The notes under the pieces are model-generated. The model made no database searches. It was given only the letters and a program-made list of their open reading frames with translations, and was not told the origin of the DNA. A DNA stretch of 64,000 nucleotides, taken from contig NZ_RZMZ01000010.1 of assembly GCF_003992675.1 (NCBI RefSeq), forward strand, positions 1-64,000. Reading direction: 5' to 3'. Below, in pieces: positions 1-64,000 of the stretch (its first letter is position 1; each line of letters begins with the position of its first letter). A program made the position numbers and the translations under genes. The stretch comes from Flagellimonas marinaquae (GTDB lineage Bacteria; Bacteroidota; Bacteroidia; Flavobacteriales; Flavobacteriaceae).

Positions 1-1
1 G

Positions 2-874
2 GGGATAAGCAGTTACCAATGGAACTTTGGAGACGGCAGTGCGGTCTCGACGGATGCCGACCCTGTCCATACCTATGCCAATACGGGCACGTACAGTGCG
101 GTTCTCACCGTTACCGATGCGAACGGTCAGACCGACACCGACACGGTTTCCATCAACGTGACGGGCCCCATCAGCGAGGGCGTGACAAGCCTTACCTTGG
201 TGGATGCATCGACGGACACCGACCTTTTCAATATTTCCGATGGACAGCAGCTTGACCTGGGCCCCACGGGCGGGCAGTCGCTGAACGTTCGGGCGAATAC
301 CTTGGGCAATCCGGGTAGTGTGCTACTTCAATTAACAGGCCCAGAGACCGTTTCGCGCCGTGAAGGAGTGGCACCTTACGCACTGTTCGGGGATATATCG
401 GGCAACTATGAAGCGCAGGACCTTCCCTTGGGAGACTACACCTTGACTGCCACGGCCTACAACGGTGGTACGGCGAGCAGTGGGGTCTTGGGGCAGCCCC
501 TGACCATTACCTTCTCGGTGGTTACAGGTTTGGGTGCAAAAACAGGTTCTTTCAGCACGGTGGACTCACCAGAGGGATTGGAACTAGAATCCAACAATAA
601 TAGTGAGACTGTTCCTTTTGAAATCATCCTGTTCCCAAATCCAGGAGCAACAAATATCACCTTAGTAGCTAGTTCCCCAGATATAGAACTAAAAGATCTA
701 ATGATTTTTAACTCATCAGGACAACTTGTGCGTACGTTCGCCCCATCAAATTTTATGGAAGGAAGGAGTAGATATAGCTTTCCTATCAATAATTTACAGT
801 CGGGAGTATATCATCTGAAAATGATGACTATAGATGGCAGGATATACTTCAAACAGTTAATTGTCAGAAAATAG
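2..874 (+). CDS. Secreted PKD-domain protein with T9SS sorting tail (3' part only)
   Basis: The reading frame is open from base 2, so the 5' end lies outside the window. The visible part starts inside a PKD domain (WNFGDGS motif, then a VTDANG strand). An Ig-like module of a kind common in Bacteroidota adhesins and glycan-binding proteins follows (LxLVDASTDTDLFNISDG, later VAPYALFGD). The last 80 or so residues form a type A type IX secretion sorting domain: LFPNPG, then SSGQLV, LQSGVY and a basic end IVRK. The product should therefore be exported by T9SS and anchored or released at the cell surface. Its catalytic or binding domain is upstream and unseen. Base composition changes sharply near 570: bases 241-300 hold 40 G/C of 60, while 781-840 hold 21 of 60. 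Confidence 0.9.
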   Translation, partial: GISSYQWNFGDGSAVSTDADPVHTYANTGTYSAVLTVTDANGQTDTDTVSINVTGPISEGVTSLTLVDASTDTDLFNISDGQQLDLGPTGGQSLNVRANTLGNPGSVLLQLTGPETVSRREGVAPYALFGDISGNYEAQDLPLGDYTLTATAYNGGTASSGVLGQPLTITFSVVTGLGAKTGSFSTVDSPEGLELESNNNSETVPFEIILFPNPGATNITLVASSPDIELKDLMIFNSSGQLVRTFAPSNFMEGRSRYSFPINNLQSGVYHLKMMTIDGRIYFKQLIVRK

Positions 875-916
875 TTCTGTATCGAATAGTGTAATAGTCA
901 AATAATAAAAATTATA

Positions 917-947
917 ATAGCGCCTTTGCAAAAGGGCGCTATTTTTC
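917..947. terminator. Rho-independent terminator between convergent genes
   Basis: An 8-bp stem ATAGCGCC/GGCGCTAT (917-924 with 934-941) is followed by a T-rich run on the plus strand. It lies between the T9SS-protein stop and the convergent PHP phosphatase gene, so it probably ends the plus transcript and may serve both. Confidence 0.8.
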
Positions 948-1006
948 TTTAAAGTTAATTAAAGGTATTGATGGTACATTGCTATTTACCAATTCGAAAT
1001 TTGAAT

Positions 1007-1750
1007 TCAATAAAAGGTCCGAATGGTACCATCGATTATTGGAAGTAACTGTTGAATTGCCTTCTTGGACACTTTTACCTCTTTTAACAAGGTAAGCTGC
1101 CTTATATTGTGAATATCACTTCCAACAAAATCGATAAGGCCATCATCCAGTAACTTTTTGGCCGTTTTTTGTACTCCACCACCGTACGCTTCCGAGCTTA
1201 ATGAAAGTAAATTAAGCTGGAACAAAACACCATCAGCCTTTAAAGAAGGATATTTTCCGTACTTACCATGAAAGTACATGTACCGCTCTGGATGCGCCAA
1301 GATGGGAAATATCCCTTTCTTTTTTACCTTTTCAACGGCAATATCAAAATTAAAGGAAGGTTGTAAGTAAGACATTTCTACGAGCAAATGGTCCTTTCCT
1401 AAGGGCATAACCTCTTCTTCCTCCAAGATATGCTCAAAATTATCGTCAATCATATGCTCAGCGGCATATGATAAATTAATATCCAATATGGAACGCGAAC
1501 TTAATTCTTTACTTAGCGTATCATAAGACGCTTTTATAGTCTTAGGGTTGTTGTCGTAAACATTGTGCATAATGTGGGGAGTGCACACAAAGGAAGTAAT
1601 CCCGATTTCAGAGAAGCCTTTGATCAAGGATATGGAGTCCTCCACCGTTTTTGCACCATCGTCAATTCCGGGCAAAATGTGGTTGTGGATATCTACCAAC
1701 CCGTGTAAGTGATCCACAAGGAATTCCTTTTTCTGAAAAATATGGAACAT
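1007..1750 (-). CDS. CpsB/CapC-type PHP-fold tyrosine-protein phosphatase
   Basis: A 247-residue PHP-family phosphatase of the YwqE/CpsB/Wzb-like group, which dephosphorylates the tyrosine-rich tail of polysaccharide co-polymerase kinases. Metal-binding motifs are all present: DIHNHILPGIDDG (H22, H24), TPHIMHN, AEHM, LAHPERY and GSDIHN near the C terminus. I place the start at the ATG at 1750. The frame stays open upstream to 1822, but that extension has none of the family's conserved sequence. No capsule or Wzc kinase gene is nearby, so the substrate is unknown; in this phylum the gene usually accompanies exopolysaccharide export. The family assignment is firm, the substrate inferred. Confidence 0.9.
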   Translation of the reverse strand: MFHIFQKKEFLVDHLHGLVDIHNHILPGIDDGAKTVEDSISLIKGFSEIGITSFVCTPHIMHNVYDNNPKTIKASYDTLSKELSSRSILDINLSYAAEHMIDDNFEHILEEEEVMPLGKDHLLVEMSYLQPSFNFDIAVEKVKKKGIFPILAHPERYMYFHGKYGKYPSLKADGVLFQLNLLSLSSEAYGGGVQKTAKKLLDDGLIDFVGSDIHNIRQLTLLKEVKVSKKAIQQLLPIIDGTIRTFY

Positions 1751-1835
1751 GTATAAAATTTGGACTTCAAAGATAAGGGATATGCAGACTTGAGCAACTC
1801 TATCCATACCAAATTGGGACACTAAGATAGCTTAA

Positions 1836-1869
1836 ACCAAAAAACCGCCCTGTGGAGGTCGGTTTGATG
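1836..1869 (-). terminator. Terminator-like hairpin in the leader of the PHP phosphatase gene
   Basis: Read on the minus strand, AAACCGACC and GGGCGGTTT pair with one bulge or mismatch around a short loop and are followed by a T run (bases 1836-1848 as plus-strand A's). It lies 90-120 bases upstream of the 1750 start in the same direction, where nothing obvious needs terminating. It may be a leader attenuator or a remnant. Confidence 0.35.
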
Positions 1870-2002
1870 GATTCACTACTTCTATATGTTTTAACTAAAC
1901 TCAAGTCTAAGATAAGGTTTCGTTGTACACACTGCGACTAATAAAAGATCAAAAAGGTTAATGAAAGATTAATAGGGTTAACCAATCGGTAATTAGCTGG
2001 TA

Positions 2003-2010
2003 TATTTTTG
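2003..2010 (+). promoter_or_regulatory. Candidate Bacteroidota -7 element for the histidine kinase operon
   Basis: TATTTTTG matches the TAnnTTTG consensus and ends 13 bases before the ATG at 2024, which would leave a leader of only about 7 bases. No clear TTG at -33 is seen. Confidence 0.4.
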
Positions 2011-2023
2011 TTTATTTAGCGGT

Positions 2024-3307
2024 ATGCTGACCAAGAGGAACCTCTATGTACTAGTTTTTGTGATTGCTGTTATTGGCCTATTGGTGGTACAATACCAATA
2101 TTTGCGTGTGGGCCTTGGTTTGGCAAAAGCCCAGTTTTCGGATAAAATAGATAAGGCCAGGGAAAACATCAACAGTGAACTGTCAGAAGTCAACTCCTTG
2201 ACCTACACTTTAGGCAATGCTATACGAAAGGATACTTCCGAGGTCAAGATTGGGCTCGATAGTCTGCAAAAAGCGTCCCAGTATTATCTAAACGATTATA
2301 TTTCCTACCAATTGAATGTTTCGGGAATCGACGCACCTTTTACCTACACCTTGTATTCTCGCGATTCCATCACGTATTTGAGTTCCATACGTCCCCATCT
2401 TGGGGCCAAGGAAAACCTCACTTACCCCATAAAGGTGCGTGGCTATTTGCCCGAGTTGCTGAAAAAGGAAATCATTCTGGAAATTGGTTTTGAAGACCTG
2501 AACAACTACTTTTTAGGGCAGATACGAGGGCTTATAATTCCCGGGCTATTATTCCTTTTGATGATTATTGTGGTGGTCATTTGGGTCCTCAAATCATTTT
2601 ATCTGCAGCGCAGTATCAATACCACCACCAACGATTTTATCAATAACCTGACCCATGAACTTAAAACCCCAGTTTTTTCCATTGGATTGGCGACCAAGAT
2701 TTTGGAACAGGACATGCCCGAAAGCAAAAAGGCGGTGGTCGAATTGATTCGAACAGAGTCTGATAGGCTCAAAAAGCATATCGACAAGGTGCTGGAACTG
2801 GCCGGTATGGAATCGGGAAAAAAGGTATTGCAGTTTCAGGAAATCGACTTTAAACCGGAGCTAGAGCGCATTTGTAGTGGTTTTGCGCTTTTGGCCGAAC
2901 ATGAAGGCACTGATTTTGAATTTGAATTGGAAAATGGCCCCTACATCATTAAGGCGGAAAAATTCCATTTGGAAAATGTAGTGGCCAATTTATTGGAAAA
3001 TGCCAAGAAATACTCCGATGACCCCCAAGTAAAACTTAAGGCCTACAAGCAAAAAGGACATCTTTTTATCAGTATAGCAGATAATGGTCAAGGTATTGCC
3101 AAAGAGGATATCAAAAAGATTTTCAGGAAATACTTTAGAATCAAAAATGGAGATGTGCACAAAGTGAAAGGCTATGGCTTGGGGCTATACTACGTACAAA
3201 AAATCATTAAAATGCACCGTGGTACCATTCAAGTACAGAGCGAACCTGGACAGGGCACCACATTTACCCTATCCCTTAAACTGACGAAACATGGAGAAAA
3301 AATATAA
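2024..3307 (+). CDS. Membrane sensor histidine kinase
   Basis: A 427-residue class I sensor kinase. There is a transmembrane segment at about 7-24, a periplasmic sensor region of about 140 residues with no recognised domain, and a second transmembrane segment at about 170-192. The HisKA domain follows with phospho-acceptor H211 in NNLTHELKTP. The ATPase domain has an N box (ENVVANLLENAKKY), a G1 box (DNGQGI) and a G2 box (GYGLGLYYV). No HAMP or PAS domain is evident. It overlaps the next gene, an OmpR-type regulator, by 17 bases, so the two form a cognate pair translated from one message. The arrangement resembles flavobacterial RprX/RprY-type pairs. The signal sensed cannot be read from sequence. 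Confidence 0.93.
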   Translation: MLTKRNLYVLVFVIAVIGLLVVQYQYLRVGLGLAKAQFSDKIDKARENINSELSEVNSLTYTLGNAIRKDTSEVKIGLDSLQKASQYYLNDYISYQLNVSGIDAPFTYTLYSRDSITYLSSIRPHLGAKENLTYPIKVRGYLPELLKKEIILEIGFEDLNNYFLGQIRGLIIPGLLFLLMIIVVVIWVLKSFYLQRSINTTTNDFINNLTHELKTPVFSIGLATKILEQDMPESKKAVVELIRTESDRLKKHIDKVLELAGMESGKKVLQFQEIDFKPELERICSGFALLAEHEGTDFEFELENGPYIIKAEKFHLENVVANLLENAKKYSDDPQVKLKAYKQKGHLFISIADNGQGIAKEDIKKIFRKYFRIKNGDVHKVKGYGLGLYYVQKIIKMHRGTIQVQSEPGQGTTFTLSLKLTKHGEKI

Positions 3308-3992
3308 ATTGATTTTGGTGGAGGATGACAATTCCTTGGGCTACTTGCTTTCCGAGTATCTGGGGATGAAGGGTTTTGCGGTTACTTGGGCCAAAGACGC
3401 ATCAGAAGCCATACAAAAAACAAAGACCAACCTATTTGATTTGGCCATATTGGATGTGATGCTCCCCGATATGGACGGTTTTGAGCTTTCCCAAAAAATA
3501 AAGGCGATCAATCCCAACCTACCTTTTATTTTCTTGACCGCTCGTTCCATGAAAATAGATGTCCTTAAGGGCTTTTCTTTGGGAGCGGTGGACTATTTGA
3601 AAAAACCTATCGACGAGGAGGAATTGGTCGTGCGTATCAATGCCCTGTTGGCCAGATTGGTGAACCCCGAAAATGAAGAGGTACAGGTTTCCCAATACGA
3701 AATAGGCGATTACATCCTCAACATGGAGAATTTTGAACTCAGTTTTAAGGGGCAACCTATTAAATTGACGGGTAAAGAATTTGATTTATTGGCCCTTTTG
3801 GCCAAAAATAAAAATCAGCTTTGTACCCACAAGGAAATCTTGACCACCGTGTGGGACAAGAATGATTACTTCAATAAAAAAAGCCTCAACGTATTTATCT
3901 CACATTTGCGTAAACATCTTTCGCAAGATTCTAAATTGAGCATTGTGAACGTAAGCCGCAGAGGATTCATGCTTCGGGTGGAAGGGGAGTAA
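3291..3992 (+). CDS. OmpR-family DNA-binding response regulator
   Basis: A 233-residue regulator. The receiver domain at about 5-120 has the acidic pair E11/D12, phospho-acceptor D55 (LAILDVMLPDMDGF), the conserved T in FLTAR and the lysine in LKKPID. A winged-helix output domain fills about 135-230 and ends with NVSRRGFMLRVE, the usual RG(Y/F) wing signature. It is the partner of the kinase whose 3' end it overlaps and should bind DNA to control envelope genes; targets are unknown. Confidence 0.93.
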   Translation: MEKKYKLILVEDDNSLGYLLSEYLGMKGFAVTWAKDASEAIQKTKTNLFDLAILDVMLPDMDGFELSQKIKAINPNLPFIFLTARSMKIDVLKGFSLGAVDYLKKPIDEEELVVRINALLARLVNPENEEVQVSQYEIGDYILNMENFELSFKGQPIKLTGKEFDLLALLAKNKNQLCTHKEILTTVWDKNDYFNKKSLNVFISHLRKHLSQDSKLSIVNVSRRGFMLRVEGE

Positions 3993-4044
3993 ACAACTCT
4001 TCTGGCTCGATTTTTGAGGTCTTTGTTTGCAAATCAACTCCCCG

Positions 4045-4287
4045 ATGATTAAGTTTTTTAAAAAACATACGCAAACACCCTCGTTACGACAATTGGACCA
4101 ATTATACGCCCAAACCATTTGTAAGTGTCCCTTGCAAGAACAGATTTCGTATTGTCAAAGATTGATTGAAAGCGCGACTTATTATCTTAAGCAATCCTGT
4201 CCCAAAAAAGATTCCACTCATCTGAAACGGCTGATTCAAGCGGCCAGTTCAGAACTTCAAAACTTACAGGACAAAGGCAATGCCTAA
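4045..4287 (+). CDS. Small hypothetical protein, 80 residues
   Basis: Not recognised. The frame is open from a TTG at 4027, but the ATG at 4045 (MIKFFKK) is the better start. The product is basic and helical-looking, with two Cys pairs (CKCPLQ and CQRL) and a hydrophilic helix at the C terminus. It follows the response regulator by 52 bases and may share its transcript. It has no signal peptide or membrane segment. The opposite-strand frame at 3900-4118 looks like a shadow. Moderate confidence that it is a gene at all. Confidence 0.5.
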   Translation: MIKFFKKHTQTPSLRQLDQLYAQTICKCPLQEQISYCQRLIESATYYLKQSCPKKDSTHLKRLIQAASSELQNLQDKGNA

Positions 4288-4359
4288 CTGTTGGAAAGTA
4301 TTTTAAAAACTGCATTTCGAGATAAAAAACCTTATTTTTAGGGTTGAAAATGACTCAAA

Positions 4360-5124
4360 ATGAAGAACACTATCCTATACCTTGCCTTACTTTTCTTTAG
4401 TTTAAACGCTTTTGCAACAGAAACCAAGCTGATGGTGCGCGCCAGGGCCAAAGATGCCAAGTTTGTGGGAAGCTCCATTGGAGGGGCACATGTCATCGTC
4501 CGGAATACATTGAACGGTGAAATACTGGCCGAGGGCCATACTACTGGGTCAACCGGCAACACCAATCTGATCATGAAAAGTCCCCACGAACGCTACACCC
4601 AGTTGAGCGATGATAAAACAGCGGGATTCTTAGCGGTAGTTGATATTGAAGAACCCACTTTGGTTCGTGTAGAAGTACTTTCACCAATCCATAAGAAAAA
4701 TGCGCGCATACAAGCAAGCACCGAACTCTGGTTAATTCCAGGAAAAGACATTTTGGGAGATGGCATAGTGATTGAAATTCCCGGATTTGTGGTCGATATC
4801 CTTGCACCCAATACCCACCAATACATCGCTTTGGAATCGATTCCCCAATCAGGTTTGCCCATTAAGGCCCATATCGTAATGATGTGCGGTTGCCCCATTG
4901 AAGCTGGAGGTATTTGGGATTCCAATCTTATGGAAGTAAAGGCCATGGTAAAAAAAGAAGGCCAAACAGTGGCTAAGGTCCCACTCAAAAATCCAACCCA
5001 AAACACCTTTCAGGGTGTTGTGCCCGTTTCTGAAGCTGGGTATTACCAAATCACGGTGTATGCCTTCAACCCCAAAACGGGAAATACCGGTGTGGACATT
5101 GTAAATTATGTGGTAACGGAATAG
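4360..5124 (+). CDS. Secreted hypothetical protein with MCGCPI motif
   Basis: A 254-residue protein with a clear signal peptide (cut after about residue 20, ATAF-type end). The mature part reads as two beta-sandwich-like halves. The first has an LNGEILAEGHTTGSTGN turn typical of transthyretin/CarboxypepD-like folds, and the second ends in AGYYQITVYAFNPKTG. Between them is MMCGCPIEAGG, whose CxC could bind metal or heme, though nothing proves it. It precedes the M1 peptidase, DUF4198-like and HupE-like genes, two of which look metal-related. Function unknown. Confidence 0.75.
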   Translation: MKNTILYLALLFFSLNAFATETKLMVRARAKDAKFVGSSIGGAHVIVRNTLNGEILAEGHTTGSTGNTNLIMKSPHERYTQLSDDKTAGFLAVVDIEEPTLVRVEVLSPIHKKNARIQASTELWLIPGKDILGDGIVIEIPGFVVDILAPNTHQYIALESIPQSGLPIKAHIVMMCGCPIEAGGIWDSNLMEVKAMVKKEGQTVAKVPLKNPTQNTFQGVVPVSEAGYYQITVYAFNPKTGNTGVDIVNYVVTE

Positions 5125-5213
5125 AATTTTATCCAAAAGACAACCATTCGGATGCAATTGTTTCTGAAGTGGAAAAGCGGTACCTTTTCAGAGCGTAATC
5201 CAACCCACTTTCT

Positions 5214-7769
5214 ATGAAACCGAAACGTCTACTTCAGTTGCTCGGATGTATTTTGATCATTGGCTGCCAGTCAAATCCTCAAGTGGATATTTTGGCTGAA
5301 GGCATTCCGTTGAAAATGGCCGAATACAGGGAAAGTCAGGTATCAAATGTTGTTTACCATCTTTCTTTTGATATTCCTCCGAAAAAAGAAGAGCCGATAC
5401 CCTCAAACCTAAAGCTAGAACTCGAAATCAATGACGTATCGCAACCCTTATATCTTGACTTTAATGCGGATGCGGCTCTCTTAAAAACAATTCAAGTCAA
5501 CGGGGAATCCCAAGAAATTGACCATCAAAAGGAGCACATCATAATAAGTAAAGGTTTGAAGAAGGGCTCCAATACCATCGAAATAGCCTTCCATGCTGGA
5601 GAGCTTTCATTGAACCGAAACGAGGACTATCTCTATACCTTATTGGTTCCAGATAGGGCAAGTACCTTGTTCCCTTGTTTTGACCAACCCAATATCAAAG
5701 CCAAATATGTATTGGATATTACCGCTCCATCGGATTGGAAGGTACTCTCTGGAGCTCCCTTGCATGAGCGCACTTTGGAAGGCAATAGGGCGCACTATGT
5801 ATTTGAGGTGAGTGACCCTATGAGCACCTATCTGTTTTCCATGGTGGTCGGAAAGTTTGAATCGGTCACCGAAAACCCGGGACAGTTTGATATGACCCTG
5901 CTTTATCGTGAAACGGATTCCGCCAAAATAGCCTATAGTCTCCCCAGAATATTTGACCTCCACCAACGATCTATCGATTTTTTAAAGGATTACACCCAGT
6001 TCGATTTTCCGTTCAAGAAATTGGACTTTGCCGCCATTCCCGGGTTTCAATATGGGGGAATGGAGCATGTGGGAGCCATCCAATACCGCCAAGGCTCCAT
6101 TTTTTTGGACGAAAGCGCTACAGAACGAAGGCTTATGGGAAGCGCCAAGCTCATTGCCCACGAAACCTCCCACATGTGGTTCGGGGACATGGTCACAATG
6201 GACTGGTTCAACGATGTTTGGATGAAAGAGGTTTTCGCCAATTTTATGGCCGATAAAATCATCAATCCGGCCTTTCCCAACATTAATCACAAGCTGCAAT
6301 TTATGATGTCACATTACCGGGGTGCCTATGGGGAAGACAGGACCCGTGGCACTAACCCCATACGTCAGGATTTAGATAACCTCAAGAATGCCGGTAGTTT
6401 ATATGGGGGAATCATTTACAATAAAGCCCCGATTATGATGCGCCAACTGGAGGCGACCATAGGCGAGAAAGCATTTCGCAATGGTATTCGAGAGTACATC
6501 AAAACCTATGCCTATGGGAATGCTACCTGGAACGATTTGGTCGATATTCTGGACGAGAAAACCCCAACGGACCTCAAAGCTTGGAGCGAGGTATGGGTAA
6601 ACCAATCGGGAAGGCCTATCCTAACAGAGCAGATTAGTTATCAAAATGATAAGATTGCTAATTTTACCATTTCACAGCAGGCAGAGGATGGTAGTGACAA
6701 ATTATGGCCTCAATCCTTTGAAATTACCTTGGTGTATCTGGATAGCACAAGAACCATTCCTGTGATTATTTCAGATCGTAGCGTGGAGGTGAATATGGCG
6801 AAGGGTTTGCCCAAACCAAAGACCATTATTTATAATTCGGATGCCTTTGGGTATGGGCTTTTTCCTGTGGATACAGATTATTTGAGTGCCATTGCAAAGC
6901 TTTCCGATGAGGTGGCCCGTGCCTATTCCTACTTGAATACATACGAAAATGTACTGTCGGGAAATGTAGATCCGCTTTTGGCCTTTGATGTTTTTATGAA
7001 CGGTGTCCTGAACGAGCAAAATGAATTTGTACACGGAATCATTAGTGGGCAAGCAAGCTACTTGTTCTGGAATTTCTTTACCACGGAACAACGGGTTGTG
7101 ATGCAGGCCGAAGTGGAAGAGCTCCTTTGGAACGAAATGTTCAAGAAAAGATATGAGCCCAATGTTAAAAAGAACTTATTCCAGCTATGGAAAGATTTGG
7201 CCTACTCCAAAAATGGAAAACAACGGTTGTACGCTGTATGGAATAAGGACCAAAATATTCCAGGATTAAGGCTGAATAAGGATGATTATACAGAAATGGC
7301 CCTATTACTTTCGCTTTATGACCATGAGCTTGCGTCAACTATATTGGAGAAGGCCAAGAATGAGCTGGACAATCCCGATAAAATAGAACGCTTTGAGTTT
7401 CTTTCACCTGCCGTAGCGTCGGATGAAGGGATTAGGGCTACTTTTTTTGAATCTTTTGAAGACCCCAAGAACCGTGAGAAGGAATCATGGGTAGTTACCG
7501 CCTGTGGTTATTTGCACCATCCGCTGCGCCAAAAAACGGCCATAGCACAACTGCCCTTGGCATTGGATTTGCTCGAAGAGATTCAGAAGACGGGCGATAT
7601 TTTCTTCCCAAAACGTTGGTTGTCCGCCACTGTTGGACAATACCAATCGCCCGAAGCATATCAACTGGTGGAAACATATCTTGAGGAGCATCCAGAACTT
7701 CAACCTTCCCTAAAGGGAAAATTATTACAGGCTACGGATGACCTCTACAGGTACACAAAAATGAAATAG
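5214..7769 (+). CDS. M1-family metallo-aminopeptidase, lipoprotein
   Basis: An 851-residue zinc aminopeptidase. The N terminus is a lipoprotein signal with lipobox LIIGC (about residue 18), so it is probably anchored in the outer or inner membrane facing the periplasm. The substrate-recognition motif GGMEH is a variant of GxMEN. The catalytic motif is HETSH with H316, E317 and H320, and the third zinc ligand E339 lies in WMKEVF at the usual spacing. A long helical C-terminal ERAP-like domain follows. It probably trims oligopeptides imported across the outer membrane. A decayed copy of its last 70 or so codons is found downstream at 9668-9892. Confidence 0.93.
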   Translation: MKPKRLLQLLGCILIIGCQSNPQVDILAEGIPLKMAEYRESQVSNVVYHLSFDIPPKKEEPIPSNLKLELEINDVSQPLYLDFNADAALLKTIQVNGESQEIDHQKEHIIISKGLKKGSNTIEIAFHAGELSLNRNEDYLYTLLVPDRASTLFPCFDQPNIKAKYVLDITAPSDWKVLSGAPLHERTLEGNRAHYVFEVSDPMSTYLFSMVVGKFESVTENPGQFDMTLLYRETDSAKIAYSLPRIFDLHQRSIDFLKDYTQFDFPFKKLDFAAIPGFQYGGMEHVGAIQYRQGSIFLDESATERRLMGSAKLIAHETSHMWFGDMVTMDWFNDVWMKEVFANFMADKIINPAFPNINHKLQFMMSHYRGAYGEDRTRGTNPIRQDLDNLKNAGSLYGGIIYNKAPIMMRQLEATIGEKAFRNGIREYIKTYAYGNATWNDLVDILDEKTPTDLKAWSEVWVNQSGRPILTEQISYQNDKIANFTISQQAEDGSDKLWPQSFEITLVYLDSTRTIPVIISDRSVEVNMAKGLPKPKTIIYNSDAFGYGLFPVDTDYLSAIAKLSDEVARAYSYLNTYENVLSGNVDPLLAFDVFMNGVLNEQNEFVHGIISGQASYLFWNFFTTEQRVVMQAEVEELLWNEMFKKRYEPNVKKNLFQLWKDLAYSKNGKQRLYAVWNKDQNIPGLRLNKDDYTEMALLLSLYDHELASTILEKAKNELDNPDKIERFEFLSPAVASDEGIRATFFESFEDPKNREKESWVVTACGYLHHPLRQKTAIAQLPLALDLLEEIQKTGDIFFPKRWLSATVGQYQSPEAYQLVETYLEEHPELQPSLKGKLLQATDDLYRYTKMK

Positions 7770-7923
7770 CTGTATGGCGGGGAATTAAAAATCCATTATT
7801 CGCTTACTACTTAAAATGTTTTAGGGCTAAAGCATGATTTTGTTTTTTTTTATCATAAACTTTTATAGAAATAGGGGGTAAGGTTTTATATTCAAGCTCG
7901 AATACATTAATATCAAAATTAGA

Positions 7924-8940
7924 ATGAAAAAGTTTTTTTGGGGAGTAGGAGCCATCCTGCTGTTGTGTAGCCATGATATGTTCTTGAAATTGGACAATTA
8001 TTTTCTGGAGCCAAATACGCAGGCCACAATCCAATTGTTTAATGGCACTTTTGACAAAAGTGAAAATGTAATTGATAGAAACCGCATGTTGGATGTGAGT
8101 TTGGTGGGCAATGGCCAGCGCATCCAAGTCGACTCAACCCAATGGACCGAAAAAGATAGCATCACTTTTTTGAACTTTACCACAGGGAATTCTGGAACAT
8201 GGGTGGCTGGTGTTTCCACCGCCCCACGGAATATTGCATTGGATGCCAAATCCTTTAACGATTATTTGGCCCACGATGGGGTGGTAGATATGTTGGAATG
8301 GAGAAAAAATAACGGTGCCCTCGAGGAAGACGCAGTCGAAAAATACTCCAAGCATGTTAAGACCATTTTTCAGGTGGGGGATAGCCTATCCGAAGACTGG
8401 AATACCGAACTGGGATATCCCATTGAGTTTATACCGCTAGAAAACCCGTATGATTTGCACGCGGGCCACTCCTTAAAAGTGAAATTGCTCTATGATGGGA
8501 AGCCTTTGGCCAATCAGCTGGTCATTATCGGTTCCAAAACGACGAGGGAATCCACTACTACTGAACACAGTCATGATGGCGGGGAGCCCCATACCCACGA
8601 AAGTGGTGAAACGGCGGACCATGATCATAATGCGGGACTTCAACTTCGTACCAATGAAGCTGGTATACTGGAATTTAAAATTGCCTCCGAAGGGATTTGG
8701 CATTTAAGAACCATCTATATGGTCCAATCCGAAGAGGAAGGGCTGACCCACGAGTCCAACTGGGCCACGCTCACTTTTGCAGTGGGTTCGGGACATAGTG
8801 CCGAACATAATGCCCATTCCGCAAGCGAGCATGGACATGCCCATGAAGAGGAGCAAGGTTTTCCATCCTACGTCTTCTGGTTGGTCAGTTTGGTGGTGAT
8901 AGCGGGTCTCTTTCTCTATTTTAAAAACGCGAAGAAATAA
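7924..8940 (+). CDS. DUF4198-like His-rich membrane-anchored protein
   Basis: A 338-residue protein. A short N-terminal hydrophobic stretch leads into SHDMFLKLDNYFLEPN, the beginning typical of DUF4198/NikM-periplasmic-type proteins. Two His-rich segments are seen at about 213-237 (HSHDGGEPHTHESGE) and 289-312 (EHNAHSASEHGHAHEEE). A C-terminal transmembrane helix at about 315-334 ends in KNAKK. Family members are associated with nickel or cobalt uptake, and the His clusters suggest a periplasmic metal buffer or donor. It is separated by 2 bases from the HupE-like gene, so the two are co-translated. The metal is inferred and not identified. Confidence 0.8.
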   Translation: MKKFFWGVGAILLLCSHDMFLKLDNYFLEPNTQATIQLFNGTFDKSENVIDRNRMLDVSLVGNGQRIQVDSTQWTEKDSITFLNFTTGNSGTWVAGVSTAPRNIALDAKSFNDYLAHDGVVDMLEWRKNNGALEEDAVEKYSKHVKTIFQVGDSLSEDWNTELGYPIEFIPLENPYDLHAGHSLKVKLLYDGKPLANQLVIIGSKTTRESTTTEHSHDGGEPHTHESGETADHDHNAGLQLRTNEAGILEFKIASEGIWHLRTIYMVQSEEEGLTHESNWATLTFAVGSGHSAEHNAHSASEHGHAHEEEQGFPSYVFWLVSLVVIAGLFLYFKNAKK

Positions 8941-8942
8941 AA

Positions 8943-9629
8943 ATGTTCAGCCCTTTTGTTACCCAACTGCTGTTGTTCATCGGTTTAATGTTATTTCCAT
9001 CCATTTTGTTGGCCCACGATGTGAGTTCCGGAGATCAGCAAATTTTAAACGACGGAGGATTGCTATCCTATCTATGGGTCGGGGCCAAACACATGCTTAC
9101 GGGATATGACCACCTGTTATTTTTGGCAGGGGTCATCTTTTTTCTAAAGGGATTCCGGGACATCGTGAAGTTTATTACCGTATTTACCATTGGGCATAGT
9201 ATCACCCTGTTGGGAGGTACCTACCTTGGTATACAGGTCAATGAATATGCAATTGATGCCATAATTGCCTTAAGCGTCCTGTACAAAGGGTTTGAAAACT
9301 TGGATGGATTTGGGAAGTTGGGCGTCAAATCACCCAATTTATTGGGAATGGTATTTTTGTTTGGACTTATCCATGGATTGGGATTGTCCACGAGGTTGCA
9401 GTCCTTTGATATGGGCCACGACCAAATTCTTTTAAAAATCATCAGTTTTAATGTAGGTGTTGAATTTGGGCAGATTGCAGCACTAATACCTATTATTTTA
9501 CTCATCAACAGCTGGAAGGGAAAGTCAAGTTATGCTGCATTTTACAAGGCATCCAATGTGTATTTGATAATTGCCGGCATCGGCTTGTTTATGTATCAGG
9601 TATATCTGTTTTTTAACCATTCCCATTGA
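8943..9629 (+). CDS. HupE/UreJ-family membrane protein
   Basis: A 228-residue membrane protein with an N-terminal signal or first helix and about six further hydrophobic segments. Family landmarks are GYDHLLFLAG, TIGHSITL and LIHGLGLS, each with a His inside or next to a helix. HupE and UreJ proteins are secondary nickel/cobalt permeases found with hydrogenase or urease genes; neither enzyme is in this window. The close coupling to the His-rich DUF4198-like gene supports a metal transport pair. A copper role, or loss of metal specificity, cannot be excluded. Confidence 0.85.
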   Translation: MFSPFVTQLLLFIGLMLFPSILLAHDVSSGDQQILNDGGLLSYLWVGAKHMLTGYDHLLFLAGVIFFLKGFRDIVKFITVFTIGHSITLLGGTYLGIQVNEYAIDAIIALSVLYKGFENLDGFGKLGVKSPNLLGMVFLFGLIHGLGLSTRLQSFDMGHDQILLKIISFNVGVEFGQIAALIPIILLINSWKGKSSYAAFYKASNVYLIIAGIGLFMYQVYLFFNHSH

Positions 9630-9667
9630 TAAAATCGATTAAAATCCCATCACCAGTAAAAGCATGA

Positions 9668-9892
9668 CAGAAGACGGGCATAGCACGACTGCCCTTGGTA
9701 TTGTATTTACTCGTGGAAATTCAGTAAACCGGCGATATTTTATTCCCAAAACGTTGGTCATCGGTCACTGTTGGTCAATACCAATATCAAATAGTGGAAA
9801 CTTATCCAATGGAGTATCCAGAGCGTGAAACTTCCCTAAAGGGAAAATTGTTCCAGATAACTGATGATCTGTATCGATTTGTTACTCGTTGA
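9668..9892 (+). pseudogene. Decayed copy of the 3' end of the M1 peptidase gene
   Basis: This stretch aligns with the end of the M1 peptidase gene (about 7530-7769). Frame by frame it reads IARLPLVLYLLVEIQ, then a TAA stop where the parent has Lys, then TGDILFPKRWSSVTVGQYQ. A 4-codon in-frame loss follows (parent SPEA), then YQIVETYP, SLKGKLFQITDDLYRF and a stop at 9890-9892. Nothing of the rest of the peptidase is present. It lies just after the HupE-like gene, so the DUF4198/HupE pair sits between the intact gene and its remnant, consistent with an old tandem duplication followed by deletion. Confidence 0.88.
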
Positions 9893-9916
9893 TAAACAAA
9901 CGATTATGTTTTTTAT

Positions 9917-9930
9917 GTAACTTAAGTTAC
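9917..9930. promoter_or_regulatory. Perfect 14-bp palindrome upstream of the DUF6799-like gene
   Basis: GTAACTTAAGTTAC is its own reverse complement. It lies 60 bases upstream of the candidate -7 element at 9990 and is a candidate operator; the binding protein is unknown. Confidence 0.5.
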
Positions 9931-9941
9931 CATAGTTAAGT

Positions 9942-9960
9942 TGTAAATACCTGTATTACA
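9942..9960. promoter_or_regulatory. Imperfect inverted repeat TGTAAATAC-CT-GTATTACA
   Basis: The arms match except for one extra A in the left arm. It lies 11 bases after the 14-bp palindrome and 30 bases before the candidate -7 element, a usual place for an activator or repressor site. Confidence 0.45.
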
Positions 9961-9989
9961 GCAGTTTAATGATATAAATCATAGGATTT

Positions 9990-9997
9990 TAGTTTTG
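9990..9997 (+). promoter_or_regulatory. Candidate -7 element for the DUF6799-like gene
   Basis: TAGTTTTG fits TAnnTTTG. It would place the transcript start near 10004 and give a leader of about 37 bases. The -33 region holds only a weak TTTA. Confidence 0.45.
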
Positions 9998-10040
9998 ATG
10001 ATTCTAATTTGGTAGTTGTTAACTTTTAAAAACGAGTACC

Positions 10041-10718
10041 ATGAAAAAGATTGTAATGTTGGTGTTTGTTGTTTTGGGAACAATGGCACTAAATGCTCAG
10101 GACAGGGATAGGGACAGGGTCCAAGATCCCGATCAAAATCAAGACCGATTAATGTTGGTCGATGGCGATGTACTTCAGATTCGAGATCGTGACCAAATTC
10201 GGTTACAAGATCCCATAACGTTGGATGATGGGACTATTGTCTATCCAAACGGTGCTTATTTGACCCGTGATCGTGATAGACTTAGGCTGAAGGATGGGGA
10301 ATGTTTGGACAATGATGGCGTCAAATATCGGAATGAGTATCAGTACCGATATAAGGTAATGCAATCCGACAAGGGACTTACAGATACTCAGGTGAAGGAA
10401 CGCAACCAAAACCGATTCCAACTAATGCGCATTGATGGGGAAGTGTACCAGATACGGACACAATCACAAAATAGATTGCAGGAACGCCTCCAACTTGCCA
10501 ATGGGGCAATGGTTGACCCAACTGGAACGTACATGAACCAAAACCGTCAACAGATTAGACTTAAGGAGGGTGAATGTTTGAACCTAAATGGTGACAAGTT
10601 CGCGAATATGTATAATCATCGAAAAATGATGATGAACAAGCAGATGAAATCCATCAAAAACATGAAATCCAAAAAATCCATGAACAAAACAGCCCTTAAG
10701 AAAAAAGGAGGCAAGTAA
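10041..10718 (+). CDS. Secreted repeat protein, DUF6799-like
   Basis: A 225-residue protein with a signal peptide ending in LNAQ. The mature part is very rich in Asp, Arg, Gln and Asn. It contains two copies of a unit of about 60 residues, each with a VDGDV/IDGEVYQIR start, a middle of the type LDDGTIVYPNGAYL or LANGAMVDPTGTYM, and an end RLKDGEC or RLKEGEC(L)xxxGxK. This pattern matches my memory of the DUF6799 repeat. The C terminus is a Lys/Met-rich tail. The charged repeats suggest a periplasmic or surface protein; no enzymatic motif is seen. It precedes a beta-barrel gene and may work with it. Confidence 0.75.
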   Translation: MKKIVMLVFVVLGTMALNAQDRDRDRVQDPDQNQDRLMLVDGDVLQIRDRDQIRLQDPITLDDGTIVYPNGAYLTRDRDRLRLKDGECLDNDGVKYRNEYQYRYKVMQSDKGLTDTQVKERNQNRFQLMRIDGEVYQIRTQSQNRLQERLQLANGAMVDPTGTYMNQNRQQIRLKEGECLNLNGDKFANMYNHRKMMMNKQMKSIKNMKSKKSMNKTALKKKGGK

Positions 10719-10736
10719 TGTTGTGGAATTAGCGCA

Positions 10737-10768
10737 GGGGCTTGTCAAAAAAGCAATGGACAAGCCCC
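10737..10768 (+). terminator. Strong hairpin between DUF6799-like and beta-barrel genes
   Basis: A perfect 10-bp stem GGGGCTTGTC/GACAAGCCCC with a 12-base loop. Only two T's follow, so it may be an RNA-stabilising or partial terminator hairpin in the operon. Confidence 0.5.
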
Positions 10769-10794
10769 TTAAGTAGTATATAATTTACCGTATC

Positions 10795-11709
10795 ATGAAA
10801 CATCTCCTCATTCTTTTAGGTTTGTTATGTATTGCACCATATACCACACTCGCTCAAAGAACCGATAAGGATAGGGCCGAGAAAAAGGAATCTTATTTGT
10901 TAATGGATTTGAGTTATGTCAGCGATGCTGTGTTTATGGGCCGTAGGGATTCCGTAGCAGCCCCCTATCTATTACCTTCCGTAAGCTATTATGATAGTTC
11001 TGGTTTATTTGCAGACGCCACTGTTTCCTACTTGGTAGGCTCCGAGGATCAACGTGTGGACCTGTTTTATGTAACGGGCGGCTATCTTTTGGGTTCCGAC
11101 CGTTGGAATGTAGGTGTTTCTGCAAGTGCATACTTTTATAATGATGCAAGTTATAATGTCCAATCGGAGACGGTGGCAGATGTCACTGGACTTATCGGTT
11201 ATGATTTTAAGTTAGTGGAACTATCCCTTTATGCCAGTTCTTATTTTAACAAGACGAGCTCCCCCGACTTTTTTCTGGGGCTGATGGTAGATAAAACCTT
11301 CAAGGCAATGAAAGATCACCTGTTATTTGCTCCTAGAGTTTCCGTATATGCAGGCTCTCAGTACTTTTATGAGGAGTACTACTCCACAAGCCGGTTGGGA
11401 AGCAGGAAAACAGGGGCTGGCGGACAGGGTAATGGTCAAGGCGGAACCTTGGATGAGACCCAAACAACAAGTGTGCAGATTGCGGAAGCTTCGGAATTCA
11501 ACATCCTTAATGTGGAGTTGAGTTTTCCTTTACAATATCATTTTGAGAGATTTATTCTTTCTTTTAGCCCCGTGTGGGCACTACCACAAACAAGTGCCAC
11601 GCTCACCACGGAAACGGGAACTTTCGAAGAAGATTTGAACAATGCATTTTACTGGTCTGTAGGGGTCAGTTATTGGTTCAACACAAAAAAAAGCCCCCCA
11701 CCAAGGTGA
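10795..11709 (+). CDS. Outer-membrane beta-barrel protein, function unknown
   Basis: A 304-residue protein with a signal peptide ending in TLAQ. The mature part alternates short amphipathic strands (for example YLLMDLSYVSDAVFMG, LFYVTGGYLLGSD and LSLYASSYFNKTSS) and ends with a strand finishing SVGVSYWF, typical of an outer-membrane barrel of 12 or so strands. A Gly/Gln-rich loop lies near residues 203-215. The last codons (KKSPPPR) are encoded by the terminator stem. It lies 76 bases after the DUF6799-like gene, probably in one operon. No substrate can be named. Confidence 0.8.
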   Translation: MKHLLILLGLLCIAPYTTLAQRTDKDRAEKKESYLLMDLSYVSDAVFMGRRDSVAAPYLLPSVSYYDSSGLFADATVSYLVGSEDQRVDLFYVTGGYLLGSDRWNVGVSASAYFYNDASYNVQSETVADVTGLIGYDFKLVELSLYASSYFNKTSSPDFFLGLMVDKTFKAMKDHLLFAPRVSVYAGSQYFYEEYYSTSRLGSRKTGAGGQGNGQGGTLDETQTTSVQIAEASEFNILNVELSFPLQYHFERFILSFSPVWALPQTSATLTTETGTFEEDLNNAFYWSVGVSYWFNTKKSPPPR

Positions 11710-11724
11710 GGGGCCTTTTTTATG
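11684..11724. terminator. Terminator overlapping the end of the beta-barrel gene
   Basis: A-rich sequence, then GCCCCCCACC, loop AAG, GGTGAGGGGC and a T run. The stem begins before the stop codon at 11707-11709 and can work in both directions for the convergent susD. Confidence 0.85.
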
Positions 11725-11744
11725 ACTAATCTATCCTGATCGGA

Positions 11745-13412
11745 TTAGTTCTGGTCTGATGGTGACAAGTTCGGGTTGGCATCCAACTCCGCTTGTGGGA
11801 TCTTGAAGATCCAATCATCGTTCACCGATGGACGCTCGATTTGATACGCTTCTTGGTAAAGTACGGCCGATGCTCCGGAACCTCCGTCTGCAGCATGGTC
11901 GATTCCCTCGTCCCATCGGATTTTGTCCGTGTAGCCGAAACCTTCGCCCCACAACTCCAATCGTCTTTGGAACTTGATGTGCTCCATCATGGACTCTTGG
12001 GTGTTATAGATGGTTACGTCGTAAGCACTGTCACGCTCTTCTCCCAAAGGTCTCAAAGCTTCTTGGGCACCTGGGATGTCGTTCAACATCGCCTTGGCCT
12101 CTGCCTCGATCAAGTACATTTCAGAAGTACGCATGTAAATCACATCATCAGGCGATATGGTCGCTGGAGTGGCGTTCCTCAATTTAAACTGCATATACGG
12201 ATGCTGGTTGAAATTGTTGTTTATACCGTATTCCGTATTGATTTCTTCCCTACGTTCATTATAGCCTTCCAAATCGTTGGCATAATTGGGATCTCTTGGC
12301 AGACCGGTATTGGGATCAAGTCCTCCTAGATTGTTGGCCGCAGAACTGTTGGTGTTCGGTGCATCTACGATGAACATATCCTTTCTGTAGTCCGTATCCG
12401 GAGCGGCATCGATTACCCTTCTATCGGCAATCTTTGGGTTGCTCCTGTTCTGGCTACCATTGAAGGTATTGCTTATCAAATAAAAGTAGGAACGGAAAAA
12501 TGTGGTTTCAGCTTCGATTACGTTGCTTCCCCAGATCACCTCGGAAAGGTTATTCGTATTAAAGCCTGATTTCCAATCTTCCTCACCCATCAATGGGAAG
12601 CCCTGACGTGCCATTACGGCGGCATCAGCAGCTGTTTGCCAATCCCCTTTGGATAGGGCTGTACGGGCCAAAAGACCGTAGGCAACATTGATATTCAATT
12701 GAGATTTGGTTTCGGCGCCTCCGCTAGGCCTTCCTGAACCTTCCTCAAAACGATCGATGGCGGCAGCTAGGTCTGCCTCGATCTGGTCATAGATTTCCTG
12801 AACGGTCGATCTTGGCTCACTGGTAAAGGGAGACTCCGAAGAGAACAATAATGGTACCCCTGGGTCGCTTGCAGGATTCCCGATCAAATACCCTTTGGCA
12901 TAATGCTGCACCAAGGAAAGATAGGCATAGGCCCTATAGGTGTAGGCCTGTCCCAAAATTTCGTTCAACTGTGGTGACTCCACCAAGGTTCCGTCAGTTC
13001 CCCTGTTGATCAAGAGGTTGGCCCCCAAAATGGTGTTATACCTGTGGTACCACAACAATTCAGAGGTCAATGATGTCTGATCGGTATGGGAGTTCCACTG
13101 CATCTCCGTTCTCCAACCCAAGTTGTTGGCATTGGCGGAGTGGATCAAACCTCCGGAAAGGTTATCCCCAAGAGGCACCCAATAATGGTTTCCTGCCCTA
13201 TTACTACTTCCACCTGGAATAATGGTCTGCAACTGTGAGTAAAGACTTCGGTGTAATCCGTTCAATACTAGTTGCATGTTGTCCTCGTTGGCCAACGCAT
13301 CGGCGGCAGAAATGGCATCCGTGGGCGTTGTTTCCAAAAAGTCGTCGTCGCATGAAGTTATGGCGATCCCTAGGAAAGCCAGTAACATTAGATTTATTTT
13401 TCTTAACATCAT
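11745..13412 (-). CDS. SusD/RagB-family nutrient-binding lipoprotein
   Basis: A 555-residue surface lipoprotein with lipobox ITSC (Cys21) and the early Asp-rich segment DDDFLETTPTDAIS typical of SusD. TPR-like helices follow, and the C-terminal signature includes EMYLIEAEAKAM and the FQRRLELWGEGF(G)YTDKIRW region. It caps the SusC barrel and delivers glycan or peptide to it. Start codons ATG at 13412 and 13409 are both possible. It lies 9 bases downstream of susC in the same operon. No glycoside hydrolase, sulfatase, peptidase or ECF/anti-sigma gene is adjacent, so the substrate is open. Confidence 0.95.
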   Translation of the reverse strand: MMLRKINLMLLAFLGIAITSCDDDFLETTPTDAISAADALANEDNMQLVLNGLHRSLYSQLQTIIPGGSSNRAGNHYWVPLGDNLSGGLIHSANANNLGWRTEMQWNSHTDQTSLTSELLWYHRYNTILGANLLINRGTDGTLVESPQLNEILGQAYTYRAYAYLSLVQHYAKGYLIGNPASDPGVPLLFSSESPFTSEPRSTVQEIYDQIEADLAAAIDRFEEGSGRPSGGAETKSQLNINVAYGLLARTALSKGDWQTAADAAVMARQGFPLMGEEDWKSGFNTNNLSEVIWGSNVIEAETTFFRSYFYLISNTFNGSQNRSNPKIADRRVIDAAPDTDYRKDMFIVDAPNTNSSAANNLGGLDPNTGLPRDPNYANDLEGYNERREEINTEYGINNNFNQHPYMQFKLRNATPATISPDDVIYMRTSEMYLIEAEAKAMLNDIPGAQEALRPLGEERDSAYDVTIYNTQESMMEHIKFQRRLELWGEGFGYTDKIRWDEGIDHAADGGSGASAVLYQEAYQIERPSVNDDWIFKIPQAELDANPNLSPSDQN

Positions 13413-13421
13413 TTGATTTTT

Positions 13422-16400
13422 TTAAAAAGTTACGTTCAGCCCCAATGAGATGATACGGGCGGGGTTAAAGTCGTTACCTGCACCTGTACCGGCCAAGTTG
13501 AACTGTGGGTTAAGTCCTTTTCGCTCACTCTTGGTATATAGGTTTTCACCGGTAAGGGAAATCCTCAACTGGTCAAGGCCAAGTTGGTTGGCGATTTTGC
13601 TGTCAAAGGTGTAGCCCAAGTTCACGTTACGCAGTGCCCAGAATGAGGCATCTGTCAAGAAACGATCGGATTGTGTACGTACCAAGTTCGGGTTACCGTT
13701 TTCCATTCTAGGAACATCGGTGATGTCACCGGGTTGTCTCCACGCCCTTAAAATGTCAGGGTGCAAAGAGCTACCATAGTTTCCACTGTGCATCATAGCA
13801 GAGTACGCATTGTCCAATACGCTACCGCCGATACCGTAGTTGATCAAGAAATCAAAGGAAAATCCTTTGTAGCTGATGCTGTTGGCAATAGATCCCAATA
13901 GGTCAGGAATAGAGCTCTCACCTGTATAGGCACGCTCGGTTTCCTGCCAATCGTTGGTAGTGGCAATCTCGCCATTGGCATCTAATACAGGAACACTGTT
14001 TCCGTCATCGTCCAATTCATACTGTAGGAACAACTGGTCTCCAGTTTCTGGATCTACACCAGCAGTTCTCAAAATAAAGAAATCAAACCTTGAACGTCCC
14101 ACATCCCAACGCTTGGAACCGTTCACAAATGGAGAAGGCAAGCTGGTGATTTCGTTCTTGAAGGTTGAGGCCTGCAAGGTCACATTCCATCTAAAATCAG
14201 GTCTATTGAAAAGGTTGGCGGTCAAAGCCATTTCCCAACCAGAGTTGAACATGTCCCCAACGTTCACGGGAACCTCGTTCAGACCGTTACTTGGTGCAAT
14301 AGGCAAGTTGTACAAAAGGTCAGAGGAATTTCTCTTATAGTATTCCACGGAACCGTCCAAGAAGTTGTTGAACAAGGTAAACTCTAAGGCAACGTCAAAG
14401 TTCTCGATGGTCTCCCACTGCAGGTCGGCATTTCCTATATCCGTATAAATAATGGCAGGATTGGCCGCGTTGGAAGTAATGGAGAATCTTGGCTGCGAAA
14501 GGAAGAAATCCAATAGGTCATCGTTACCTACCTCACCGTAAGAAGCTCTCAATTTTAATTGGTTGACCACTTCAGAACCTTTCAAGAAGTTTTCTTGGTC
14601 GATTCTCCAAGAACCACCTACAGAGTAGAAGGTACCCCATCGGGTATCGGAATCAAATACGGAAGAACCGTCACGACGAACGGAACCACTGATGTAGTAT
14701 TTGTTCTTGTAATTATAGTTCAATCTTGAGAAATACCCTTCGATACTCTTTCTGGTAGAAGCACCCGCCAAATCCACAATGTTCGAGAAGTTATCGAACT
14801 CAAAGATACCATTGGCTGCTTGAATGGTCTTCAAACCACTGTTTTCCGTGTAGGTTCTATCGAAGCTTTCGTGGCCTGCGGTAATATCGAGGTTGTGATC
14901 GCCGAAGCTCTTTCTGTAGGAGATGATCTGGTTAAAGTTTTCCACCTGTCTTCTGCTTCGCGTCTCCCCATACCTTCCATCGGGCTGTGCATCACCAATC
15001 ACGGCATTTTCATACTCTTTGATAAGAATTTCGTTGATATCCCTGCCGTAGTTCAATCGCACGCTAAGACCGTCAATGATCTCTTGCTCGGCAAAGAAAC
15101 GGAAACCATAAGTGTTGTTTCTGCTACGCTCATCGTTCAACAACAACTCTTGTAGCGCGTGACGCCCCTGGCTGATAGGTCTTGACCCGATATTGAATTC
15201 CGGAAAGCCTTCACCATTGTCAAAAACAGGATTTCCAAATACATCCCTTACGATATTACCTTGGAGGTCGTTTACGTAAACAGGATAAACGGAACCAATG
15301 TTCTTAGCAAAACCAAATGGGTTCACAATACTTCCAGTACCAGCTGAGCTTGGTGCTACAGCCTCGGTAATGGTGATGTTGGCACTACCACCAATGGTCA
15401 ATTTATCGTTCACATCGAACTCTGCGTTCAAACGCGTGGTCAAACGATCAAAATTGGAAGTCACTACGTAACTGTCCTCATCCAAATAGGAAGCGGAGAA
15501 GAATACTTTGTGGTCTTCGCCACCACCGGAAACGTTCACGTTATAGTTCTGGCGTACACCAGTTCTTGCCAACAAATCGTACCAGTCAAGACTTTGGTAG
15601 ATAACGCTGGCATTGGGATTCAACTGTCCGTCCGTACCCACAATCTGGTCGTTGGGTACATTAAATGGGTTGTATCCCAAGTTATTATAGATATTGGCAG
15701 ATGCGAAAGCGGGATCTCCACCACCGGCACTTGAATTCTTCAAAGCTTCCCACATGGTCTCGTAATAATCGCCAGGGGAAAGTTCTGGATAGAAAGGAAT
15801 GGACGTGTCCACCAATCCGTACTGCATGGAAGCATTTACTTGGATTCCCCCTTTTCTACCACTTTTGGTGGTAATGATTACCACACCGTTCGCTGCACGC
15901 GAACCGTACAGGGAGGTAGAGGCGGCATCCTTAAGGATGGTGAAGGATTCGATATCCTCTTGGTTGATGGTGTTCAGTGCACCTTCGTACTGCACCCCGT
16001 CAACGATGAACAACGGATCGGTATCACCGTTCAACGTACCCACACCACGGATTACAATACCGGGAGAAGAACCGGGACCAGTTGCTGAGGTAAACTGTAC
16101 CCCTGTGGCACGACCTTCAATGGCGGCAATAGGAGAGGTCACGTTCCTAATGGATAGCTCTTCTGCTCCAACAACACTGGCGGAACCGGTAAAGGCCTCC
16201 TTGGTACTGGTACCATAAGCAGTAACAATAACCTCTTCGAGTGCCTGGGCATCCTCTTCAAGGGTTACATTGATCACAGATTGTGACCCAACTGCAATTT
16301 CTTTGGTTTTAAGCCCAAGATATGAAAAAACCAAGGTTTGTCCATTACTGGCAGAGATGGAATAATTTCCATCGAAATCTGTCTGCACACCATTTGAAGT

Positions 16401-16547
16401 GCCCTTCACAATAACATTTGCACCGGGTAGTGGCAGACCATCGGTGGCGGAGGTAACCGTCCCCGAGATTGTCCTACTTTGTGCAAACGTAGCCTGCACA
16501 AACAACATTAAAAGCAGTAGCAAAACTGCATTTGTTTTTGTCTTCAT
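13422..16547 (-). CDS. SusC/RagA-family TonB-linked outer-membrane transporter
   Basis: A 1041-residue TonB-dependent transporter. It has a signal peptide ending in TFAQ, a CarboxypepD-regulatory-like domain at about 25-110 (GTVTSATDGLPLPGANV), a TonB-box region and plug domain at about 115-240 (SPAI-type IEGRATGVQF, then GVGTLNGDTDPLFIVDG), and a beta-barrel ending in the aromatic VTF. The ATG at 16547 is chosen; a TTG eight codons upstream only adds unconserved residues. It imports oligomers bound by SusD using the proton motive force via TonB. There is no N-terminal STN domain, so it is not expected to signal to an anti-sigma factor. Confidence 0.95.
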   Translation of the reverse strand: MKTKTNAVLLLLLMLFVQATFAQSRTISGTVTSATDGLPLPGANVIVKGTSNGVQTDFDGNYSISASNGQTLVFSYLGLKTKEIAVGSQSVINVTLEEDAQALEEVIVTAYGTSTKEAFTGSASVVGAEELSIRNVTSPIAAIEGRATGVQFTSATGPGSSPGIVIRGVGTLNGDTDPLFIVDGVQYEGALNTINQEDIESFTILKDAASTSLYGSRAANGVVIITTKSGRKGGIQVNASMQYGLVDTSIPFYPELSPGDYYETMWEALKNSSAGGGDPAFASANIYNNLGYNPFNVPNDQIVGTDGQLNPNASVIYQSLDWYDLLARTGVRQNYNVNVSGGGEDHKVFFSASYLDEDSYVVTSNFDRLTTRLNAEFDVNDKLTIGGSANITITEAVAPSSAGTGSIVNPFGFAKNIGSVYPVYVNDLQGNIVRDVFGNPVFDNGEGFPEFNIGSRPISQGRHALQELLLNDERSRNNTYGFRFFAEQEIIDGLSVRLNYGRDINEILIKEYENAVIGDAQPDGRYGETRSRRQVENFNQIISYRKSFGDHNLDITAGHESFDRTYTENSGLKTIQAANGIFEFDNFSNIVDLAGASTRKSIEGYFSRLNYNYKNKYYISGSVRRDGSSVFDSDTRWGTFYSVGGSWRIDQENFLKGSEVVNQLKLRASYGEVGNDDLLDFFLSQPRFSITSNAANPAIIYTDIGNADLQWETIENFDVALEFTLFNNFLDGSVEYYKRNSSDLLYNLPIAPSNGLNEVPVNVGDMFNSGWEMALTANLFNRPDFRWNVTLQASTFKNEITSLPSPFVNGSKRWDVGRSRFDFFILRTAGVDPETGDQLFLQYELDDDGNSVPVLDANGEIATTNDWQETERAYTGESSIPDLLGSIANSISYKGFSFDFLINYGIGGSVLDNAYSAMMHSGNYGSSLHPDILRAWRQPGDITDVPRMENGNPNLVRTQSDRFLTDASFWALRNVNLGYTFDSKIANQLGLDQLRISLTGENLYTKSERKGLNPQFNLAGTGAGNDFNPARIISLGLNVTF

Positions 16548-17007
16548 TAGAATGATTTTTGAATTAGTCAACCGCTAAAATGACCCTTTTTAAAAACAAT
16601 TCCAATGAAACGGTCTTAAAAAACCAAGATGATTTAATAAAAGAAATGCAAAAAAAGTGTTTAATTATTGAAAATAATTTATCAAATTAAGAATATTTAA
16701 TACATATAATGTAAAATATTAAATTTAATTTAGCAATATGGCTCAAGGATATTGTTAATATGGTGCATAATCCGCACAATCCTAATTTTTTGTTAAACAC
16801 AACAATTTGGAGTGAATTGTTGAATCCATTACTACCGTTTTACGGGTTTAAACGAAGACCAGAAAACCAAAATTTTCGGTCCCTTTTTAGGAAAAAGTAT
16901 TAGAATTTTAGTTGGCTATTTTACCGAATACTTACAAGGGTATAAGTTGAGCTTTCGTGTTGTCACTGCCCGCTGTAGTTTTACTTCCCAGAAATTGATA
17001 AAAAGGA
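16548..17007. other. AT-rich intergenic region upstream of susC and downstream of mnmE
   Basis: 460 bases without a credible gene on either strand. It is strongly AT-rich around 16600-16730. It must contain the susC promoter (minus strand), but I found no convincing TAnnTTTG element on that strand; CAAGGATA at 16744-16751 is a one-mismatch version. No clear terminator for mnmE is visible either. Confidence 0.6.
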
Positions 17008-18378
17008 TTATTTCCCGATACAGAAGTTGGAAAAGATATTGCCCAAAAGGTCATCCGTTGTCACGCTGCCCGTAATTTCACCCAAATGGTATAACGCCTG
17101 TCGAATGTCGATGGCCATGAGGTCACTGGAGAGTTCCATATCCAACCCTTCCTTTACTTTTTGGATTTCTTCCAAAGCCTTGAGCAGCGCATCATAATGC
17201 CTACTATTGGTAATAATGGTATTGTCCCCGCTCAATGCACCAGAATCTACTAATGATAGAAGTTTCTGTTCCAGTTCTGGGATACCGGTTTTGAGCTTTG
17301 CGGAAAGGAACAGAACATCGGGGATTTCCGATTTAATTTTATCTACTTGTTCAGGGTTCAATAAATCAGTTTTGTTGCAGATGGGCAACAATCGTTTGTC
17401 GGGATATTTTTCTTGAATCTGTTCCAGTTCCTTTTTATCAAAGGCCATGCCGTCAAAAAGGTAGATGATGAGACGGGCCTTTTCAATCTTGTCGAAGGTA
17501 CGTTCAATTCCTATTTTTTCAACAACGTCTACCGTTTCCCGGATTCCTGCGGTATCTATGAACCTAAAATTGATGCCTTTAATGCTGATATGGTCTTCCA
17601 CTGTATCCCGCGTAGTTCCTGCAATTTCACTTACGATGGCTCTTTCCTCGTTGAGGAGTACATTGAGCAATGTTGATTTTCCCACGTTGGGCTGACCGAC
17701 AATGGCCACTGGGATTCCGTTTTTGATAACATTACCCAAAGCAAAGGAGTCAATCAGCTTTTTAAGTACTTCACTGATACGGCTTAGGAGTTGGTTGAAT
17801 TGGGTTCGATCTGCAAATTCTACATCTTCCTGCGAAAAGTCCAGTTCAAGCTCGATCAAGGAAGCAAAATTCAGCAATTCCTGTCGCAATTCTTGAATTT
17901 CATTGCTGAAACCTCCCCGCATTTGCTGCATGGCGATATCGTGGGCGGCTTCGCTATCGCTCGCGATTAAGTCGGCCACAGCTTCCGCCTGACTCAAGTC
18001 CATTTTACCGTTCAAAAAGGCCCTCAAGGTGAATTCTCCTGCGGATGCGGAACGACATCCATTCCTTAATAATAACTGTATAATCTGCTGCTGAATATAA
18101 GGGGAGCCGTGACAGGAAATTTCGATAACATTTTCTCCGGTATACGAGTGTGGTCCTTTAAATATGGAAACAAGCACCTCGTCCAATACCTTGCCTTGAT
18201 CAACAATGTGCCCTAAATGAATGGTGTGGCTCTTCTGTTGCACCAATTTTTTGCCTTTAATAGACCTGAACAAAGGGTCTGCAAGGGTTATGGCATCTGG
18301 TCCCGAAACCCGAATCACTGCAATGGCTCCTGTTCCGGATGGGGTTGCCAAGGCTACGATGTTATCTGTATACGACAT
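17008..18378 (-). CDS. mnmE: tRNA modification GTPase MnmE
   Basis: A 456-residue GTPase that with MnmG adds a (carboxymethyl)aminomethyl group to U34 of certain tRNAs. An N-terminal folate-binding domain (about 1-120) is followed by a helical domain split around the G domain. The G domain contains GQPNVGKST (Walker A), DTAGIRE and NKTD. The C terminus ends FCIGK, with the family's essential Cys at 453. Length is normal. A candidate -7 element lies directly before the ATG, so the message may be leaderless. Confidence 0.97.
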   Translation of the reverse strand: MSYTDNIVALATPSGTGAIAVIRVSGPDAITLADPLFRSIKGKKLVQQKSHTIHLGHIVDQGKVLDEVLVSIFKGPHSYTGENVIEISCHGSPYIQQQIIQLLLRNGCRSASAGEFTLRAFLNGKMDLSQAEAVADLIASDSEAAHDIAMQQMRGGFSNEIQELRQELLNFASLIELELDFSQEDVEFADRTQFNQLLSRISEVLKKLIDSFALGNVIKNGIPVAIVGQPNVGKSTLLNVLLNEERAIVSEIAGTTRDTVEDHISIKGINFRFIDTAGIRETVDVVEKIGIERTFDKIEKARLIIYLFDGMAFDKKELEQIQEKYPDKRLLPICNKTDLLNPEQVDKIKSEIPDVLFLSAKLKTGIPELEQKLLSLVDSGALSGDNTIITNSRHYDALLKALEEIQKVKEGLDMELSSDLMAIDIRQALYHLGEITGSVTTDDLLGNIFSNFCIGK

Positions 18379-18383
18379 GGGTA

Positions 18384-18391
18384 CAAAAGTA
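18384..18391 (-). promoter_or_regulatory. Candidate -7 element abutting the mnmE start
   Basis: On the minus strand TACTTTTG matches TAnnTTTG and ends 5 bases before the mnmE ATG, which would put the transcript start at or next to the start codon. No clear -33 TTG. Confidence 0.4.
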
Positions 18392-18464
18392 CAAATTCGT
18401 TGCTGTTTGTAACATTTTTAGTGATTTGTATACTGATAAGTTGAACCCTTTAATTCAATCAGAA

Positions 18465-18827
18465 ATGGAAGTCATCAATCAAAAAGCAGTTAGAACGGAC
18501 AATACCTTGTTGGCCGTAACCCATCTAACCCAATTATTGGGGTATGCCATAGGATTTGGGAGTCTTATCGTTCCTTTGATCATTTGGTTGTCCTCCAAAG
18601 ATAGGGTAGAGGGTATGAACGAACATGGAAAGGCCATCATCAATTTTCAGATCAGTCTTATCCTTTACATCATTATCAGTATTCCGGCCATTTTACTTTT
18701 GGGCTTGGGCATATTGGGTTTGATAGGAGTGGCAATCATAGGCTTTATCCTGCCTATAGTGAATGCTGTAAAGGCCGCAAATGGCGAATCGCCATCACAT
18801 TTTATGACCATTAGATTTATATCATAA
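18465..18827 (+). CDS. DUF4870 (Tic20-like) membrane protein
   Basis: A 120-residue protein with three to four hydrophobic helices. Family landmarks are the N-terminal LLAVTHLTQLLGY, LIVPLIIWLSSKD and the motif HGKAIINFQIS, followed by a hydrophobic hairpin and a short tail NAVKAANGESP. I start it at the ATG at 18465 (MEVINQK). The frame is open upstream to 18339, but that part overlaps mnmE on the other strand. Function of the family is unknown. It is divergent from mnmE and convergent to dnaN. Confidence 0.9.
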   Translation: MEVINQKAVRTDNTLLAVTHLTQLLGYAIGFGSLIVPLIIWLSSKDRVEGMNEHGKAIINFQISLILYIIISIPAILLLGLGILGLIGVAIIGFILPIVNAVKAANGESPSHFMTIRFIS

Positions 18828-18831
18828 AAAC

Positions 18832-18865
18832 AAAAAGCTGGAACTTTTTGCTCCAGCTTTTCTCA
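18832..18865. terminator. Bidirectional terminator between DUF4870 and dnaN
   Basis: The stem AAAGCTGGA/TCCAGCTTT (18834-18842 with 18852-18860) is flanked by A's upstream and T's downstream, so it can act for both convergent genes. Confidence 0.85.
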
Positions 18866-18882
18866 ATGTTCGATTAGTTAGT

Positions 18883-20001
18883 TTAATTGTTCAGCATTAC
18901 CGGCATCACCAGCATGGTCACGTGCTCACCCTCGTCCAGTCCATCGATTGGGGTAAGGATTCCTGCTCTGTTCGGTAGGCTCATTTCCAAGGAAACTTCA
19001 TCGGACGAAAGGTTGTTCAACATTTCCAATAGAAACCTGGAGTTGAAACCTATTTGCATATCATCGCCTTGATAAGCACAGGAAAGTCTTTCTTCGGCCT
19101 TGTTGCTGTAATCCACATCTTCCGCAGAAATATTGAGCTCCGCACCTGCAATTTTCAAACGTATTTGGTGCGTAGTCTTGTTGGAGAAAATAGAAACCCT
19201 TCGTACCGAGCTCAAGAATTGATTTCTTGCAATGGTCAACTTGTTGGGATTTTCTTTGGGAATCACCGCTTCGTAGTTTGGATATTTTCCATCAATCAAT
19301 CTGCAGACCAATTCGGTATTGTCAAAATAAAATTTGGCATTACTATCGTTGTATTCGATGGTCACTTCGGATTCAGAACCTGCTAAAATGCCTTTTAAAA
19401 GGTTTAAGGGCTTTTTCGGCATAATGAATTCTGCTACTTCTGAAGCGCTTACATCCTGACGTTGATATTTTACCAATTTGTGTGCATCCGTGGCCACAAA
19501 AGTCAAATTTTCCGGTGAAAACTGGAAGAACACACCGCTCATCACAGGGCGGAGGTCATCATTTCCTGCCGCAAAAATGGTTTTGTTGATGGCCGTGGCC
19601 AAAATATCGCCTAACAGGGTAGTGGAACTCGGGTTCGAAACTTCCACGGCTTTAGGGAATTCTGCACCATCAGCGTAAGCCAAGGCATATTTACCATGAT
19701 TGGAGCTGATTTCGACCGTATTGTTATCCTCCACCACAAATGTTAAGGGTTGCTCTGGGAATGTTTTTAGGGTATCCAAAAGCAAACGGGCCGGAACGGC
19801 TATGGTTCCCTCGGAATCGGAATCCACTTCCAAGACGGAACTCATGGTGGTTTCCAAATCGGAGGCAGAAACAGTTAGCTTACTTTCTTTTAAATCGAAC
19901 AAAAAATTGTCTAGGATGGGCAAGGTGTTACTATTGTTGATAACTCCTCCCAAAACCTGCAGCTGTTTCAATAAATATGTACTGGATACAATAAACTTCA
20001 T
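18883..20001 (-). CDS. dnaN: DNA polymerase III beta subunit (sliding clamp)
   Basis: A 372-residue sliding clamp with three repeats of the clamp fold. Family landmarks are MKFIVSSTYLLKQLQ at the start, VPARLLLDTLKTFPE, FVATDAHKL, LIDGKYPNYE and the C-terminal (L)VMPVMLNN matching the MPMRL-type end. The ATG at 20001 is the start; the TTG one codon upstream is unlikely. It encircles DNA and tethers the replicative polymerase. It is not next to dnaA here, as is normal in flavobacteria. Confidence 0.97.
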   Translation of the reverse strand: MKFIVSSTYLLKQLQVLGGVINNSNTLPILDNFLFDLKESKLTVSASDLETTMSSVLEVDSDSEGTIAVPARLLLDTLKTFPEQPLTFVVEDNNTVEISSNHGKYALAYADGAEFPKAVEVSNPSSTTLLGDILATAINKTIFAAGNDDLRPVMSGVFFQFSPENLTFVATDAHKLVKYQRQDVSASEVAEFIMPKKPLNLLKGILAGSESEVTIEYNDSNAKFYFDNTELVCRLIDGKYPNYEAVIPKENPNKLTIARNQFLSSVRRVSIFSNKTTHQIRLKIAGAELNISAEDVDYSNKAEERLSCAYQGDDMQIGFNSRFLLEMLNNLSSDEVSLEMSLPNRAGILTPIDGLDEGEHVTMLVMPVMLNN

Positions 20002-20121
20002 CAAAGAAATACTTTAGTATAGTTGCCTTTTTAGCAATTAATCCCCTCGAAGGGACCTTTAAAATCAATGTAAACAAATATATCCCAAATGGATTTAGCA
20101 GAGAAACAAATTTATCAACAC

Positions 20122-21786
20122 CTAAGCGGTGAACTTACGTTTTCGGGAGTACCCGAAAAAAATACCGAATAATAAGGTCAAAGCTACTGGTAACCCTATG
20201 TTTATAAGCTGCCATTTGGTTTTTTGTTCCGCTATTTTTTTGACATCCAGGAGCGGGATGGAAACTTTCTTGTTACGAATGTTAATAAGCCCCGTATTGT
20301 CCAATAGGTAATTTGTGCTGTTCACCAGGAATTCCTTGTTACCATAGAAGCTGCTGGTCCATTTGTCGTAACCCAATTCCAGCGGTCTTCCGTTGCGCAG
20401 TTGGTTCTTGATCACATCCCCATCGGAGATGACGATCATTTTGTTTTCGGCCCCTTCTTCAAGCGTGTTTTTTAGCTTCAAAGGCTTTACCCTATTCTTG
20501 TACATCGAGGAGAAATTACCCTCAATAAGCACAGCTAGGGGCAGATTGCCGTTAACGTAGGTTTCTCGGTCGGGTTGCTGGTTGATCATATCCAAACTTA
20601 CCACTCTTGGGATTCCATCGGTTTTTGATAAAGGTGAACTTTGCAATAAAATGGTTTTCTGATAATCGTTTTCCAGCACATCCATGGGACTGGTAAATTG
20701 AAACCGAACGGCTTCAATATTCGTGTTGATGGGATGGTTGTTCTGCGAAAAAACCATGGGATAATACAACCAGGGTAGGGGGTTGTACTGTGAATCGTTT
20801 CCTTCTCCCGTGGCCAAAACGATTTGGGTAAAATACAGGTCGTTGACCAAAACAGGATTGATTCTAACCCCATATTTAAAGAACAAATCCTTCAAATTAA
20901 GGTCTCTTGGAATGGCAATAGCCTCGCCACCACCCGCATAAATGCTGTCCATTTCCATATTGACTTGGTCTACCATCCAAATGGATTTACCCCCCTGAAC
21001 CATATATTGGTCCATCACGTATTTTTCTTGATCGGTAAATGCCTCCGTTGGCTTTGCAATGATGGCAAGATCAAATTCTTTGAGTTGGTCCAAAACATTT
21101 TGCGGACTGCTTGCCACCGAATCTAATGTAATGGCGCCAATGTTGTAATAATCTCGAATGGCAGTAAGGTAATCGGTAATAAAAATATCATCCAGTTCGC
21201 CATTTCCTTTGATGACGGCAATGCTCTTTTTTTCTTCAATGCTGAGTTTGGTAAAGGCATCGGCAAAGGCATATTCCAATTGTTGTACCGAATTGTTGAT
21301 ACGATCCTCAGCCGTGGAACCTAGTTTGTTTTTTAATAGGGGCACTCTCACCGTTTGGTCGTTGAAATTGACCATGGCCCAAGGAAAAACCAGTTCGTTG
21401 GATACCTTTCCGTTTTCCTCAACGGTAACATTGGCGGGTTGCAATCCCAAACTTTGCAACTGGGCAACGGTTTCTTGTGGATTTTCGCTATCCTCCAAGG
21501 GATCAACCAAATTGTATTTGATGTTACTGTTCTTCGATGCAAAGGATTCCAACAATTGAATGGTTTCAGCTTTCAATTTGGCAAACTCGGCGGGAATGTT
21601 TCCATCCAACAAGACATCTACGATAACGGGGGTTTCAAATTTTTGGGCCACTTCAACGGCGGGCTCGGAGAGTGTATAGCGTTTGTCTTCCGTAAGGTCG
21701 AATCGGGTATAGACAAAACTGGCCAATAGGTTGATGACCACCACGGCCACAATCACTTTTACGATGGATACAAAAAACTTCCCCAT
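20122..21786 (-). CDS. gldG: Gliding motility ABC transporter component GldG
   Basis: A 554-residue protein with an N-terminal transmembrane helix, a large extracytoplasmic region (ABC-type uncharacterised/DUF4350-like fold) and a C-terminal transmembrane helix near 525-545 ending in the basic YSRKRKFTA. The early segment DLTEDKRYTLS is characteristic of GldG. With GldF and the ATPase GldA it forms an ABC transporter needed for gliding in several flavobacteria. It overlaps the gldF stop by one base (TAATG). gldA is not in the window, as usual. Confidence 0.95.
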   Translation of the reverse strand: MGKFFVSIVKVIVAVVVINLLASFVYTRFDLTEDKRYTLSEPAVEVAQKFETPVIVDVLLDGNIPAEFAKLKAETIQLLESFASKNSNIKYNLVDPLEDSENPQETVAQLQSLGLQPANVTVEENGKVSNELVFPWAMVNFNDQTVRVPLLKNKLGSTAEDRINNSVQQLEYAFADAFTKLSIEEKKSIAVIKGNGELDDIFITDYLTAIRDYYNIGAITLDSVASSPQNVLDQLKEFDLAIIAKPTEAFTDQEKYVMDQYMVQGGKSIWMVDQVNMEMDSIYAGGGEAIAIPRDLNLKDLFFKYGVRINPVLVNDLYFTQIVLATGEGNDSQYNPLPWLYYPMVFSQNNHPINTNIEAVRFQFTSPMDVLENDYQKTILLQSSPLSKTDGIPRVVSLDMINQQPDRETYVNGNLPLAVLIEGNFSSMYKNRVKPLKLKNTLEEGAENKMIVISDGDVIKNQLRNGRPLELGYDKWTSSFYGNKEFLVNSTNYLLDNTGLINIRNKKVSIPLLDVKKIAEQKTKWQLINIGLPVALTLLFGIFFGYSRKRKFTA

Positions 21787-22517
21787 TACCTTGGCAATTG
21801 TTTTAAACGTTGAAACGTGAGATACAAAAACAACAATGTCAATGAGATGAAGTAGACCAAATCACGGGTATCTATCACACCTCTTGCAATACTATCAAAA
21901 TGTGATTTTGCCCCGAGTGACTGAATGGTTTGTTGGGTTTCCCCGTTGGAAAACAAAGTGGCAGTGGCATCAAACCCATTAAAAATCAAAAAACAAACCA
22001 AAATCCCAACCAAAAAAGCGATAATTTGATTATCCGATAAGGTGGATGCAAATATGCCTATCGATGTGTAGCAGGCCATCAAAAACAACAATCCAAAGTA
22101 AGAACCTACGATTACACCGAGGTCATAATTACCCTCTGTCATTCCCAATCCTGATATAGCAAAAACATAAACTATGGTCGGGATTACTGCGATAACACAC
22201 AAAAGAAAGGCGCCCCAAAATTTCCCGAGCACCAGTTTCCAGATGGAGATGGGTTTGATCAATAACAATTCCAGCGTTCCCATTTTTCGTTCCTCCGAAA
22301 AACTTTTCATGGTGATGGCGGGCACTAAGAAGATAAAGATCCAAGGAGCCAATAAAAAGAAGTTGCTCAAGTCGGCGAAGCCGTAACCAAAAATGTTGTA
22401 TTCGCCCTTGAAGACCCAAAGAAACAGTCCATTGAGCAACAAAAACGAACCCACGATCAAATAACCGATGGGCGATGTAAAAAAAGACCGTACCTCTCTC
22501 TTAAAAATTGCGAACAT
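21786..22517 (-). CDS. gldF: Gliding motility ABC transporter permease GldF
   Basis: A 243-residue ABC-2 type permease with six hydrophobic segments, starting MFAIFKREVRSFFTSPIGY. It also has the family segments PAITMKSFSEERKMGTLELLLIKP (in part) and GVIDTRDLVYF. It is the membrane partner of GldG and GldA. It starts within the stop codon of the upstream monooxygenase-like gene (one-base overlap) and runs into gldG, so the three are translationally coupled. Confidence 0.95.
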   Translation of the reverse strand: MFAIFKREVRSFFTSPIGYLIVGSFLLLNGLFLWVFKGEYNIFGYGFADLSNFFLLAPWIFIFLVPAITMKSFSEERKMGTLELLLIKPISIWKLVLGKFWGAFLLCVIAVIPTIVYVFAISGLGMTEGNYDLGVIVGSYFGLLFLMACYTSIGIFASTLSDNQIIAFLVGILVCFLIFNGFDATATLFSNGETQQTIQSLGAKSHFDSIARGVIDTRDLVYFISLTLLFLYLTFQRLKQLPR

Positions 22518-22819
22518 TAAGATGGGTTTGTTGATTGAATTTTAGTTACGCTCCAAGCTTCGGGCTTATCGGCAAACAATTTTTTGGTGTTGCCCCAAAC
22601 CCTTTTAAAGAAGTCTGATTTCCTATAGTTGTTAAGATGTGATTCCGAATCCCAAAAACTATAGGTAAAAAATATGTTGGAATCTGCCATGTCCTGATAC
22701 AATTCTACCATAGTACAGCCTTCAAAAGCTAAAATGCCATTTTTTGATTCTTCAAAGATTCGCTCAAAACTAGCAATATTTTCGGGTTTAAAAGTCAGTT
22801 TAACGATGCGTATCAACAT
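22517..22819 (-). CDS. Antibiotic biosynthesis monooxygenase (ABM)-domain protein
   Basis: A 100-residue single-domain protein of the ABM/YgiN dimeric ferredoxin-like fold. It begins with IRIVKLTFKPENIASFERIF, and FEGCTMVELYQD and FFTYSFWDSESHL supply the usual strand and His positions. Members are quinol monooxygenases, heme-degrading enzymes or proteins of unknown role. The genomic link to gldF is common in flavobacteria but does not show a gliding function. It abuts the SAM adenosyltransferase gene with no gap. Confidence 0.85.
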   Translation of the reverse strand: MLIRIVKLTFKPENIASFERIFEESKNGILAFEGCTMVELYQDMADSNIFFTYSFWDSESHLNNYRKSDFFKRVWGNTKKLFADKPEAWSVTKIQSTNPS

Positions 22820-23650
22820 TTAAAGGAAATTTATGGTTACGGTGTCCCTATAATTCAATCCCAAAAGCGAAGAGGCACCTCCAACCGAGTTTAGGTCACT
22901 TTTATAAATGGCAAGTTCTATATATCCTGCAGAATTGAACAGCGCTAGGGCATCTCCTGGACCTTTGCGCTGGTTTCGTTCCAGATTATAATTGATGATG
23001 CCGTTATAGCTTTGATGCACCTGCCGTATTTTTGTGGTCCTCGCAACGATCTCAAAATCCCGTCCGCTTCTATACGCTTCAAACAGGCTTTTTTGGATAT
23101 TGGTGACCACGTTTCCGTAGTTGTCAATATAAATTATGTTGCCCATAATGCTTTTTCCCTCGTTGGTGATCCGTGGTTCAAAATCACGTAGTTCCTTTAA
23201 ATTTTGGAACGGTTTACCTATGACTTCCAATTTACCCCCACGAGCAATATGGCAGGCCACTTGAACAAAAATGTTGAGCACCGGAAAAGCACCCGATGTG
23301 GAACTCGGCAGATTGATTTCCACGACTTTTTCGGGTTGTACCTCGGAAGTTATCAAAGAAATGACACCGCTGTTGGCGCTCACAAAATAGTGCCCATCCA
23401 CTTGCACTACAATATGCTCATTTTCAGGAGAAATCTCCGAATCAACCCCTACAATATGGACCGTTCCCTTTGGGAACGAATGGTAGGCGTTCCTTAGGAT
23501 GTAGGCACATTCTTGGATATTAAACGGACTGATGGCATGCGAAATATCAACAACATTGATTTCGGGAAGATTGTTCAGTATGGCTCCTTTGACAGCACCC
23601 ACATAGTGGTCCTTGTATCCAAAATCGGTAGTTAGGGTTATGATTGGCAT
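22820..23650 (-). CDS. SAM hydroxide adenosyltransferase (DUF62 family)
   Basis: A 276-residue enzyme of the DUF62/SAM hydrolase family, which splits S-adenosylmethionine to adenosine and methionine with hydroxide. Key motifs are ITLTTDFGYKDHYVGAVKG at the N terminus (active-site Asp), DISHAI, and the C-terminal N-rich part including GDALALFNSAGYIELA. Length is normal. It heads the minus-strand operon SAM hydrolase, ABM protein, gldF, gldG. Confidence 0.93.
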   Translation of the reverse strand: MPIITLTTDFGYKDHYVGAVKGAILNNLPEINVVDISHAISPFNIQECAYILRNAYHSFPKGTVHIVGVDSEISPENEHIVVQVDGHYFVSANSGVISLITSEVQPEKVVEINLPSSTSGAFPVLNIFVQVACHIARGGKLEVIGKPFQNLKELRDFEPRITNEGKSIMGNIIYIDNYGNVVTNIQKSLFEAYRSGRDFEIVARTTKIRQVHQSYNGIINYNLERNQRKGPGDALALFNSAGYIELAIYKSDLNSVGGASSLLGLNYRDTVTINFL

Positions 23651-23695
23651 ACAATACTGTTGATATGTTTTTCCGCGTTCAAAGTGATTTTTAGT

Positions 23696-23703
23696 TAAGT
23701 TTG
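23696..23703 (+). promoter_or_regulatory. Candidate -7 element for phoH
   Basis: TAAGTTTG matches TAnnTTTG, 67 bases upstream of the phoH start codon in the divergent intergenic region. No -33 TTG at the right distance. Confidence 0.4.
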
Positions 23704-23770
23704 TTTGTAAAATTAGTCAAAAAAGAAAGAACGAGATTCTTCAAAAAACAACTGTAACACCTCACTATTT

Positions 23771-24730
23771 TTGAACGAACTAATAATAGAACTTACGGAA
23801 ATCAGCCCACAGGAATTTTTTGGACAACAAAATTCCAATATCGAGTTGCTCAAAAAGTATTTTCCAAAATTAAAGATTGTAGCACGGGGCAACAAGATCA
23901 AAGTTTTTGGCGACGAAGCACTGCTTGAAGAATTCGATAAGCGTTTTGATGAGCTCACCAGCCAATTTGCCAAATACAACAAACTGGACGAAAATATGAT
24001 CGAGCGCGTGCTTACCAGCACCAGCAAAGCGGATTACACCTCTTCCTCTAGCAGTGGCGATGTTTTGGTACATGGAGTAAGCGGCAGGTTGATCAAAGCG
24101 CAGACAGCCAACCAAAGACGCTTGGTAGATGCCTGTAAAAAGGACGATATGGTCTTTGCCATTGGTCCTGCAGGTACAGGAAAAACCTATACGGGGGTCG
24201 CTTTGGCCGTAAAGGCACTTAAGGAAAAGCAGGTGAGGCGTATTATCTTAACACGTCCAGCCGTGGAAGCAGGAGAAAATCTTGGTTTTTTACCCGGTGA
24301 CCTCAAGGAAAAATTAGATCCTTACATGCAGCCCTTGTACGATGCGCTTAGGGATATGATTCCTTCGGAAAAACTGGAGAAATATATTGAGGATGGGACC
24401 ATCCAGATTGCACCCATGGCCTTTATGCGAGGGCGCACCTTGGACAATGCGTTTGTGATTCTTGACGAGGCGCAGAACACCACCCATGCGCAAATGAAGA
24501 TGTTCTTGACCCGTATGGGAAAAAACGCCAAATTCTTATTGACAGGTGACCCAGGACAGATTGATTTGCCGCGAAGGGTAATCTCTGGTCTTAAAGAGGC
24601 ACTTCTTATTTTAAAAAACGTAGACGGAATCAGTATCATTTATTTGGATGATAAAGACGTGATTCGTCATAAATTGGTGAAAAAGGTGATTGATGCCTAT
24701 AAGAACATAGAGCACCAAAATCAATTCTAG
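23771..24730 (+). CDS. phoH: PhoH-family ATPase (PhoH-like)
   Basis: A 319-residue cytoplasmic ATPase of the PhoL/YbeZ branch, with an N-terminal KH-like region and a P-loop domain. Walker A is GPAGTGKT at 132-139, preceded by the nucleotide-recognising stretch [10 protein letters not shown]; Walker B is FVILDEAQN. The start is a TTG at 23771; the N-terminal sequence [13 protein letters not shown] is conserved in flavobacterial homologues and there is no better ATG. Members are linked to RNA metabolism and often neighbour ybeY. It lies 8 bases from purC, so the two are co-transcribed. Confidence 0.95.
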
Positions 24731-24738
24731 AAATCAGT

Positions 24739-25692
24739 ATGGGAATGAATACGCTAATGTCCACGGATTTTAAGTTTCCTGGGCAAAAATCTGTTTATAA
24801 AGGAAAAGTAAGAGAGGTCTACACCCTGGAAAACGATGTCTTGGTGATGGTAGCCACAGATCGTCTGTCCGCTTTTGATGTGGTAATGCCCAAGGGCATC
24901 CCCTACAAAGGACAGATTTTGAACCAGATTGCGACCAAAATGATGAAGGATACCGAGGACATTGTTCCCAATTGGTTGATGGCCACGCCCGACCCCAATG
25001 TGGCCGTTGGCAAGGCTTGTGAACCTTTTAAGGTAGAAATGGTCATCCGGGGCTATATGTCGGGTCATGCCGCCCGTGAGTACAAAGCTGGGAAAAGAAT
25101 GCTGTGTGGTGTTCCCATGCCCGAAGGGATGCAAGAGAACGATAAGTTTCCAGAGCCCATGATCACTCCGGCCACCAAAGCCGAAAAGGGCGATCATGAT
25201 GAGGATATTTCCAAGGAAGATATTTTAAAGAGGGGGATTGTTTCCAAAGAAGATTATGAAATTCTGGAAAAATACACCCGCTCCCTGTTCCAAAGGGGAA
25301 CCGAGATTGCGGCCCAAAGAGGTCTTATTTTGGTGGATACCAAATACGAATTCGGCAAAACCAAAGATGGGGAAATCGTTTTGATCGATGAAATCCATAC
25401 CCCAGACTCATCCCGTTATTTTTATGCTGATGGCTACGAAGAACGTCAAGAAAAGGGCGAGTCCCAGAAGCAGCTTTCCAAGGAATTTGTAAGACAATGG
25501 TTGATTTCCAACGGATTTCAAGGACTGGAAGGGCAGTCCGTTCCCAAAATGTCGGATGACTATATTGAATCCGTTTCCAATAGATATATCGAACTGTACG
25601 AAAATATTACTGGCGAACCATTTGTAAAAAGTGATATCTCCAACCTTCAAGAGCGTATTTTATCCAACGTAATGGATTATTTGGGAAAATAG
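24739..25692 (+). CDS. purC: Phosphoribosylaminoimidazole-succinocarboxamide synthase
   Basis: A 317-residue SAICAR synthase, the ATP-dependent ligase joining CAIR and aspartate in purine biosynthesis. Motifs are [57 protein letters not shown] and [13 protein letters not shown]. It is about the length of the yeast-type and Bacteroidota enzyme. Three ATGs lie close together (24739, 24745, 24757); the second or third gives the more usual N terminus. Confidence 0.96.
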
Positions 25693-25788
25693 CATCCCAA
25701 AATTAGGATTTACCCAATAAAATCGCATACTTTTTAGGGATTACACGTCTTTTTGACAGCACTTTTGATATATATTTAAAGCTAAATT

Positions 25789-25815
25789 GATATATTTATG
25801 CTAAGTAAATATATC
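25789..25815. promoter_or_regulatory. Perfect 10-bp inverted repeat directly before the InsA-like gene
   Basis: GATATATTTA-N7-TAAATATATC ends 4 bases before the ATG at 25820, so a bound protein would block or initiate transcription there. A further GATATAT half site begins at 25767, and GATATATT recurs at 26254 upstream of the porin operon. It is a good candidate for an autoregulatory operator. Confidence 0.6.
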
Positions 25816-25819
25816 TACA

Positions 25820-26233
25820 ATGGAAAGTTGTCCCAATTGCTCTTCAACCGTATTTACCAAAGCAGGGGTCGTACAAGATAGGCAGCGTTATAAATGTAAA
25901 TCCTGCAACTACTATTTTACAGTCCCAAAGTTGGGCAAACAAATTGATGATTATTTTGTAAATAAGGCGCTACAGCTGTATTTGGAGGGCTTGGCCTATC
26001 GGGAAATCGAGCGTATTCTCGGTGTTTCTCATGTGTCCGTTATGAACTGGGTCCGAAAGTACAATATCAAACGGCCATACAACTCCAAATATCATCCCAC
26101 CTACAAAATTTTGAACCACACCGAGCTACAAAAATACTTTCAAAACCCTGAAAATCTCAAAGGTGCTGGCCAGTTGGTGACTGAGCTTGGAGATAAGTTT
26201 ATGCTCATAAAATGGGACAGGTTCAGGGATTAA
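25820..26233 (+). CDS. InsA-type zinc-ribbon/HTH protein, probable transcription regulator
   Basis: A 137-residue protein related to the DNA-binding N-terminal part of IS1-type transposases (InsA). The zinc ribbon has C4, C7, C26 and C29 (CPNC ... CKSC), and a helix-turn-helix lies at about 55-82 (YREIERILGVSHVSVMNWVR). The C-terminal 50 residues have no transposase catalytic DDE domain. No InsB frame, terminal inverted repeats or target duplication flank it, so it is not an insertion sequence. It stands alone just before the porin/symporter/acs block and downstream of an inverted repeat. I infer a domesticated DNA-binding regulator of that block. The domain call is firm, the role is not. Confidence 0.8.
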   Translation: MESCPNCSSTVFTKAGVVQDRQRYKCKSCNYYFTVPKLGKQIDDYFVNKALQLYLEGLAYREIERILGVSHVSVMNWVRKYNIKRPYNSKYHPTYKILNHTELQKYFQNPENLKGAGQLVTELGDKFMLIKWDRFRD

Positions 26234-26253
26234 GTATAGCTATTTTACAAAAA

Positions 26254-26261
26254 GATATATT
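26254..26261. promoter_or_regulatory. GATATATT half site upstream of the porin operon
   Basis: It repeats the first 8 bases of the inverted-repeat arm at 25789, 69 bases before the porin ATG. In such AT-rich sequence chance recurrence is possible. Confidence 0.3.
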
Positions 26262-26329
26262 GGTTTTTATTTCGGCGTAATTTTTTTGGATGTTCGCAGG
26301 GCACATAACCCTCTAACAACCAAACTGAA

Positions 26330-27556
26330 ATGAAACAAATGCTTATCGGAATGACTTTATTCTTATTGGTCGTTCCTAAGTCTTTCTCACAAGGGAATAC
26401 CGAGTACACCGGTGGTTACAAAGTGAGTTTTAATGAAGATGGTACCAAGTATCTCCGTATCATCGCATGGGGGCAATTCTGGGCCCAGTATTCCGACGAC
26501 GTACCTGAAGATGCCAGTAATCTTAACCTGAGCGTACGACGCGCCAGGATTCTTACTTATACCCAATTGAACAAAAAGTTTTTGATTTTGACCCACTTTG
26601 GTCTCAATAGCTTAAACGGGTCCAATTTGAGTCCTACTGGCAAGGGAGAATCCGCTCAACTATTCTTCCATGATTTTTGGGGAGAATGGACTCTAAGCAA
26701 AAATGCAGCGATTGGGGCTGGACTCCATTATTGGAATGGTATTTCTCGCTTGAACAATAGTAGCACCCTAAACTTTATGACATTGGACAACAATCGTCCG
26801 TCTTGGGCGGTATTGGGCCTAAGTGATCAGTTTGCCCGACATTTGGGTGTGTACGCTAAGGGTAAAGTTGGTCGCCTTCAGTATCGGGTATCCTACAACG
26901 AGGCTATTACCAATACCTTGGATTCTGGAAATGACCCTACTCCCAATGGAAGAGCAGTATACCGGGGTCGTGAATTATTGGGAGCTGGGGAAGCTGGCAA
27001 AGTGGTTCAAGGTTATTTTGATTACCATTTCCTCGACGAGGAATCCAACTTTCTGCCCTACAAAGTAGGTTCGTACCTCGGCACTAAAAGAATATTCAAT
27101 CTAGGGGCAGGTTTTCTCAATCACAGAAATGGGGTTGTAGTTATGGATGAGGTTGGCAATATGGAAGGGGAAGATGTAAACATTTTTGCGGTGGATGCCT
27201 TTTACGATGCACCACTTGGTGAGGATGGCTCAGCAATAACTGCCTATGCAGTGTATCAAAATAATGATTATGGTCGTAACTTTAACTTGGGTCCATATGG
27301 AACAGGTAACATGGTTTATGGCCATGTGGGCTATTTGGTTCCTGGGCCCAACACCAAATCACGCTTACAACCCTACTTGTCCTATCAAACCAGGACAATT
27401 GATGCCATTGATGATAATACCACAAGATGGGGAGTTGGAGCCAACCTATATATGACGGGACATCACTCCAAACTGACCTTGGAGTATGCAAATTCCAAGG
27501 TAGGTAATGCCGATGGAATGGGAATGATTACGTTACAAGCACATATTTATTTATAA
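26330..27556 (+). CDS. Outer-membrane porin-like protein
   Basis: A 408-residue protein with a signal peptide (KSFSQ end) and a mature part of alternating strands typical of a 16- to 18-strand porin. Landmarks are the early LRIIAWGQFWAQY and VRRARILTYTQLN strands, as in phosphate-selective-porin-like O/P proteins of Bacteroidota, and a last strand MGMITLQAHIYL. Its position as first gene before DUF4212, the SSS symporter and acs suggests it lets short organic acids such as acetate through the outer membrane. This is inference from context. Confidence 0.8.
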   Translation: MKQMLIGMTLFLLVVPKSFSQGNTEYTGGYKVSFNEDGTKYLRIIAWGQFWAQYSDDVPEDASNLNLSVRRARILTYTQLNKKFLILTHFGLNSLNGSNLSPTGKGESAQLFFHDFWGEWTLSKNAAIGAGLHYWNGISRLNNSSTLNFMTLDNNRPSWAVLGLSDQFARHLGVYAKGKVGRLQYRVSYNEAITNTLDSGNDPTPNGRAVYRGRELLGAGEAGKVVQGYFDYHFLDEESNFLPYKVGSYLGTKRIFNLGAGFLNHRNGVVVMDEVGNMEGEDVNIFAVDAFYDAPLGEDGSAITAYAVYQNNDYGRNFNLGPYGTGNMVYGHVGYLVPGPNTKSRLQPYLSYQTRTIDAIDDNTTRWGVGANLYMTGHHSKLTLEYANSKVGNADGMGMITLQAHIYL

Positions 27557-27574
27557 CAACTAAACCAACAAATT

Positions 27575-27838
27575 ATGTCAGAAAAACAGCAAAGGGCCAA
27601 GGCCTATTGGAAAGAAAACCTCAGATATTTATTGATACTACTGATTATCTGGTTCCTAGTCTCTTACGGAGCGGGAATCCTATTCAAAGATGCATTGAAC
27701 ACCATCCGATTGGGTGGATTTAAATTGGGGTTCTGGTTCGCCCAACAAGGATCAATCTATGTCTTTGTCATACTCATTTTTGTATACGTTCGCCTCATGA
27801 ACAAATTGGACAAAAAATACGGATACGACGAGAAGTAA
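27575..27838 (+). CDS. DUF4212 small subunit of an SSS-family symporter
   Basis: An 87-residue membrane protein with two helices, starting with a charged segment KAYWKENLRYLLILL and ending DKKYGYDEK. This is the DUF4212 family, annotated as the small subunit of a sodium:solute symporter. It lies 22 bases before the large subunit gene, as it does in most genomes. Confidence 0.93.
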   Translation: MSEKQQRAKAYWKENLRYLLILLIIWFLVSYGAGILFKDALNTIRLGGFKLGFWFAQQGSIYVFVILIFVYVRLMNKLDKKYGYDEK

Positions 27839-27860
27839 TTAACCAACAAAATTTACAATT

Positions 27861-29576
27861 ATGAGTGATGTACAAATTTGGACCTATGTCTTGGTAGCCT
27901 TGTCATTTGGTCTGTATATAGGAATTGCCATTTGGTCCCGGGCAGGATCTACCAAAGAATTTTACGTAGCAGGAGGAGGTGTGTCCCCTTTGGCAAACGG
28001 AATGGCCACAGCAGCGGATTGGATGTCAGCGGCCTCATTTATTTCCATGGCAGGTATCATTTCCTTTGCGGGTTATGATGGTGCGGTGTATTTGATGGGA
28101 TGGACCGGTGGATATGTGCTTTTGGCCCTGCTATTGGCCCCGTATCTGAGAAAGTTCGGAAAATTTACCGTACCCGATTTTATAGGGGAACGCTATTACT
28201 CCAAAACCGCTAGGATTGTAGCGGTAATCTGTGCTTTGATTGTATCCTTTACCTATGTGGCGGGACAAATGCGTGGAGTGGGGATTGTATTTTCCAGATA
28301 CTTGGAGGTGGATATCACCACAGGGGTGGTGATTGGTATGGTAATCGTTTTGTTTTATGCCGTTTTAGGAGGTATGAAAGGAATCACCTATACCCAAGTG
28401 GCACAATATTGTGTGTTGATTTTCGCCTTTATGGTTCCTGCGATTTTTATTTCCATTCAGATGACTGGCAACCCTGTTCCGCAATTAGGATTTGGAGGCA
28501 CCCTTGCCGACGGGTCAGGAACCTATCTGTTGGATAAATTGGATGGTCTTTCCACCGAACTGGGGTTTGCAGAGTATACCGATGGCTCCAAAAGTGTGAT
28601 TGATGTCTTCGCCATCACCCTTGCCCTCATGGTAGGAACGGCAGGTTTGCCTCACGTAATTGTTCGCTTTTTTACCGTTAAACGCGTGCGTGATGCGAGA
28701 AAATCAGCAGGATTGGCATTGTTGTTCATTGCCATTCTCTATACAACGGCCCCTGCAGTGGCCGTATTTGCCAGAACCAATCTAATTGAAACCGTTAGTG
28801 AAAAGCAGTACGCAAACATGCCCGAATGGTTCCATAGATGGGAAAAAACGGGGCTGATTGCGCATGAGGACAAGAACGGAGATGGAAAAATTCAATATGT
28901 AGCTGCACCAGAAGTCAATGAATTAACAGTGGACAGAGATATTATGGTGCTTGCCAACCCTGAGATAGCCAATTTACCAGCATGGGTCATCGGTTTGATA
29001 GCCGCTGGTGGACTTGCCGCGGCACTATCAACAGCAGCTGGATTACTTTTGGTCATATCATCATCTGTTTCTCATGACTTGATTAAAAACGTATTGAAAC
29101 CGGACCTTTCAGAAAAAGGTGAGCTGTGGGCAGCCAGACTTTCTGCAGCCGTTGCGGTGGTGATTGCTGGCTATTTCGGGATAAATCCGCCTGGTTTTGT
29201 GGCCGCCGTGGTCGCCCTCGCCTTCGGTCTCGCAGCTGCATCTTTCTTCCCAGCCATTATATTGGGTATTTTTTATAAGAAGATGAACAGCAAGGGAGCC
29301 ATTTCCGGTATGATCGTAGGTCTATGTTTGATGCTCTTTTATATGCTCAAATTCAAGTTTGGAATTTTTGACGGCGGTAAGGAAGCTGTTGCCGGACTTC
29401 AGGATAGTTGGTGGTTTGGCATATCCCCTGAAGGCTTTGGAACCATTGCGATGATCGTGAACTTTATCGTTGCATTAGTGGTGAACCGGTTTACTCCAGA
29501 ACCACCGGAAGAAGTACAGGAAATTGTGGAGCGTATCCGTATACCAAGCGGTGCAGGAGAAGCGTCTTCACATTAA
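27861..29576 (+). CDS. Sodium:solute symporter, acetate-permease-like (VC_2705 subfamily)
   Basis: A 571-residue SSS-family transporter with about 13 helices. Typical features are the early FYVAGGGVSPLANGMATAAD, GLPHVIVRFFTV and a long periplasmic loop near 315-370 (EDKNGDGKIQY). It belongs to the subfamily that pairs with DUF4212 and is related to acetate permease ActP. With the neighbouring acetyl-CoA synthetase, it most likely brings in acetate or another short carboxylate with sodium. Confidence 0.93.
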   Translation: MSDVQIWTYVLVALSFGLYIGIAIWSRAGSTKEFYVAGGGVSPLANGMATAADWMSAASFISMAGIISFAGYDGAVYLMGWTGGYVLLALLLAPYLRKFGKFTVPDFIGERYYSKTARIVAVICALIVSFTYVAGQMRGVGIVFSRYLEVDITTGVVIGMVIVLFYAVLGGMKGITYTQVAQYCVLIFAFMVPAIFISIQMTGNPVPQLGFGGTLADGSGTYLLDKLDGLSTELGFAEYTDGSKSVIDVFAITLALMVGTAGLPHVIVRFFTVKRVRDARKSAGLALLFIAILYTTAPAVAVFARTNLIETVSEKQYANMPEWFHRWEKTGLIAHEDKNGDGKIQYVAAPEVNELTVDRDIMVLANPEIANLPAWVIGLIAAGGLAAALSTAAGLLLVISSSVSHDLIKNVLKPDLSEKGELWAARLSAAVAVVIAGYFGINPPGFVAAVVALAFGLAAASFFPAIILGIFYKKMNSKGAISGMIVGLCLMLFYMLKFKFGIFDGGKEAVAGLQDSWWFGISPEGFGTIAMIVNFIVALVVNRFTPEPPEEVQEIVERIRIPSGAGEASSH

Positions 29577-29587
29577 TGAGTGGTTGC

Positions 29588-29626
29588 CAAAAACGGTGCG
29601 GTAACAATTTACCGTGCCGTTTTTGT
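29588..29626 (+). terminator. Terminator after the SSS symporter gene
   Basis: AAAACGGTGCGGTAA pairs with TTACCGTGCCGTTTT except for a 2-base internal mismatch, followed by T's. It separates the transport genes from the regulatory genes, so the latter may be expressed at a lower, readthrough level. Confidence 0.75.
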
Positions 29627-29657
29627 AATTTTCCATGGAGCCAAGCATAAGTTAAAA

Positions 29658-29852
29658 ATGAAAAAACGACATCAGCAGAAATTAATCCTCATTTCCATAG
29701 TACTTTTCTTCTTATGGAATGTACCCTTCGTTACTTTATTCGATGGGGAGGGGCAGGTGTTCGGTTTTCCCATATTTTACATTTTCATTTTTTCGAGTTG
29801 GTTGATTGCCGTCGTTTTGATGTATATAATTTTAAAACGATTCTATGAGTAA
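29658..29852 (+). CDS. Small two-helix membrane protein before the SSS-histidine kinase
   Basis: A 64-residue protein starting MKKRHQQKLILISIV. One hydrophobic helix at about 8-25, a short loop with FDGEGQVFG, a second helix at about 35-58, and the end LKRFYE. The ATG at 29658 is chosen; the upstream open frame runs through the terminator. It overlaps the kinase gene by 8 bases, so they are translated together. It may be a DUF4212-like partner of the kinase's SSS domain, which would parallel the DUF4212/SSS pair just upstream. No family is recognised with certainty. Confidence 0.8.
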   Translation: MKKRHQQKLILISIVLFFLWNVPFVTLFDGEGQVFGFPIFYIFIFSSWLIAVVLMYIILKRFYE

Positions 29853-32532
29853 CTATGGCGTAGGATTGGTCATTGTGCTGTATTTGTCCATGCTTTTTGT
29901 TATCGCATATGTGGCCGAGAAAAACAAAAGAAGCAAATGGACCAACAACCCTTACGTATACACACTTTCCCTAGCGGTGTATTGTACGGCTTGGACGTAT
30001 TATGGCAGTGTGGGAATCGCATCGAGTTCCGGAATCAGTTTTTTGGCCATTTATTTAGGTCCTGTCTTGGCCATGCCGCTTTGGATAGTCCTTATGAAAA
30101 AGGTAATCCGCATCTCCAAGCAGCACAAAATATCGAGTATAGCCGACTTTATTTCCATTAGGTATGGGAATAACCGTCAACTGGGTGCATTGGTCACCTT
30201 AACCTGTTTGTTTGCCATTATTCCCTATATATCGCTACAGTTAAAGGCAGTGTCCGAAACCTTTTCTTTGATTTCGGCCAAGGGAAGTTATCAGTCCACC
30301 GGATTTTTTGACGATTCCACCTTCTACATTGCATTGCTTATCGCCGTTTTTGTGGCCTTTTACGGAACCCTATCCACCGATACGTCGGAACACCGAAAAG
30401 GGATTGTGGCCACAGTGGCATTGGAATCCATATTAAAACTTTGTTTTTTCTTGGCCATAGGCGTATATGTCGTCTTTTATCTGTTTGATGGCACAACGGA
30501 TATTTACGAACAGGCAAGCCTACGGGAAAATTTTGACCAATTGACCACTTTTGGAGGACTTGGGAACGGGTTCAACTGGTTGTTCACCATTTGTTTATCC
30601 TTTTTCGCCATTTTTTTATTGCCCAGACAGTTCCATGTCGCTGTGGTGGAGAATGACAACGAGAACCATTTGCGTAAGGCCATTTGGTTGTTTCCGCTCT
30701 ACTTGCTCTTGTTCAACCTCTTTGTTATCAGTATTGCATGGGCAGGAAACATACGTTTGGATGCAGCAGTAAACCATGATTATTATTCCTTGTTGTTGCC
30801 ATTACAGCAAAGCGATTACGGCTTGGCAGTGATGGTTTTTATTGGCGGATTCACCACGGTTATATCCATGATCGTAGTCTCTACCTTGGCACTATCCACC
30901 ATGGTCAGTAACAATATTGTCATTCCCTACGGTTTCATCAAAACATTGGTAGAGGGAAATCCTGAGGAAAATGCGAAGCGTATCAAGAATATTAGAAGAA
31001 TCTCCATTTTCTTACTGATCATTGTAGCCTATTTTTTCTACATCCGCTTTTCCGTTCAATTGTCGTTGTATTCCATTGGGTTGATATCATTCTTGATCAT
31101 TGCGCAACTGGCGCCATCGTTCTTTTTGGGATTAACGTGGAGAAGAGGAACGGCACGAGCGGCAGAAACGGGAATGCTGGTTGGCTTGGCCATTGTGTTC
31201 TATACCATATTTCTTCCTGTAATCAGCAATATAGCTAGGCCCAATGTAGATGTTTTAACGGAGGGTTTATTTGGATACGCATGGTTCAAACCTGCCCAGA
31301 CATTCGGCTTTTATTATTTATCCCCGGAGAGTAATGCCTTTTTATGGAGTATGGCATTCAATACCTTGAGTTTTGTTGCTTTTTCGCTTAACACCAAAGG
31401 GAACTATAGGGAAAGGAACTACGCGGAGATGTTTGTCAACCATGAAAATTATGGAAACCTACAAGAAGGAGGATTCATCTGGAAGGGCGAGGCCTATGTA
31501 GCCGACATCAAACGCTTATTGAACCGATTTTTAGGCGAACAACGCACCAACCGGGCCTTGCAGTTGTTCAATAGAAAATACAATATTTCGGAAACTGAGG
31601 AACGTGCGGATGCACGGCTGATCAATTTTTCAGAGAAACTTTTAACCGGAAGTATTGGAAGTGCCTCCGCAAAAATACTGTTGGCTTCGGTCTCCAAAGA
31701 AACCCCTATAAGCTTGGTGGAGGTGCTTCATATTTTGGAGGAGAGCAAGGAGACAAAAGCCAACAATAAATTGCTGCAGGAAAAGTCCAATGAACTGGCT
31801 GCCATGGCACAGCAGCTCAAGCTAGTGAACGAGGAGCTTCGCATACAGGACAAACTAAAGGATGAATTCTTGGATACTGTTGCACACGAGCTCAAAACAC
31901 CGGTTACCTCCATTAAGGCTGCCTCCGAAGTTTTGGAGGATTCCGATATGCCCTCTGAGCTACGGACAAAGTTCCTGAAAAATATAAACAAGGACAGCGA
32001 CCGATTGGACACCTTGATTCGGAATATTCTTGATTTGGAAAAACTGTCAGGTAACCGAACGGAATTGGAAATGGACGATTACGATATGTCGGATACTATA
32101 CAAAAGGCAATACATGGAGTGGAGCAGATTGCATCAAAAAAAGGGGTGAGCATCAAATTTTCGAAAAAACAGAACGTATTTGCGCGCTATGATGAGGACC
32201 GAATTTTGCAAGTGTTGACCAACTTGTTGTCAAATTCCCTTAAATTCACGGAACCACAAACGGGAAAAATTAAAATTCTTTTGGAAGAGCTCGAAGCGGA
32301 AGTGTCTGTCATTGTAAAGGATAATGGTCGAGGGATTCCCGAAGAGGATAAGGACTACATCTTTGACAAGTTCTATCAGTCAAAAAACCAAAACATCAAA
32401 AAACCACAAGGGAGTGGATTGGGTTTGGCGATTTGCAAGAAAATAGTGGAGAGCCATTCAGGAACCATTTCCGTGGACAACCACTATAAAAAAGGAGCAG
32501 TTATACGATTTTCAATACCGAAGGAACAATGA
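29845..32532 (+). CDS. SSS-domain sensor histidine kinase (CbrA/CrbS-like)
   Basis: An 895-residue fusion. The N-terminal half (about 1-500) is a sodium:solute symporter-like domain with 13 or so helices. A linker with a predicted coiled coil near 625-670 (EESKETKANNKLL, AMAQQLKLVNEELRIQ) follows. The kinase has HisKA with H681 in DTVAHELKTP, an N box (TNLLSNSLKFTEP), G1 (DNGRGIPEED) and G2 (GSGLGLAICKK). In proteobacteria CbrA and CrbS use such a domain to link solute flux to a regulator; CrbS/CrbR controls acs. It is coupled to a receiver gene by a 4-base ATGA overlap and followed by acs, so sensing of acetate is a reasonable inference. Confidence 0.95.
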   Translation: MSNYGVGLVIVLYLSMLFVIAYVAEKNKRSKWTNNPYVYTLSLAVYCTAWTYYGSVGIASSSGISFLAIYLGPVLAMPLWIVLMKKVIRISKQHKISSIADFISIRYGNNRQLGALVTLTCLFAIIPYISLQLKAVSETFSLISAKGSYQSTGFFDDSTFYIALLIAVFVAFYGTLSTDTSEHRKGIVATVALESILKLCFFLAIGVYVVFYLFDGTTDIYEQASLRENFDQLTTFGGLGNGFNWLFTICLSFFAIFLLPRQFHVAVVENDNENHLRKAIWLFPLYLLLFNLFVISIAWAGNIRLDAAVNHDYYSLLLPLQQSDYGLAVMVFIGGFTTVISMIVVSTLALSTMVSNNIVIPYGFIKTLVEGNPEENAKRIKNIRRISIFLLIIVAYFFYIRFSVQLSLYSIGLISFLIIAQLAPSFFLGLTWRRGTARAAETGMLVGLAIVFYTIFLPVISNIARPNVDVLTEGLFGYAWFKPAQTFGFYYLSPESNAFLWSMAFNTLSFVAFSLNTKGNYRERNYAEMFVNHENYGNLQEGGFIWKGEAYVADIKRLLNRFLGEQRTNRALQLFNRKYNISETEERADARLINFSEKLLTGSIGSASAKILLASVSKETPISLVEVLHILEESKETKANNKLLQEKSNELAAMAQQLKLVNEELRIQDKLKDEFLDTVAHELKTPVTSIKAASEVLEDSDMPSELRTKFLKNINKDSDRLDTLIRNILDLEKLSGNRTELEMDDYDMSDTIQKAIHGVEQIASKKGVSIKFSKKQNVFARYDEDRILQVLTNLLSNSLKFTEPQTGKIKILLEELEAEVSVIVKDNGRGIPEEDKDYIFDKFYQSKNQNIKKPQGSGLGLAICKKIVESHSGTISVDNHYKKGAVIRFSIPKEQ

Positions 32533-32897
32533 AGCAGAAAAAAATACTGATCGTGGATGATGAACCCAACATTTTGATGTCGTTGGAGTATGCGTTCAAA
32601 AAGAAGGATTTCGAGGTTTTTATCGCCCGGGACGGCACAGAAGCTATAGAAATATCGAACCGGGAAAAACCAAATCTTATTCTTTTGGACATCATGATGC
32701 CCGAGATGGATGGGTATGAGACCTTGAAACAGGTTAAGGACAATGAGGATTTGGCACACACCAAGATTGTGTTCCTATCGGCAAAAAGTAAGGAAAAAGA
32801 TATTGAAAAAGGCTTGAAAATGGGCGCAGACCGTTATTTGACGAAACCATTTTCGATGAAAAAAGTAATTTCTGAAATAGAGGAGCTATTGGCATAG
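32529..32897 (+). CDS. Receiver-only response regulator
   Basis: A 122-residue CheY-like receiver: acidic pair D10/D11, phospho-acceptor D54 (LLDIMMPEMDGYE), the conserved S in FLSAK and K in LTKPF. It ends right after the receiver fold with EELLA and has no DNA-binding or enzymatic domain. It must be the partner of the SSS-histidine kinase whose stop it overlaps. The regulator CrbR of proteobacteria has a LuxR-type output here, so another protein must carry the signal onward in this organism. Confidence 0.93.
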   Translation: MKQKKILIVDDEPNILMSLEYAFKKKDFEVFIARDGTEAIEISNREKPNLILLDIMMPEMDGYETLKQVKDNEDLAHTKIVFLSAKSKEKDIEKGLKMGADRYLTKPFSMKKVISEIEELLA

Positions 32898-32909
32898 TCC
32901 AGATACATA

Positions 32910-32923
32910 TTTGGAACCAAATG
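32910..32923. promoter_or_regulatory. Inverted repeat ATTTGG-AA-CCAAAT upstream of acs
   Basis: A perfect 6-bp inverted repeat with a 2-base spacer, 33 bases before the acs ATG. CATATTTG inside it is one mismatch from a -7 element, so acs may have its own regulated promoter. Confidence 0.4.
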
Positions 32924-32956
32924 AATAATCTACATAATAACCAAACACAATATTAA

Positions 32957-34864
32957 ATGAGTAATTATAATATCAAGCACTTGGAGGAATATTTTCAGGT
33001 GTATCGAAAATCCGTAAGAAACCCCGAGGGATTTTGGGAAGAAGTAGCCGAAGAACATTTCCAATGGCGTAAAAAATGGGATTCCGTTTTGGAATGGGAC
33101 TTTACAAAACCAGAAATCAGCTGGTTTAAAGGAGCCAAATTAAATATCACCGAAAACTGTATCGACAGACATCTTCGCATCCGTGGAGATAAAACGGCCA
33201 TCCTTTTCGAACCTAACGACCCCGATGAAGAAGCGGAACATATCACGTACCGCGAATTGCACGAGCGTGTGTGCAAGTATGCCAATGTTCTCAAGGAGCA
33301 GGGTGTCCAAAAAGGGGATAGGGTAGTTGTTTATTTGTCCATGATACCAGATTTGGCCATAGCCATATTGGCCTGTGCCCGAATTGGGGCCATACACTCC
33401 GTAGTTTTTGCAGGTTTTTCATCTACAGCACTGTCCACTCGAATCAACGATTGTGGTGCCAAAATGGTACTTACCTCAGATGGTTCGTACCGAGGAACCA
33501 AGGTAATAGACCTGAAGGCCATTGTGGATGAAGCACTGGAAAAATGCCCTGATGTGAAAACCGTTTTGGTGACCAAGCGCACAGGAGGGAAAGTTATCAT
33601 GAAAGCAGGTCGTGATAAGTGGGTACAGCCACTTTTGGACAAGGCCTATTCGGATTGCGTACCCGAAATTATGGATGCCGAGGACCCATTATTTATCCTT
33701 TACACTTCTGGCTCTACCGGACGCCCAAAGGGTATGGTCCACACAACGGGAGGTTATATGGTGTACACCGCTTATACTTTTAAAAATGTATTCCAGTACC
33801 GAGAGGAAGATGTGTATTGGTGCACTGCTGATATTGGCTGGATTACCGGTCACTCCTACATTGTTTACGGGCCTTTGGCCAATGGGGCCACCACCGTTAT
33901 GTTTGAAGGAGTACCTTCCTATCCCGACTTTGGTCGGTTCTGGGATGTGGTGCAGAAGCACAAGGTGACCCAGTTTTACACCGCGCCAACCGCTATCCGG
34001 GCCTTGGCTAAGGAAAATCTTGATTTTGTGACCAAGTATGACCTTTCCAGCCTGAAAGTTCTGGGAACTGTTGGAGAGCCCATCAATGAGGAGGCCTGGC
34101 ATTGGTACAACGATCATGTTGGGGAAAAGAAATGCCCCATTGTAGATACCTGGTGGCAAACCGAAACAGGAGGAATACTAATTTCACCCATACCATTTTC
34201 CACACCGACCAAACCCACCTACGCGACCTTGCCGATGCCAGGAATACAACCTGCATTGATGGATGAGAGTGGTCAAGAGATCAAAGGAAACCAAGTGGAC
34301 GGCAGATTGTGCATCAAATTTCCATGGCCCTCCATAGCCCGGACCATCTGGGGCAATCACCAGCGCTACAAGGACACCTATTTCTCTGCATTTGAAGGCA
34401 AATATTTTACAGGTGATGGCGCCTTGAGGGATGAGGTGGGCTACTACCGCATCACGGGAAGGGTGGACGATGTCATCATCGTATCTGGTCATAATCTGGG
34501 AACTGCTCCGATTGAAGATGCCATTAATGAGCATCCTGCCGTGGCCGAATCGGCCATTGTTGGATTCCCGCATGACATCAAGGGGAATGCACTTTATGGC
34601 TACATCATTTTAAAAGAAACAGGGGAGGACCGTAATCGGGATAACCTGAAAAAGGAAATCAACCAATTGATTACCGAACATATTGGCCCGATTGCAAAGT
34701 TGGATAAAATCCAATTTGTGGAAGGACTGCCCAAAACACGAAGTGGTAAGATTATGCGAAGAATTCTCCGAAAAATAGCATCAAAAGATACCAGTAACCT
34801 GGGCGATACATCAACCTTGTTGAATCCAGAAGTGGTAGAGTCGATTATGAAAGATAGTCTCTAA
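32957..34864 (+). CDS. acs: Acetyl-CoA synthetase
   Basis: A 635-residue AMP-forming acetate:CoA ligase, which activates acetate via acetyl-AMP. Motifs are YTSGSTGRPKGMVHTTGG, the acetate-pocket region DTWWQTETGG, the hinge YYRITGRVDD and the C-terminal PKTRSGKIMRR with the acetylatable lysine K598. In SGHNLGTAPIED the residue after His is Asn513, where the Salmonella enzyme has Arg526, so phosphate contacts differ at this point. Length and order of domains are normal. It is last in the porin/symporter/sensor block, supporting an acetate utilisation role. Confidence 0.95.
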   Translation: MSNYNIKHLEEYFQVYRKSVRNPEGFWEEVAEEHFQWRKKWDSVLEWDFTKPEISWFKGAKLNITENCIDRHLRIRGDKTAILFEPNDPDEEAEHITYRELHERVCKYANVLKEQGVQKGDRVVVYLSMIPDLAIAILACARIGAIHSVVFAGFSSTALSTRINDCGAKMVLTSDGSYRGTKVIDLKAIVDEALEKCPDVKTVLVTKRTGGKVIMKAGRDKWVQPLLDKAYSDCVPEIMDAEDPLFILYTSGSTGRPKGMVHTTGGYMVYTAYTFKNVFQYREEDVYWCTADIGWITGHSYIVYGPLANGATTVMFEGVPSYPDFGRFWDVVQKHKVTQFYTAPTAIRALAKENLDFVTKYDLSSLKVLGTVGEPINEEAWHWYNDHVGEKKCPIVDTWWQTETGGILISPIPFSTPTKPTYATLPMPGIQPALMDESGQEIKGNQVDGRLCIKFPWPSIARTIWGNHQRYKDTYFSAFEGKYFTGDGALRDEVGYYRITGRVDDVIIVSGHNLGTAPIEDAINEHPAVAESAIVGFPHDIKGNALYGYIILKETGEDRNRDNLKKEINQLITEHIGPIAKLDKIQFVEGLPKTRSGKIMRRILRKIASKDTSNLGDTSTLLNPEVVESIMKDSL

Positions 34865-34883
34865 ATTAACTTCAATACTAGTC

Positions 34884-34923
34884 AATAAAGGATCTTCTTA
34901 TCGCAAGAGGTCCTTTATTTTTT
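34884..34923. terminator. Terminator between acs and the convergent exonuclease gene
   Basis: AATAAAGGATCTTCTT and AAGAGGTCCTTTATT pair around a short loop and T's follow. Its right arm encodes the last codons (KDLLR) of the exonuclease on the other strand. It can serve both directions. Confidence 0.85.
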
Positions 34924-35548
34924 TGGGCTTTAGTTTTTCTACGCTTCGCAAGAATGCAATGGCGGTGATAAAAGCATCGCCCAATGCCGTATGCCTATCC
35001 TTTCTGGAGATACTGTACTTTTTGGCCAAATCATCCAAGGAATACCGCTCTTTTTTTTGTACCAAGGTAGAGATCAAAAGGGTCCGAATATAAAGCGATT
35101 CCGTATCCAAAGTTTTATTCTTCAACTTTGGAAGCCCGTTTCTTTTGAGTGCAGCATTGATCATATTGATATCGAACATCACATGATGCCCTACCAAAAC
35201 ATGGTTTTTTACATATACTAAAAATTGCTTGAGCGCCTCTAGCTCGGTGACACTATCTTTTTTACTTTTTTTAAGGATACCGTGGATTTCAGCACTCTCC
35301 GAATCATAATGTTCCTGTTCCACATAAACTTCAAAACTATCCTTTACCACAATGCTGTTGTCTTTCAATTTTAAGGCGCCAATGCAAAGCATCCGATCTC
35401 GGGTCAAACTAAAACCGGTTGTTTCTGTATCCAAAACCACAAATGTATTTTCTCCAATATCATCTGGAAGCGGTTCCTTAAAATACGCTTCGTATTCCCA
35501 CCAAAAATCGGGAAGTTCCAAAGGCCTTTTTTTGGTGAACGGCCACAT
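34898..35548 (-). CDS. DEDDh-type 3'-5' exonuclease (PolIII epsilon-like)
   Basis: A 216-residue RNase T/DnaQ-fold exonuclease. Exo I is VVLDTETTG (D40, E42), Exo II includes GHHVMFDINMINAAL, and Exo III has the DEDDh histidine in DRHTALGDAF. It is not the polymerase epsilon subunit itself, which is usually fused or larger. Its start overlaps the stop of the cNMP/CBS/DUF294 gene by one base. From memory, this pair also accompanies DUF4212/ActP-type symporters in proteobacteria, so it seems to belong to the acetate block functionally. Confidence 0.9.
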   Translation of the reverse strand: MWPFTKKRPLELPDFWWEYEAYFKEPLPDDIGENTFVVLDTETTGFSLTRDRMLCIGALKLKDNSIVVKDSFEVYVEQEHYDSESAEIHGILKKSKKDSVTELEALKQFLVYVKNHVLVGHHVMFDINMINAALKRNGLPKLKNKTLDTESLYIRTLLISTLVQKKERYSLDDLAKKYSISRKDRHTALGDAFITAIAFLRSVEKLKPKKIKDLLR

Positions 35549-37467
35549 TATCGCAACAGATTTTTTACTTGGAACCGTATTTCCAAGAGTGATTGGATTT
35601 CCTTAACGGTCTTGAACGTTCGCTTCAGCTTGATTTTCTCCTCTTTGTTGAGTTTGTCCAAGGCGATAAACCTACCCGAGTCGTTGTGCAAAAGCCCCTG
35701 TCGGGTCCTGAATTTAAGCAACGCCTTGCTGGCGTAGGAACAGGCGAGATACAATTCTTTATTGTTGGGCTCCAGCTCTGCCAGTTTTTCATAACGCTCA
35801 GCTGTATTATTGATGGATTTGATGGAATGGGACAAGATGAGCACGCGGGCAGCATCGATAATGGGCATGAGTACCCTTAATTTTAAATCGAAAAAGTCCT
35901 TGTGTTCGCCATCCTGCTCCACTAAAAAATCCCTAAAGAATCCAGATGGCGAAGGATTTTGTAGGGCTCCGCTTGCCAAATGGGTAAAGAATTGGGGGTA
36001 GCCTTGAACGCTATCAAAAATATCTTGAGAGAGTTCATCGGCCAGCGACTTTTCCCCAAAGGTCACGTTGTAATCAAAAAAGATGGAGGATAGTAGGATT
36101 TCATCTGGCCCCGGATTATGAATCCAGTGCCGAGTTACCTTTTTCCATTCGCTCAGGCTGTGGCACCAAGCTGGATTGGAAGCCATCATATCCGCGGGGC
36201 AATATTCAAACCCTATGGTGTTCAATCCTTTGGAAATCCGTTCGCCAAGGGTCAAAAAATAGTTTTGCGTCCCTTCCAGTTGTTCTTTGGGAACATCGGC
36301 AAAGATGATAGCATTGTCTTGATCGGTATTCAACAATTGCTCTCCACGACCTTGACTGCCCATACTAAGCCATGTAAATGGCACGGGGGGCTCTGTTTCC
36401 ATTTTCGATAGGGCAATTTTGATCACCTGTTTGGTTGAGGCATCATTGAGTTCAGAGATGATTTTGGCTACCAACCCCAAAGGGATGTTCTGTTCCAAAT
36501 AGCCCCGTAGCAAGTTCATAATGCCATGGCGGATGTTTCGTAACCTCTTGTATTTGGTCGCACGTTTGATGGCGCGTAAGAGCACCGCGGGGTTATTCCC
36601 AACAGCCACCATTATATCATGTTTGGAAAGAATGCCCACTGCTTTCGTATCCGAAGTGCCATCTTCCGTAAGCACCAGATGGCTGATATCGCTCTTCATC
36701 ATGGCCATTTGGGATTGTGCCAAGGTGAGCCCTTTGGGATAGGTAATCAAGGGCGAGGTCATAATGGATTTGGCCGTCGCCGTGATGGGAAACAGTCCTG
36801 TGGCCACTTTTTTCCGAAGATCCTTATCGGTTATGATTCCAACCGGCAGCTCATCTTTCATCACCAGTATACAACTAATGTTATGCTTGGTCATTTTATC
36901 GGCTACAGTCTTGATTTTTGTTCCTTTTTTGCAGGTGATAAGGTCTGTGGAATATTTAATGGGCTGAAGATCCAGTATTTTATCACTGGAATATTGATTG
37001 GAATCACCACTTTCTCCATACAATTTGCCCCGATGTTTGATGGAGTAAGGGTTACCAGTGTTGGAAGCAAAGCTTTCTATCAAAAAATTGCCAATACGCT
37101 TGTTTTCGAGCGCCAACGGTTTAAAGTCGCTAATGGGGATGGCGTACAGGATGGTTTCTTCGTAGGCCTTGGCTTCCAATTTATAGCTTTCGTTGGCTAA
37201 AAGAGGGCGAAGCCCAAACACGTCGCCTTCATCACAGATATCCAATATTTGACTGGAACCTGCCTTGGATAAAGAAACAGCCCCTTTGTTTACCACGTAG
37301 AAATGGGAATGGGGGCTTTCGTTTTGTGAAAATACGACGGTATTGGTTTCCTTATGGATAATGGTCACCTCCAAGGCCAATTGCTCCAATTGTTTGGGCT
37401 CCATGGCATTGAAGGGCGGATAGTTTTTGAGAAAATCTGCAATGCGTTCGGAAATGGTGTTCTTCAT
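35548..37467 (-). CDS. cNMP-binding/CBS/DUF294 nucleotidyltransferase-like protein
   Basis: A 639-residue cytoplasmic protein. A cyclic-nucleotide-binding-type domain occupies about 15-140 (FVVNKGAVSLSKAGSSQ). Two CBS domains span about 165-290, with the DITDKDLR-like turns GIITDKDLRKK and GILSKHDIM. The DUF294 nucleotidyltransferase core at about 330-460 has GSQGRGEQLLNTDQDNAI, the GS...DxD pattern, and a C-terminal helical DUF294 domain runs to the end. It resembles GlnD-type uridylyltransferases in fold. CBS domains probably bind adenine nucleotides, which suits an energy-state sensor. It is translationally coupled to the exonuclease. Confidence 0.92.
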   Translation of the reverse strand: MKNTISERIADFLKNYPPFNAMEPKQLEQLALEVTIIHKETNTVVFSQNESPHSHFYVVNKGAVSLSKAGSSQILDICDEGDVFGLRPLLANESYKLEAKAYEETILYAIPISDFKPLALENKRIGNFLIESFASNTGNPYSIKHRGKLYGESGDSNQYSSDKILDLQPIKYSTDLITCKKGTKIKTVADKMTKHNISCILVMKDELPVGIITDKDLRKKVATGLFPITATAKSIMTSPLITYPKGLTLAQSQMAMMKSDISHLVLTEDGTSDTKAVGILSKHDIMVAVGNNPAVLLRAIKRATKYKRLRNIRHGIMNLLRGYLEQNIPLGLVAKIISELNDASTKQVIKIALSKMETEPPVPFTWLSMGSQGRGEQLLNTDQDNAIIFADVPKEQLEGTQNYFLTLGERISKGLNTIGFEYCPADMMASNPAWCHSLSEWKKVTRHWIHNPGPDEILLSSIFFDYNVTFGEKSLADELSQDIFDSVQGYPQFFTHLASGALQNPSPSGFFRDFLVEQDGEHKDFFDLKLRVLMPIIDAARVLILSHSIKSINNTAERYEKLAELEPNNKELYLACSYASKALLKFRTRQGLLHNDSGRFIALDKLNKEEKIKLKRTFKTVKEIQSLLEIRFQVKNLLR

Positions 37468-37551
37468 AGAAAGCTAAAATTAAACGAAATAAGAACAATT
37501 CCACTCACTTAAATAAAATGCTCTAGGCTTCGTGCCTATAGGGGAGTACCT

Positions 37552-37662
37552 CTATTTTCCATTGCTGGCCTTATTGTAGGCCCGTATCATGAGGATAGCC
37601 CAGATGGCGACTAATACAATAACAACAATGGAAAACCATAAAACGATATCATTTGCTGTCAT
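37552..37662 (-). CDS. 36-residue membrane mini-protein
   Basis: Too short for ordinary gene calling. Starting at the ATG at 37662 it reads MTANDIVLWFSIVVIV, a strongly hydrophobic helix to about residue 25, then basic/polar MIRAYNKASNGK and a TAG. It overlaps the end of the 62-residue membrane protein gene by 14 bases in another frame, a typical coupling arrangement. The single helix with a positive C-terminal end looks like a small transporter subunit or accessory peptide. Its role is unknown. Confidence 0.65.
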   Translation of the reverse strand: MTANDIVLWFSIVVIVLVAIWAILMIRAYNKASNGK

Positions 37663-37837
37663 TGTCCACAAGTTTTAAGTAGATCATAACGCCAAGAAGG
37701 GTTGGTGCCCAAAGTCCCACGAAGAGGCCGTGCTCCGTGTTGCCAGTAAGGAAAAGGTATTCTGCCACAATAATGATCATAGCGCAGAGAAGAAGCATGA
37801 GCAAGTTGGGAGTTCCTAACTTTTTAAAGTAGTTCAT
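37649..37837 (-). CDS. 62-residue two-helix membrane protein
   Basis: Begins MNYFKKLGTPNLLMLLL. It has two hydrophobic helices (about 11-30 and 36-55) separated by TGNTEHG, and a charged end KLVDNDSK. It is followed by the overlapping 36-residue mini-gene and then, 85 bases on, the cNMP/CBS/DUF294 gene, all on the minus strand. It may be part of the same acetate-related region. I recognise no family. Confidence 0.75.
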   Translation of the reverse strand: MNYFKKLGTPNLLMLLLCAMIIIVAEYLFLTGNTEHGLFVGLWAPTLLGVMIYLKLVDNDSK

Positions 37838-37935
37838 TCGATGGTTGGATTAAAACCTATAAGTTAGGAAAAAAAGTATACAGCAGAAATAAAAAAGCCA
37901 CTTAACTGATAACAGCTAAATGACTTTGTTTTTTG

Positions 37936-38009
37936 TAGCGAGAGGGGGACTTGAACCCCCGGCCTCCGGGTTATGAATCCGACGCTCTAACCAGCTGAGC
38001 TACCTCGCC
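37936..38009 (-). tRNA. tRNA with CAU anticodon, elongator Met type
   Basis: 74 bases fold as a complete cloverleaf on the minus strand: acceptor GGCGAGG/TCTCGCT with G-U closing pairs, D arm GCTC/GAGC, loop TTCATAA with anticodon CAU, T arm GGGGG/CCCCC around TTCAAGT, discriminator A and no encoded CCA. The anticodon stem TCGGA/CCCGG has an A-C mismatch at its base by the loop. Position 1 pairs with 72 (G-U) and there is no run of three G-C pairs next to the loop, so it is not the initiator. A tRNA-Ile read via lysidine is the alternative. Confidence 0.92.
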
Positions 38010-38148
38010 GTGATTTCGCTAAGCGGGTGCAAATATATGTTTAAATTTTCGCTGAATCAAAATTCATTATTAATTTATTATTTGATATTTATTTTTATAT
38101 CTTCCCAAACTATACTTAAGCTGAAATAACGATCTAAAGAACACGACA

Positions 38149-38532
38149 ATGAGTGATAAGGTTAAATTTGAACTGGAGTTTGTCATCCAGGCTTCACCTC
38201 AGTTGCTTTACCAATATATTTCCACCCCCTCTGGACTTTCCGAATGGTATGCTGACAATGTGAACTCCCGCGGAGAGATTTTTACATTTATATGGGATGG
38301 GTCCGAAGAAAGGGCCAAATTGCTCAAGCGGAAAAGCGAGGAATTTGTCAAATTGGCATGGGAAGAAAATGAAGATGGCTCCTATTTTGAAATGCGCATT
38401 ATTGTGGACGAGATAACAAAGGATGTTTCCTTGTTCATTACTGATTTTGCCGAAGAAGATGAAGTGGACGAAGCGAAAATGCTGTGGGAGAACCAAGTAT
38501 CGGACCTCAAACAAGTTCTGGGTTCTACCTAG
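38149..38532 (+). CDS. START-like domain protein
   Basis: A 127-residue helix-grip (AHSA1/START-like) protein: KFELEFVIQASPQLLYQYISTP is the first strand and helix, LSEWYADNV the typical second motif, and a long C-terminal helix ends LWENQVSDLKQVL. The flavobacterial family is highly conserved but uncharacterised, and binding of a hydrophobic ligand is expected from the fold. It stands alone and is followed by a strong terminator. Confidence 0.88.
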   Translation: MSDKVKFELEFVIQASPQLLYQYISTPSGLSEWYADNVNSRGEIFTFIWDGSEERAKLLKRKSEEFVKLAWEENEDGSYFEMRIIVDEITKDVSLFITDFAEEDEVDEAKMLWENQVSDLKQVLGST

Positions 38533-38560
38533 CCCGATTCTCCAGTAAACCGTATCTTTG

Positions 38561-38586
38561 GTCCCGATAAAAATCGGGACTTTTTT
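38561..38586 (+). terminator. Strong terminator whose T run abuts the next start codon
   Basis: A perfect 8-bp stem GTCCCGAT-AAAA-ATCGGGAC is followed by six T's at 38581-38586. The ATG of the aminotransferase begins at 38587. It ends the START-like transcript and leaves no ordinary leader for the next gene. Confidence 0.85.
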
Positions 38587-39432
38587 ATGGTCAATTGTAA
38601 CGGAGAACTACAGGCAACGGATAAGGCGATTTTCACGCATAATAACAGGGCTTTTAAGTATGGCGACGCCCTTTTTGAATCGGTTCGCTATGTGAATGGC
38701 ACCCTCTTTTTTTGGGAGGACCACTATTTCAGGTTGATGGCTTCCATGCGCATCCTTCGGATGGAAATCCCTATGGAATTTACCATGGAATTTTTAGAGG
38801 AAGAAATCAAGAAAACCATAGGAGCCAACCAACTTAATAATAGTGCGGTCCGTGTGCGATTAACTGTTTTTAGAAACGAGGGTGGATTGTATACGCCCAC
38901 GACCAATGAGGTCTCCTATGTAATTGACACCAGTCCCATGGAATCTCCTTTCTTTATCATAGAGGACAAACCTTACGAAGTGGAGCTTTTCAAGGATTAC
39001 TACGTAAACAAGGATATGCTTTCCAATTTAAAATCCACCAACAAAATCTTGAATGTGGTGGCTGGGGTGTATGCGCAGGAAAATGGTTATGCCAACTGTT
39101 TATTGGTAAATTCTGATAAAAAGGTAGTCGAGGCAATCAACGGAAATCTTTTCTTGGTAAAGGGCAATGAGATAAAGACTCCACCCTTGAGCGATGGTTG
39201 CTTGGACGGGATTATCCGAAAAAACCTGATGAAGTTGATTGCAGGGTCGGAAGACTACGATTTGGTCGAGGATTCCATTTCCCCTTTCGAGCTGCAAAAA
39301 ATGGACGAAATGTTTCTCACTAATTCCATTGTCGGGATTCAGCCCATTAGCAAGTACAGGAAAAAGGAGTATGAAAATAAAGTTGCAAAGAGTTTGGTGG
39401 GCAAATTAAACGCAAAGGCCAGGATTGGCTAG
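38587..39432 (+). CDS. Class IV aminotransferase (BCAT/ADC-lyase-like)
   Basis: A 281-residue PLP fold-type IV enzyme. Motifs are RAFKYGDALFESVRY at the N terminus, the PLP lysine K149 in NLKSTNKILN, EAINGNLFLVKG and the cofactor-phosphate region PPLSDGCLDGIIR. It could be a branched-chain amino-acid aminotransferase, a D-amino-acid aminotransferase or 4-amino-4-deoxychorismate lyase (PabC). The short length and LKSTN motif favour the PabC/DAAT side. No folate or branched-chain genes are adjacent. Its 3' end overlaps the convergent yqgE gene by 4 bases. Confidence 0.9.
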   Translation: MVNCNGELQATDKAIFTHNNRAFKYGDALFESVRYVNGTLFFWEDHYFRLMASMRILRMEIPMEFTMEFLEEEIKKTIGANQLNNSAVRVRLTVFRNEGGLYTPTTNEVSYVIDTSPMESPFFIIEDKPYEVELFKDYYVNKDMLSNLKSTNKILNVVAGVYAQENGYANCLLVNSDKKVVEAINGNLFLVKGNEIKTPPLSDGCLDGIIRKNLMKLIAGSEDYDLVEDSISPFELQKMDEMFLTNSIVGIQPISKYRKKEYENKVAKSLVGKLNAKARIG

Positions 39433-39989
39433 TTGAGCGAGGGGTTTTCGGGAGCATTGGACCATAATAGGTAGTCACCGCCCAATTCCACCATCTTTTC
39501 TTTCCAAAAGGCATTTGCAGCCTTTTCCAGAATACTGCTTTCGTATTCGTTGGGCAATACCACCCATGATTTGGAAGAGAGTTCTTGGTCCAATTGGCTG
39601 GTTCCCCATCCGGAATAGCCCAAAAAGAACCGGATATCCTGCTCGGTAATGGTTCCATTGTTGATGAGCTCAATGGTCACCTCAAAATTACCGCCCCAAA
39701 AAATACCATCGGAAATCTCGATGCTGTTTTCTATCAAATCAGGTACTTTGTGGATAAAGTAAAGGTTGTCCTGTTCCACGGGACCGCCATTGAACACCTG
39801 AAAAGGAATGGTGATTTCGGATACAAGGTCGCAAATGGTATAGTCAAGAGGCTTGTTCAAAATAAAACCTACCGAGCCTTCTTGATTGTGTTCGGCAATA
39901 AGTACAACAGATCTATTGAAAGAAACATCGCCGGTCAGCGATGGTTCCGCAACAAGTAAATTCCCCTTTTTTGGCTTCTGAGTAACCAT
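39429..39989 (-). CDS. YqgE/AlgH family protein
   Basis: A 186-residue protein of the UPF0301 family. Landmarks are KGNLLVAEPSL, FNRSVVLIAEHN, GSVGFILNKP, FNGGPVEQ and FLGYSGWGTSQLDQEL. The fold is known but the role is not; AlgH was linked to alginate regulation in Pseudomonas. Its stop codon is nested with that of the convergent aminotransferase (CTAG). Confidence 0.94.
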   Translation of the reverse strand: MVTQKPKKGNLLVAEPSLTGDVSFNRSVVLIAEHNQEGSVGFILNKPLDYTICDLVSEITIPFQVFNGGPVEQDNLYFIHKVPDLIENSIEISDGIFWGGNFEVTIELINNGTITEQDIRFFLGYSGWGTSQLDQELSSKSWVVLPNEYESSILEKAANAFWKEKMVELGGDYLLWSNAPENPSLN

Positions 39990-40062
39990 TTACCTGATTT
40001 CTTATATTTAAATTTAACATATTATTCAACATATGCAAAAAACAAAGCTGAATATAAACTAA

Positions 40063-40087
40063 AAAAGCACCCCAAAAGGAGTGCTTT
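40063..40087 (-). terminator. Terminator of the HU gene
   Basis: On the minus strand AAAGCACTCC pairs with GGGGTGCTTT with one mismatch, followed by six T's. It lies 22 bases after the HU stop codon. Confidence 0.8.
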
Positions 40088-40109
40088 CGTATATTCAATA
40101 AAAAATTGA

Positions 40110-40382
40110 TTAGTTTACTGCACTGCTCAATTCAGCACCTGCTTTGAACTTTACAACGTTCTTAGCGGCAATCTTAATAGTAGCTCCAGTCTGTGGATTT
40201 CTACCTTCTCTAGCGCTTCTTTTAGAAACTGACCAAGAACCAAAACCTACCAAGGAAACCCTGTCTCCTTTTTTAAGCGTTCCTTCTACATTTCCCAAGA
40301 AAGATTCCAATGCTTTTTTTGCTGCTGCCTTAGTGATGCCAGCATCAGCTGCCATAGCATCGATTAATTCTGTTTTGTTCAT
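40110..40382 (-). CDS. HU-family DNA-binding protein
   Basis: A 90-residue histone-like protein with the full HU fold: MNKTELIDAMAADAGITKA at the start, GFGSWSVSKRSAREGRNPQTG for the DNA-binding arms, and KAGAELSSAVN at the end. It is a nucleoid protein that bends DNA. It is monocistronic, with its own good promoter and terminator. Confidence 0.97.
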   Translation of the reverse strand: MNKTELIDAMAADAGITKAAAKKALESFLGNVEGTLKKGDRVSLVGFGSWSVSKRSAREGRNPQTGATIKIAAKNVVKFKAGAELSSAVN

Positions 40383-40426
40383 AATGGAATTAAATTAATT
40401 GTTGTTAATATAATTTTAATGATGAA

Positions 40427-40456
40427 CAAATTTATATGGATTTGGGTCTCACGCAA
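40427..40456 (-). promoter_or_regulatory. Promoter of the HU gene
   Basis: On the minus strand a TTG (40456-40454) is followed after 19 bases by TAAATTTG (40434-40427). This is the best match in the window to the Bacteroidota consensus TTG-N19-TAnnTTTG. The transcript would start near 40420. Confidence 0.65.
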
Positions 40457-40558
40457 GTAAAACCAAGGGAAATAGGGGTTTTTGTTGATAACTTGAAACG
40501 TTTGTTGATAAAGTGGGAAAAAAACGACAACTTTTCCTAGCCCAATCATAGCAAGGCT

Positions 40559-41521
40559 TTAGCGCAGATAGGCCTCTTTGTCCAGATTCAGTCCGTTCAA
40601 AACTTCCTTCACCTGCATCTTTCGTTTACCGGGAAGTTGCAATTCCAATAGCGAAATATACCCCTCTTTAACGGCAATCTTGAGCGTTTTTTTTCCCACC
40701 ACCAGTTTTCCAACGTTATAGTCGTGTTCAGCGGTTTCCATTTCGGTCTTAAAAATCTTCATGGGTTCATGCTTCCCATCGTTCACCAATTCTGTCCAAG
40801 CTCCGGGATAAGGGCTCAATCCCCGAATGTGATTGTAAATATTGGTCATGGAGCTGTTCCAGTCGATTCTACAGGTATCCTTGTGGATTTTGGGAGCAGG
40901 TTTCAGTTCCACGCTCTCATCCTGTTTTTTTAAGGATACCGTTTTTTCTTCAATTTGTTTGCAGGTATCCACGACCAAATGGGCACCTAGTTCCATTAGT
41001 CTGTCGTGCAGGTCCCCCGCATTGTCATCTGGCAGTATCTTGGCTGTTTTTTGAAGAATGATATTGCCTGTATCTATTTTTTCATCAATAAAAAAGGTAG
41101 TCACGCCTGTTTCTGTTTCTCCATTGATAATTGCCCAGTTAATGGGTGCCGCACCCCGATATTGGGGCAGGAGCGAAGCATGAAGATTAAAGGTGCCACG
41201 CGCAGGCATTTGCCATACCACTTTGGGCAGCATCCGAAAGGCGACCACGACTTGCAGGTTGGCATCAAGGTTTTTCAGTTCTTCCAAAAATGCTTCGTCC
41301 TTTAAGTTAGTGGGCTGCAATACCTTTAATTGATGTTTTACTGCAAATTGTTTCACCGCTGATTCCTGCAGCTTGCGCCCTCTTCCGGCGGGTCTGTCCG
41401 GTGCGGTGACAACGCCTACCACATTAAAACTGGCATCCAACAGTTGTTTCAAGCTGCCCACAGCAAAATCGGGGGTGCCCATAAATACGATGCGAAGTGA
41501 ATTATGTTTTAATGTACTCAT
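40559..41521 (-). CDS. fmt: Methionyl-tRNA formyltransferase
   Basis: A 320-residue enzyme that formylates initiator Met-tRNA with 10-formyl-THF. Motifs are RIVFMGTPDFAV, the catalytic region NLHASLLPQYRGAAPINWAI, and the C-terminal OB domain with GLSPYPGAWTEL. Its first codons overlap the end of recQ by 20 bases, so the two are coupled. Confidence 0.97.
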   Translation of the reverse strand: MSTLKHNSLRIVFMGTPDFAVGSLKQLLDASFNVVGVVTAPDRPAGRGRKLQESAVKQFAVKHQLKVLQPTNLKDEAFLEELKNLDANLQVVVAFRMLPKVVWQMPARGTFNLHASLLPQYRGAAPINWAIINGETETGVTTFFIDEKIDTGNIILQKTAKILPDDNAGDLHDRLMELGAHLVVDTCKQIEEKTVSLKKQDESVELKPAPKIHKDTCRIDWNSSMTNIYNHIRGLSPYPGAWTELVNDGKHEPMKIFKTEMETAEHDYNVGKLVVGKKTLKIAVKEGYISLLELQLPGKRKMQVKEVLNGLNLDKEAYLR

Positions 41522-43394
41522 TTTTAAGGTTTATCGAGACCCGTCTTTCTTCCAACAGTCTTTCCAATAGGTTTAAAAGTTGCAGTTCATTGGCCCCCGT
41601 AATACGTTCCAATTGCCTGGAGGAATAGGGGCGAAGCTCCAATAGTTCCAAAATTCGTTTCTCTAGGTCGTGTGGAGGGGCCTCTTTGTTTTTCTTGGTA
41701 CAAATATCGCAAGTACCGCACTTTTCGGCGTTCTTTTCCCCAAAATAATTCAACAGGTAAACACTACGGCAGATGTTCCGATTGGAAATGTATCCCAGCA
41801 TGGCGGCCATGTTCTGCTGCTTTACTTGGTTAAAGTCCTTTATTTTCTTGGCAAAGGGGTTTATGGTATGTTCGTCTTCGCGGGGCACCAAAAAAGTAAT
41901 CTCCAAATCCGAGTTATGGTTTTGATATGCTGCGATATTGTCGTTTGCAAGTTGTTGTAAGATATGTTTTAAGTGTTTCTCGCCTGTGCCTGTTTTTTGG
42001 GATAACATATACAGGTTGATTTTGGTCTCATGGTCGGTAATGCCTCCATAAGTCCTTAAAATGGTTTGAATGATGGGTGCGGTTTTCCTGTTTTTGTCCA
42101 AGTAATTAAATATCTCGGCCTTGGAGGCTACAAATTGGAGCGTTGTTTTTTCCTTGAAGTTTTCAGCAAGTGATAGTACAGAATTTTGGTCTAAGGCACG
42201 AAGGGCATTGAAGGCCATGTTGGGATTGAACCCATAGTGCGTACAAAACTCGTTGAATTTAAATGCCAAAGGCTCGGATACAAGTTCTCCGTAGGAAATC
42301 TGAAAATAATTGTTGAGTTTGGAGTAAACTTTTTTAACGAAAGCTACATCCGGTAGGGTGGACAAAAACTGCTGTTTGGCCCTGTCCTCATCTTCATTGG
42401 AGGCCAAAATGATGGCCGTTGAAGGCTTTCCATCCCTTCCAGCCCGTCCCGCCTCCTGAAAATAGCTTTCCAAACTATCTGGTATCTGATAGTGAATGAC
42501 CAACCGGACATCGGGCTTATCCACCCCCATACCAAAGGCATTGGTAGCCACCATGATTCTGTCCTCATCGCTCAACCAACGATCGAGTTTTTTTTCCTTA
42601 TCCTTTTTGGGAATACCTCCGTGATAGAAGGAAGCGGAAATACCGTTCTTTATGAGAAAATTGGCCAAAGAAATGCACATTTTCCGGGAACGGACATACA
42701 CGATGCCACTCCCAGGAATTTTCCCCATATACTTTTTGAGCTGGTACAACTTATCCTCTGAACGCTTTACCTTAAATGCGATATTGGAGCGGGAAAATGA
42801 ATCCTTGAAAATACGGACCTCATTTAACTCTAAATTCTCCACGATGTCTTCCACAACCCTAGGTGTAGCTGTCGCTGTAAGAGCCATCATCGGTGTTTTG
42901 GGCACGAGTTCCCTCAAAATGGAGCATTCCAAATAGGCAGGTCTAAAGTCGTTGCCCCATTGGGATATGCAGTGCGCTTCGTCTATGGCGATCAGGTTCA
43001 CGTTCATTTGTTGTATGCGTTCCCTTACCACGTTCTGCTGCAGGCGCTCGGGGGATAGATATAAAAATTTATAATTCCCATACACACAATTGTCCAGCAA
43101 GTCGTTAACCTCATTGGGATGGATTCCCCCGGTTAAAGCAATTGCCTTGATATTCCTTTTTTTGAGCTGTGCTACTTGATCTTGGATAAGTGCCACCAAA
43201 GGTGAGATTACAATACAGATACCTTCCATGGCCAAGGCAGGTACTTGGTAACAGACGGATTTTCCGCCGCCGGTAGGCATGAGGGCCAAGACATCTTTTC
43301 CGGAAATTACGGTATCGATGATCATCTTTTGAGACCCTCTGAAACCATCGTATCCCCAAAATTCCTTTAAAATGTTTGTGGTGTCCTTATGCAC
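41502..43394 (-). CDS. recQ: ATP-dependent DNA helicase RecQ
   Basis: A 630-residue superfamily 2 helicase. Motif I is MPTGGGKS, motif II DEAHCISQWG and motif VI QEAGRAGRDG. The zinc site is C-R-S-V ... CGTCDIC near residues 545-570. A winged-helix RQC region follows, but there is no C-terminal HRDC domain. The start is a GTG overlapping the TAG stop of the upstream AAA gene (TAGTG), implying translational coupling. It acts in recombination and fork repair. Flavobacteria often carry a second, HRDC-containing RecQ elsewhere. Confidence 0.95.
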   Translation of the reverse strand: MHKDTTNILKEFWGYDGFRGSQKMIIDTVISGKDVLALMPTGGGKSVCYQVPALAMEGICIVISPLVALIQDQVAQLKKRNIKAIALTGGIHPNEVNDLLDNCVYGNYKFLYLSPERLQQNVVRERIQQMNVNLIAIDEAHCISQWGNDFRPAYLECSILRELVPKTPMMALTATATPRVVEDIVENLELNEVRIFKDSFSRSNIAFKVKRSEDKLYQLKKYMGKIPGSGIVYVRSRKMCISLANFLIKNGISASFYHGGIPKKDKEKKLDRWLSDEDRIMVATNAFGMGVDKPDVRLVIHYQIPDSLESYFQEAGRAGRDGKPSTAIILASNEDEDRAKQQFLSTLPDVAFVKKVYSKLNNYFQISYGELVSEPLAFKFNEFCTHYGFNPNMAFNALRALDQNSVLSLAENFKEKTTLQFVASKAEIFNYLDKNRKTAPIIQTILRTYGGITDHETKINLYMLSQKTGTGEKHLKHILQQLANDNIAAYQNHNSDLEITFLVPREDEHTINPFAKKIKDFNQVKQQNMAAMLGYISNRNICRSVYLLNYFGEKNAEKCGTCDICTKKNKEAPPHDLEKRILELLELRPYSSRQLERITGANELQLLNLLERLLEERRVSINLKNEYIKT

Positions 43395-43955
43395 TATGTT
43401 TTTTTAAGTGTTTCCAAAATAAAATCAATCCGCTTCTGGACTTCATCTTTTGGCACTTCGATGGGGTTATAGCCAAATTGGGTGTAAGTTTTCAACAAGG
43501 AATGATGGATACTTTCCGCCTCCTCAAAGGTTTCCAAACGCTCATTGTCGGAGATATATTTCTTTCCAAGGGGGAACAATAAAAACCGAATCGTACCTAT
43601 GGTTTTCGGCATGGGAAATAAAAAAGTCGTCGTAGTCCTGATCAAAAAAATCCATATAGGCCAATACATCCGGAATGCCCCGGTCAAAAAAACTGATCTG
43701 TGCGTTGATGCGTAGCGCCTCCCTGTAGTGGGATGTTCTTCCCTCCAGCAGATCTTTGTTGAACTGCAGGGCGTCATCCACAAACACCAAGGGATTGGAA
43801 ATATGGTGCTCCGACTGCGCCTGCTGTTTTGCCTTCGAGGTCATGTCCCTAATGATTTCGTGAAAGCAGTGGAAACCCTTGCTTTCCAAACCATTTACTA
43901 TGGATGTTTTCCCTGTGCCGGGAGCTCCCGTTATAACTACTTTGTTCTTTCCCAA
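43394..43955 (-). pseudogene. AAA-type NTPase gene with a 2-bp frameshift
   Basis: The frame starting near 43955 (TTG; GKNKVVITGAPGTGKTS gives the P-loop) continues through FFDRGIPDVLAYMDFF to DSVFIVPPWKEIY and then runs into a stop (LRQ). A second frame takes up exactly there with ISDNERLETFEEAESIH and continues to the proper end QKRIDFILETLKKT at the recQ start. The join is at a short AT repeat (43554-43559), where two bases (one AT unit) are missing relative to an intact gene. The family is an AAA_28-type ATPase/kinase of unknown role, normally about 185 residues. A truncated protein would keep the P-loop. Sequencing error is possible. Confidence 0.8.
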
Positions 43956-44044
43956 AGACCTTAAAATTAATATTACAAAGTAATGAAATCGACTTAAGGA
44001 AAAAAAATTGAAGGGTAAGCCATATATTTGTATAAAATTGCGGT

Positions 44045-44332
44045 ATGGATAGTAAGGAAACAGAAGAATTTTACGCAAAGCTGAAGGAGCAGTTGTTAGA
44101 AACCACTAGTTGGCCTTCGACTTATCTGTATAAATTCATTGTTCCCACAGATGAGGATAGAATTTCGCAGATTCAAACTATCTTTGACAATACCGGGGCT
44201 GTGATCGAATCCAAAAAGAGCAAAAAAGGGACCTACACCAGCCTTTCCATCACTGTACAGATGAAAGACCCGGATGCAGTAATCCAAAAATACAAGGAAG
44301 TTTCTGTTGTGGAAGGTGTTATTTCCTTGTAA
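44045..44332 (+). CDS. DUF493 (YbeD-like) family protein
   Basis: A 95-residue ferredoxin-like/ACT-like protein: WPSTYLYKFIVPTDEDRI, then KKSKKGTYTSLSITVQM and a C-terminal VVEGVISL. The YbeD family is structurally known and functionally unclear. It is divergent from the frameshifted AAA gene and 82 bases before the DUF4290 gene. Confidence 0.9.
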   Translation: MDSKETEEFYAKLKEQLLETTSWPSTYLYKFIVPTDEDRISQIQTIFDNTGAVIESKKSKKGTYTSLSITVQMKDPDAVIQKYKEVSVVEGVISL

Positions 44333-44414
44333 ACCTATGGTTTGCCATAATTTTATTAATTTGCACACGTTATCGGATTGACTTTCCAATTTTAAAATCA
44401 CTAAATACATTAGT

Positions 44415-45062
44415 TTGAACGAAGTATACAACTTAGAATATAATACGGAGCGTCCAAAGCTTTTTATCCCCGAATACGGCCGCCATTTTCAAAAAATGGT
44501 GGACCACGCAGTTGCCATTGAGGACCGCGACGAAAGGAACCGAGTGGCGCAGTCCATCATCAGTGTTATGGGAAATTTGCAGCCTCATTTACGGGATGTG
44601 CCAGATTTTCAGCACAAACTTTGGGACCAACTCTTCATTATGTCCGATTTTAAATTGGATGTTGACTCTCCCTTTCCGATTACATCCAAAGAGATGCTAC
44701 AACAGCGTCCAGAACCGTTGGAATACCCTCAGAACCATCCCAAATACCGTTTTTACGGCAACAACATCAAACGAATGATCGATGTGGCCGTTAATTGGGA
44801 AAAGGGCGATATGAGGTCTGGCTTGGAATATGCCATCGCCAACCACATGAAAAAGTGTTATTTGACCTGGAACAAGGACACGGTCGAAGACACGGTTATT
44901 TTTAATCATCTGAAAGAACTCAGCGATGGTCAGATTGATTTGGCCAAGAGCGACGAGAGCTTGACCGAGAGTGGCCAGTTTCTTAAAAACAGGCCCAGCC
45001 GTTCGAATACGAGCAATAATAGAGGCAAAAAGAGTCAGAGAGGTCGTAAAAAAAGATATTAA
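44415..45062 (+). CDS. DUF4290 family protein
   Basis: A 215-residue Bacteroidota-specific protein. It has the conserved N-terminal NLEYNTERPKLFIPEYGRH, central DVPDFQHKLWDQLF and a variable basic tail rich in Arg, Ser, Asn and Lys. The start is a TTG at 44415, supported by the conserved NEVYNLEYNT. It precedes murA by 15 bases, an arrangement common in the family. The basic tail could bind nucleic acid. Function unknown. Confidence 0.92.
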   Translation: MNEVYNLEYNTERPKLFIPEYGRHFQKMVDHAVAIEDRDERNRVAQSIISVMGNLQPHLRDVPDFQHKLWDQLFIMSDFKLDVDSPFPITSKEMLQQRPEPLEYPQNHPKYRFYGNNIKRMIDVAVNWEKGDMRSGLEYAIANHMKKCYLTWNKDTVEDTVIFNHLKELSDGQIDLAKSDESLTESGQFLKNRPSRSNTSNNRGKKSQRGRKKRY

Positions 45063-45077
45063 ATTCCAAATCAGTAC

Positions 45078-46385
45078 ATGGGTACATTTCGAATAGAGGG
45101 CGGCCACCAATTGCACGGTGAAATCACCCCCCAGGGAGCAAAGAACGAAGCACTACAAATTCTTTGCGCTGTATTGTTATCAGAAGAAAAGATTACGATA
45201 AACAATATACCGGACATTGTCGACGTCAACAAACTCATTGCACTGCTCGAAGATTTAGGGGTAAAGATCCAAAAGAAAGGAAAAGGTTCGTATACCTTTA
45301 AGGCAGACGATATCAATTTGGATTACCTGCAATCAGCCAAGTTTAAGGAAGATGGAAGGGGCCTTCGTGGTTCCATTATGTTGGTGGGGCCTTTATTGGC
45401 ACGATTTGGAAAAGGATATATTCCCAAACCGGGAGGCGACAAAATTGGAAGGCGCCGTTTGGATACCCACTTTGAAGGTTTCATCAAGCTTGGAGCACAA
45501 TTTAGATACAACAAGGAAGAGTATTTTTATGGTGTAGAGGCCGAAAAACTTACGGGTACTTATATGCTCTTGGATGAAGCTTCCGTAACTGGTACCGCAA
45601 ACATTGTGATGGCTGCCGTTTTGGCCGAAGGTACCACTACCATTTATAATGCCGCTTGTGAACCTTATTTACAGCAATTGTGCAAAATGCTCAACCGTAT
45701 GGGCGCCAAAATTTCTGGAATAGGTTCCAATCTGCTGACCATTGAGGGTGTGAAATCGCTAAAAGGCACCGAACATACCATGCTTCCCGATATGATTGAA
45801 ATTGGAAGCTGGATCGGACTGGCGGCCATGACCCAGAGCGAACTGACCATTAAAAATGTGAGTTGGGACGATTTGGGACAGATCCCGACCGTTTTCCGTA
45901 AGTTGGGAATTACGGTAGAGCGAAGAAATGATGATATTTTTATTCCCAAGCATGAGAACGGTTATGAAATCCAGAATTTTATTGACGGATCTATTCTTAC
46001 CATTGCAGATGCACCTTGGCCTGGATTGACCCCTGACTTATTGAGCATTATTTTGGTTACGGCAACCCAAGCCCGTGGAGAAGTATTAATTCATCAAAAA
46101 ATGTTTGAAAGCCGATTGTTCTTTGTGGACAAACTCATTGATATGGGTGCAAAGATTATCCTTTGCGATCCACATAGGGCCACTGTGATCGGACACGATT
46201 TTAAATCGACCTTAAAGGCAACCACTATGGTCTCTCCCGATATCAGGGCAGGCGTTTCCCTTTTGATCGCGGCACTGTCGGCCAAAGGAACTTCCACCAT
46301 TCACAATATTGAACAGATTGACCGTGGTTACGAAAACATCGATGAACGTTTGCGGGCCATTGGGGCAAAAATTGTAAGGGTTTAA
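45078..46385 (+). CDS. murA: UDP-N-acetylglucosamine 1-carboxyvinyltransferase
   Basis: A 435-residue EPT-fold enzyme that makes the first committed step of peptidoglycan synthesis, transferring enolpyruvate from PEP to UDP-GlcNAc. Motifs are GAKNEALQILCA at the N terminus, the catalytic loop PKPGGDKIGRRRLDTH, and TIHNIEQIDRGYENIDERL at the end. The fosfomycin-reactive Cys (Cys115 in E. coli) is Asp121 here. Asp enzymes are active and not alkylated by fosfomycin. Confidence 0.97.
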   Translation: MGTFRIEGGHQLHGEITPQGAKNEALQILCAVLLSEEKITINNIPDIVDVNKLIALLEDLGVKIQKKGKGSYTFKADDINLDYLQSAKFKEDGRGLRGSIMLVGPLLARFGKGYIPKPGGDKIGRRRLDTHFEGFIKLGAQFRYNKEEYFYGVEAEKLTGTYMLLDEASVTGTANIVMAAVLAEGTTTIYNAACEPYLQQLCKMLNRMGAKISGIGSNLLTIEGVKSLKGTEHTMLPDMIEIGSWIGLAAMTQSELTIKNVSWDDLGQIPTVFRKLGITVERRNDDIFIPKHENGYEIQNFIDGSILTIADAPWPGLTPDLLSIILVTATQARGEVLIHQKMFESRLFFVDKLIDMGAKIILCDPHRATVIGHDFKSTLKATTMVSPDIRAGVSLLIAALSAKGTSTIHNIEQIDRGYENIDERLRAIGAKIVRV

Positions 46386-46393
46386 TTCTTGAC

Positions 46394-47505
46394 TTATTCT
46401 TTTGGGATCAAAATCGTGACCCGTGTGCCACTATGGTCTGCGTTGGTCAAGTCTTCGATTTTCACCAATTCCCGTTCCGAGTGTTGTTTAAGTGCTTGGA
46501 TTCTCCTCTCTGTGATGGACATTCCCCGAGATATCCTATTGGATTTCCGTTCCCCTGTTTTGGATAGTCCGATGCCGTTGTCTTCAATAACACATTCAAT
46601 ATGGTCCCCAATATTCTTAAAGGATATAGTAAGCTGTTTATCTCCTTTCTTGGGCATTAGTCCATGGATGATGGCATTTTCGATATACGGCTGAACCAGC
46701 AGCATGGGTATTTCGTGGGCATCAATGTCCAAATTCTCATCAATTTCAAAATGATAGCTAAAAGAATGGTCAAAACGTAAAGCCTCCAATTCCACATAAA
46801 TTTTAAGCAGCTCAATTTCTTCGCTAAGTACCAAACTTACATTTACAGAGCTTTCCAAAACCTGACGCAGTAATTTTGAGAACCTGGAGAGATAACTTAG
46901 GGCTCCTTCTTTATCATTGGTACTGATGAGGTGCTGAATGGAACCAAGGGAATTAAAAATAAAATATGGGTTCATCTGGGCCCGTAACATTCGTTTTTCC
47001 AATTGTTTGTTCATTTGGCCAATGGTATCTCGTTGCTCCGATATCAACCTATTTTTTTCGGAAAGTATGGCGTTGGATTTTTTCTTTGCATGGTACCTAA
47101 AATAGAGTAGGCTAGCTGAAAAAAGCAATAGGGCAGATATGATAATAAGGTAAAGCGTTCGTTTTCTATTTTGTTCTACACGGGTGTTGAGCAGGGCCAA
47201 TTCTAAGGTGTTGGCCTCAATTTCACGATCTTTCACGTATACTTCATGCCTCACCTACCGAAAAAACCAATTTCCTTGGATTTTTCCAGACTCTGCAACC
47301 CGTAAGCAACCGCTTTCTCCTTGTTTATAAATCTGGATTTTATCTCTAAAAGCCTCAGTAGGTTGACTTGGGTCGTGTCATCCGCCGTTTTCAGGAGGTT
47401 TTGGAGGCTATCGATTTCCTCCGTTTGGGAATAGCCGATGTTTCCGACCAACAAAAGAATCAGGAACGCCTTACCATAAATAAACCTAAATATATTGAAT
47501 AGCAT
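46394..47505 (-). pseudogene. Remnant of a TPR-containing LytS-type sensor kinase
   Basis: Two fragments on the minus strand. The first (47505-47251) has a signal peptide and the beginning of a TPR region (IDSLQNLLKTADDTTQVNLL, then AVAYGLQSLEKS) and stops after GFFGR. The second starts at a GTG at 47254 in another frame, with a coiled coil, a transmembrane helix (about 34-52), another coiled coil, and a His_kinase/HATPase part (ENAIIHGLMPK, IEDNGIGL). Most of the TPR repeats expected between them are absent. The phospho-acceptor motif NPHFxFN reads NPYFIFN: Tyr97, codon TAT, replaces His. No LytTR regulator lies next to it. The gene is very likely dead as a kinase. Confidence 0.8.
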
Positions 47506-47634
47506 GCACCTGGCGAAATAAGTTAGCTGGCACTATAACTTTGATTGTCAGGTATTAAAATAGAAATAATTCTGATGATTATTCATAAAAAAAACGCCGT
47601 AAGCCCCAAAAAACAAGGGTTTGTCAGAAAAACT

Positions 47635-48639
47635 TTAATTTTTCTCGACCATTTTCCCATCAGGATACAGTGCAAAGCGTCCCTTGTCTTTATCGTGGAC
47701 ATGGTCTGGGTGTGGCCAGGGCCAACCACCAAATTGGGTGAGGCGGTATTCCTCCATGGATTTTTGGATTTCTTCTTGGGTGTTCATCACAAACGGACCA
47801 TATTTTGCCACCGGCTCGCCGATGGGCTTTCCTTGAAGAACCATAATATGAGCAGTTTCGGAGCCGGCTTTGATATTCACTTCTGTGGTGGGGTCTAAAA
47901 CAATACCAAAATTGGAGTTTATTTTTTTATCTCCTATATGGATTTCCTTCCCTTCATAAAAATACAGTACGCGATTTACCGATGCACTTGCACTGGGCAG
48001 CACATATTCAGCATCAGGCTGCACATGAATGTTCCAAACGGCCACTTCGTTACTTGGGTCGGCGGCCCATGAATCTGGTGCAGGAGGCACTGGGACCACA
48101 TTTTTATAGGTTCCGGCTATCACTTTTATGCTTGCCTTTTCTTCTTCTACCACGGGTATGTCTTCGCTCCAGAGCATTTTAAAATGGGGGTCGACAAATT
48201 TTCCAGCTTTGGGAAGGTTCAACCATATTTGGAAGAGTTCCAATGGGTTTTCTGCCTCATCGTTAAGCAACGGGAACATTTCGGAATGCTGTACACCCCT
48301 TCCTGCCGTCATCCATTGTACATCACCTTCGCCAAATCTGCCAGCAGCTCCCAAAGAATCCGAGTGATCGCAAAATCCTTTGTTTACAATAGTAATAGTT
48401 TCAAAACCACGGTGCGGATGATACGGAAATCCAGGAATGGACTGCCCGTGATACATGCGCCACTTCTGGTTTGGATCAAAGTCGCTTCCTAGGTTCCTTC
48501 CAGCCAATAGTGATGGATCTGGGCCCATTTCCCCGTTTCCCTTTGGGAAATGATCTAAATGATACACACTAAAAAGGAAGGGGTCCAACGTTTGCCATGG
48601 CGTGCTCAACGGAAAGGTTTGTACAATAGGGGTCGTCAT
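47635..48639 (-). CDS. Pirin family protein
   Basis: A 334-residue bicupin. The iron-binding motif HPHRGFETITIV at about 75-90 with HSDSLG and the GRGVQHSEM motif are all present, and a pirin C-terminal cupin follows. Some members are quercetinases, others redox-sensing regulators. It is monocistronic, 58 bases beyond the end of the M20 amidohydrolase gene. Confidence 0.93.
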   Translation of the reverse strand: MTTPIVQTFPLSTPWQTLDPFLFSVYHLDHFPKGNGEMGPDPSLLAGRNLGSDFDPNQKWRMYHGQSIPGFPYHPHRGFETITIVNKGFCDHSDSLGAAGRFGEGDVQWMTAGRGVQHSEMFPLLNDEAENPLELFQIWLNLPKAGKFVDPHFKMLWSEDIPVVEEEKASIKVIAGTYKNVVPVPPAPDSWAADPSNEVAVWNIHVQPDAEYVLPSASASVNRVLYFYEGKEIHIGDKKINSNFGIVLDPTTEVNIKAGSETAHIMVLQGKPIGEPVAKYGPFVMNTQEEIQKSMEEYRLTQFGGWPWPHPDHVHDKDKGRFALYPDGKMVEKN

Positions 48640-48697
48640 AATTCAGTTGTTTAAAAGGATAAAAGCCTGCGTGATGCAGGCCTTTACAATAATTAGT

Positions 48698-50125
48698 TTA
48701 TTTACCTGGAATTGGTGGCGGGCCATCGATCATGGCCTCATATTTTACATCACCTTTTCTGGTTTTAAATTCTTCTTTTACTTTTTCAACCAATTTTGGA
48801 TCATCAAAAAGGTCAAACATCGTCATCCCCATGGCCTTGGAAGCATAAACCATACCTTTATGTCCAATACTCATACCGCCACAGGCCACAACGGCCCAAG
48901 AATGCCAAGGTGTCCCTTTTGGCGCCACGGTTACGCCCAAGTTAATATTGGGAACGTTCCAACTCACATCACCAACGTCGGTGGAGCCTCCACCGGGTAA
49001 TTCCTCCGTTTCTTTCAAGGGATGAATGTCACCATCCATACCCACTTGGGGTTTTCCAGTAGCCTCTTGAATACCTTTACCAAAGGTAATTTCTTCATCT
49101 GTGTAGGTTATTGGTCCTAAAAGCTCAAGATTATTTTGCATGATTTTGCCTCCCTCACGGTTGACCAAGGTTTCATAAATACCAGAAATCAACGAATATT
49201 TATAGTCCACATTGGCCATGATAGCGGCACCCTCGGCCATGGCTTTTACACGCTCAAAAGTGGGTAGCATAACCTCTCTTTTAGGGTCACGGACTCGAAC
49301 CCAAAGGCGAGCATAATCGGGAACTACATTGACCACCTGACCGCCATCTTGTATATGGTAGTGTATACGGGATGTTGGTTTGATATGTTCCCTGTAGTAG
49401 TTGATTCCCGTAGTGTATAGTTCTAAGGCATCTGAAGCACTACGTCCGTTCCATGGGTCTGCAGAGGCGTGGGCTGCTTGACCATAGAATTCCACCATAA
49501 AATCTACCAGAGCCAATCCACTTTGTACATCGGCTTCAATTTCGGCAGATGGATGCCAACTTACATTTACATCAACATCGTCCCAAAGTCCGGCCTCTAC
49601 CATCCATACTTTACCAAAGAATTTTTCCTCGGCCGGAGTTCCAAAGAATTTGACGGTTCCCTTAATGTTGCCCGCCTCTATTTGTTCTTTGATGGCAATG
49701 GCTGCGCCTAAACTAGCGGCCCCGAACATATTGTGCCCGCATCCGTGTCCCGGAGCACCATCGATTCGAGGGTCTTTGGTGGGTACGGTGTTCTGTGAAA
49801 GCCCTGGAAGGGCATCAAATTCGCCCAAAACACTGATTACAGGTTTTCCAGAACCGTAGGTGGCAACAAAGGCCGTTGGAATATCAGCTACACCACGGGT
49901 AACGGTCATTCCATTTTGTTCGGCGTAATCTGCCAATAATTCAGAGGAAATCGATTCCTCGAAGGCAGTTTCGGCCAACGCCCATATAGAATCACTAATT
50001 TTAATAAGGTTTTCCTTGTGCTTTTCCACGGAAGCGACGACCGCTTTTTTGTCCTTTGACATTTTTTGGGCCGATAGGTTGAATGATAACAGCGCCAAAA
50101 GGAGTAAGGTTGAAACTTTTTTCAT
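48698..50125 (-). CDS. Secreted M20-family amidohydrolase (AbgB-like)
   Basis: A 475-residue enzyme with a signal peptide (LLSFNLSAQ). Landmarks are SVLGEFDALPG, GAPGHGCGHNMFG with the metal-binding His and Cys residues, SWHPSAE, FYGQAAHAS and HSWAVVACGGMSIGHKG. This is the p-aminobenzoyl-glutamate hydrolase/aminoacylase-like branch, which cleaves amide bonds of N-acyl amino acids. Export suggests use on scavenged peptides or acyl amino acids. No partner transporter is adjacent. Confidence 0.92.
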   Translation of the reverse strand: MKKVSTLLLLALLSFNLSAQKMSKDKKAVVASVEKHKENLIKISDSIWALAETAFEESISSELLADYAEQNGMTVTRGVADIPTAFVATYGSGKPVISVLGEFDALPGLSQNTVPTKDPRIDGAPGHGCGHNMFGAASLGAAIAIKEQIEAGNIKGTVKFFGTPAEEKFFGKVWMVEAGLWDDVDVNVSWHPSAEIEADVQSGLALVDFMVEFYGQAAHASADPWNGRSASDALELYTTGINYYREHIKPTSRIHYHIQDGGQVVNVVPDYARLWVRVRDPKREVMLPTFERVKAMAEGAAIMANVDYKYSLISGIYETLVNREGGKIMQNNLELLGPITYTDEEITFGKGIQEATGKPQVGMDGDIHPLKETEELPGGGSTDVGDVSWNVPNINLGVTVAPKGTPWHSWAVVACGGMSIGHKGMVYASKAMGMTMFDLFDDPKLVEKVKEEFKTRKGDVKYEAMIDGPPPIPGK

Positions 50126-50224
50126 TATTTAGGTTTTGAGTTAGTTACTTGCCGACTGTTGTTGTATTCCGTCAGAATGATGGAAAGCAAAATTGCATCA
50201 GCACCTAAATTTAAAGAAAATGCA

Positions 50225-51538
50225 TCAACTTACCGCTTCCTTGTATGTTTTTAAACAGCGTTCACGAGCCATCTTGTGGTCCACAATAGGATCTGGGTAA
50301 TCCAGCTCTTGCAGTTCGGGAACCCATCGGTTGATGTACTTTTTATCCTTATCGAATTTCTTTATTTGCGTTGTAGGATTAAAAATCCTGAAATAGGGTG
50401 CGGCATCCACACCACTGCCCGCTGCCCATTGCCAATTCCCGACATTGCTCGCCATTTCGTAATCCAACAATTTTTCGGCAAAATAGGCTTCGCCCCATCG
50501 CCAATCGATTAGCAAATGCTTGCACAGAAAACTGGCCACCAACATTCGCACTCTGTTGTGCATGTAGCCAGTAGCATTGAGTTCCCGCATACCCGCATCT
50601 ACCAAGGGGTATCCTGTTTTTCCCGTTTTCCACTTTTCAAACTCCTCTTCGTTGTTGCGCCATTCGATTCTATCATATTTGGAACGGAACGCATTATCTA
50701 CGGTATGGGGAAAATGCCATAGGATTTGCATAAAAAATTCCCTCCAAATCAATTCGTTCCAAAAGGTTTCGTTCTTTTCGTCTATCGCTTTTTTCACCAT
50801 TTTTCGAACGGAAACGGTCCCAAATCGCAAATGTGGACCCAATCGTGAGGTTCCTTTTTCTTTGGCCGGATAGTCACGGGTGTCCTCGTAATTTTGAATC
50901 AAATTGGGGGTGACGGTAAAATCTGGCACTTTAATGTCGGACTCTTCAAATCCCATATCTTCCAAGGAGAGTTGGGGCAAGGATTTGGACTGGTAAAGGT
51001 TTTTTTCCAAGTCTTTCAAGGTATCGTATGTTACCAAATGAGTGGGAGGGTTAAAATTTTCCTTCCACTTGCGCATATAGGGCGTGTACACTACGTAGGG
51101 GTCACCATCGTCCTTTACCACCTCTTCCTTTTCAAAAATCACTTGATCTTTGAAATTTTTGAATTGTATATCGTTTTCCTTCAATAACTCAGCGATTTCT
51201 TTATCGCGTTCTTTCGCGTACGGCTCATAGTCGTGGTTGGTGTATACGGCTTGGATATGGTAATCTTTCACCAGCTGCTGAAATACGTTTTTGGGCTTAT
51301 CGTGATATTGTGCTACGCCACTATCGTAATTGGTGCGAAGTTGCTGGCTTATCTTTTGGATTTGATTATGGATAAAAGTGACCCTTGCATCGTTTTTGGG
51401 CAGACTTTCCAAGATTTCTTTGTCAAAAATAAAAATGGGGAGTACTGGAGCATCGTTTTGAAGGGCTTGATACAGACCTACATTGTCTTCCAATCGTAAA
51501 TCCCGTCTGAACCAAAAAACTATGATGCTGTCTTTCAT
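50225..51538 (-). CDS. phrB: Cryptochrome/deoxyribodipyrimidine photolyase
   Basis: A 437-residue class I-type CPD photolyase: N-terminal IVFWFRRDLRLEDN, antenna-binding Rossmann half, then FAD-binding helices with FWNELIWREFFMQILWHFP, DAGMRELNATGYMHNRVRM and NWQWAAGSGVDAAPYFRIF near the C terminus. It repairs UV dimers using blue light. It overlaps the stop of the SDR gene by 4 bases (ATGA). The operon SRPBCC-SDR-photolyase is common in light-exposed bacteria. Confidence 0.95.
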   Translation of the reverse strand: MKDSIIVFWFRRDLRLEDNVGLYQALQNDAPVLPIFIFDKEILESLPKNDARVTFIHNQIQKISQQLRTNYDSGVAQYHDKPKNVFQQLVKDYHIQAVYTNHDYEPYAKERDKEIAELLKENDIQFKNFKDQVIFEKEEVVKDDGDPYVVYTPYMRKWKENFNPPTHLVTYDTLKDLEKNLYQSKSLPQLSLEDMGFEESDIKVPDFTVTPNLIQNYEDTRDYPAKEKGTSRLGPHLRFGTVSVRKMVKKAIDEKNETFWNELIWREFFMQILWHFPHTVDNAFRSKYDRIEWRNNEEEFEKWKTGKTGYPLVDAGMRELNATGYMHNRVRMLVASFLCKHLLIDWRWGEAYFAEKLLDYEMASNVGNWQWAAGSGVDAAPYFRIFNPTTQIKKFDKDKKYINRWVPELQELDYPDPIVDHKMARERCLKTYKEAVS

Positions 51539-52230
51539 GAATTCACGTTTAAGCTAGACATTCCTCCATCGACCCCAATAACTTGCCCTGTAATCCATGA
51601 ATTGTCACCGTCCAGTAAAAAAGTAGCCATGTTGGCAATGTCATTGGCCGTTCCTACTCTTTTTAATGGATTTCTTTCGGACATCATTTCCTTTTTCTTG
51701 TCATTGCTCAGTAAACGCTCGGATAGGGGAGTGTCCACCAAGGACGGTGCTATTACATTTACCCTCACTTTAGGGGCATATTCGGCCGCCAGGGCACGGG
51801 CAAAGCCCTCAATGGCTCCTTTGGCTGCAGATACACTAGTGTGGAAGGGCATCCCGGTCCCCACCGCCACGGTACTGAAAAATACCATACTGGAACCTTC
51901 GTTCATTCGGTTCATAACTTCCTTTACGGCCTTGACCAATCCAAAAAAATTGATTTCCATATCCTTTTGAATAGTGTCCATGCCCATGGTCTTGAATGGT
52001 TTTAGGTTGATGCTTCCGGGGCAATATGCAAAGCCATCCAATTTTTCCGGGATTTTCTTTTCCGAAAGGTCGTCCGTTAAGGCATCGAAGGGAATATGGG
52101 TTACATCCAGATTATTGAGCTCATCATTGCTGCGACTGGCAACATATACGTTATGGTCTTTGGAAAGTTTCTTTGCCATTTCCAATCCAATCCCGTACGA
52201 TCCGCCAATCAATAGTATATTCTTTTCCAT
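51535..52230 (-). CDS. Short-chain dehydrogenase-like protein lacking the catalytic Tyr
   Basis: A 231-residue Rossmann-fold SDR. The cofactor motif is GGSYGIG near residue 9, and NFFGL and FFSTVAV (catalytic Ser) are in place. The C-terminal VNVIAPSLVDTPL and ITGQVIGVDGG are typical. The YxxxK motif reads VSAAK, with Val133 in place of Tyr and K137 kept. It may bind NAD(P) without normal oxidoreductase catalysis. It lies between the SRPBCC and photolyase genes. Confidence 0.9.
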   Translation of the reverse strand: MEKNILLIGGSYGIGLEMAKKLSKDHNVYVASRSNDELNNLDVTHIPFDALTDDLSEKKIPEKLDGFAYCPGSINLKPFKTMGMDTIQKDMEINFFGLVKAVKEVMNRMNEGSSMVFFSTVAVGTGMPFHTSVSAAKGAIEGFARALAAEYAPKVRVNVIAPSLVDTPLSERLLSNDKKKEMMSERNPLKRVGTANDIANMATFLLDGDNSWITGQVIGVDGGMSSLNVNS

Positions 52231-52231
52231 A

Positions 52232-52729
52232 TTATATTTTTCTGATACTTAAATAATTTTCTTTTCCATCAACTTTGCCAAACAAGTCGGCAAGCTTCTT
52301 TTCCCTGAATTCAAAGATTTTTTGAAGCTGCCCTTTAACCAACAGGGGATGGGTCAGTTTTCCCAAAAAACCAAAAGGCAGTTTATAATCGATAATATCT
52401 TCCATTTCCACACCTTCGGGCACCTCTTTTAAAAAATGTTTATGGTGCCAAAGTGCGTAGGGGCCAAACCGCTGCTCATCCACGAAATATTCGCCTTCCT
52501 TTACATGGGTGATTTCCGTTACCCATTTGGTAGAAACCATGGGAAACGGTTTAACGATATACTGGATGACCTGCCCTTGGAACATTGGTCTATCAGCTCC
52601 TGCCAAAATATGAAACCCCATGTGAGGAGGTGTAATGACAGCTAAATTTTTTGGGTCTGATAGGAATTCCCATGCTTCTTGTTGACTAATGGGAAAAACT
52701 TGCTTAGATTGTAGTTGATACAGTTGCAT
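52232..52729 (-). CDS. SRPBCC-family protein
   Basis: A 165-residue helix-grip protein starting MQLYQLQSKQVFPISQQEAW, with FLSDPKNLAVITPPHMGF, WVTEITHVKEGEYFVDEQ and FEFREKKLADLF, as in the CDP-associated SRPBCC group. It is the first gene of the photolyase operon and one base from the SDR gene. It probably binds a hydrophobic ligand. Confidence 0.9.
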   Translation of the reverse strand: MQLYQLQSKQVFPISQQEAWEFLSDPKNLAVITPPHMGFHILAGADRPMFQGQVIQYIVKPFPMVSTKWVTEITHVKEGEYFVDEQRFGPYALWHHKHFLKEVPEGVEMEDIIDYKLPFGFLGKLTHPLLVKGQLQKIFEFREKKLADLFGKVDGKENYLSIRKI

Positions 52730-52744
52730 TCATTAGAATTTACA

Positions 52745-52752
52745 CAAAGATA
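52745..52752 (-). promoter_or_regulatory. Candidate -7 element of the photolyase operon
   Basis: On the minus strand TATCTTTG fits TAnnTTTG and ends 16 bases before the SRPBCC start codon. Upstream (52763-52790) the arms GTTTAA and TTAAAC form a spaced inverted repeat that could bind a light-responsive regulator. Confidence 0.45.
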
Positions 52753-52865
52753 AAAGTAAAATGTTTAATTAAAGTAATAAATAGTTAAACAAAAATTAAA
52801 ACCTGACTATTTATTCGTTACTCTTCTTTTAAGGTTTAATTAACAAACTGGGCTGGGCTTTGTGT

Positions 52866-52873
52866 TAATTTTG
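52866..52873 (+). promoter_or_regulatory. Candidate -7 element of the DUF2911 gene
   Basis: TAATTTTG fits TAnnTTTG, 31 bases before the ATG at 52905. No obvious -33 TTG. Confidence 0.45.
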
Positions 52874-52904
52874 CCTTGCTGAACAATTAATACAGACAAT
52901 AACT

Positions 52905-53759
52905 ATGAAAAAATTTACACTCTTACTATGCATGATGTCTATCGGCTTTTTTATGAAGGCCCAGATACAGACTCCGGCTCCAAGCCCTTTTTCCACACTG
53001 GAACAAAAAGTGGGATTGACCGATGTGACCGTTAAGTATTCCCGCCCTGCGATGAAGGGAAGAAAAGTATTTGGTGATTTGGTTCCTTTTGACGCCATTT
53101 GGAGAACTGGTGCCAACCAGAACACGACTATCTCTTTTAGTGATGATGTTACCGTGGAAGGTAAGGAATTGAAAGCAGGGACTTATGCCATTTTTACCAG
53201 ACCCAGCGAAGCCGTTTGGGAAGTTTTCTTCTACACTGCTACCGATAACTGGGGCACTCCCCAAGAATGGGATGCTTCTAAAGTAGCGGCTACCGTAAAG
53301 GTGGAGACTATGGACATTCCAATGCCCATCGAATCGTTTACCATCACCATTGATGATTTGTACAACAATGGTGCTACCTTGGGCATTATGTGGGAGAACA
53401 CTTATGTGGGTGTCGACTTCATCGTTCCTACGGTGAGCAAGGCCATGAAGAGCATTGAGGAAACTATGGCCAATAAAGAAGATTTGACCGCAAACGATTA
53501 TTTTGCTGCCGGTTCCTACTATTTTGCAGAAGGCATGAATATGCAGCAAGCCAAGGAGTGGGTCGATAAGGCTGTTGAAATGGGCGATGGGAGTGCTTAT
53601 TGGATGATGAGAACCCAATCCCTTATTTATGCAAAGATGGGGGATAAGGAAGCCGCCATTGAGGCTGCCAAGCGTTCATTGGCCGCTGCCCAAGCTGCTG
53701 GTAACCAAGATTATGTAAAAATGAACAAGGATTCATTGCAAGAGTGGGCCAAAATGTAA
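52905..53759 (+). CDS. DUF2911 secreted protein with TPR-like C terminus
   Basis: A 284-residue protein with a signal peptide (FFMKAQ end). The DUF2911 domain at about 25-165 has KVGLTDVTVKYSRPAMKGRK, FGDLVPFDAIWRTGANQNT and WEVFFYTATDNWG. The rest is helical, with TPR-like repeats (YFAEGMNMQQAKEWVDKAVE, AKRSLAAAQAAGNQDYVK). The family is common in marine Bacteroidota and of unknown function. It has its own promoter and terminator. Confidence 0.93.
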   Translation: MKKFTLLLCMMSIGFFMKAQIQTPAPSPFSTLEQKVGLTDVTVKYSRPAMKGRKVFGDLVPFDAIWRTGANQNTTISFSDDVTVEGKELKAGTYAIFTRPSEAVWEVFFYTATDNWGTPQEWDASKVAATVKVETMDIPMPIESFTITIDDLYNNGATLGIMWENTYVGVDFIVPTVSKAMKSIEETMANKEDLTANDYFAAGSYYFAEGMNMQQAKEWVDKAVEMGDGSAYWMMRTQSLIYAKMGDKEAAIEAAKRSLAAAQAAGNQDYVKMNKDSLQEWAKM

Positions 53760-53781
53760 TAGGGCTCATTATAGTTGACAT

Positions 53782-53811
53782 AAAGACCCACTTTTTAAGT
53801 GGGTTTTTTTA
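53782..53811. terminator. Terminator between DUF2911 and the convergent symporter gene
   Basis: ACCCACTT-TTT-AAGTGGGT (53786-53804), preceded by A's and followed by seven T's. Confidence 0.88.
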
Positions 53812-55518
53812 TTCCTCAATCGCCGATGAACCTCCTAGGAAGTTATCGAACACTTGTGTGATGGTTGCCAGTAAAATCACAAGCAAGCAACCAAAAGCAT
53901 TCAACCACAAGTAGGACATCCAGTCCAAATACCACCCAACGATTACGATAACCTGTGTGACAATGGCAGCCACAAAAACGGCATTTCCCTTCACGAATTT
54001 AAAGAAGAAGGCCAGCAGGAATATCCCCAAAACGTTCCCGTAAAAAATGGAACCTATAATATTTACCAATTGTATCAGGTTGTCAAAAAGGTTGGCCACG
54101 TTTGCTATAATAATGGCGATAATCCCCCAGAGCAATGTAAAGGCTTTGGTGGCCTTAAGGTAATGCTCCTGTGAGTGGTTTTTTCCAATACTTCTTTTGT
54201 ACAGGTCCAGTGCGGTAATAGTTCCCAAAGCGTTCAATTCTGACGCCGTGGAGGACATGGCAGCGGATAGGATAACGGCCAATAGTAGTCCGATAAGCCC
54301 TATCGGTAAATTGTTCAGGATAAAGTGGATAAATACATAATCCTTATCGTTGGTTTCTACTTTGCTATCCGCCTTGGCAATCAAATCCTTGGCAGTTTCC
54401 CGACTGGCGTTCTCTTTCTCGTTAATTTTTATAATGTCTTGCTTGGCCTGCTCAATGGCGTTATACTCTTTCAGTTCCAAGGCTGATGAAAAGGAATGTT
54501 GCGCCATTCTTTTCTCCTTTTCCAGTGCTTTGTGGTCTTCCTCAAGTGCGCGGTAATCGTTGGCATATTCGGATTGCATCACCGCTTCCGTGGCGGCTGG
54601 ATTAAAATTCAACGGAGAGGAATTGTATTGGTAGAACACAAAAACCATGGTACCTACCAAAAGAATAAAGAATTGCATTGGAATTTTAAAAATACCATTG
54701 AAAATCAGTGCCAATTGACTTTCCCGAACCGATTTGCCCGATAGGTAACGTTGCACCTGACTCTGGTCGGTGCCAAAGTAGGCCAAGGCCAAGAAAAAAC
54801 CACCGGTAATGCCACTCCAAAAGGTGTAACGGTTGTTGGTGTCAAAAGAAAAGTCAAGAATATTCAGTTTGTTGTTCGCTCCAGCAATCTTTAGCGCTTT
54901 TCCAAAGGAAATATCCGTAGGAAAGGCTCCCAGAATGAAGAAAAATGCGAAGAACATTCCCAACATTATGATGAACATCTGCTGCTTTTGGGTCATGCTC
55001 ACTGCTTTGGTCCCACCAGAAACAGTGTAAATGATTACCAGTATTCCAATAATTACGTTTAAGGTTCGTAAGTCCCAGCCCAAAACGGCGGAGAGTATTA
55101 TGGATGGGGCAAAAATAGTGATTCCTGCTGCCAGTCCGCGTTGTACCAAAAACAATAGTGCTGTAAGCGTTCGTGTTTTTAAGTCAAATCGACCTTCCAA
55201 CATCTCGTAGGCAGTGAACACTTTAAGTTTTTTATAGATAGGTATAAATACTAGGCAGATAACGATCATGGCCAATGGCAGTCCAAAATAGAACTGAACA
55301 AAGCCCATACCGTCGTGGAATGCTTGACCCGGCGTGGACAAAAACGTAATCGCACTGGCCTGTGTGGCCATAACGGATAGTCCAATGGTCCACCATTTAA
55401 CATTGTCACCTCCACGAACGTAGTCGTCCACGTTGTTGTTGCCACGCGTTTTCCAAACACCGTAGGCAACGATGAAGAGTAGGGTACTACCAAGAATAAT
55501 CCAGTCGAGTAATGCCAT
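53809..55518 (-). CDS. Sodium:solute symporter family protein
   Basis: A 569-residue SSS transporter with 13 to 15 helices. It starts with a first helix and VDDYVRGGDNVKWWTIGLSV, followed by FLSTPGQAFHDGMGFVQFYFG and the sodium-site region LLAVILSAAMSSTASELNALG. A long hydrophilic loop near 320-385 is highly charged (AMQSEYANDYRALEEDHKALEKEK region) and looks coiled-coil. It follows a mini-gene and the PIG-L deacetylase gene, so it probably imports the sugar or amino sugar that the deacetylase releases. Confidence 0.93.
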   Translation of the reverse strand: MALLDWIILGSTLLFIVAYGVWKTRGNNNVDDYVRGGDNVKWWTIGLSVMATQASAITFLSTPGQAFHDGMGFVQFYFGLPLAMIVICLVFIPIYKKLKVFTAYEMLEGRFDLKTRTLTALLFLVQRGLAAGITIFAPSIILSAVLGWDLRTLNVIIGILVIIYTVSGGTKAVSMTQKQQMFIIMLGMFFAFFFILGAFPTDISFGKALKIAGANNKLNILDFSFDTNNRYTFWSGITGGFFLALAYFGTDQSQVQRYLSGKSVRESQLALIFNGIFKIPMQFFILLVGTMVFVFYQYNSSPLNFNPAATEAVMQSEYANDYRALEEDHKALEKEKRMAQHSFSSALELKEYNAIEQAKQDIIKINEKENASRETAKDLIAKADSKVETNDKDYVFIHFILNNLPIGLIGLLLAVILSAAMSSTASELNALGTITALDLYKRSIGKNHSQEHYLKATKAFTLLWGIIAIIIANVANLFDNLIQLVNIIGSIFYGNVLGIFLLAFFFKFVKGNAVFVAAIVTQVIVIVGWYLDWMSYLWLNAFGCLLVILLATITQVFDNFLGGSSAIEE

Positions 55519-55526
55519 TCAGGGTG

Positions 55527-55643
55527 TCAATTGTTTAAGATCATAATGAGGTAAAAGGCCAAAATGTAAATGGCATTCAGAAGGATTACGATGCTGTATT
55601 CCTTTTTCCATTCAAATTTGATATCCATATTATCCTTTGACAT
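55527..55643 (-). CDS. 38-residue membrane mini-protein between PIG-L and SSS genes
   Basis: Starting at the ATG at 55643 it reads MSKDNMDIKFEWKKEYSIVI and then a hydrophobic helix (LLNAIYILAFYLIMIL) ending NN before a TGA. An internal ATG at 55628 directly follows the PIG-L stop codon and may be the true start, giving 33 residues. It lies 8 bases before the symporter gene. A single-helix protein in this place may be a small symporter subunit, like DUF4212 but much shorter. The codon-level fit and packed spacing support it being real. Confidence 0.65.
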   Translation of the reverse strand: MSKDNMDIKFEWKKEYSIVILLNAIYILAFYLIMILNN

Positions 55644-58161
55644 TGCTTTGTTTTTTTACCTCATCTTTTCCTATAGAAAGCATATTCGCAAAGAGTTTGT
55701 ACGCTCCAGAAACTCCAACGGGAAGTTCCCTGAAAAAGCTTAGTCCTGTGTAAATATAGTGACCTTCTCCGTAAGGTGCTACAATAAGGCTTCCTTGTTT
55801 GTCCGTTTCGCCTTCATCTTTCATGGAAAGAATCGGGGTAAAGTCTGCACTCCACTGCGTTGGAAAATAAAGTCCCCGTTCTTGGACCCAGCCATCAAAA
55901 TCCTTTTCAGTAATGGTGTTTGGGAAGTTGACCAAGGAATGGTTAGGTGCTAAAATCTTCACTTGGGCATTTTCGTCGGTCACCCGGTCCCTGGAGAGGG
56001 TTACATCATAGGGAGCGATGTTTTCAAATTGGCTGGCCCATCTTCCGGCCGTATTGTACTGTACGATCATGGTGCCTCCATTCTTTACGTAGTCGAACAA
56101 GACGGGTTGTTTAAACTTAAGGGCTTCCACCACATTGTACGCACGGATACCCACCACCACAGCATCATATTTATCCAAATCTCCATTTTGAATATCGTTT
56201 GGATTTACTAAATGGACTTGATAGCCAATCTGTTCCAAACTTTCGGGTACTTTGTCACCGGCGCCCATGATATAAGCGATATGCTCTCCGGATTTTTTGA
56301 TGTCCATTCGGACCACTTTGGCCTCAGAGGGAAGCAGTACCGATTGTTTTGGGATATGATCGTAATTGATCTCTATCAGTTCCCGGTCGTAAACCTTATT
56401 TTGAATGGTGATTTTAGATGCTATCTTACCTTCACTTTCTGTATTTGGCGGAGTTACCTGAAAAGCCACGGAAATTTCTTCTCCTTTTTGAGTTATGGAA
56501 AAAGGTATGCTACTCGGAACAATGTTCCATCCCGAGGGATGAGTCAGTGTAACGCTGCCGGATACATCATTTTTTCCAGCTCTTATTTTCACCTGGACTT
56601 CCTTGGAATCGCCATTGGCGAAAATCAGTACTTTTTCATCAATTTCCGAAGTCACTTCAGGTAATATGGCAAAGGGTTCGTACAATTCTCCCTTATCTGG
56701 CCGGGAGTAGCGATGCACCACTTCTTTTTCAAACGGAATTTCAACACCAGCGACCAGTACTTTAAAAACGGCCTTAAATGCACTTGGTGTTTCAGGTAGG
56801 CCGATCAAATTTTGGTCATTTACCGTGTATGTGCCCAAGGTTCCTGGTTCGTTCAACCAGTAAGGGCTGGTATAGTTCACATTTTGGGGTACCGTAAAAC
56901 TGATTTCAAAATTCTCCTGTTGATTGTCGTTCAATTCTTTATTCGGTTTCAAGTTGGCGTCAACCCCAACTATTTGGATTTCCTTGAGTACAACACTAGG
57001 GGAGGACCGGTTGATGGTTTCGATATTGACCGTGACTTTGCTGCCTGGAGTGGCAGATGCACTTCCCGAACTGGCCTCCAAATACAATCCTGAAGCAGCC
57101 AATATGATATTTTTAAGCTCTTGTGACTTTAAGGTTTTCCAATGCTCGTCCTCTACGTCCTGCAAGAGCCGATATGCCTCAACCAGCTGTGGAATATGCT
57201 TTGATGGATTTTGAAAATCAAAATTGGCCTCTACTTCATACAGAATTTTGCCAACGGCCCCACCACCTTCCACTCTGGACCAAGTAGTGTTGATGCCTTC
57301 AAAAACATTATTGTATTTGGGCATATCTCCTTTAAGGAGTTCAATATATTCATTATCCGAACCTCTATTGGTCAATCTACCAAATCCTTGGCAGAGGTGT
57401 TGGCTGCGAGACATTGCGGCAATTTCGTTGTTGGAGAGCCCAAGTTCGGCATAGTAAGTGCCTACATCCAACTTTACCATTCCTGATTTGTCCACTTTTT
57501 CAAAGGCTTCTTGACTACCGTATTGCCACCACGAGGTGTTGTAGAAAATACGTCTCGGCTGCCAAGGAGAGGTCAAATCCAGCTGCTCGGTATATGCGTT
57601 AGGGTCATTGGCCAAATCAAATGCTTCCATACTCAATATTGCGGAGGAGGTATGATGACCGTGAGTGGAGCCAGGGGTTCTATGGTCAAAACGATTGATG
57701 ATTACATCGGGTTTAATGGTCCGAATGGCCCAAACCACATCGGCCAATACTTGATCTCTATCCCAAATTTTAAGGGTTTCGTTCGGATGTTTTGAAAAAC
57801 CAAAGTCATTGGCACGAGTAAAACGCTGCTCACCCCCGTCTATACGTCTTGCTGCCAAAAGTTCCTGTGTGCGCAAAACGCCCAAAAGTTCACTGAGTTC
57901 CGGTCCAATAAGGTTTTGGCCACCATCACCCCTTGTTAAGGATATATAAACTGTCCTAGCCTTATCATGGTTGGCCAAATACGAGATAAGGCTCGTGTTC
58001 TCATCATCTGGATGGGCCGCTACGTATAGCGCTGTACCTAAAAAGTTCAGTTTTTGGATTTCATGAAATAGTTCAGCGGATGTGAGTTTATCCGGTTTTT
58101 GGGCAAAAGTGTTTGCAAAGCACAAAATACCAAAGGAAAGAGCAACCCAAAAATGCTTCAT
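55630..58161 (-). CDS. PIG-L family deacetylase, secreted, large
   Basis: An 843-residue protein with a signal peptide (CFANTFAQ). The PIG-L/LmbE zinc-dependent deacetylase domain lies at about 35-260: metal motif AAHPDDENTS, then RGDGGQNLIGPELSELLGVLRTQE and the later HGHHTSSA. Beyond it are Ig-like/NEW3-type domains and a C-terminal glutamine-amidotransferase-like (ThuA-type) part with KYDAVVVGIRAYN and GGTMIVQYNT. It probably removes N-acetyl groups from amino sugars in the periplasm. It is the first gene of an operon with the mini-protein and the symporter. Confidence 0.92.
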   Translation of the reverse strand: MKHFWVALSFGILCFANTFAQKPDKLTSAELFHEIQKLNFLGTALYVAAHPDDENTSLISYLANHDKARTVYISLTRGDGGQNLIGPELSELLGVLRTQELLAARRIDGGEQRFTRANDFGFSKHPNETLKIWDRDQVLADVVWAIRTIKPDVIINRFDHRTPGSTHGHHTSSAILSMEAFDLANDPNAYTEQLDLTSPWQPRRIFYNTSWWQYGSQEAFEKVDKSGMVKLDVGTYYAELGLSNNEIAAMSRSQHLCQGFGRLTNRGSDNEYIELLKGDMPKYNNVFEGINTTWSRVEGGGAVGKILYEVEANFDFQNPSKHIPQLVEAYRLLQDVEDEHWKTLKSQELKNIILAASGLYLEASSGSASATPGSKVTVNIETINRSSPSVVLKEIQIVGVDANLKPNKELNDNQQENFEISFTVPQNVNYTSPYWLNEPGTLGTYTVNDQNLIGLPETPSAFKAVFKVLVAGVEIPFEKEVVHRYSRPDKGELYEPFAILPEVTSEIDEKVLIFANGDSKEVQVKIRAGKNDVSGSVTLTHPSGWNIVPSSIPFSITQKGEEISVAFQVTPPNTESEGKIASKITIQNKVYDRELIEINYDHIPKQSVLLPSEAKVVRMDIKKSGEHIAYIMGAGDKVPESLEQIGYQVHLVNPNDIQNGDLDKYDAVVVGIRAYNVVEALKFKQPVLFDYVKNGGTMIVQYNTAGRWASQFENIAPYDVTLSRDRVTDENAQVKILAPNHSLVNFPNTITEKDFDGWVQERGLYFPTQWSADFTPILSMKDEGETDKQGSLIVAPYGEGHYIYTGLSFFRELPVGVSGAYKLFANMLSIGKDEVKKQSNVKG

Positions 58162-58253
58162 AGTTGGTTGTTTAGTGGTTGTTTCAAATATAGACAGTAT
58201 ACCATTAGTTAAGGATCAATTTAGAGGAGTTTTAACATAGCCGGAATGCGACC

Positions 58254-59201
58254 TTACAAACCTAAACTGTCCCGTAAAATCAAATCGCTGTTCCCATTTT
58301 GTTTCCAGTAGGCCGTTTTAATGGTTTTCATTTTGGATGCCGTAGTGGTCAATGTTTTGGCATTGGCCCCAAAACCGCTCTTAAATTCTTCCGTCCAACC
58401 TTCAATGGAAAATGGGAATTCTGACGAGAAATGTATCATCAAATTTCGTTCCAATTCTGGATAGGAAATGGTATAGGTTGTGATGCCATCTTTTGAGGAC
58501 ATTTCAGCCTTGGCTTCATACGATTTGATTTCCTGATGCCTCAATCGAAGAAATTCCAACGAAGGAATCATGGTTATTTTTCCCTTTGGCAAGTTTTCAG
58601 GATTGATACGGATTTTGGTCCAGATATCGTTTTCAAGCAATGCTTTTTCCATCGTAAAATTTTGGTCGGCCTCTCCCTCAAAATAGGAATGTGACCTAAA
58701 TTCAAATTGATTCCGATTGTTCAGTTGGGAATACACATGGCCACACCATTCCTGCACGGACAAACTTGTTTTTAGGGCATGTTGATTGTCGTACACGGGG
58801 TAAAATGTGCTGCTCATAATGGAGTAGGGGTAGATACCGGTTAAAAAGTTTTTGGTCGCGTTCAATTTGAGGACCGAGACATTATCTGGATTATTCCTAT
58901 TTGCCTTTACTTGTTCATTGGGCAAAAAGGGTTCGGTAACATAAATCAAGACCGCATTACCATCACGAAGTTCACCATATCTGGCCTGTTCCAATTGATA
59001 TGAAGTGATTTCCGCCTCCCCGGCATACCAATACCGTTTAAAGTTCTCTGAAATAGGTCGTTTGGGAGCTTGTTGTTTCTCCTTCATGTCTGAGGATATT
59101 TCAGCCGATGTTTCTGTCTCGTTTTCTTGTTTACATCCAAAAACAAAGAGCACTATTAATGAAAGGAGCGGGAGATTGAAGGTTGGGATAACAGATTTCA
59201 T
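58254..59201 (-). CDS. Lipoprotein of unknown function upstream of ccsBA cluster
   Basis: A 315-residue protein with lipobox LFVFGC at about residue 21; the ATG at 59201 is chosen because it gives a proper signal peptide. The mature part begins with an acidic/Glu-rich linker and FKRYWYAGEAEITSYQLEQ. Conserved segments are ILIYVTEPFLPN-like (VLIYVTEPFLPN) and SVQEWCGHVYSQLN with a His and Cys. Relatives are sometimes labelled septum formation inhibitor, which I believe came from the neighbouring maf gene. No function assigned. Confidence 0.85.
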   Translation of the reverse strand: MKSVIPTFNLPLLSLIVLFVFGCKQENETETSAEISSDMKEKQQAPKRPISENFKRYWYAGEAEITSYQLEQARYGELRDGNAVLIYVTEPFLPNEQVKANRNNPDNVSVLKLNATKNFLTGIYPYSIMSSTFYPVYDNQHALKTSLSVQEWCGHVYSQLNNRNQFEFRSHSYFEGEADQNFTMEKALLENDIWTKIRINPENLPKGKITMIPSLEFLRLRHQEIKSYEAKAEMSSKDGITTYTISYPELERNLMIHFSSEFPFSIEGWTEEFKSGFGANAKTLTTTASKMKTIKTAYWKQNGNSDLILRDSLGL

Positions 59202-59347
59202 GAACGCAATTTTTTCGAAGTTAAGGGTAAAGTCGGTTTCTTTCAAGATACTTAACTTTTTCCAATTAAGGATAGCCGGAGTCTGTACCAACCATAAGAC
59301 TCCCATCAATTTGATGCGAATCCATTATTCTATCAAATTAAAAACTG

Positions 59348-59941
59348 TCAAAATTGCATCAATGTCTCGTAGACCAAATCGGTGGGCAGTCCCACCACAT
59401 TGGTGTACGACCCTTGGATTTCGGTAATGCCGATCATCCCTATCCATTCTTGGATACCGTAGGCACCCGCTTTGTCAAAAGGTTGGCAGGTTTCAATATA
59501 ATAGTTGATTTCGTCATCCGAGAACCCCTTGAACTTTACTTTGGTAATGCCGCTCACCGTTTTCTGCGAATCTGTTGTGGTAAAACAAACAGAGGTGATG
59601 ACCTCGTGCCAATCCCCTGAGAGGGTACGAAGCATATCGAATGCCTCGGCTTGATCAGCGGCTTTGGCGAGGGATTTGTTATTGTGCCAAACCACCGTAT
59701 CCGAGGTAATGACGATTTGGTTAGGTTCCAATTCCTCCAAAAAAGGTGCAGCCTTGAGCTGGGCCAGATATTCGGATATTTCTTTCCCTTGCAATTCGTT
59801 AGGGTAGACCTCTTCTACGGATTTGGGTCTTACCTCAAAGTCCAGCCCCAGCTCTTCCAAAAACATTTTTCGTCTGGGAGAGCCCGAAGCTAGGATGATT
59901 TTTTTGTCCTTTAGTTTTTTTTGGAGCGGATTTTTAGTCAT
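59348..59941 (-). CDS. maf: Maf-like nucleoside triphosphate pyrophosphatase
   Basis: A 197-residue Maf/HAM1-fold house-cleaning enzyme that hydrolyses non-canonical or methylated nucleoside triphosphates. Motifs are ILASGSPRRKMFLEELGL, SDTVVWHNNKSLAKAAD and the late DKAGAYGIQEWIG. The ATG at 59941 overlaps the stop of the phosphatase gene by 8 bases; a GTG three codons upstream is also possible. Confidence 0.94.
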   Translation of the reverse strand: MTKNPLQKKLKDKKIILASGSPRRKMFLEELGLDFEVRPKSVEEVYPNELQGKEISEYLAQLKAAPFLEELEPNQIVITSDTVVWHNNKSLAKAADQAEAFDMLRTLSGDWHEVITSVCFTTTDSQKTVSGITKVKFKGFSDDEINYYIETCQPFDKAGAYGIQEWIGMIGITEIQGSYTNVVGLPTDLVYETLMQF

Positions 59942-60461
59942 TCTTCGCACTGAAATTATCGTTCCAATCCCCTCGCACTTTTAAGACCTGTTCAATGATG
60001 TCGCGAACGCAACCTTCGCCCCCGTTTTTGTGGGAAACATAATCGGAAATGGCCTTAACTTCGGGAACGGCGTTCTGGGGTGATGTCGCCAAAGCCACCA
60101 TTTTCATTGGAGGAATATCTGGAAGGTCATCTCCCATATACACTACCGAAGCAGGGTCAATTCCATGAATGTCTAGGTATTCTTCCAGTGCTTCTTGCTT
60201 AAAATGTGCGCCCATGTAAAAATCGGTAACACCCAATCCTTTCAAACGTTCCTTTACTCCTTGGTTGGTCCCGCCGGTTATGATGCACACATTATAACCT
60301 TTCGAAATGGCCGTTTTTAGGGCAAAACCGTCCTTTACACTCATTTTTCTGAGCAGTTCCCCATCGGTGGTTATCAAAACGGTTCCATCCGTAAACACGC
60401 CGTCCACATCAAAAACAAAGGTGGTAATACTGCTCAATAGCTCTTTATAGTTCTTCTTCAT
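59934..60461 (-). CDS. KdsC-type HAD-family phosphatase
   Basis: A 175-residue C0-type HAD phosphatase with motif I FDVDGVFTDGTV, motif II CIITGGTN and motif III/IV VYMGDDLPDIPPMK. KdsC removes phosphate from KDO-8-phosphate in lipopolysaccharide synthesis; sequence-close nucleosidase-type relatives exist. It overlaps the DUF2520 gene by 17 bases upstream and maf downstream. Confidence 0.93.
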   Translation of the reverse strand: MKKNYKELLSSITTFVFDVDGVFTDGTVLITTDGELLRKMSVKDGFALKTAISKGYNVCIITGGTNQGVKERLKGLGVTDFYMGAHFKQEALEEYLDIHGIDPASVVYMGDDLPDIPPMKMVALATSPQNAVPEVKAISDYVSHKNGGEGCVRDIIEQVLKVRGDWNDNFSAKND

Positions 60462-61206
60462 GCCTCTTTTTTATGGCTTGACTCAATAATTTGTATAGTG
60501 TTCTATGTTCCTCATTGTTCAAAAGTTCCAAATGTGCTTCCATACTTTCGGAATCATTTCGACGCGCAGGACCGGTCTGTGCCTCTTTTGGCGATAATCG
60601 CTGAACTTTTTCCGCCGTTTCCAAAATCAATGGTTTCAATAGGTCAAAAGAAAGCCCCTCATCCAAACAAAGCGATTCCCCAACATCATACAGATAATTG
60701 GTGAAATTGTTTACAAAAACGGCTGCAAGATGCAATTTTTTTCGCTGTTCTGAATCGATATGGTGCACGTTTTCCGAAATGGAATGCCCCAATGTTATCA
60801 ATATTTCCAGTGATTGCTTGGATTGTGCTTCTATGCAGATAGGGATGTATTGGAAAGAAACAGGTTTACCTTTGGTAAAGGTCTGTAAGGGATAGAAAAC
60901 ACCTTTATTGACCGCTTGGATGGCTTCAAGTCCAATAGCCCCCGAAGTATGGGCCACTACTCCCTTTTTATGTGACAAATACTTGGAGACCTCTGCAATG
61001 GCGTCGTCTTTTACGGCCATCAAGTACACATCGGTATCTGCGATCGTTGTAAAGTCTTGGGAAATGGTGCAATGTTCCGAAAACTGGGCTAACGCCTCCT
61101 TGTTTCTTCCCACTACTTGAACCACATTGATTCCCTTAGCTTTCAAAAAAGCATCAAACAAGTGTTTCGCAAGATTTCCAGTCCCTAAAATTGATATTGA
61201 AAGCAT
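60445..61206 (-). CDS. Rossmann-like/DUF2520 domain protein
   Basis: A 253-residue protein with an N-terminal NAD(P)-binding region (ISILGTGNLAKHLF) and a DUF2520 helical C-terminal domain (KKLHLAAVFVNNFTNYLYD, TGPARRNDSESMEAHL). It resembles pyrroline-5-carboxylate and ketopantoate reductases in fold, but the substrate is unknown. It heads the minus-strand operon DUF2520, KdsC-like, maf and is divergent from ccsBA. Confidence 0.92.
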   Translation of the reverse strand: MLSISILGTGNLAKHLFDAFLKAKGINVVQVVGRNKEALAQFSEHCTISQDFTTIADTDVYLMAVKDDAIAEVSKYLSHKKGVVAHTSGAIGLEAIQAVNKGVFYPLQTFTKGKPVSFQYIPICIEAQSKQSLEILITLGHSISENVHHIDSEQRKKLHLAAVFVNNFTNYLYDVGESLCLDEGLSFDLLKPLILETAEKVQRLSPKEAQTGPARRNDSESMEAHLELLNNEEHRTLYKLLSQAIKKRHEEEL

Positions 61207-61306
61207 GCGTAAAACTACAAATTAAAGACTGATGAAGAATTCAAAGAATTAACAAATCTCTTAGATTTTTGTATCCATCGAAAACAAAAAAGTTATCAAA
61301 AGGCCG

Positions 61307-61314
61307 TATTTTTG
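61307..61314 (+). promoter_or_regulatory. Candidate -7 element of ccsBA
   Basis: TATTTTTG fits TAnnTTTG, 25 bases before the ccsBA ATG. No clear -33 TTG. Confidence 0.4.
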
Positions 61315-61339
61315 CAAACCAAAAGTAGATTGAATTTCC

Positions 61340-64000
61340 ATGATCGATATTCTTAAGAAAACGCTTTTTTCCACTAGACTTATGGCCGTTCTTTTTTTGG
61401 TTTTTGCTGCGGCAATGGCCATAGGAACATTTGTGGAAAGCTGGTATAGCACAGAAACCGCACGAATCTATATATACAATGCCACTTGGTTTGAAGCCAT
61501 CATGGTCTTTTTTGTGATCAATTTCATTGGGAATATTTATAGATATCGATTGCTGGATTGGAAAAAATGGCCGGTTTTAGTGCTTCACCTTTCTTGGGTT
61601 TTGATTATTATCGGCGCGTTTGTCACAAGGTATATCAGTTACGAGGGGATGATGCCGATCAGGGAAGGTGCTACGGAGAATGTTTTTTATTCCGACAAGA
61701 CCTATTTGACCGTTTTTGTGGATGGGGACATCAACGGGGAAACCAAGCGTAGGGTATTGGAAGATGACATTTTGGTAACTCCGGAGGGCAAACGCTCCAG
61801 CTTGCCCTGGAAATCCGATTTCAACGGACAACCCTTTACCATAAGCTATGTAGATTTTATTAAAGGTGCCAAAAACGGGTTAATTCCAGACGAAAACGGG
61901 ACTGAATTTTTACAAATCGTGGAAGCGGGTAACGGACAGCGGCACGAGCATTATCTCGAAAACGGGAAAATTGCCAGCATTCACAATATCCTTTTTGCGC
62001 TGAACAAGGATACCGAAGGTGCCATCAATATTTTTTACGACGAAGAAAATGGGTACCGCATCAAAACCCCATTCGAAGGTAACTTTATGAGGATGGCGGA
62101 CCAGTTTCAGGGCGAAGTGGTGACGGACAGCGTTCAACCGCTGCAATTGCGTTCCCTGTACAACATGGGTGGAATGCAATTTGTGGTGCCAGAACCGATA
62201 GTCAAAGGAAAATATGGTATCGTAAAGGTTCCTGATGAAGAGATTACCAAAGTGACCCAAGATGCGTTGGTGGTGTCCATTTCCGCAAACGGAGAGACCA
62301 AAGAGGTTAAACTATTGGGAGGTCAGGGGACTTCCAACTTTTCGGACCGGTTCCATGTGGGCGGTTTGGATTTTACATTGAGTTATGGCTCTAAGGTATA
62401 TCAATTGCCCTTTTCTGTGGAGTTGAACGACTTTATTGCTGAAAAATACCCGGGTACCGAGGCAGGTTACGCTTCTTTTATGAGCAAGGTCACCGTTCAC
62501 GACGAGCGTCCATTCGATTACGATATTTATATGAACCATGTTCTCGATCACGAAGGGTATCGGTTTTTTCAATCCAGTTTTGACCCGGATGAACGTGGTA
62601 CGGTACTTTCGGTAAACCACGACTGGTGGGGCACTTGGATAACCTATATTGGCTATTTCCTGCTCTATATCGGTTTGATGGGCATTATGTTCTTTGGTAA
62701 GACCCGCTTTAAGGATTTACAGGAGCGATTGGAAAAGCTAAAAGCGAAAAAAGCGGCACTGACCACCTTGACCTTGCTCTTTGCTTTTACTTTTGCCCAA
62801 GCCCAAGAAGCGGATAGCCATGAGCACAGTTCCATGCCCACGCAGGCCCAGATTGATTCCGTGATTCAAGCCACCACGGTGGCCAAGGAACATGCCGAAA
62901 AGTTTGGGGCTTTGGTGGTTCAGGACGAGGGTGGACGAATGAAGCCCATCAACACCTTCGCATCAGAATTATTGCGTAAATTGAGCGGTGATGACTCTTA
63001 TAAAGATCTTTCCGCCAATCAGGTCTTCCTTTCCATGATGCTGAACCCAGGGGTTTGGTACACCGCCGATATTATTGCGCTGGGCAAAAAGGAAAACGAT
63101 AGCATCCGAAAAGTGATTGGAGTGCCCGAGGGAACTAAGTTTGTGAAAGCTACAGACTTTTTTGACGCCAAAGGGTCTTACAAGCTTCGGCCTTACCTGG
63201 AAAAAGCTACCTCCACCAACAACCCTTCCAACTTTGAAAAAGACTTCAAGAAAGTAGGGGAGCGCCTGAGCTTGCTCGATATGGCCCTGAGCGGGCAAAT
63301 TGTGAAAATATTCCCATTGTTGAATGATGAGAACAACAAATGGATTTCTGCCGTTGAATATCGTTCTGGACAATATCAGGTTCAGGATTCGCTTTATTCC
63401 AATTTTGTCAGGAATGCGATGCCCTATTATCTTAACTCGCTGCAACAGTCCATCGCCAGTGGCGATTATTCCCAACCTGACCGTTTGCTGGAAGCGTTCA
63501 AGCAAAACCAAATCAATCACGGTGAGGAAGTATTGCCCTCGGATAACAAGATTAAGACGGAAATCATCTACAATAAACTGGACCTTTTCAACCGTTTGTA
63601 CAAGTACTATGCCTTGGTTGGGGTGTTGTTGTTCTTTGTGTTGATTGCCAAAATTTTCAAAGAGCGCAAATTTTTGGATGCCGTTGCCTATTTATTGAAA
63701 GGCACCATCATCTTGTTCTTTATCTGGCATACCATTGGTTTGATATTGCGTTGGTACATCTCTGGTCACGCCCCATGGAGTGATGCCTATGAGAGTATCC
63801 TATATGTATCTTGGGCCACCATGGGTATGGGCTTGGCACTTGGCCGAAAAAGTGAACTTACCATTGCATCGAGTGCATTCGTCACTTCTATGTTGTTGTG
63901 GATAGCCCATCAAAGTTGGGTGGATCCAGCCATTGCCAATTTACAGCCTGTATTGGATAGCTATTGGTTGATGATCCACGTGGCAGTGATCGTGGGTAGT
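61340..64000 (+). CDS. ccsBA: Fused cytochrome c biogenesis protein ResB/CcsA (5' part)
   Basis: The frame is open from the ATG at 61340 to the end of the window (887 codons); the gene continues beyond. The N-terminal part is ResB/CcsB-like: helices after MIDILKKTLFSTRLMAVLF, a large periplasmic region, and a helix at about 435-455. A second, CcsA-like part follows a periplasmic stretch (RMKPINTFASELLRKLSG) and includes the heme-handling segment WYISGHAPWSDAYESILY, the WWD-like region. The fusion is the usual form in Bacteroidota. It carries heme across the membrane and attaches it to apocytochromes (system II). Confidence 0.95.
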   Translation, partial: MIDILKKTLFSTRLMAVLFLVFAAAMAIGTFVESWYSTETARIYIYNATWFEAIMVFFVINFIGNIYRYRLLDWKKWPVLVLHLSWVLIIIGAFVTRYISYEGMMPIREGATENVFYSDKTYLTVFVDGDINGETKRRVLEDDILVTPEGKRSSLPWKSDFNGQPFTISYVDFIKGAKNGLIPDENGTEFLQIVEAGNGQRHEHYLENGKIASIHNILFALNKDTEGAINIFYDEENGYRIKTPFEGNFMRMADQFQGEVVTDSVQPLQLRSLYNMGGMQFVVPEPIVKGKYGIVKVPDEEITKVTQDALVVSISANGETKEVKLLGGQGTSNFSDRFHVGGLDFTLSYGSKVYQLPFSVELNDFIAEKYPGTEAGYASFMSKVTVHDERPFDYDIYMNHVLDHEGYRFFQSSFDPDERGTVLSVNHDWWGTWITYIGYFLLYIGLMGIMFFGKTRFKDLQERLEKLKAKKAALTTLTLLFAFTFAQAQEADSHEHSSMPTQAQIDSVIQATTVAKEHAEKFGALVVQDEGGRMKPINTFASELLRKLSGDDSYKDLSANQVFLSMMLNPGVWYTADIIALGKKENDSIRKVIGVPEGTKFVKATDFFDAKGSYKLRPYLEKATSTNNPSNFEKDFKKVGERLSLLDMALSGQIVKIFPLLNDENNKWISAVEYRSGQYQVQDSLYSNFVRNAMPYYLNSLQQSIASGDYSQPDRLLEAFKQNQINHGEEVLPSDNKIKTEIIYNKLDLFNRLYKYYALVGVLLFFVLIAKIFKERKFLDAVAYLLKGTIILFFIWHTIGLILRWYISGHAPWSDAYESILYVSWATMGMGLALGRKSELTIASSAFVTSMLLWIAHQSWVDPAIANLQPVLDSYWLMIHVAVIVGS

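Follow-up and report, generated by a model that had tools for sequence, protein, structure and literature searches.

Sensor kinases of the CrbS type have an N-terminal SSS (SLC5) domain that is joined by a STAC domain. In the portions of the literature cited here, both acs and actP are under CrbS/R control; CrbR, an activator of the LuxR family, works via an inverted repeat, and MxtR/CrbS has a receiver at its C-terminus (PMC5715377, PMC7918813). A second described point of reference is InsA of the insertion sequence IS1 which, as far as the cited excerpt of its source goes, is located between IRL and IRR, binds the element at its two ends and represses the IS1 promoter that overlaps the left end (PMC12428005).

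Here we describe a locus in a 64,000-nucleotide stretch of Flagellimonas marinaquae DNA (the window, meaning the whole stretch analyzed) that can be set beside both. It shares with CrbS/CrbR (MxtR/ErdR) an acs gene, a symporter and a kinase whose N-terminus is symporter-like; however, its regulator is receiver-only (122 aa), unlike CrbR, which is of the LuxR type with a DNA-binding domain, and its kinase is without a receiver, unlike CrbS/MxtR as described in the cited portions (PMC5715377, PMC7918813). Because CrbR is of LuxR type and MxtR/CrbS has its own receiver in those same partial accounts, the cluster here would be differently built for a similar job. The only DNA-binding protein recognized in the cluster is an InsA-like zinc-ribbon/HTH protein, for which we use the label ISA. 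It is like InsA of IS1 in combining a zinc ribbon with an HTH, and the layout is like that of IS1 in the cited excerpt, with candidate sites at both gene ends (PMC12428005); it is unlike InsA in falling below the family cut-off, in its own C-terminal region, in lacking the DDE domain and in being a single copy at a fixed locus. The downstream transporter genes belong to the families of the VC_2705 symporter/DUF4212 operon and, compared with that operon, ISA marks a locus variant that has a porin, a kinase and a receiver as well.

Gene Content of the Cluster

All genes of the cluster lie on the plus strand of the window. ISA (25820 to 26233) precedes an outer-membrane porin-like protein of 408 aa (26330 to 27556; NF040900, 58.9 bits, below the cut-off of 150), DUF4212, which is the small subunit of a sodium/substrate symporter (27575 to 27838; PF13937, TIGR03647), a VC_2705-family sodium/solute symporter (27861 to 29576; TIGR03648, 871.9 bits), a small protein of 66 aa (29652 to 29852), a CrbS-like histidine kinase of 895 aa with an SSS-like N-terminus (29845 to 32532; HisKA, HATPase_c), the receiver-only response regulator (32529 to 32897; PF00072 at residues 6 to 117) and acetyl-CoA synthetase, acs (32957 to 34864; PF00501, PF16177, PF13193). 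The 66-aa protein, taken from its open reading frame, looks membrane-like by eye, matches no family above cut-off and is also found beside the kinase in relatives. Together, acs and the transporter families suggest acetate (short-chain carboxylate) as the substrate of the cluster. In many relatives a second acs-type gene, 36–41% identical to the window acs, follows the receiver (L080, L082, L084–L088, L090, L238–L242, L244–L246, L250–L252).

The porin leader (26290 to 26330 in the window; L128–L207) shows a possible hairpin around GCACACAAAACCAA, the arms of which seem by eye to covary (GGATGTT..AACATCC in the genus, AGAGTTTAG..CTAAACTCT elsewhere). Single-sequence folding of this leader was modestly below that of shuffles, with a mean z of -1.62 over 68 of the 80 loci, RNAalifold on 25 of the 80 sequences returned no pairs, and Rfam returned no match.

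ISA and Its Relation to IS1 Transposases

The sequence-only reading of this DNA had proposed that ISA is a stand-alone InsA-type protein of 137 residues, with neither a catalytic partner nor element ends, and in these respects it has largely stood up. The 137-aa open reading frame is present, a zinc ribbon and an HTH are matched within it and no catalytic part lies in frame; no InsB-like frame was found in the loci examined, no IS ends were recognized at the window locus, and no ISA homologues were seen away from the cluster among the loci examined. The zinc ribbon (25829 to 25906, plus strand; signature CPNC...CKSC) is formed around C4, C7, C26 and C29, which are invariant across 57 aligned sequences, and the HTH (25949 to 26059, plus strand) comprises helices 44–56, 60–67 and 71–80 of an AlphaFold2 model with a mean pLDDT of 78.7. 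Structurally, the HTH resembles those of GcrA, IstA and Tc3 at Z 6.0–6.8, a range that can mean a common arrangement only. It is followed by a conserved C-terminal region (26081 to 26230, plus strand) that is identified from the alignment and the model, contains a near-invariant stretch (TELGDKFMLIKW) and is predicted to form a strand, a helix and two strands. Foldseek and VIA-align gave no clear relative of this region, the match list being mostly HTH, and a PDB sequence search with the ISA protein gave no significant match. The DDE catalytic domain (InsAB') is absent, the frame stopping at 137 aa; the open frames of ISA orthologues span 137–196 aa, bar one contig-cut fragment of 72 aa.

The similarity of ISA to InsA is clear at the level of sequence. 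The IS1 family transposase model NF033558 matches ISA with 72.3 bits, under the NCBIfam cut-off of 100 and over model positions 1–112 of 199, and the IS1/IS1595 zinc-binding model NF050000 matches with 37.7 bits, exceeding its cut-off of 28; both models are matched by all 57 aligned relatives. Indeed, hhalign of the ISA profile against six IS1 transposases of the same family aligned residues 3–113 with 98.6% probability. Such similarity would fit domestication from IS1 as well as descent from a common ancestor with IS1, two origins that are indistinguishable here; since ISA is spread over several families, domestication, if any, would be old.

ISA is a single copy in its own genome, where the five other matches reach only E 0.23–0.26, and one orthologue-level copy per genome was found in the genus and family samples. 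With a median dN/dS of 0.014 among the 29 genus orthologues (13 of 406 pairs had usable dS), the gene is, by this sequence-based measure, under strong purifying selection, which is present in the C-terminal region and weaker there than on the HTH.

Distribution and Genomic Context

Orthologues of ISA occur in 30 of 71 genomes of the genus (29 full length and one, G061, cut by a contig end), with four further genomes showing only IS1-type matches (E 5e-7 to 8e-7), and in 50 of 397 genomes of the family, where seven more have weak IS1-type matches only. In the phylum sample, 35 of 395 genomes match ISA at 1e-8, and they extend to further families within the order, the class and the phylum; weak matches (E 6.5e-9 to 1.4e-29) account for five of the 35, and four of these five carry in-stretch stop codons. 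Among named genomes, the best 80 of 564 relatives are by title Flavobacteriaceae and near relatives, the nearest of these 80 being Muricauda/Allomuricauda/Flagellimonas.

The porin is the next gene after ISA, on the same strand, in 58 of 58 orthologue loci of the best-hit set (window included; porin identity 35–100%) and in all 80 named loci (the best 80 of 564). In the complete family sample, 42 of the 50 genomes with ISA also encode this porin. The family count of the porin comprises 49 genomes at E 1e-68 or better and leaves out G118, where the match is a fragment of 55% identity at the end of a contig; at 1e-5 the porin is matched in 84 of 397 genomes, mostly at about 30–35% identity. A porin without ISA is found in 7 of 397 family genomes, six of which are also without the kinase. 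Conservation of the ISA position next to the DUF4212/SSS/acs block had been named as a check of the sequence-only reading. The adjacency of ISA and porin holds in both best-hit sets, and DUF4212 is encoded in 70 of 71 genus genomes whether ISA is present or not. The 20 ISA-less genus loci that we read gave no match to porin, kinase or receiver; acs directly follows the symporter in 16 of them, and no acs was seen in L109, L110, L121 and L125.

Eight family genomes with ISA are without a porin of the window type (L102–L104, L081, L084, L085, G134, G349). In L102–L104 its position is taken by an open reading frame of 392–398 aa whose start resembles a signal peptide, and in L081, L084 and L085 there is a gap of 1.3–1.5 kb at this point. 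G134 and G349 (loci L078 and L079; genomes of 1.6–1.7 Mb) have a divergent ISA of 48–49% identity before DUF4212, symporter and acs, with no porin, kinase or recognizable operator; in L078, the one of the pair that was aligned, the ISA C-terminus has diverged and ends early.

The gene order around ISA recurs across families. Ten of 13 loci from other families (L238–L249, L252) run from ISA to kinase and receiver and then to an acs-type gene; L247 has acs but no kinase, L248 has kinase and receiver with acs on the opposite side, and a contig end truncates L249. The same ISA-kinase-receiver-acs order is seen in L250 and L251, which belong to Flavobacteriaceae. The window porin is matched in 9 of the 13 other-family loci and DUF4212 with the symporter in 2 of 13; in the remainder the transporter may differ. 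The next open reading frame in L235 and L236 looks, by its sequence, like an MFS transporter.

A Direct Repeat before ISA

Immediately 5' of ISA lies the proposed left operator (25781 to 25813, plus strand), two direct GCTAAATTnnTATA units 19 bp apart that occupy 25781 to 25794 and 25800 to 25813. Anchoring of 70 upstream regions gave 66 full-length segments (L078 and L079 were without an anchor, and two lay at an edge). Across these 66 orthologue segments, which are related sequences with 46 distinct 33-mers among them, 19 columns are invariant (GC, AA, TATATTT, TG, AA and TATA) and three more agree in 65 of 66, the consensus GCTAAATTrnTATATTTATGCwAAwTwAnTATA representing two direct 14-bp units 19 bp apart. 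The left 33-mer is near-unique, with one other match in its own genome, at 3 mismatches (up to 3 allowed), and none for a reversed control pattern. The strict pattern fits 77 of the 80 named loci, the other three deviating in the TATA parts. Of the 70 gene-positive loci, 68 have two-unit scores of 21–24 out of 24 and the two divergent ones score 15, compared with 16 or less in all 27 gene-negative upstreams (7 with a porin, the other 20 drawn from the 41 genus genomes without ISA). Outside Flavobacteriaceae, 12 of 15 scorable loci score 19–23 of 24, including loci of 57–58% GC, and each of the 12 exceeds the maximum (16–19) of 200 mononucleotide shuffles; the two-unit site was not found in L231, L235 and L236, and L234 and L237, with too little upstream sequence, were unscored.

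This conserved unit is not the one that had been put forward from the sequence alone, namely a perfect inverted repeat. That repeat, GATATATTTA-N7-TAAATATATC, does exist at 25789 to 25815, four bases 5' of the ATG, and is the sole match in the window at up to 3 mismatches, with 0 in 100 shuffles; however, by eye its symmetry is complete only in the window and the nearest relatives, and its arms overlap the direct units, which are what is conserved. The two GATATAT half sites proposed along with it are likewise present, at 25767 and 26254, but by eye the 25767 copy is not conserved; the one beginning at 26254 falls inside the weaker right-hand operator described below.

A single unit scoring 10–11 of 12 (ACTAAATTGATATA or ACTAATTTGATATA) stands 5' of DUF4212 in 6 of the 20 ISA-less genus loci (L108, L113, L115, L116, L118, L120); from its sequence and place, it looks like the scar of a joint deletion of regulator and porin.

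The repeats could also be read as core promoter only, that is, as a TATATTT -7 box plus context unrelated to ISA. TATATTT within the left repeat resembles a Bacteroidota -7 box and is invariant, and the lone unit kept by those six ISA-less loci fits the same reading. We nevertheless regard it as improbable: the second unit (invariant TG, AA and TATA, 19 bp on) is not known to belong to the promoter consensus, none of the 27 gene-negative upstreams has the two-unit site, loci of 57–58% GC retain it, and an inverted copy follows the ISA stop codon.

A Weaker Inverted Copy before the Porin

The latter copy, the proposed right operator (26235 to 26267, minus strand), lies by the stop codon and 5' of the porin, with its unit in the window at 26235 to 26248. 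It emerged from a single-unit test on 43 loci that were hand-picked before the result (five from the genus, the rest from other genera, with L078, L079 and N-containing loci left out): the mean best score on the minus strand is 9.47 of 12, versus 8.04 (sd 0.11) in dinucleotide shuffles (z 13.3), and the controls gave z -2.4 for the plus strand and z 26.1 for the left side. Over the 80 named loci, the mean best score is 9.64 on the minus strand versus 7.74 on the plus strand, of 12. The second unit on this side is about 21 bp off rather than 19 and is without GCT, and the 33-mer at a fixed 19 bp is therefore a poor model of it (20 of 69 loci at p<=0.05 singly). Taken alone, the right site of the window has p 0.245 against shuffles, and this putative site is recognized only by comparison across loci. 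In the comparison of left with right per locus, 46 of 70 loci fall at 5 or fewer of 100 shuffles, and the window is not among them. A position-weight scan of the right region with tiny pseudocounts, which put 30 of 69 loci at 5 or fewer of 100 shuffles and the best site on the minus strand in 65 of 69, proved overly stringent as a score; match counts with shuffled and opposite-strand controls took its place. L102 and L104, two loci with another open reading frame in the porin position, show a readable right site; L085 and L103 do not. In loci from other families the right unit at fixed spacing is not a general feature; in L222, L223 and L233 an inverted GCTAA-N4-TATA can be made out by eye no more than about 40 bases from the stop codon. 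In this form the suggested recurrence of a motif appears to be sound, with conserved, binding-site-like repeats at the ISA start and before the porin.

Inverted copies of the operator motif thus sit on both sides of ISA, much as InsA lies between IRL and IRR in the cited excerpt (PMC12428005), and this arrangement, together with the profile match of residues 3–113 to IS1 transposases, could indicate that ISA is an IS1-like relic, degenerated or non-autonomous, the flanking sites being the terminal inverted repeats of a once mobile, now immobile element. Such a relic is very improbable given a single ISA copy per genome, a gene order that is constant across families and a dN/dS of 0.014. The operator showed no visible likeness to the sequences beside IS1-type transposase genes in Flavobacteriaceae, although ungapped inverted-repeat searches around those genes yielded no consistent ends and a likeness to the element ends themselves may exist. 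A relic of this kind is possible as an origin and ill-fitting as a present state.

We hypothesize instead that ISA is an old, dedicated local transcription factor that regulates itself and controls the porin-symporter operon, which the conserved sites and their placement make probable. Its zinc-ribbon/HTH part would bind the GCTAAATTnnTATA direct repeat (19 bp) immediately 5' of the ISA start codon and, in addition, the weaker inverted copy between its own stop codon and the porin operon. As the direct-repeat sites lie just before ISA, autoregulation would follow the manner of InsA on IS1, within the cited excerpt of that source (PMC12428005), ISA repressing itself from a left site that covers TATATTT. 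The inverted copy 5' of the porin would, in turn, place porin-DUF4212-symporter expression under its control. That ISA activates the porin operon is a guess.

Association with an SSS-Like Kinase and a Receiver-Only Regulator

The kinase, which has HisKA and HATPase_c above cut-off and acs two genes further on, is named SSS-like on three grounds: its N-terminus scores 14.2–15.3 bits against SSF, under the cut-off of 22.8, it matches the neighboring symporter by BLASTP at E 1e-4, and its residues 8–465 match the solved chain 10ed_A, titled "histidine kinase," at E 7.4e-63. We take this chain to be a CbrA-like transceptor. There is no Response_reg match in the kinase, HATPase_c extending to its end, and the regulator beside it consists of a receiver only, of 120–127 aa, in 27 of 27 relatives' loci.

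The sequence-only reading had linked ISA to the porin, symporter and acs genes; its tightest partner proves to be this kinase with its receiver-only regulator. With the kinase searched at 1e-40, 48 of the 397 family genomes have both ISA and the kinase, 2 have ISA only, 1 has the kinase only and 346 have neither, counts that, like the Fisher p, ignore phylogeny and are inflated by shared descent. In the genus (first 600 residues of the kinase, 1e-10), the kinase is found in 30 of 71 genomes, 29 of them shared with the ISA set of 30; the exceptions are G048 (75% complete), with ISA and without the kinase, and G055 (contig ends inside the porin), with the kinase and without ISA. The state of the kinase tracks that of ISA in at least five mixed-state genera (g1, g2, g11, g133, g154), and the association is therefore unlikely to reflect one ancestral event.

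The lone kinase-only genome of the family, G339 (L101), encodes a 40% identical kinase and a receiver-only regulator, with no ISA. Kinase and regulator are divergent from the porin there, and the porin is followed by a small membrane protein, presumably a TRAP subunit.

Given a receiver without an output domain and ISA as the only recognized DNA-binder, the simplest wiring would run from kinase to receiver to ISA. That ISA serves the pair of SSS-like kinase and receiver-only regulator as a separate DNA-binding output has, in our judgment, about an even chance. The fuller model, a split three-part system in which the kinase phosphorylates the receiver-only regulator, this regulator acts via ISA and an element-end layout has been reused as operators, is put forward tentatively, as something short of an even bet.

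Alternatively, ISA may be a one-component regulator with a metabolite sensor in its C-terminal region, the kinase and receiver being mere neighbors that act elsewhere. This region has the near-invariant TELGDKFMLIKW, a predicted strand-helix-strand-strand unit and purifying selection, though less than the HTH; moreover, G339 has the receiver-only pair without ISA, and two small genomes hold a divergent ISA without the kinase. Yet ISA accompanies the kinase in 48 of 50 genomes and the porin in 42 of 50, and in at least five genera (g1, g2, g11, g133, g154) presence or absence of the kinase goes with that of ISA. Furthermore, the C-terminus of ISA from the kinase-less L078 is diverged and short, and the operator is unrecognizable in both kinase-less genomes. 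On this balance we consider a one-component ISA somewhat doubtful.

Significance of a Possible Split Regulatory System

Our literature search, which was incomplete and largely at the level of titles and abstracts, found no description of the ISA regulator. Proteins of this family match the transposase models NF033558 and NF050000 and are hence easily passed over as IS debris; the evidence so far points instead to a local regulator that is old and strongly selected, and ISA would offer a plain example of the stable use of an IS1-type DNA-binding module in regulation. If the split three-part system is true, the front half of a transposase became the part through which a two-component system for acetate uptake reaches DNA, and such a system would occur in several families of its class, Bacteroidia. 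The near-unique, readable proposed operator makes the route from a receiver-only regulator to DNA directly testable.
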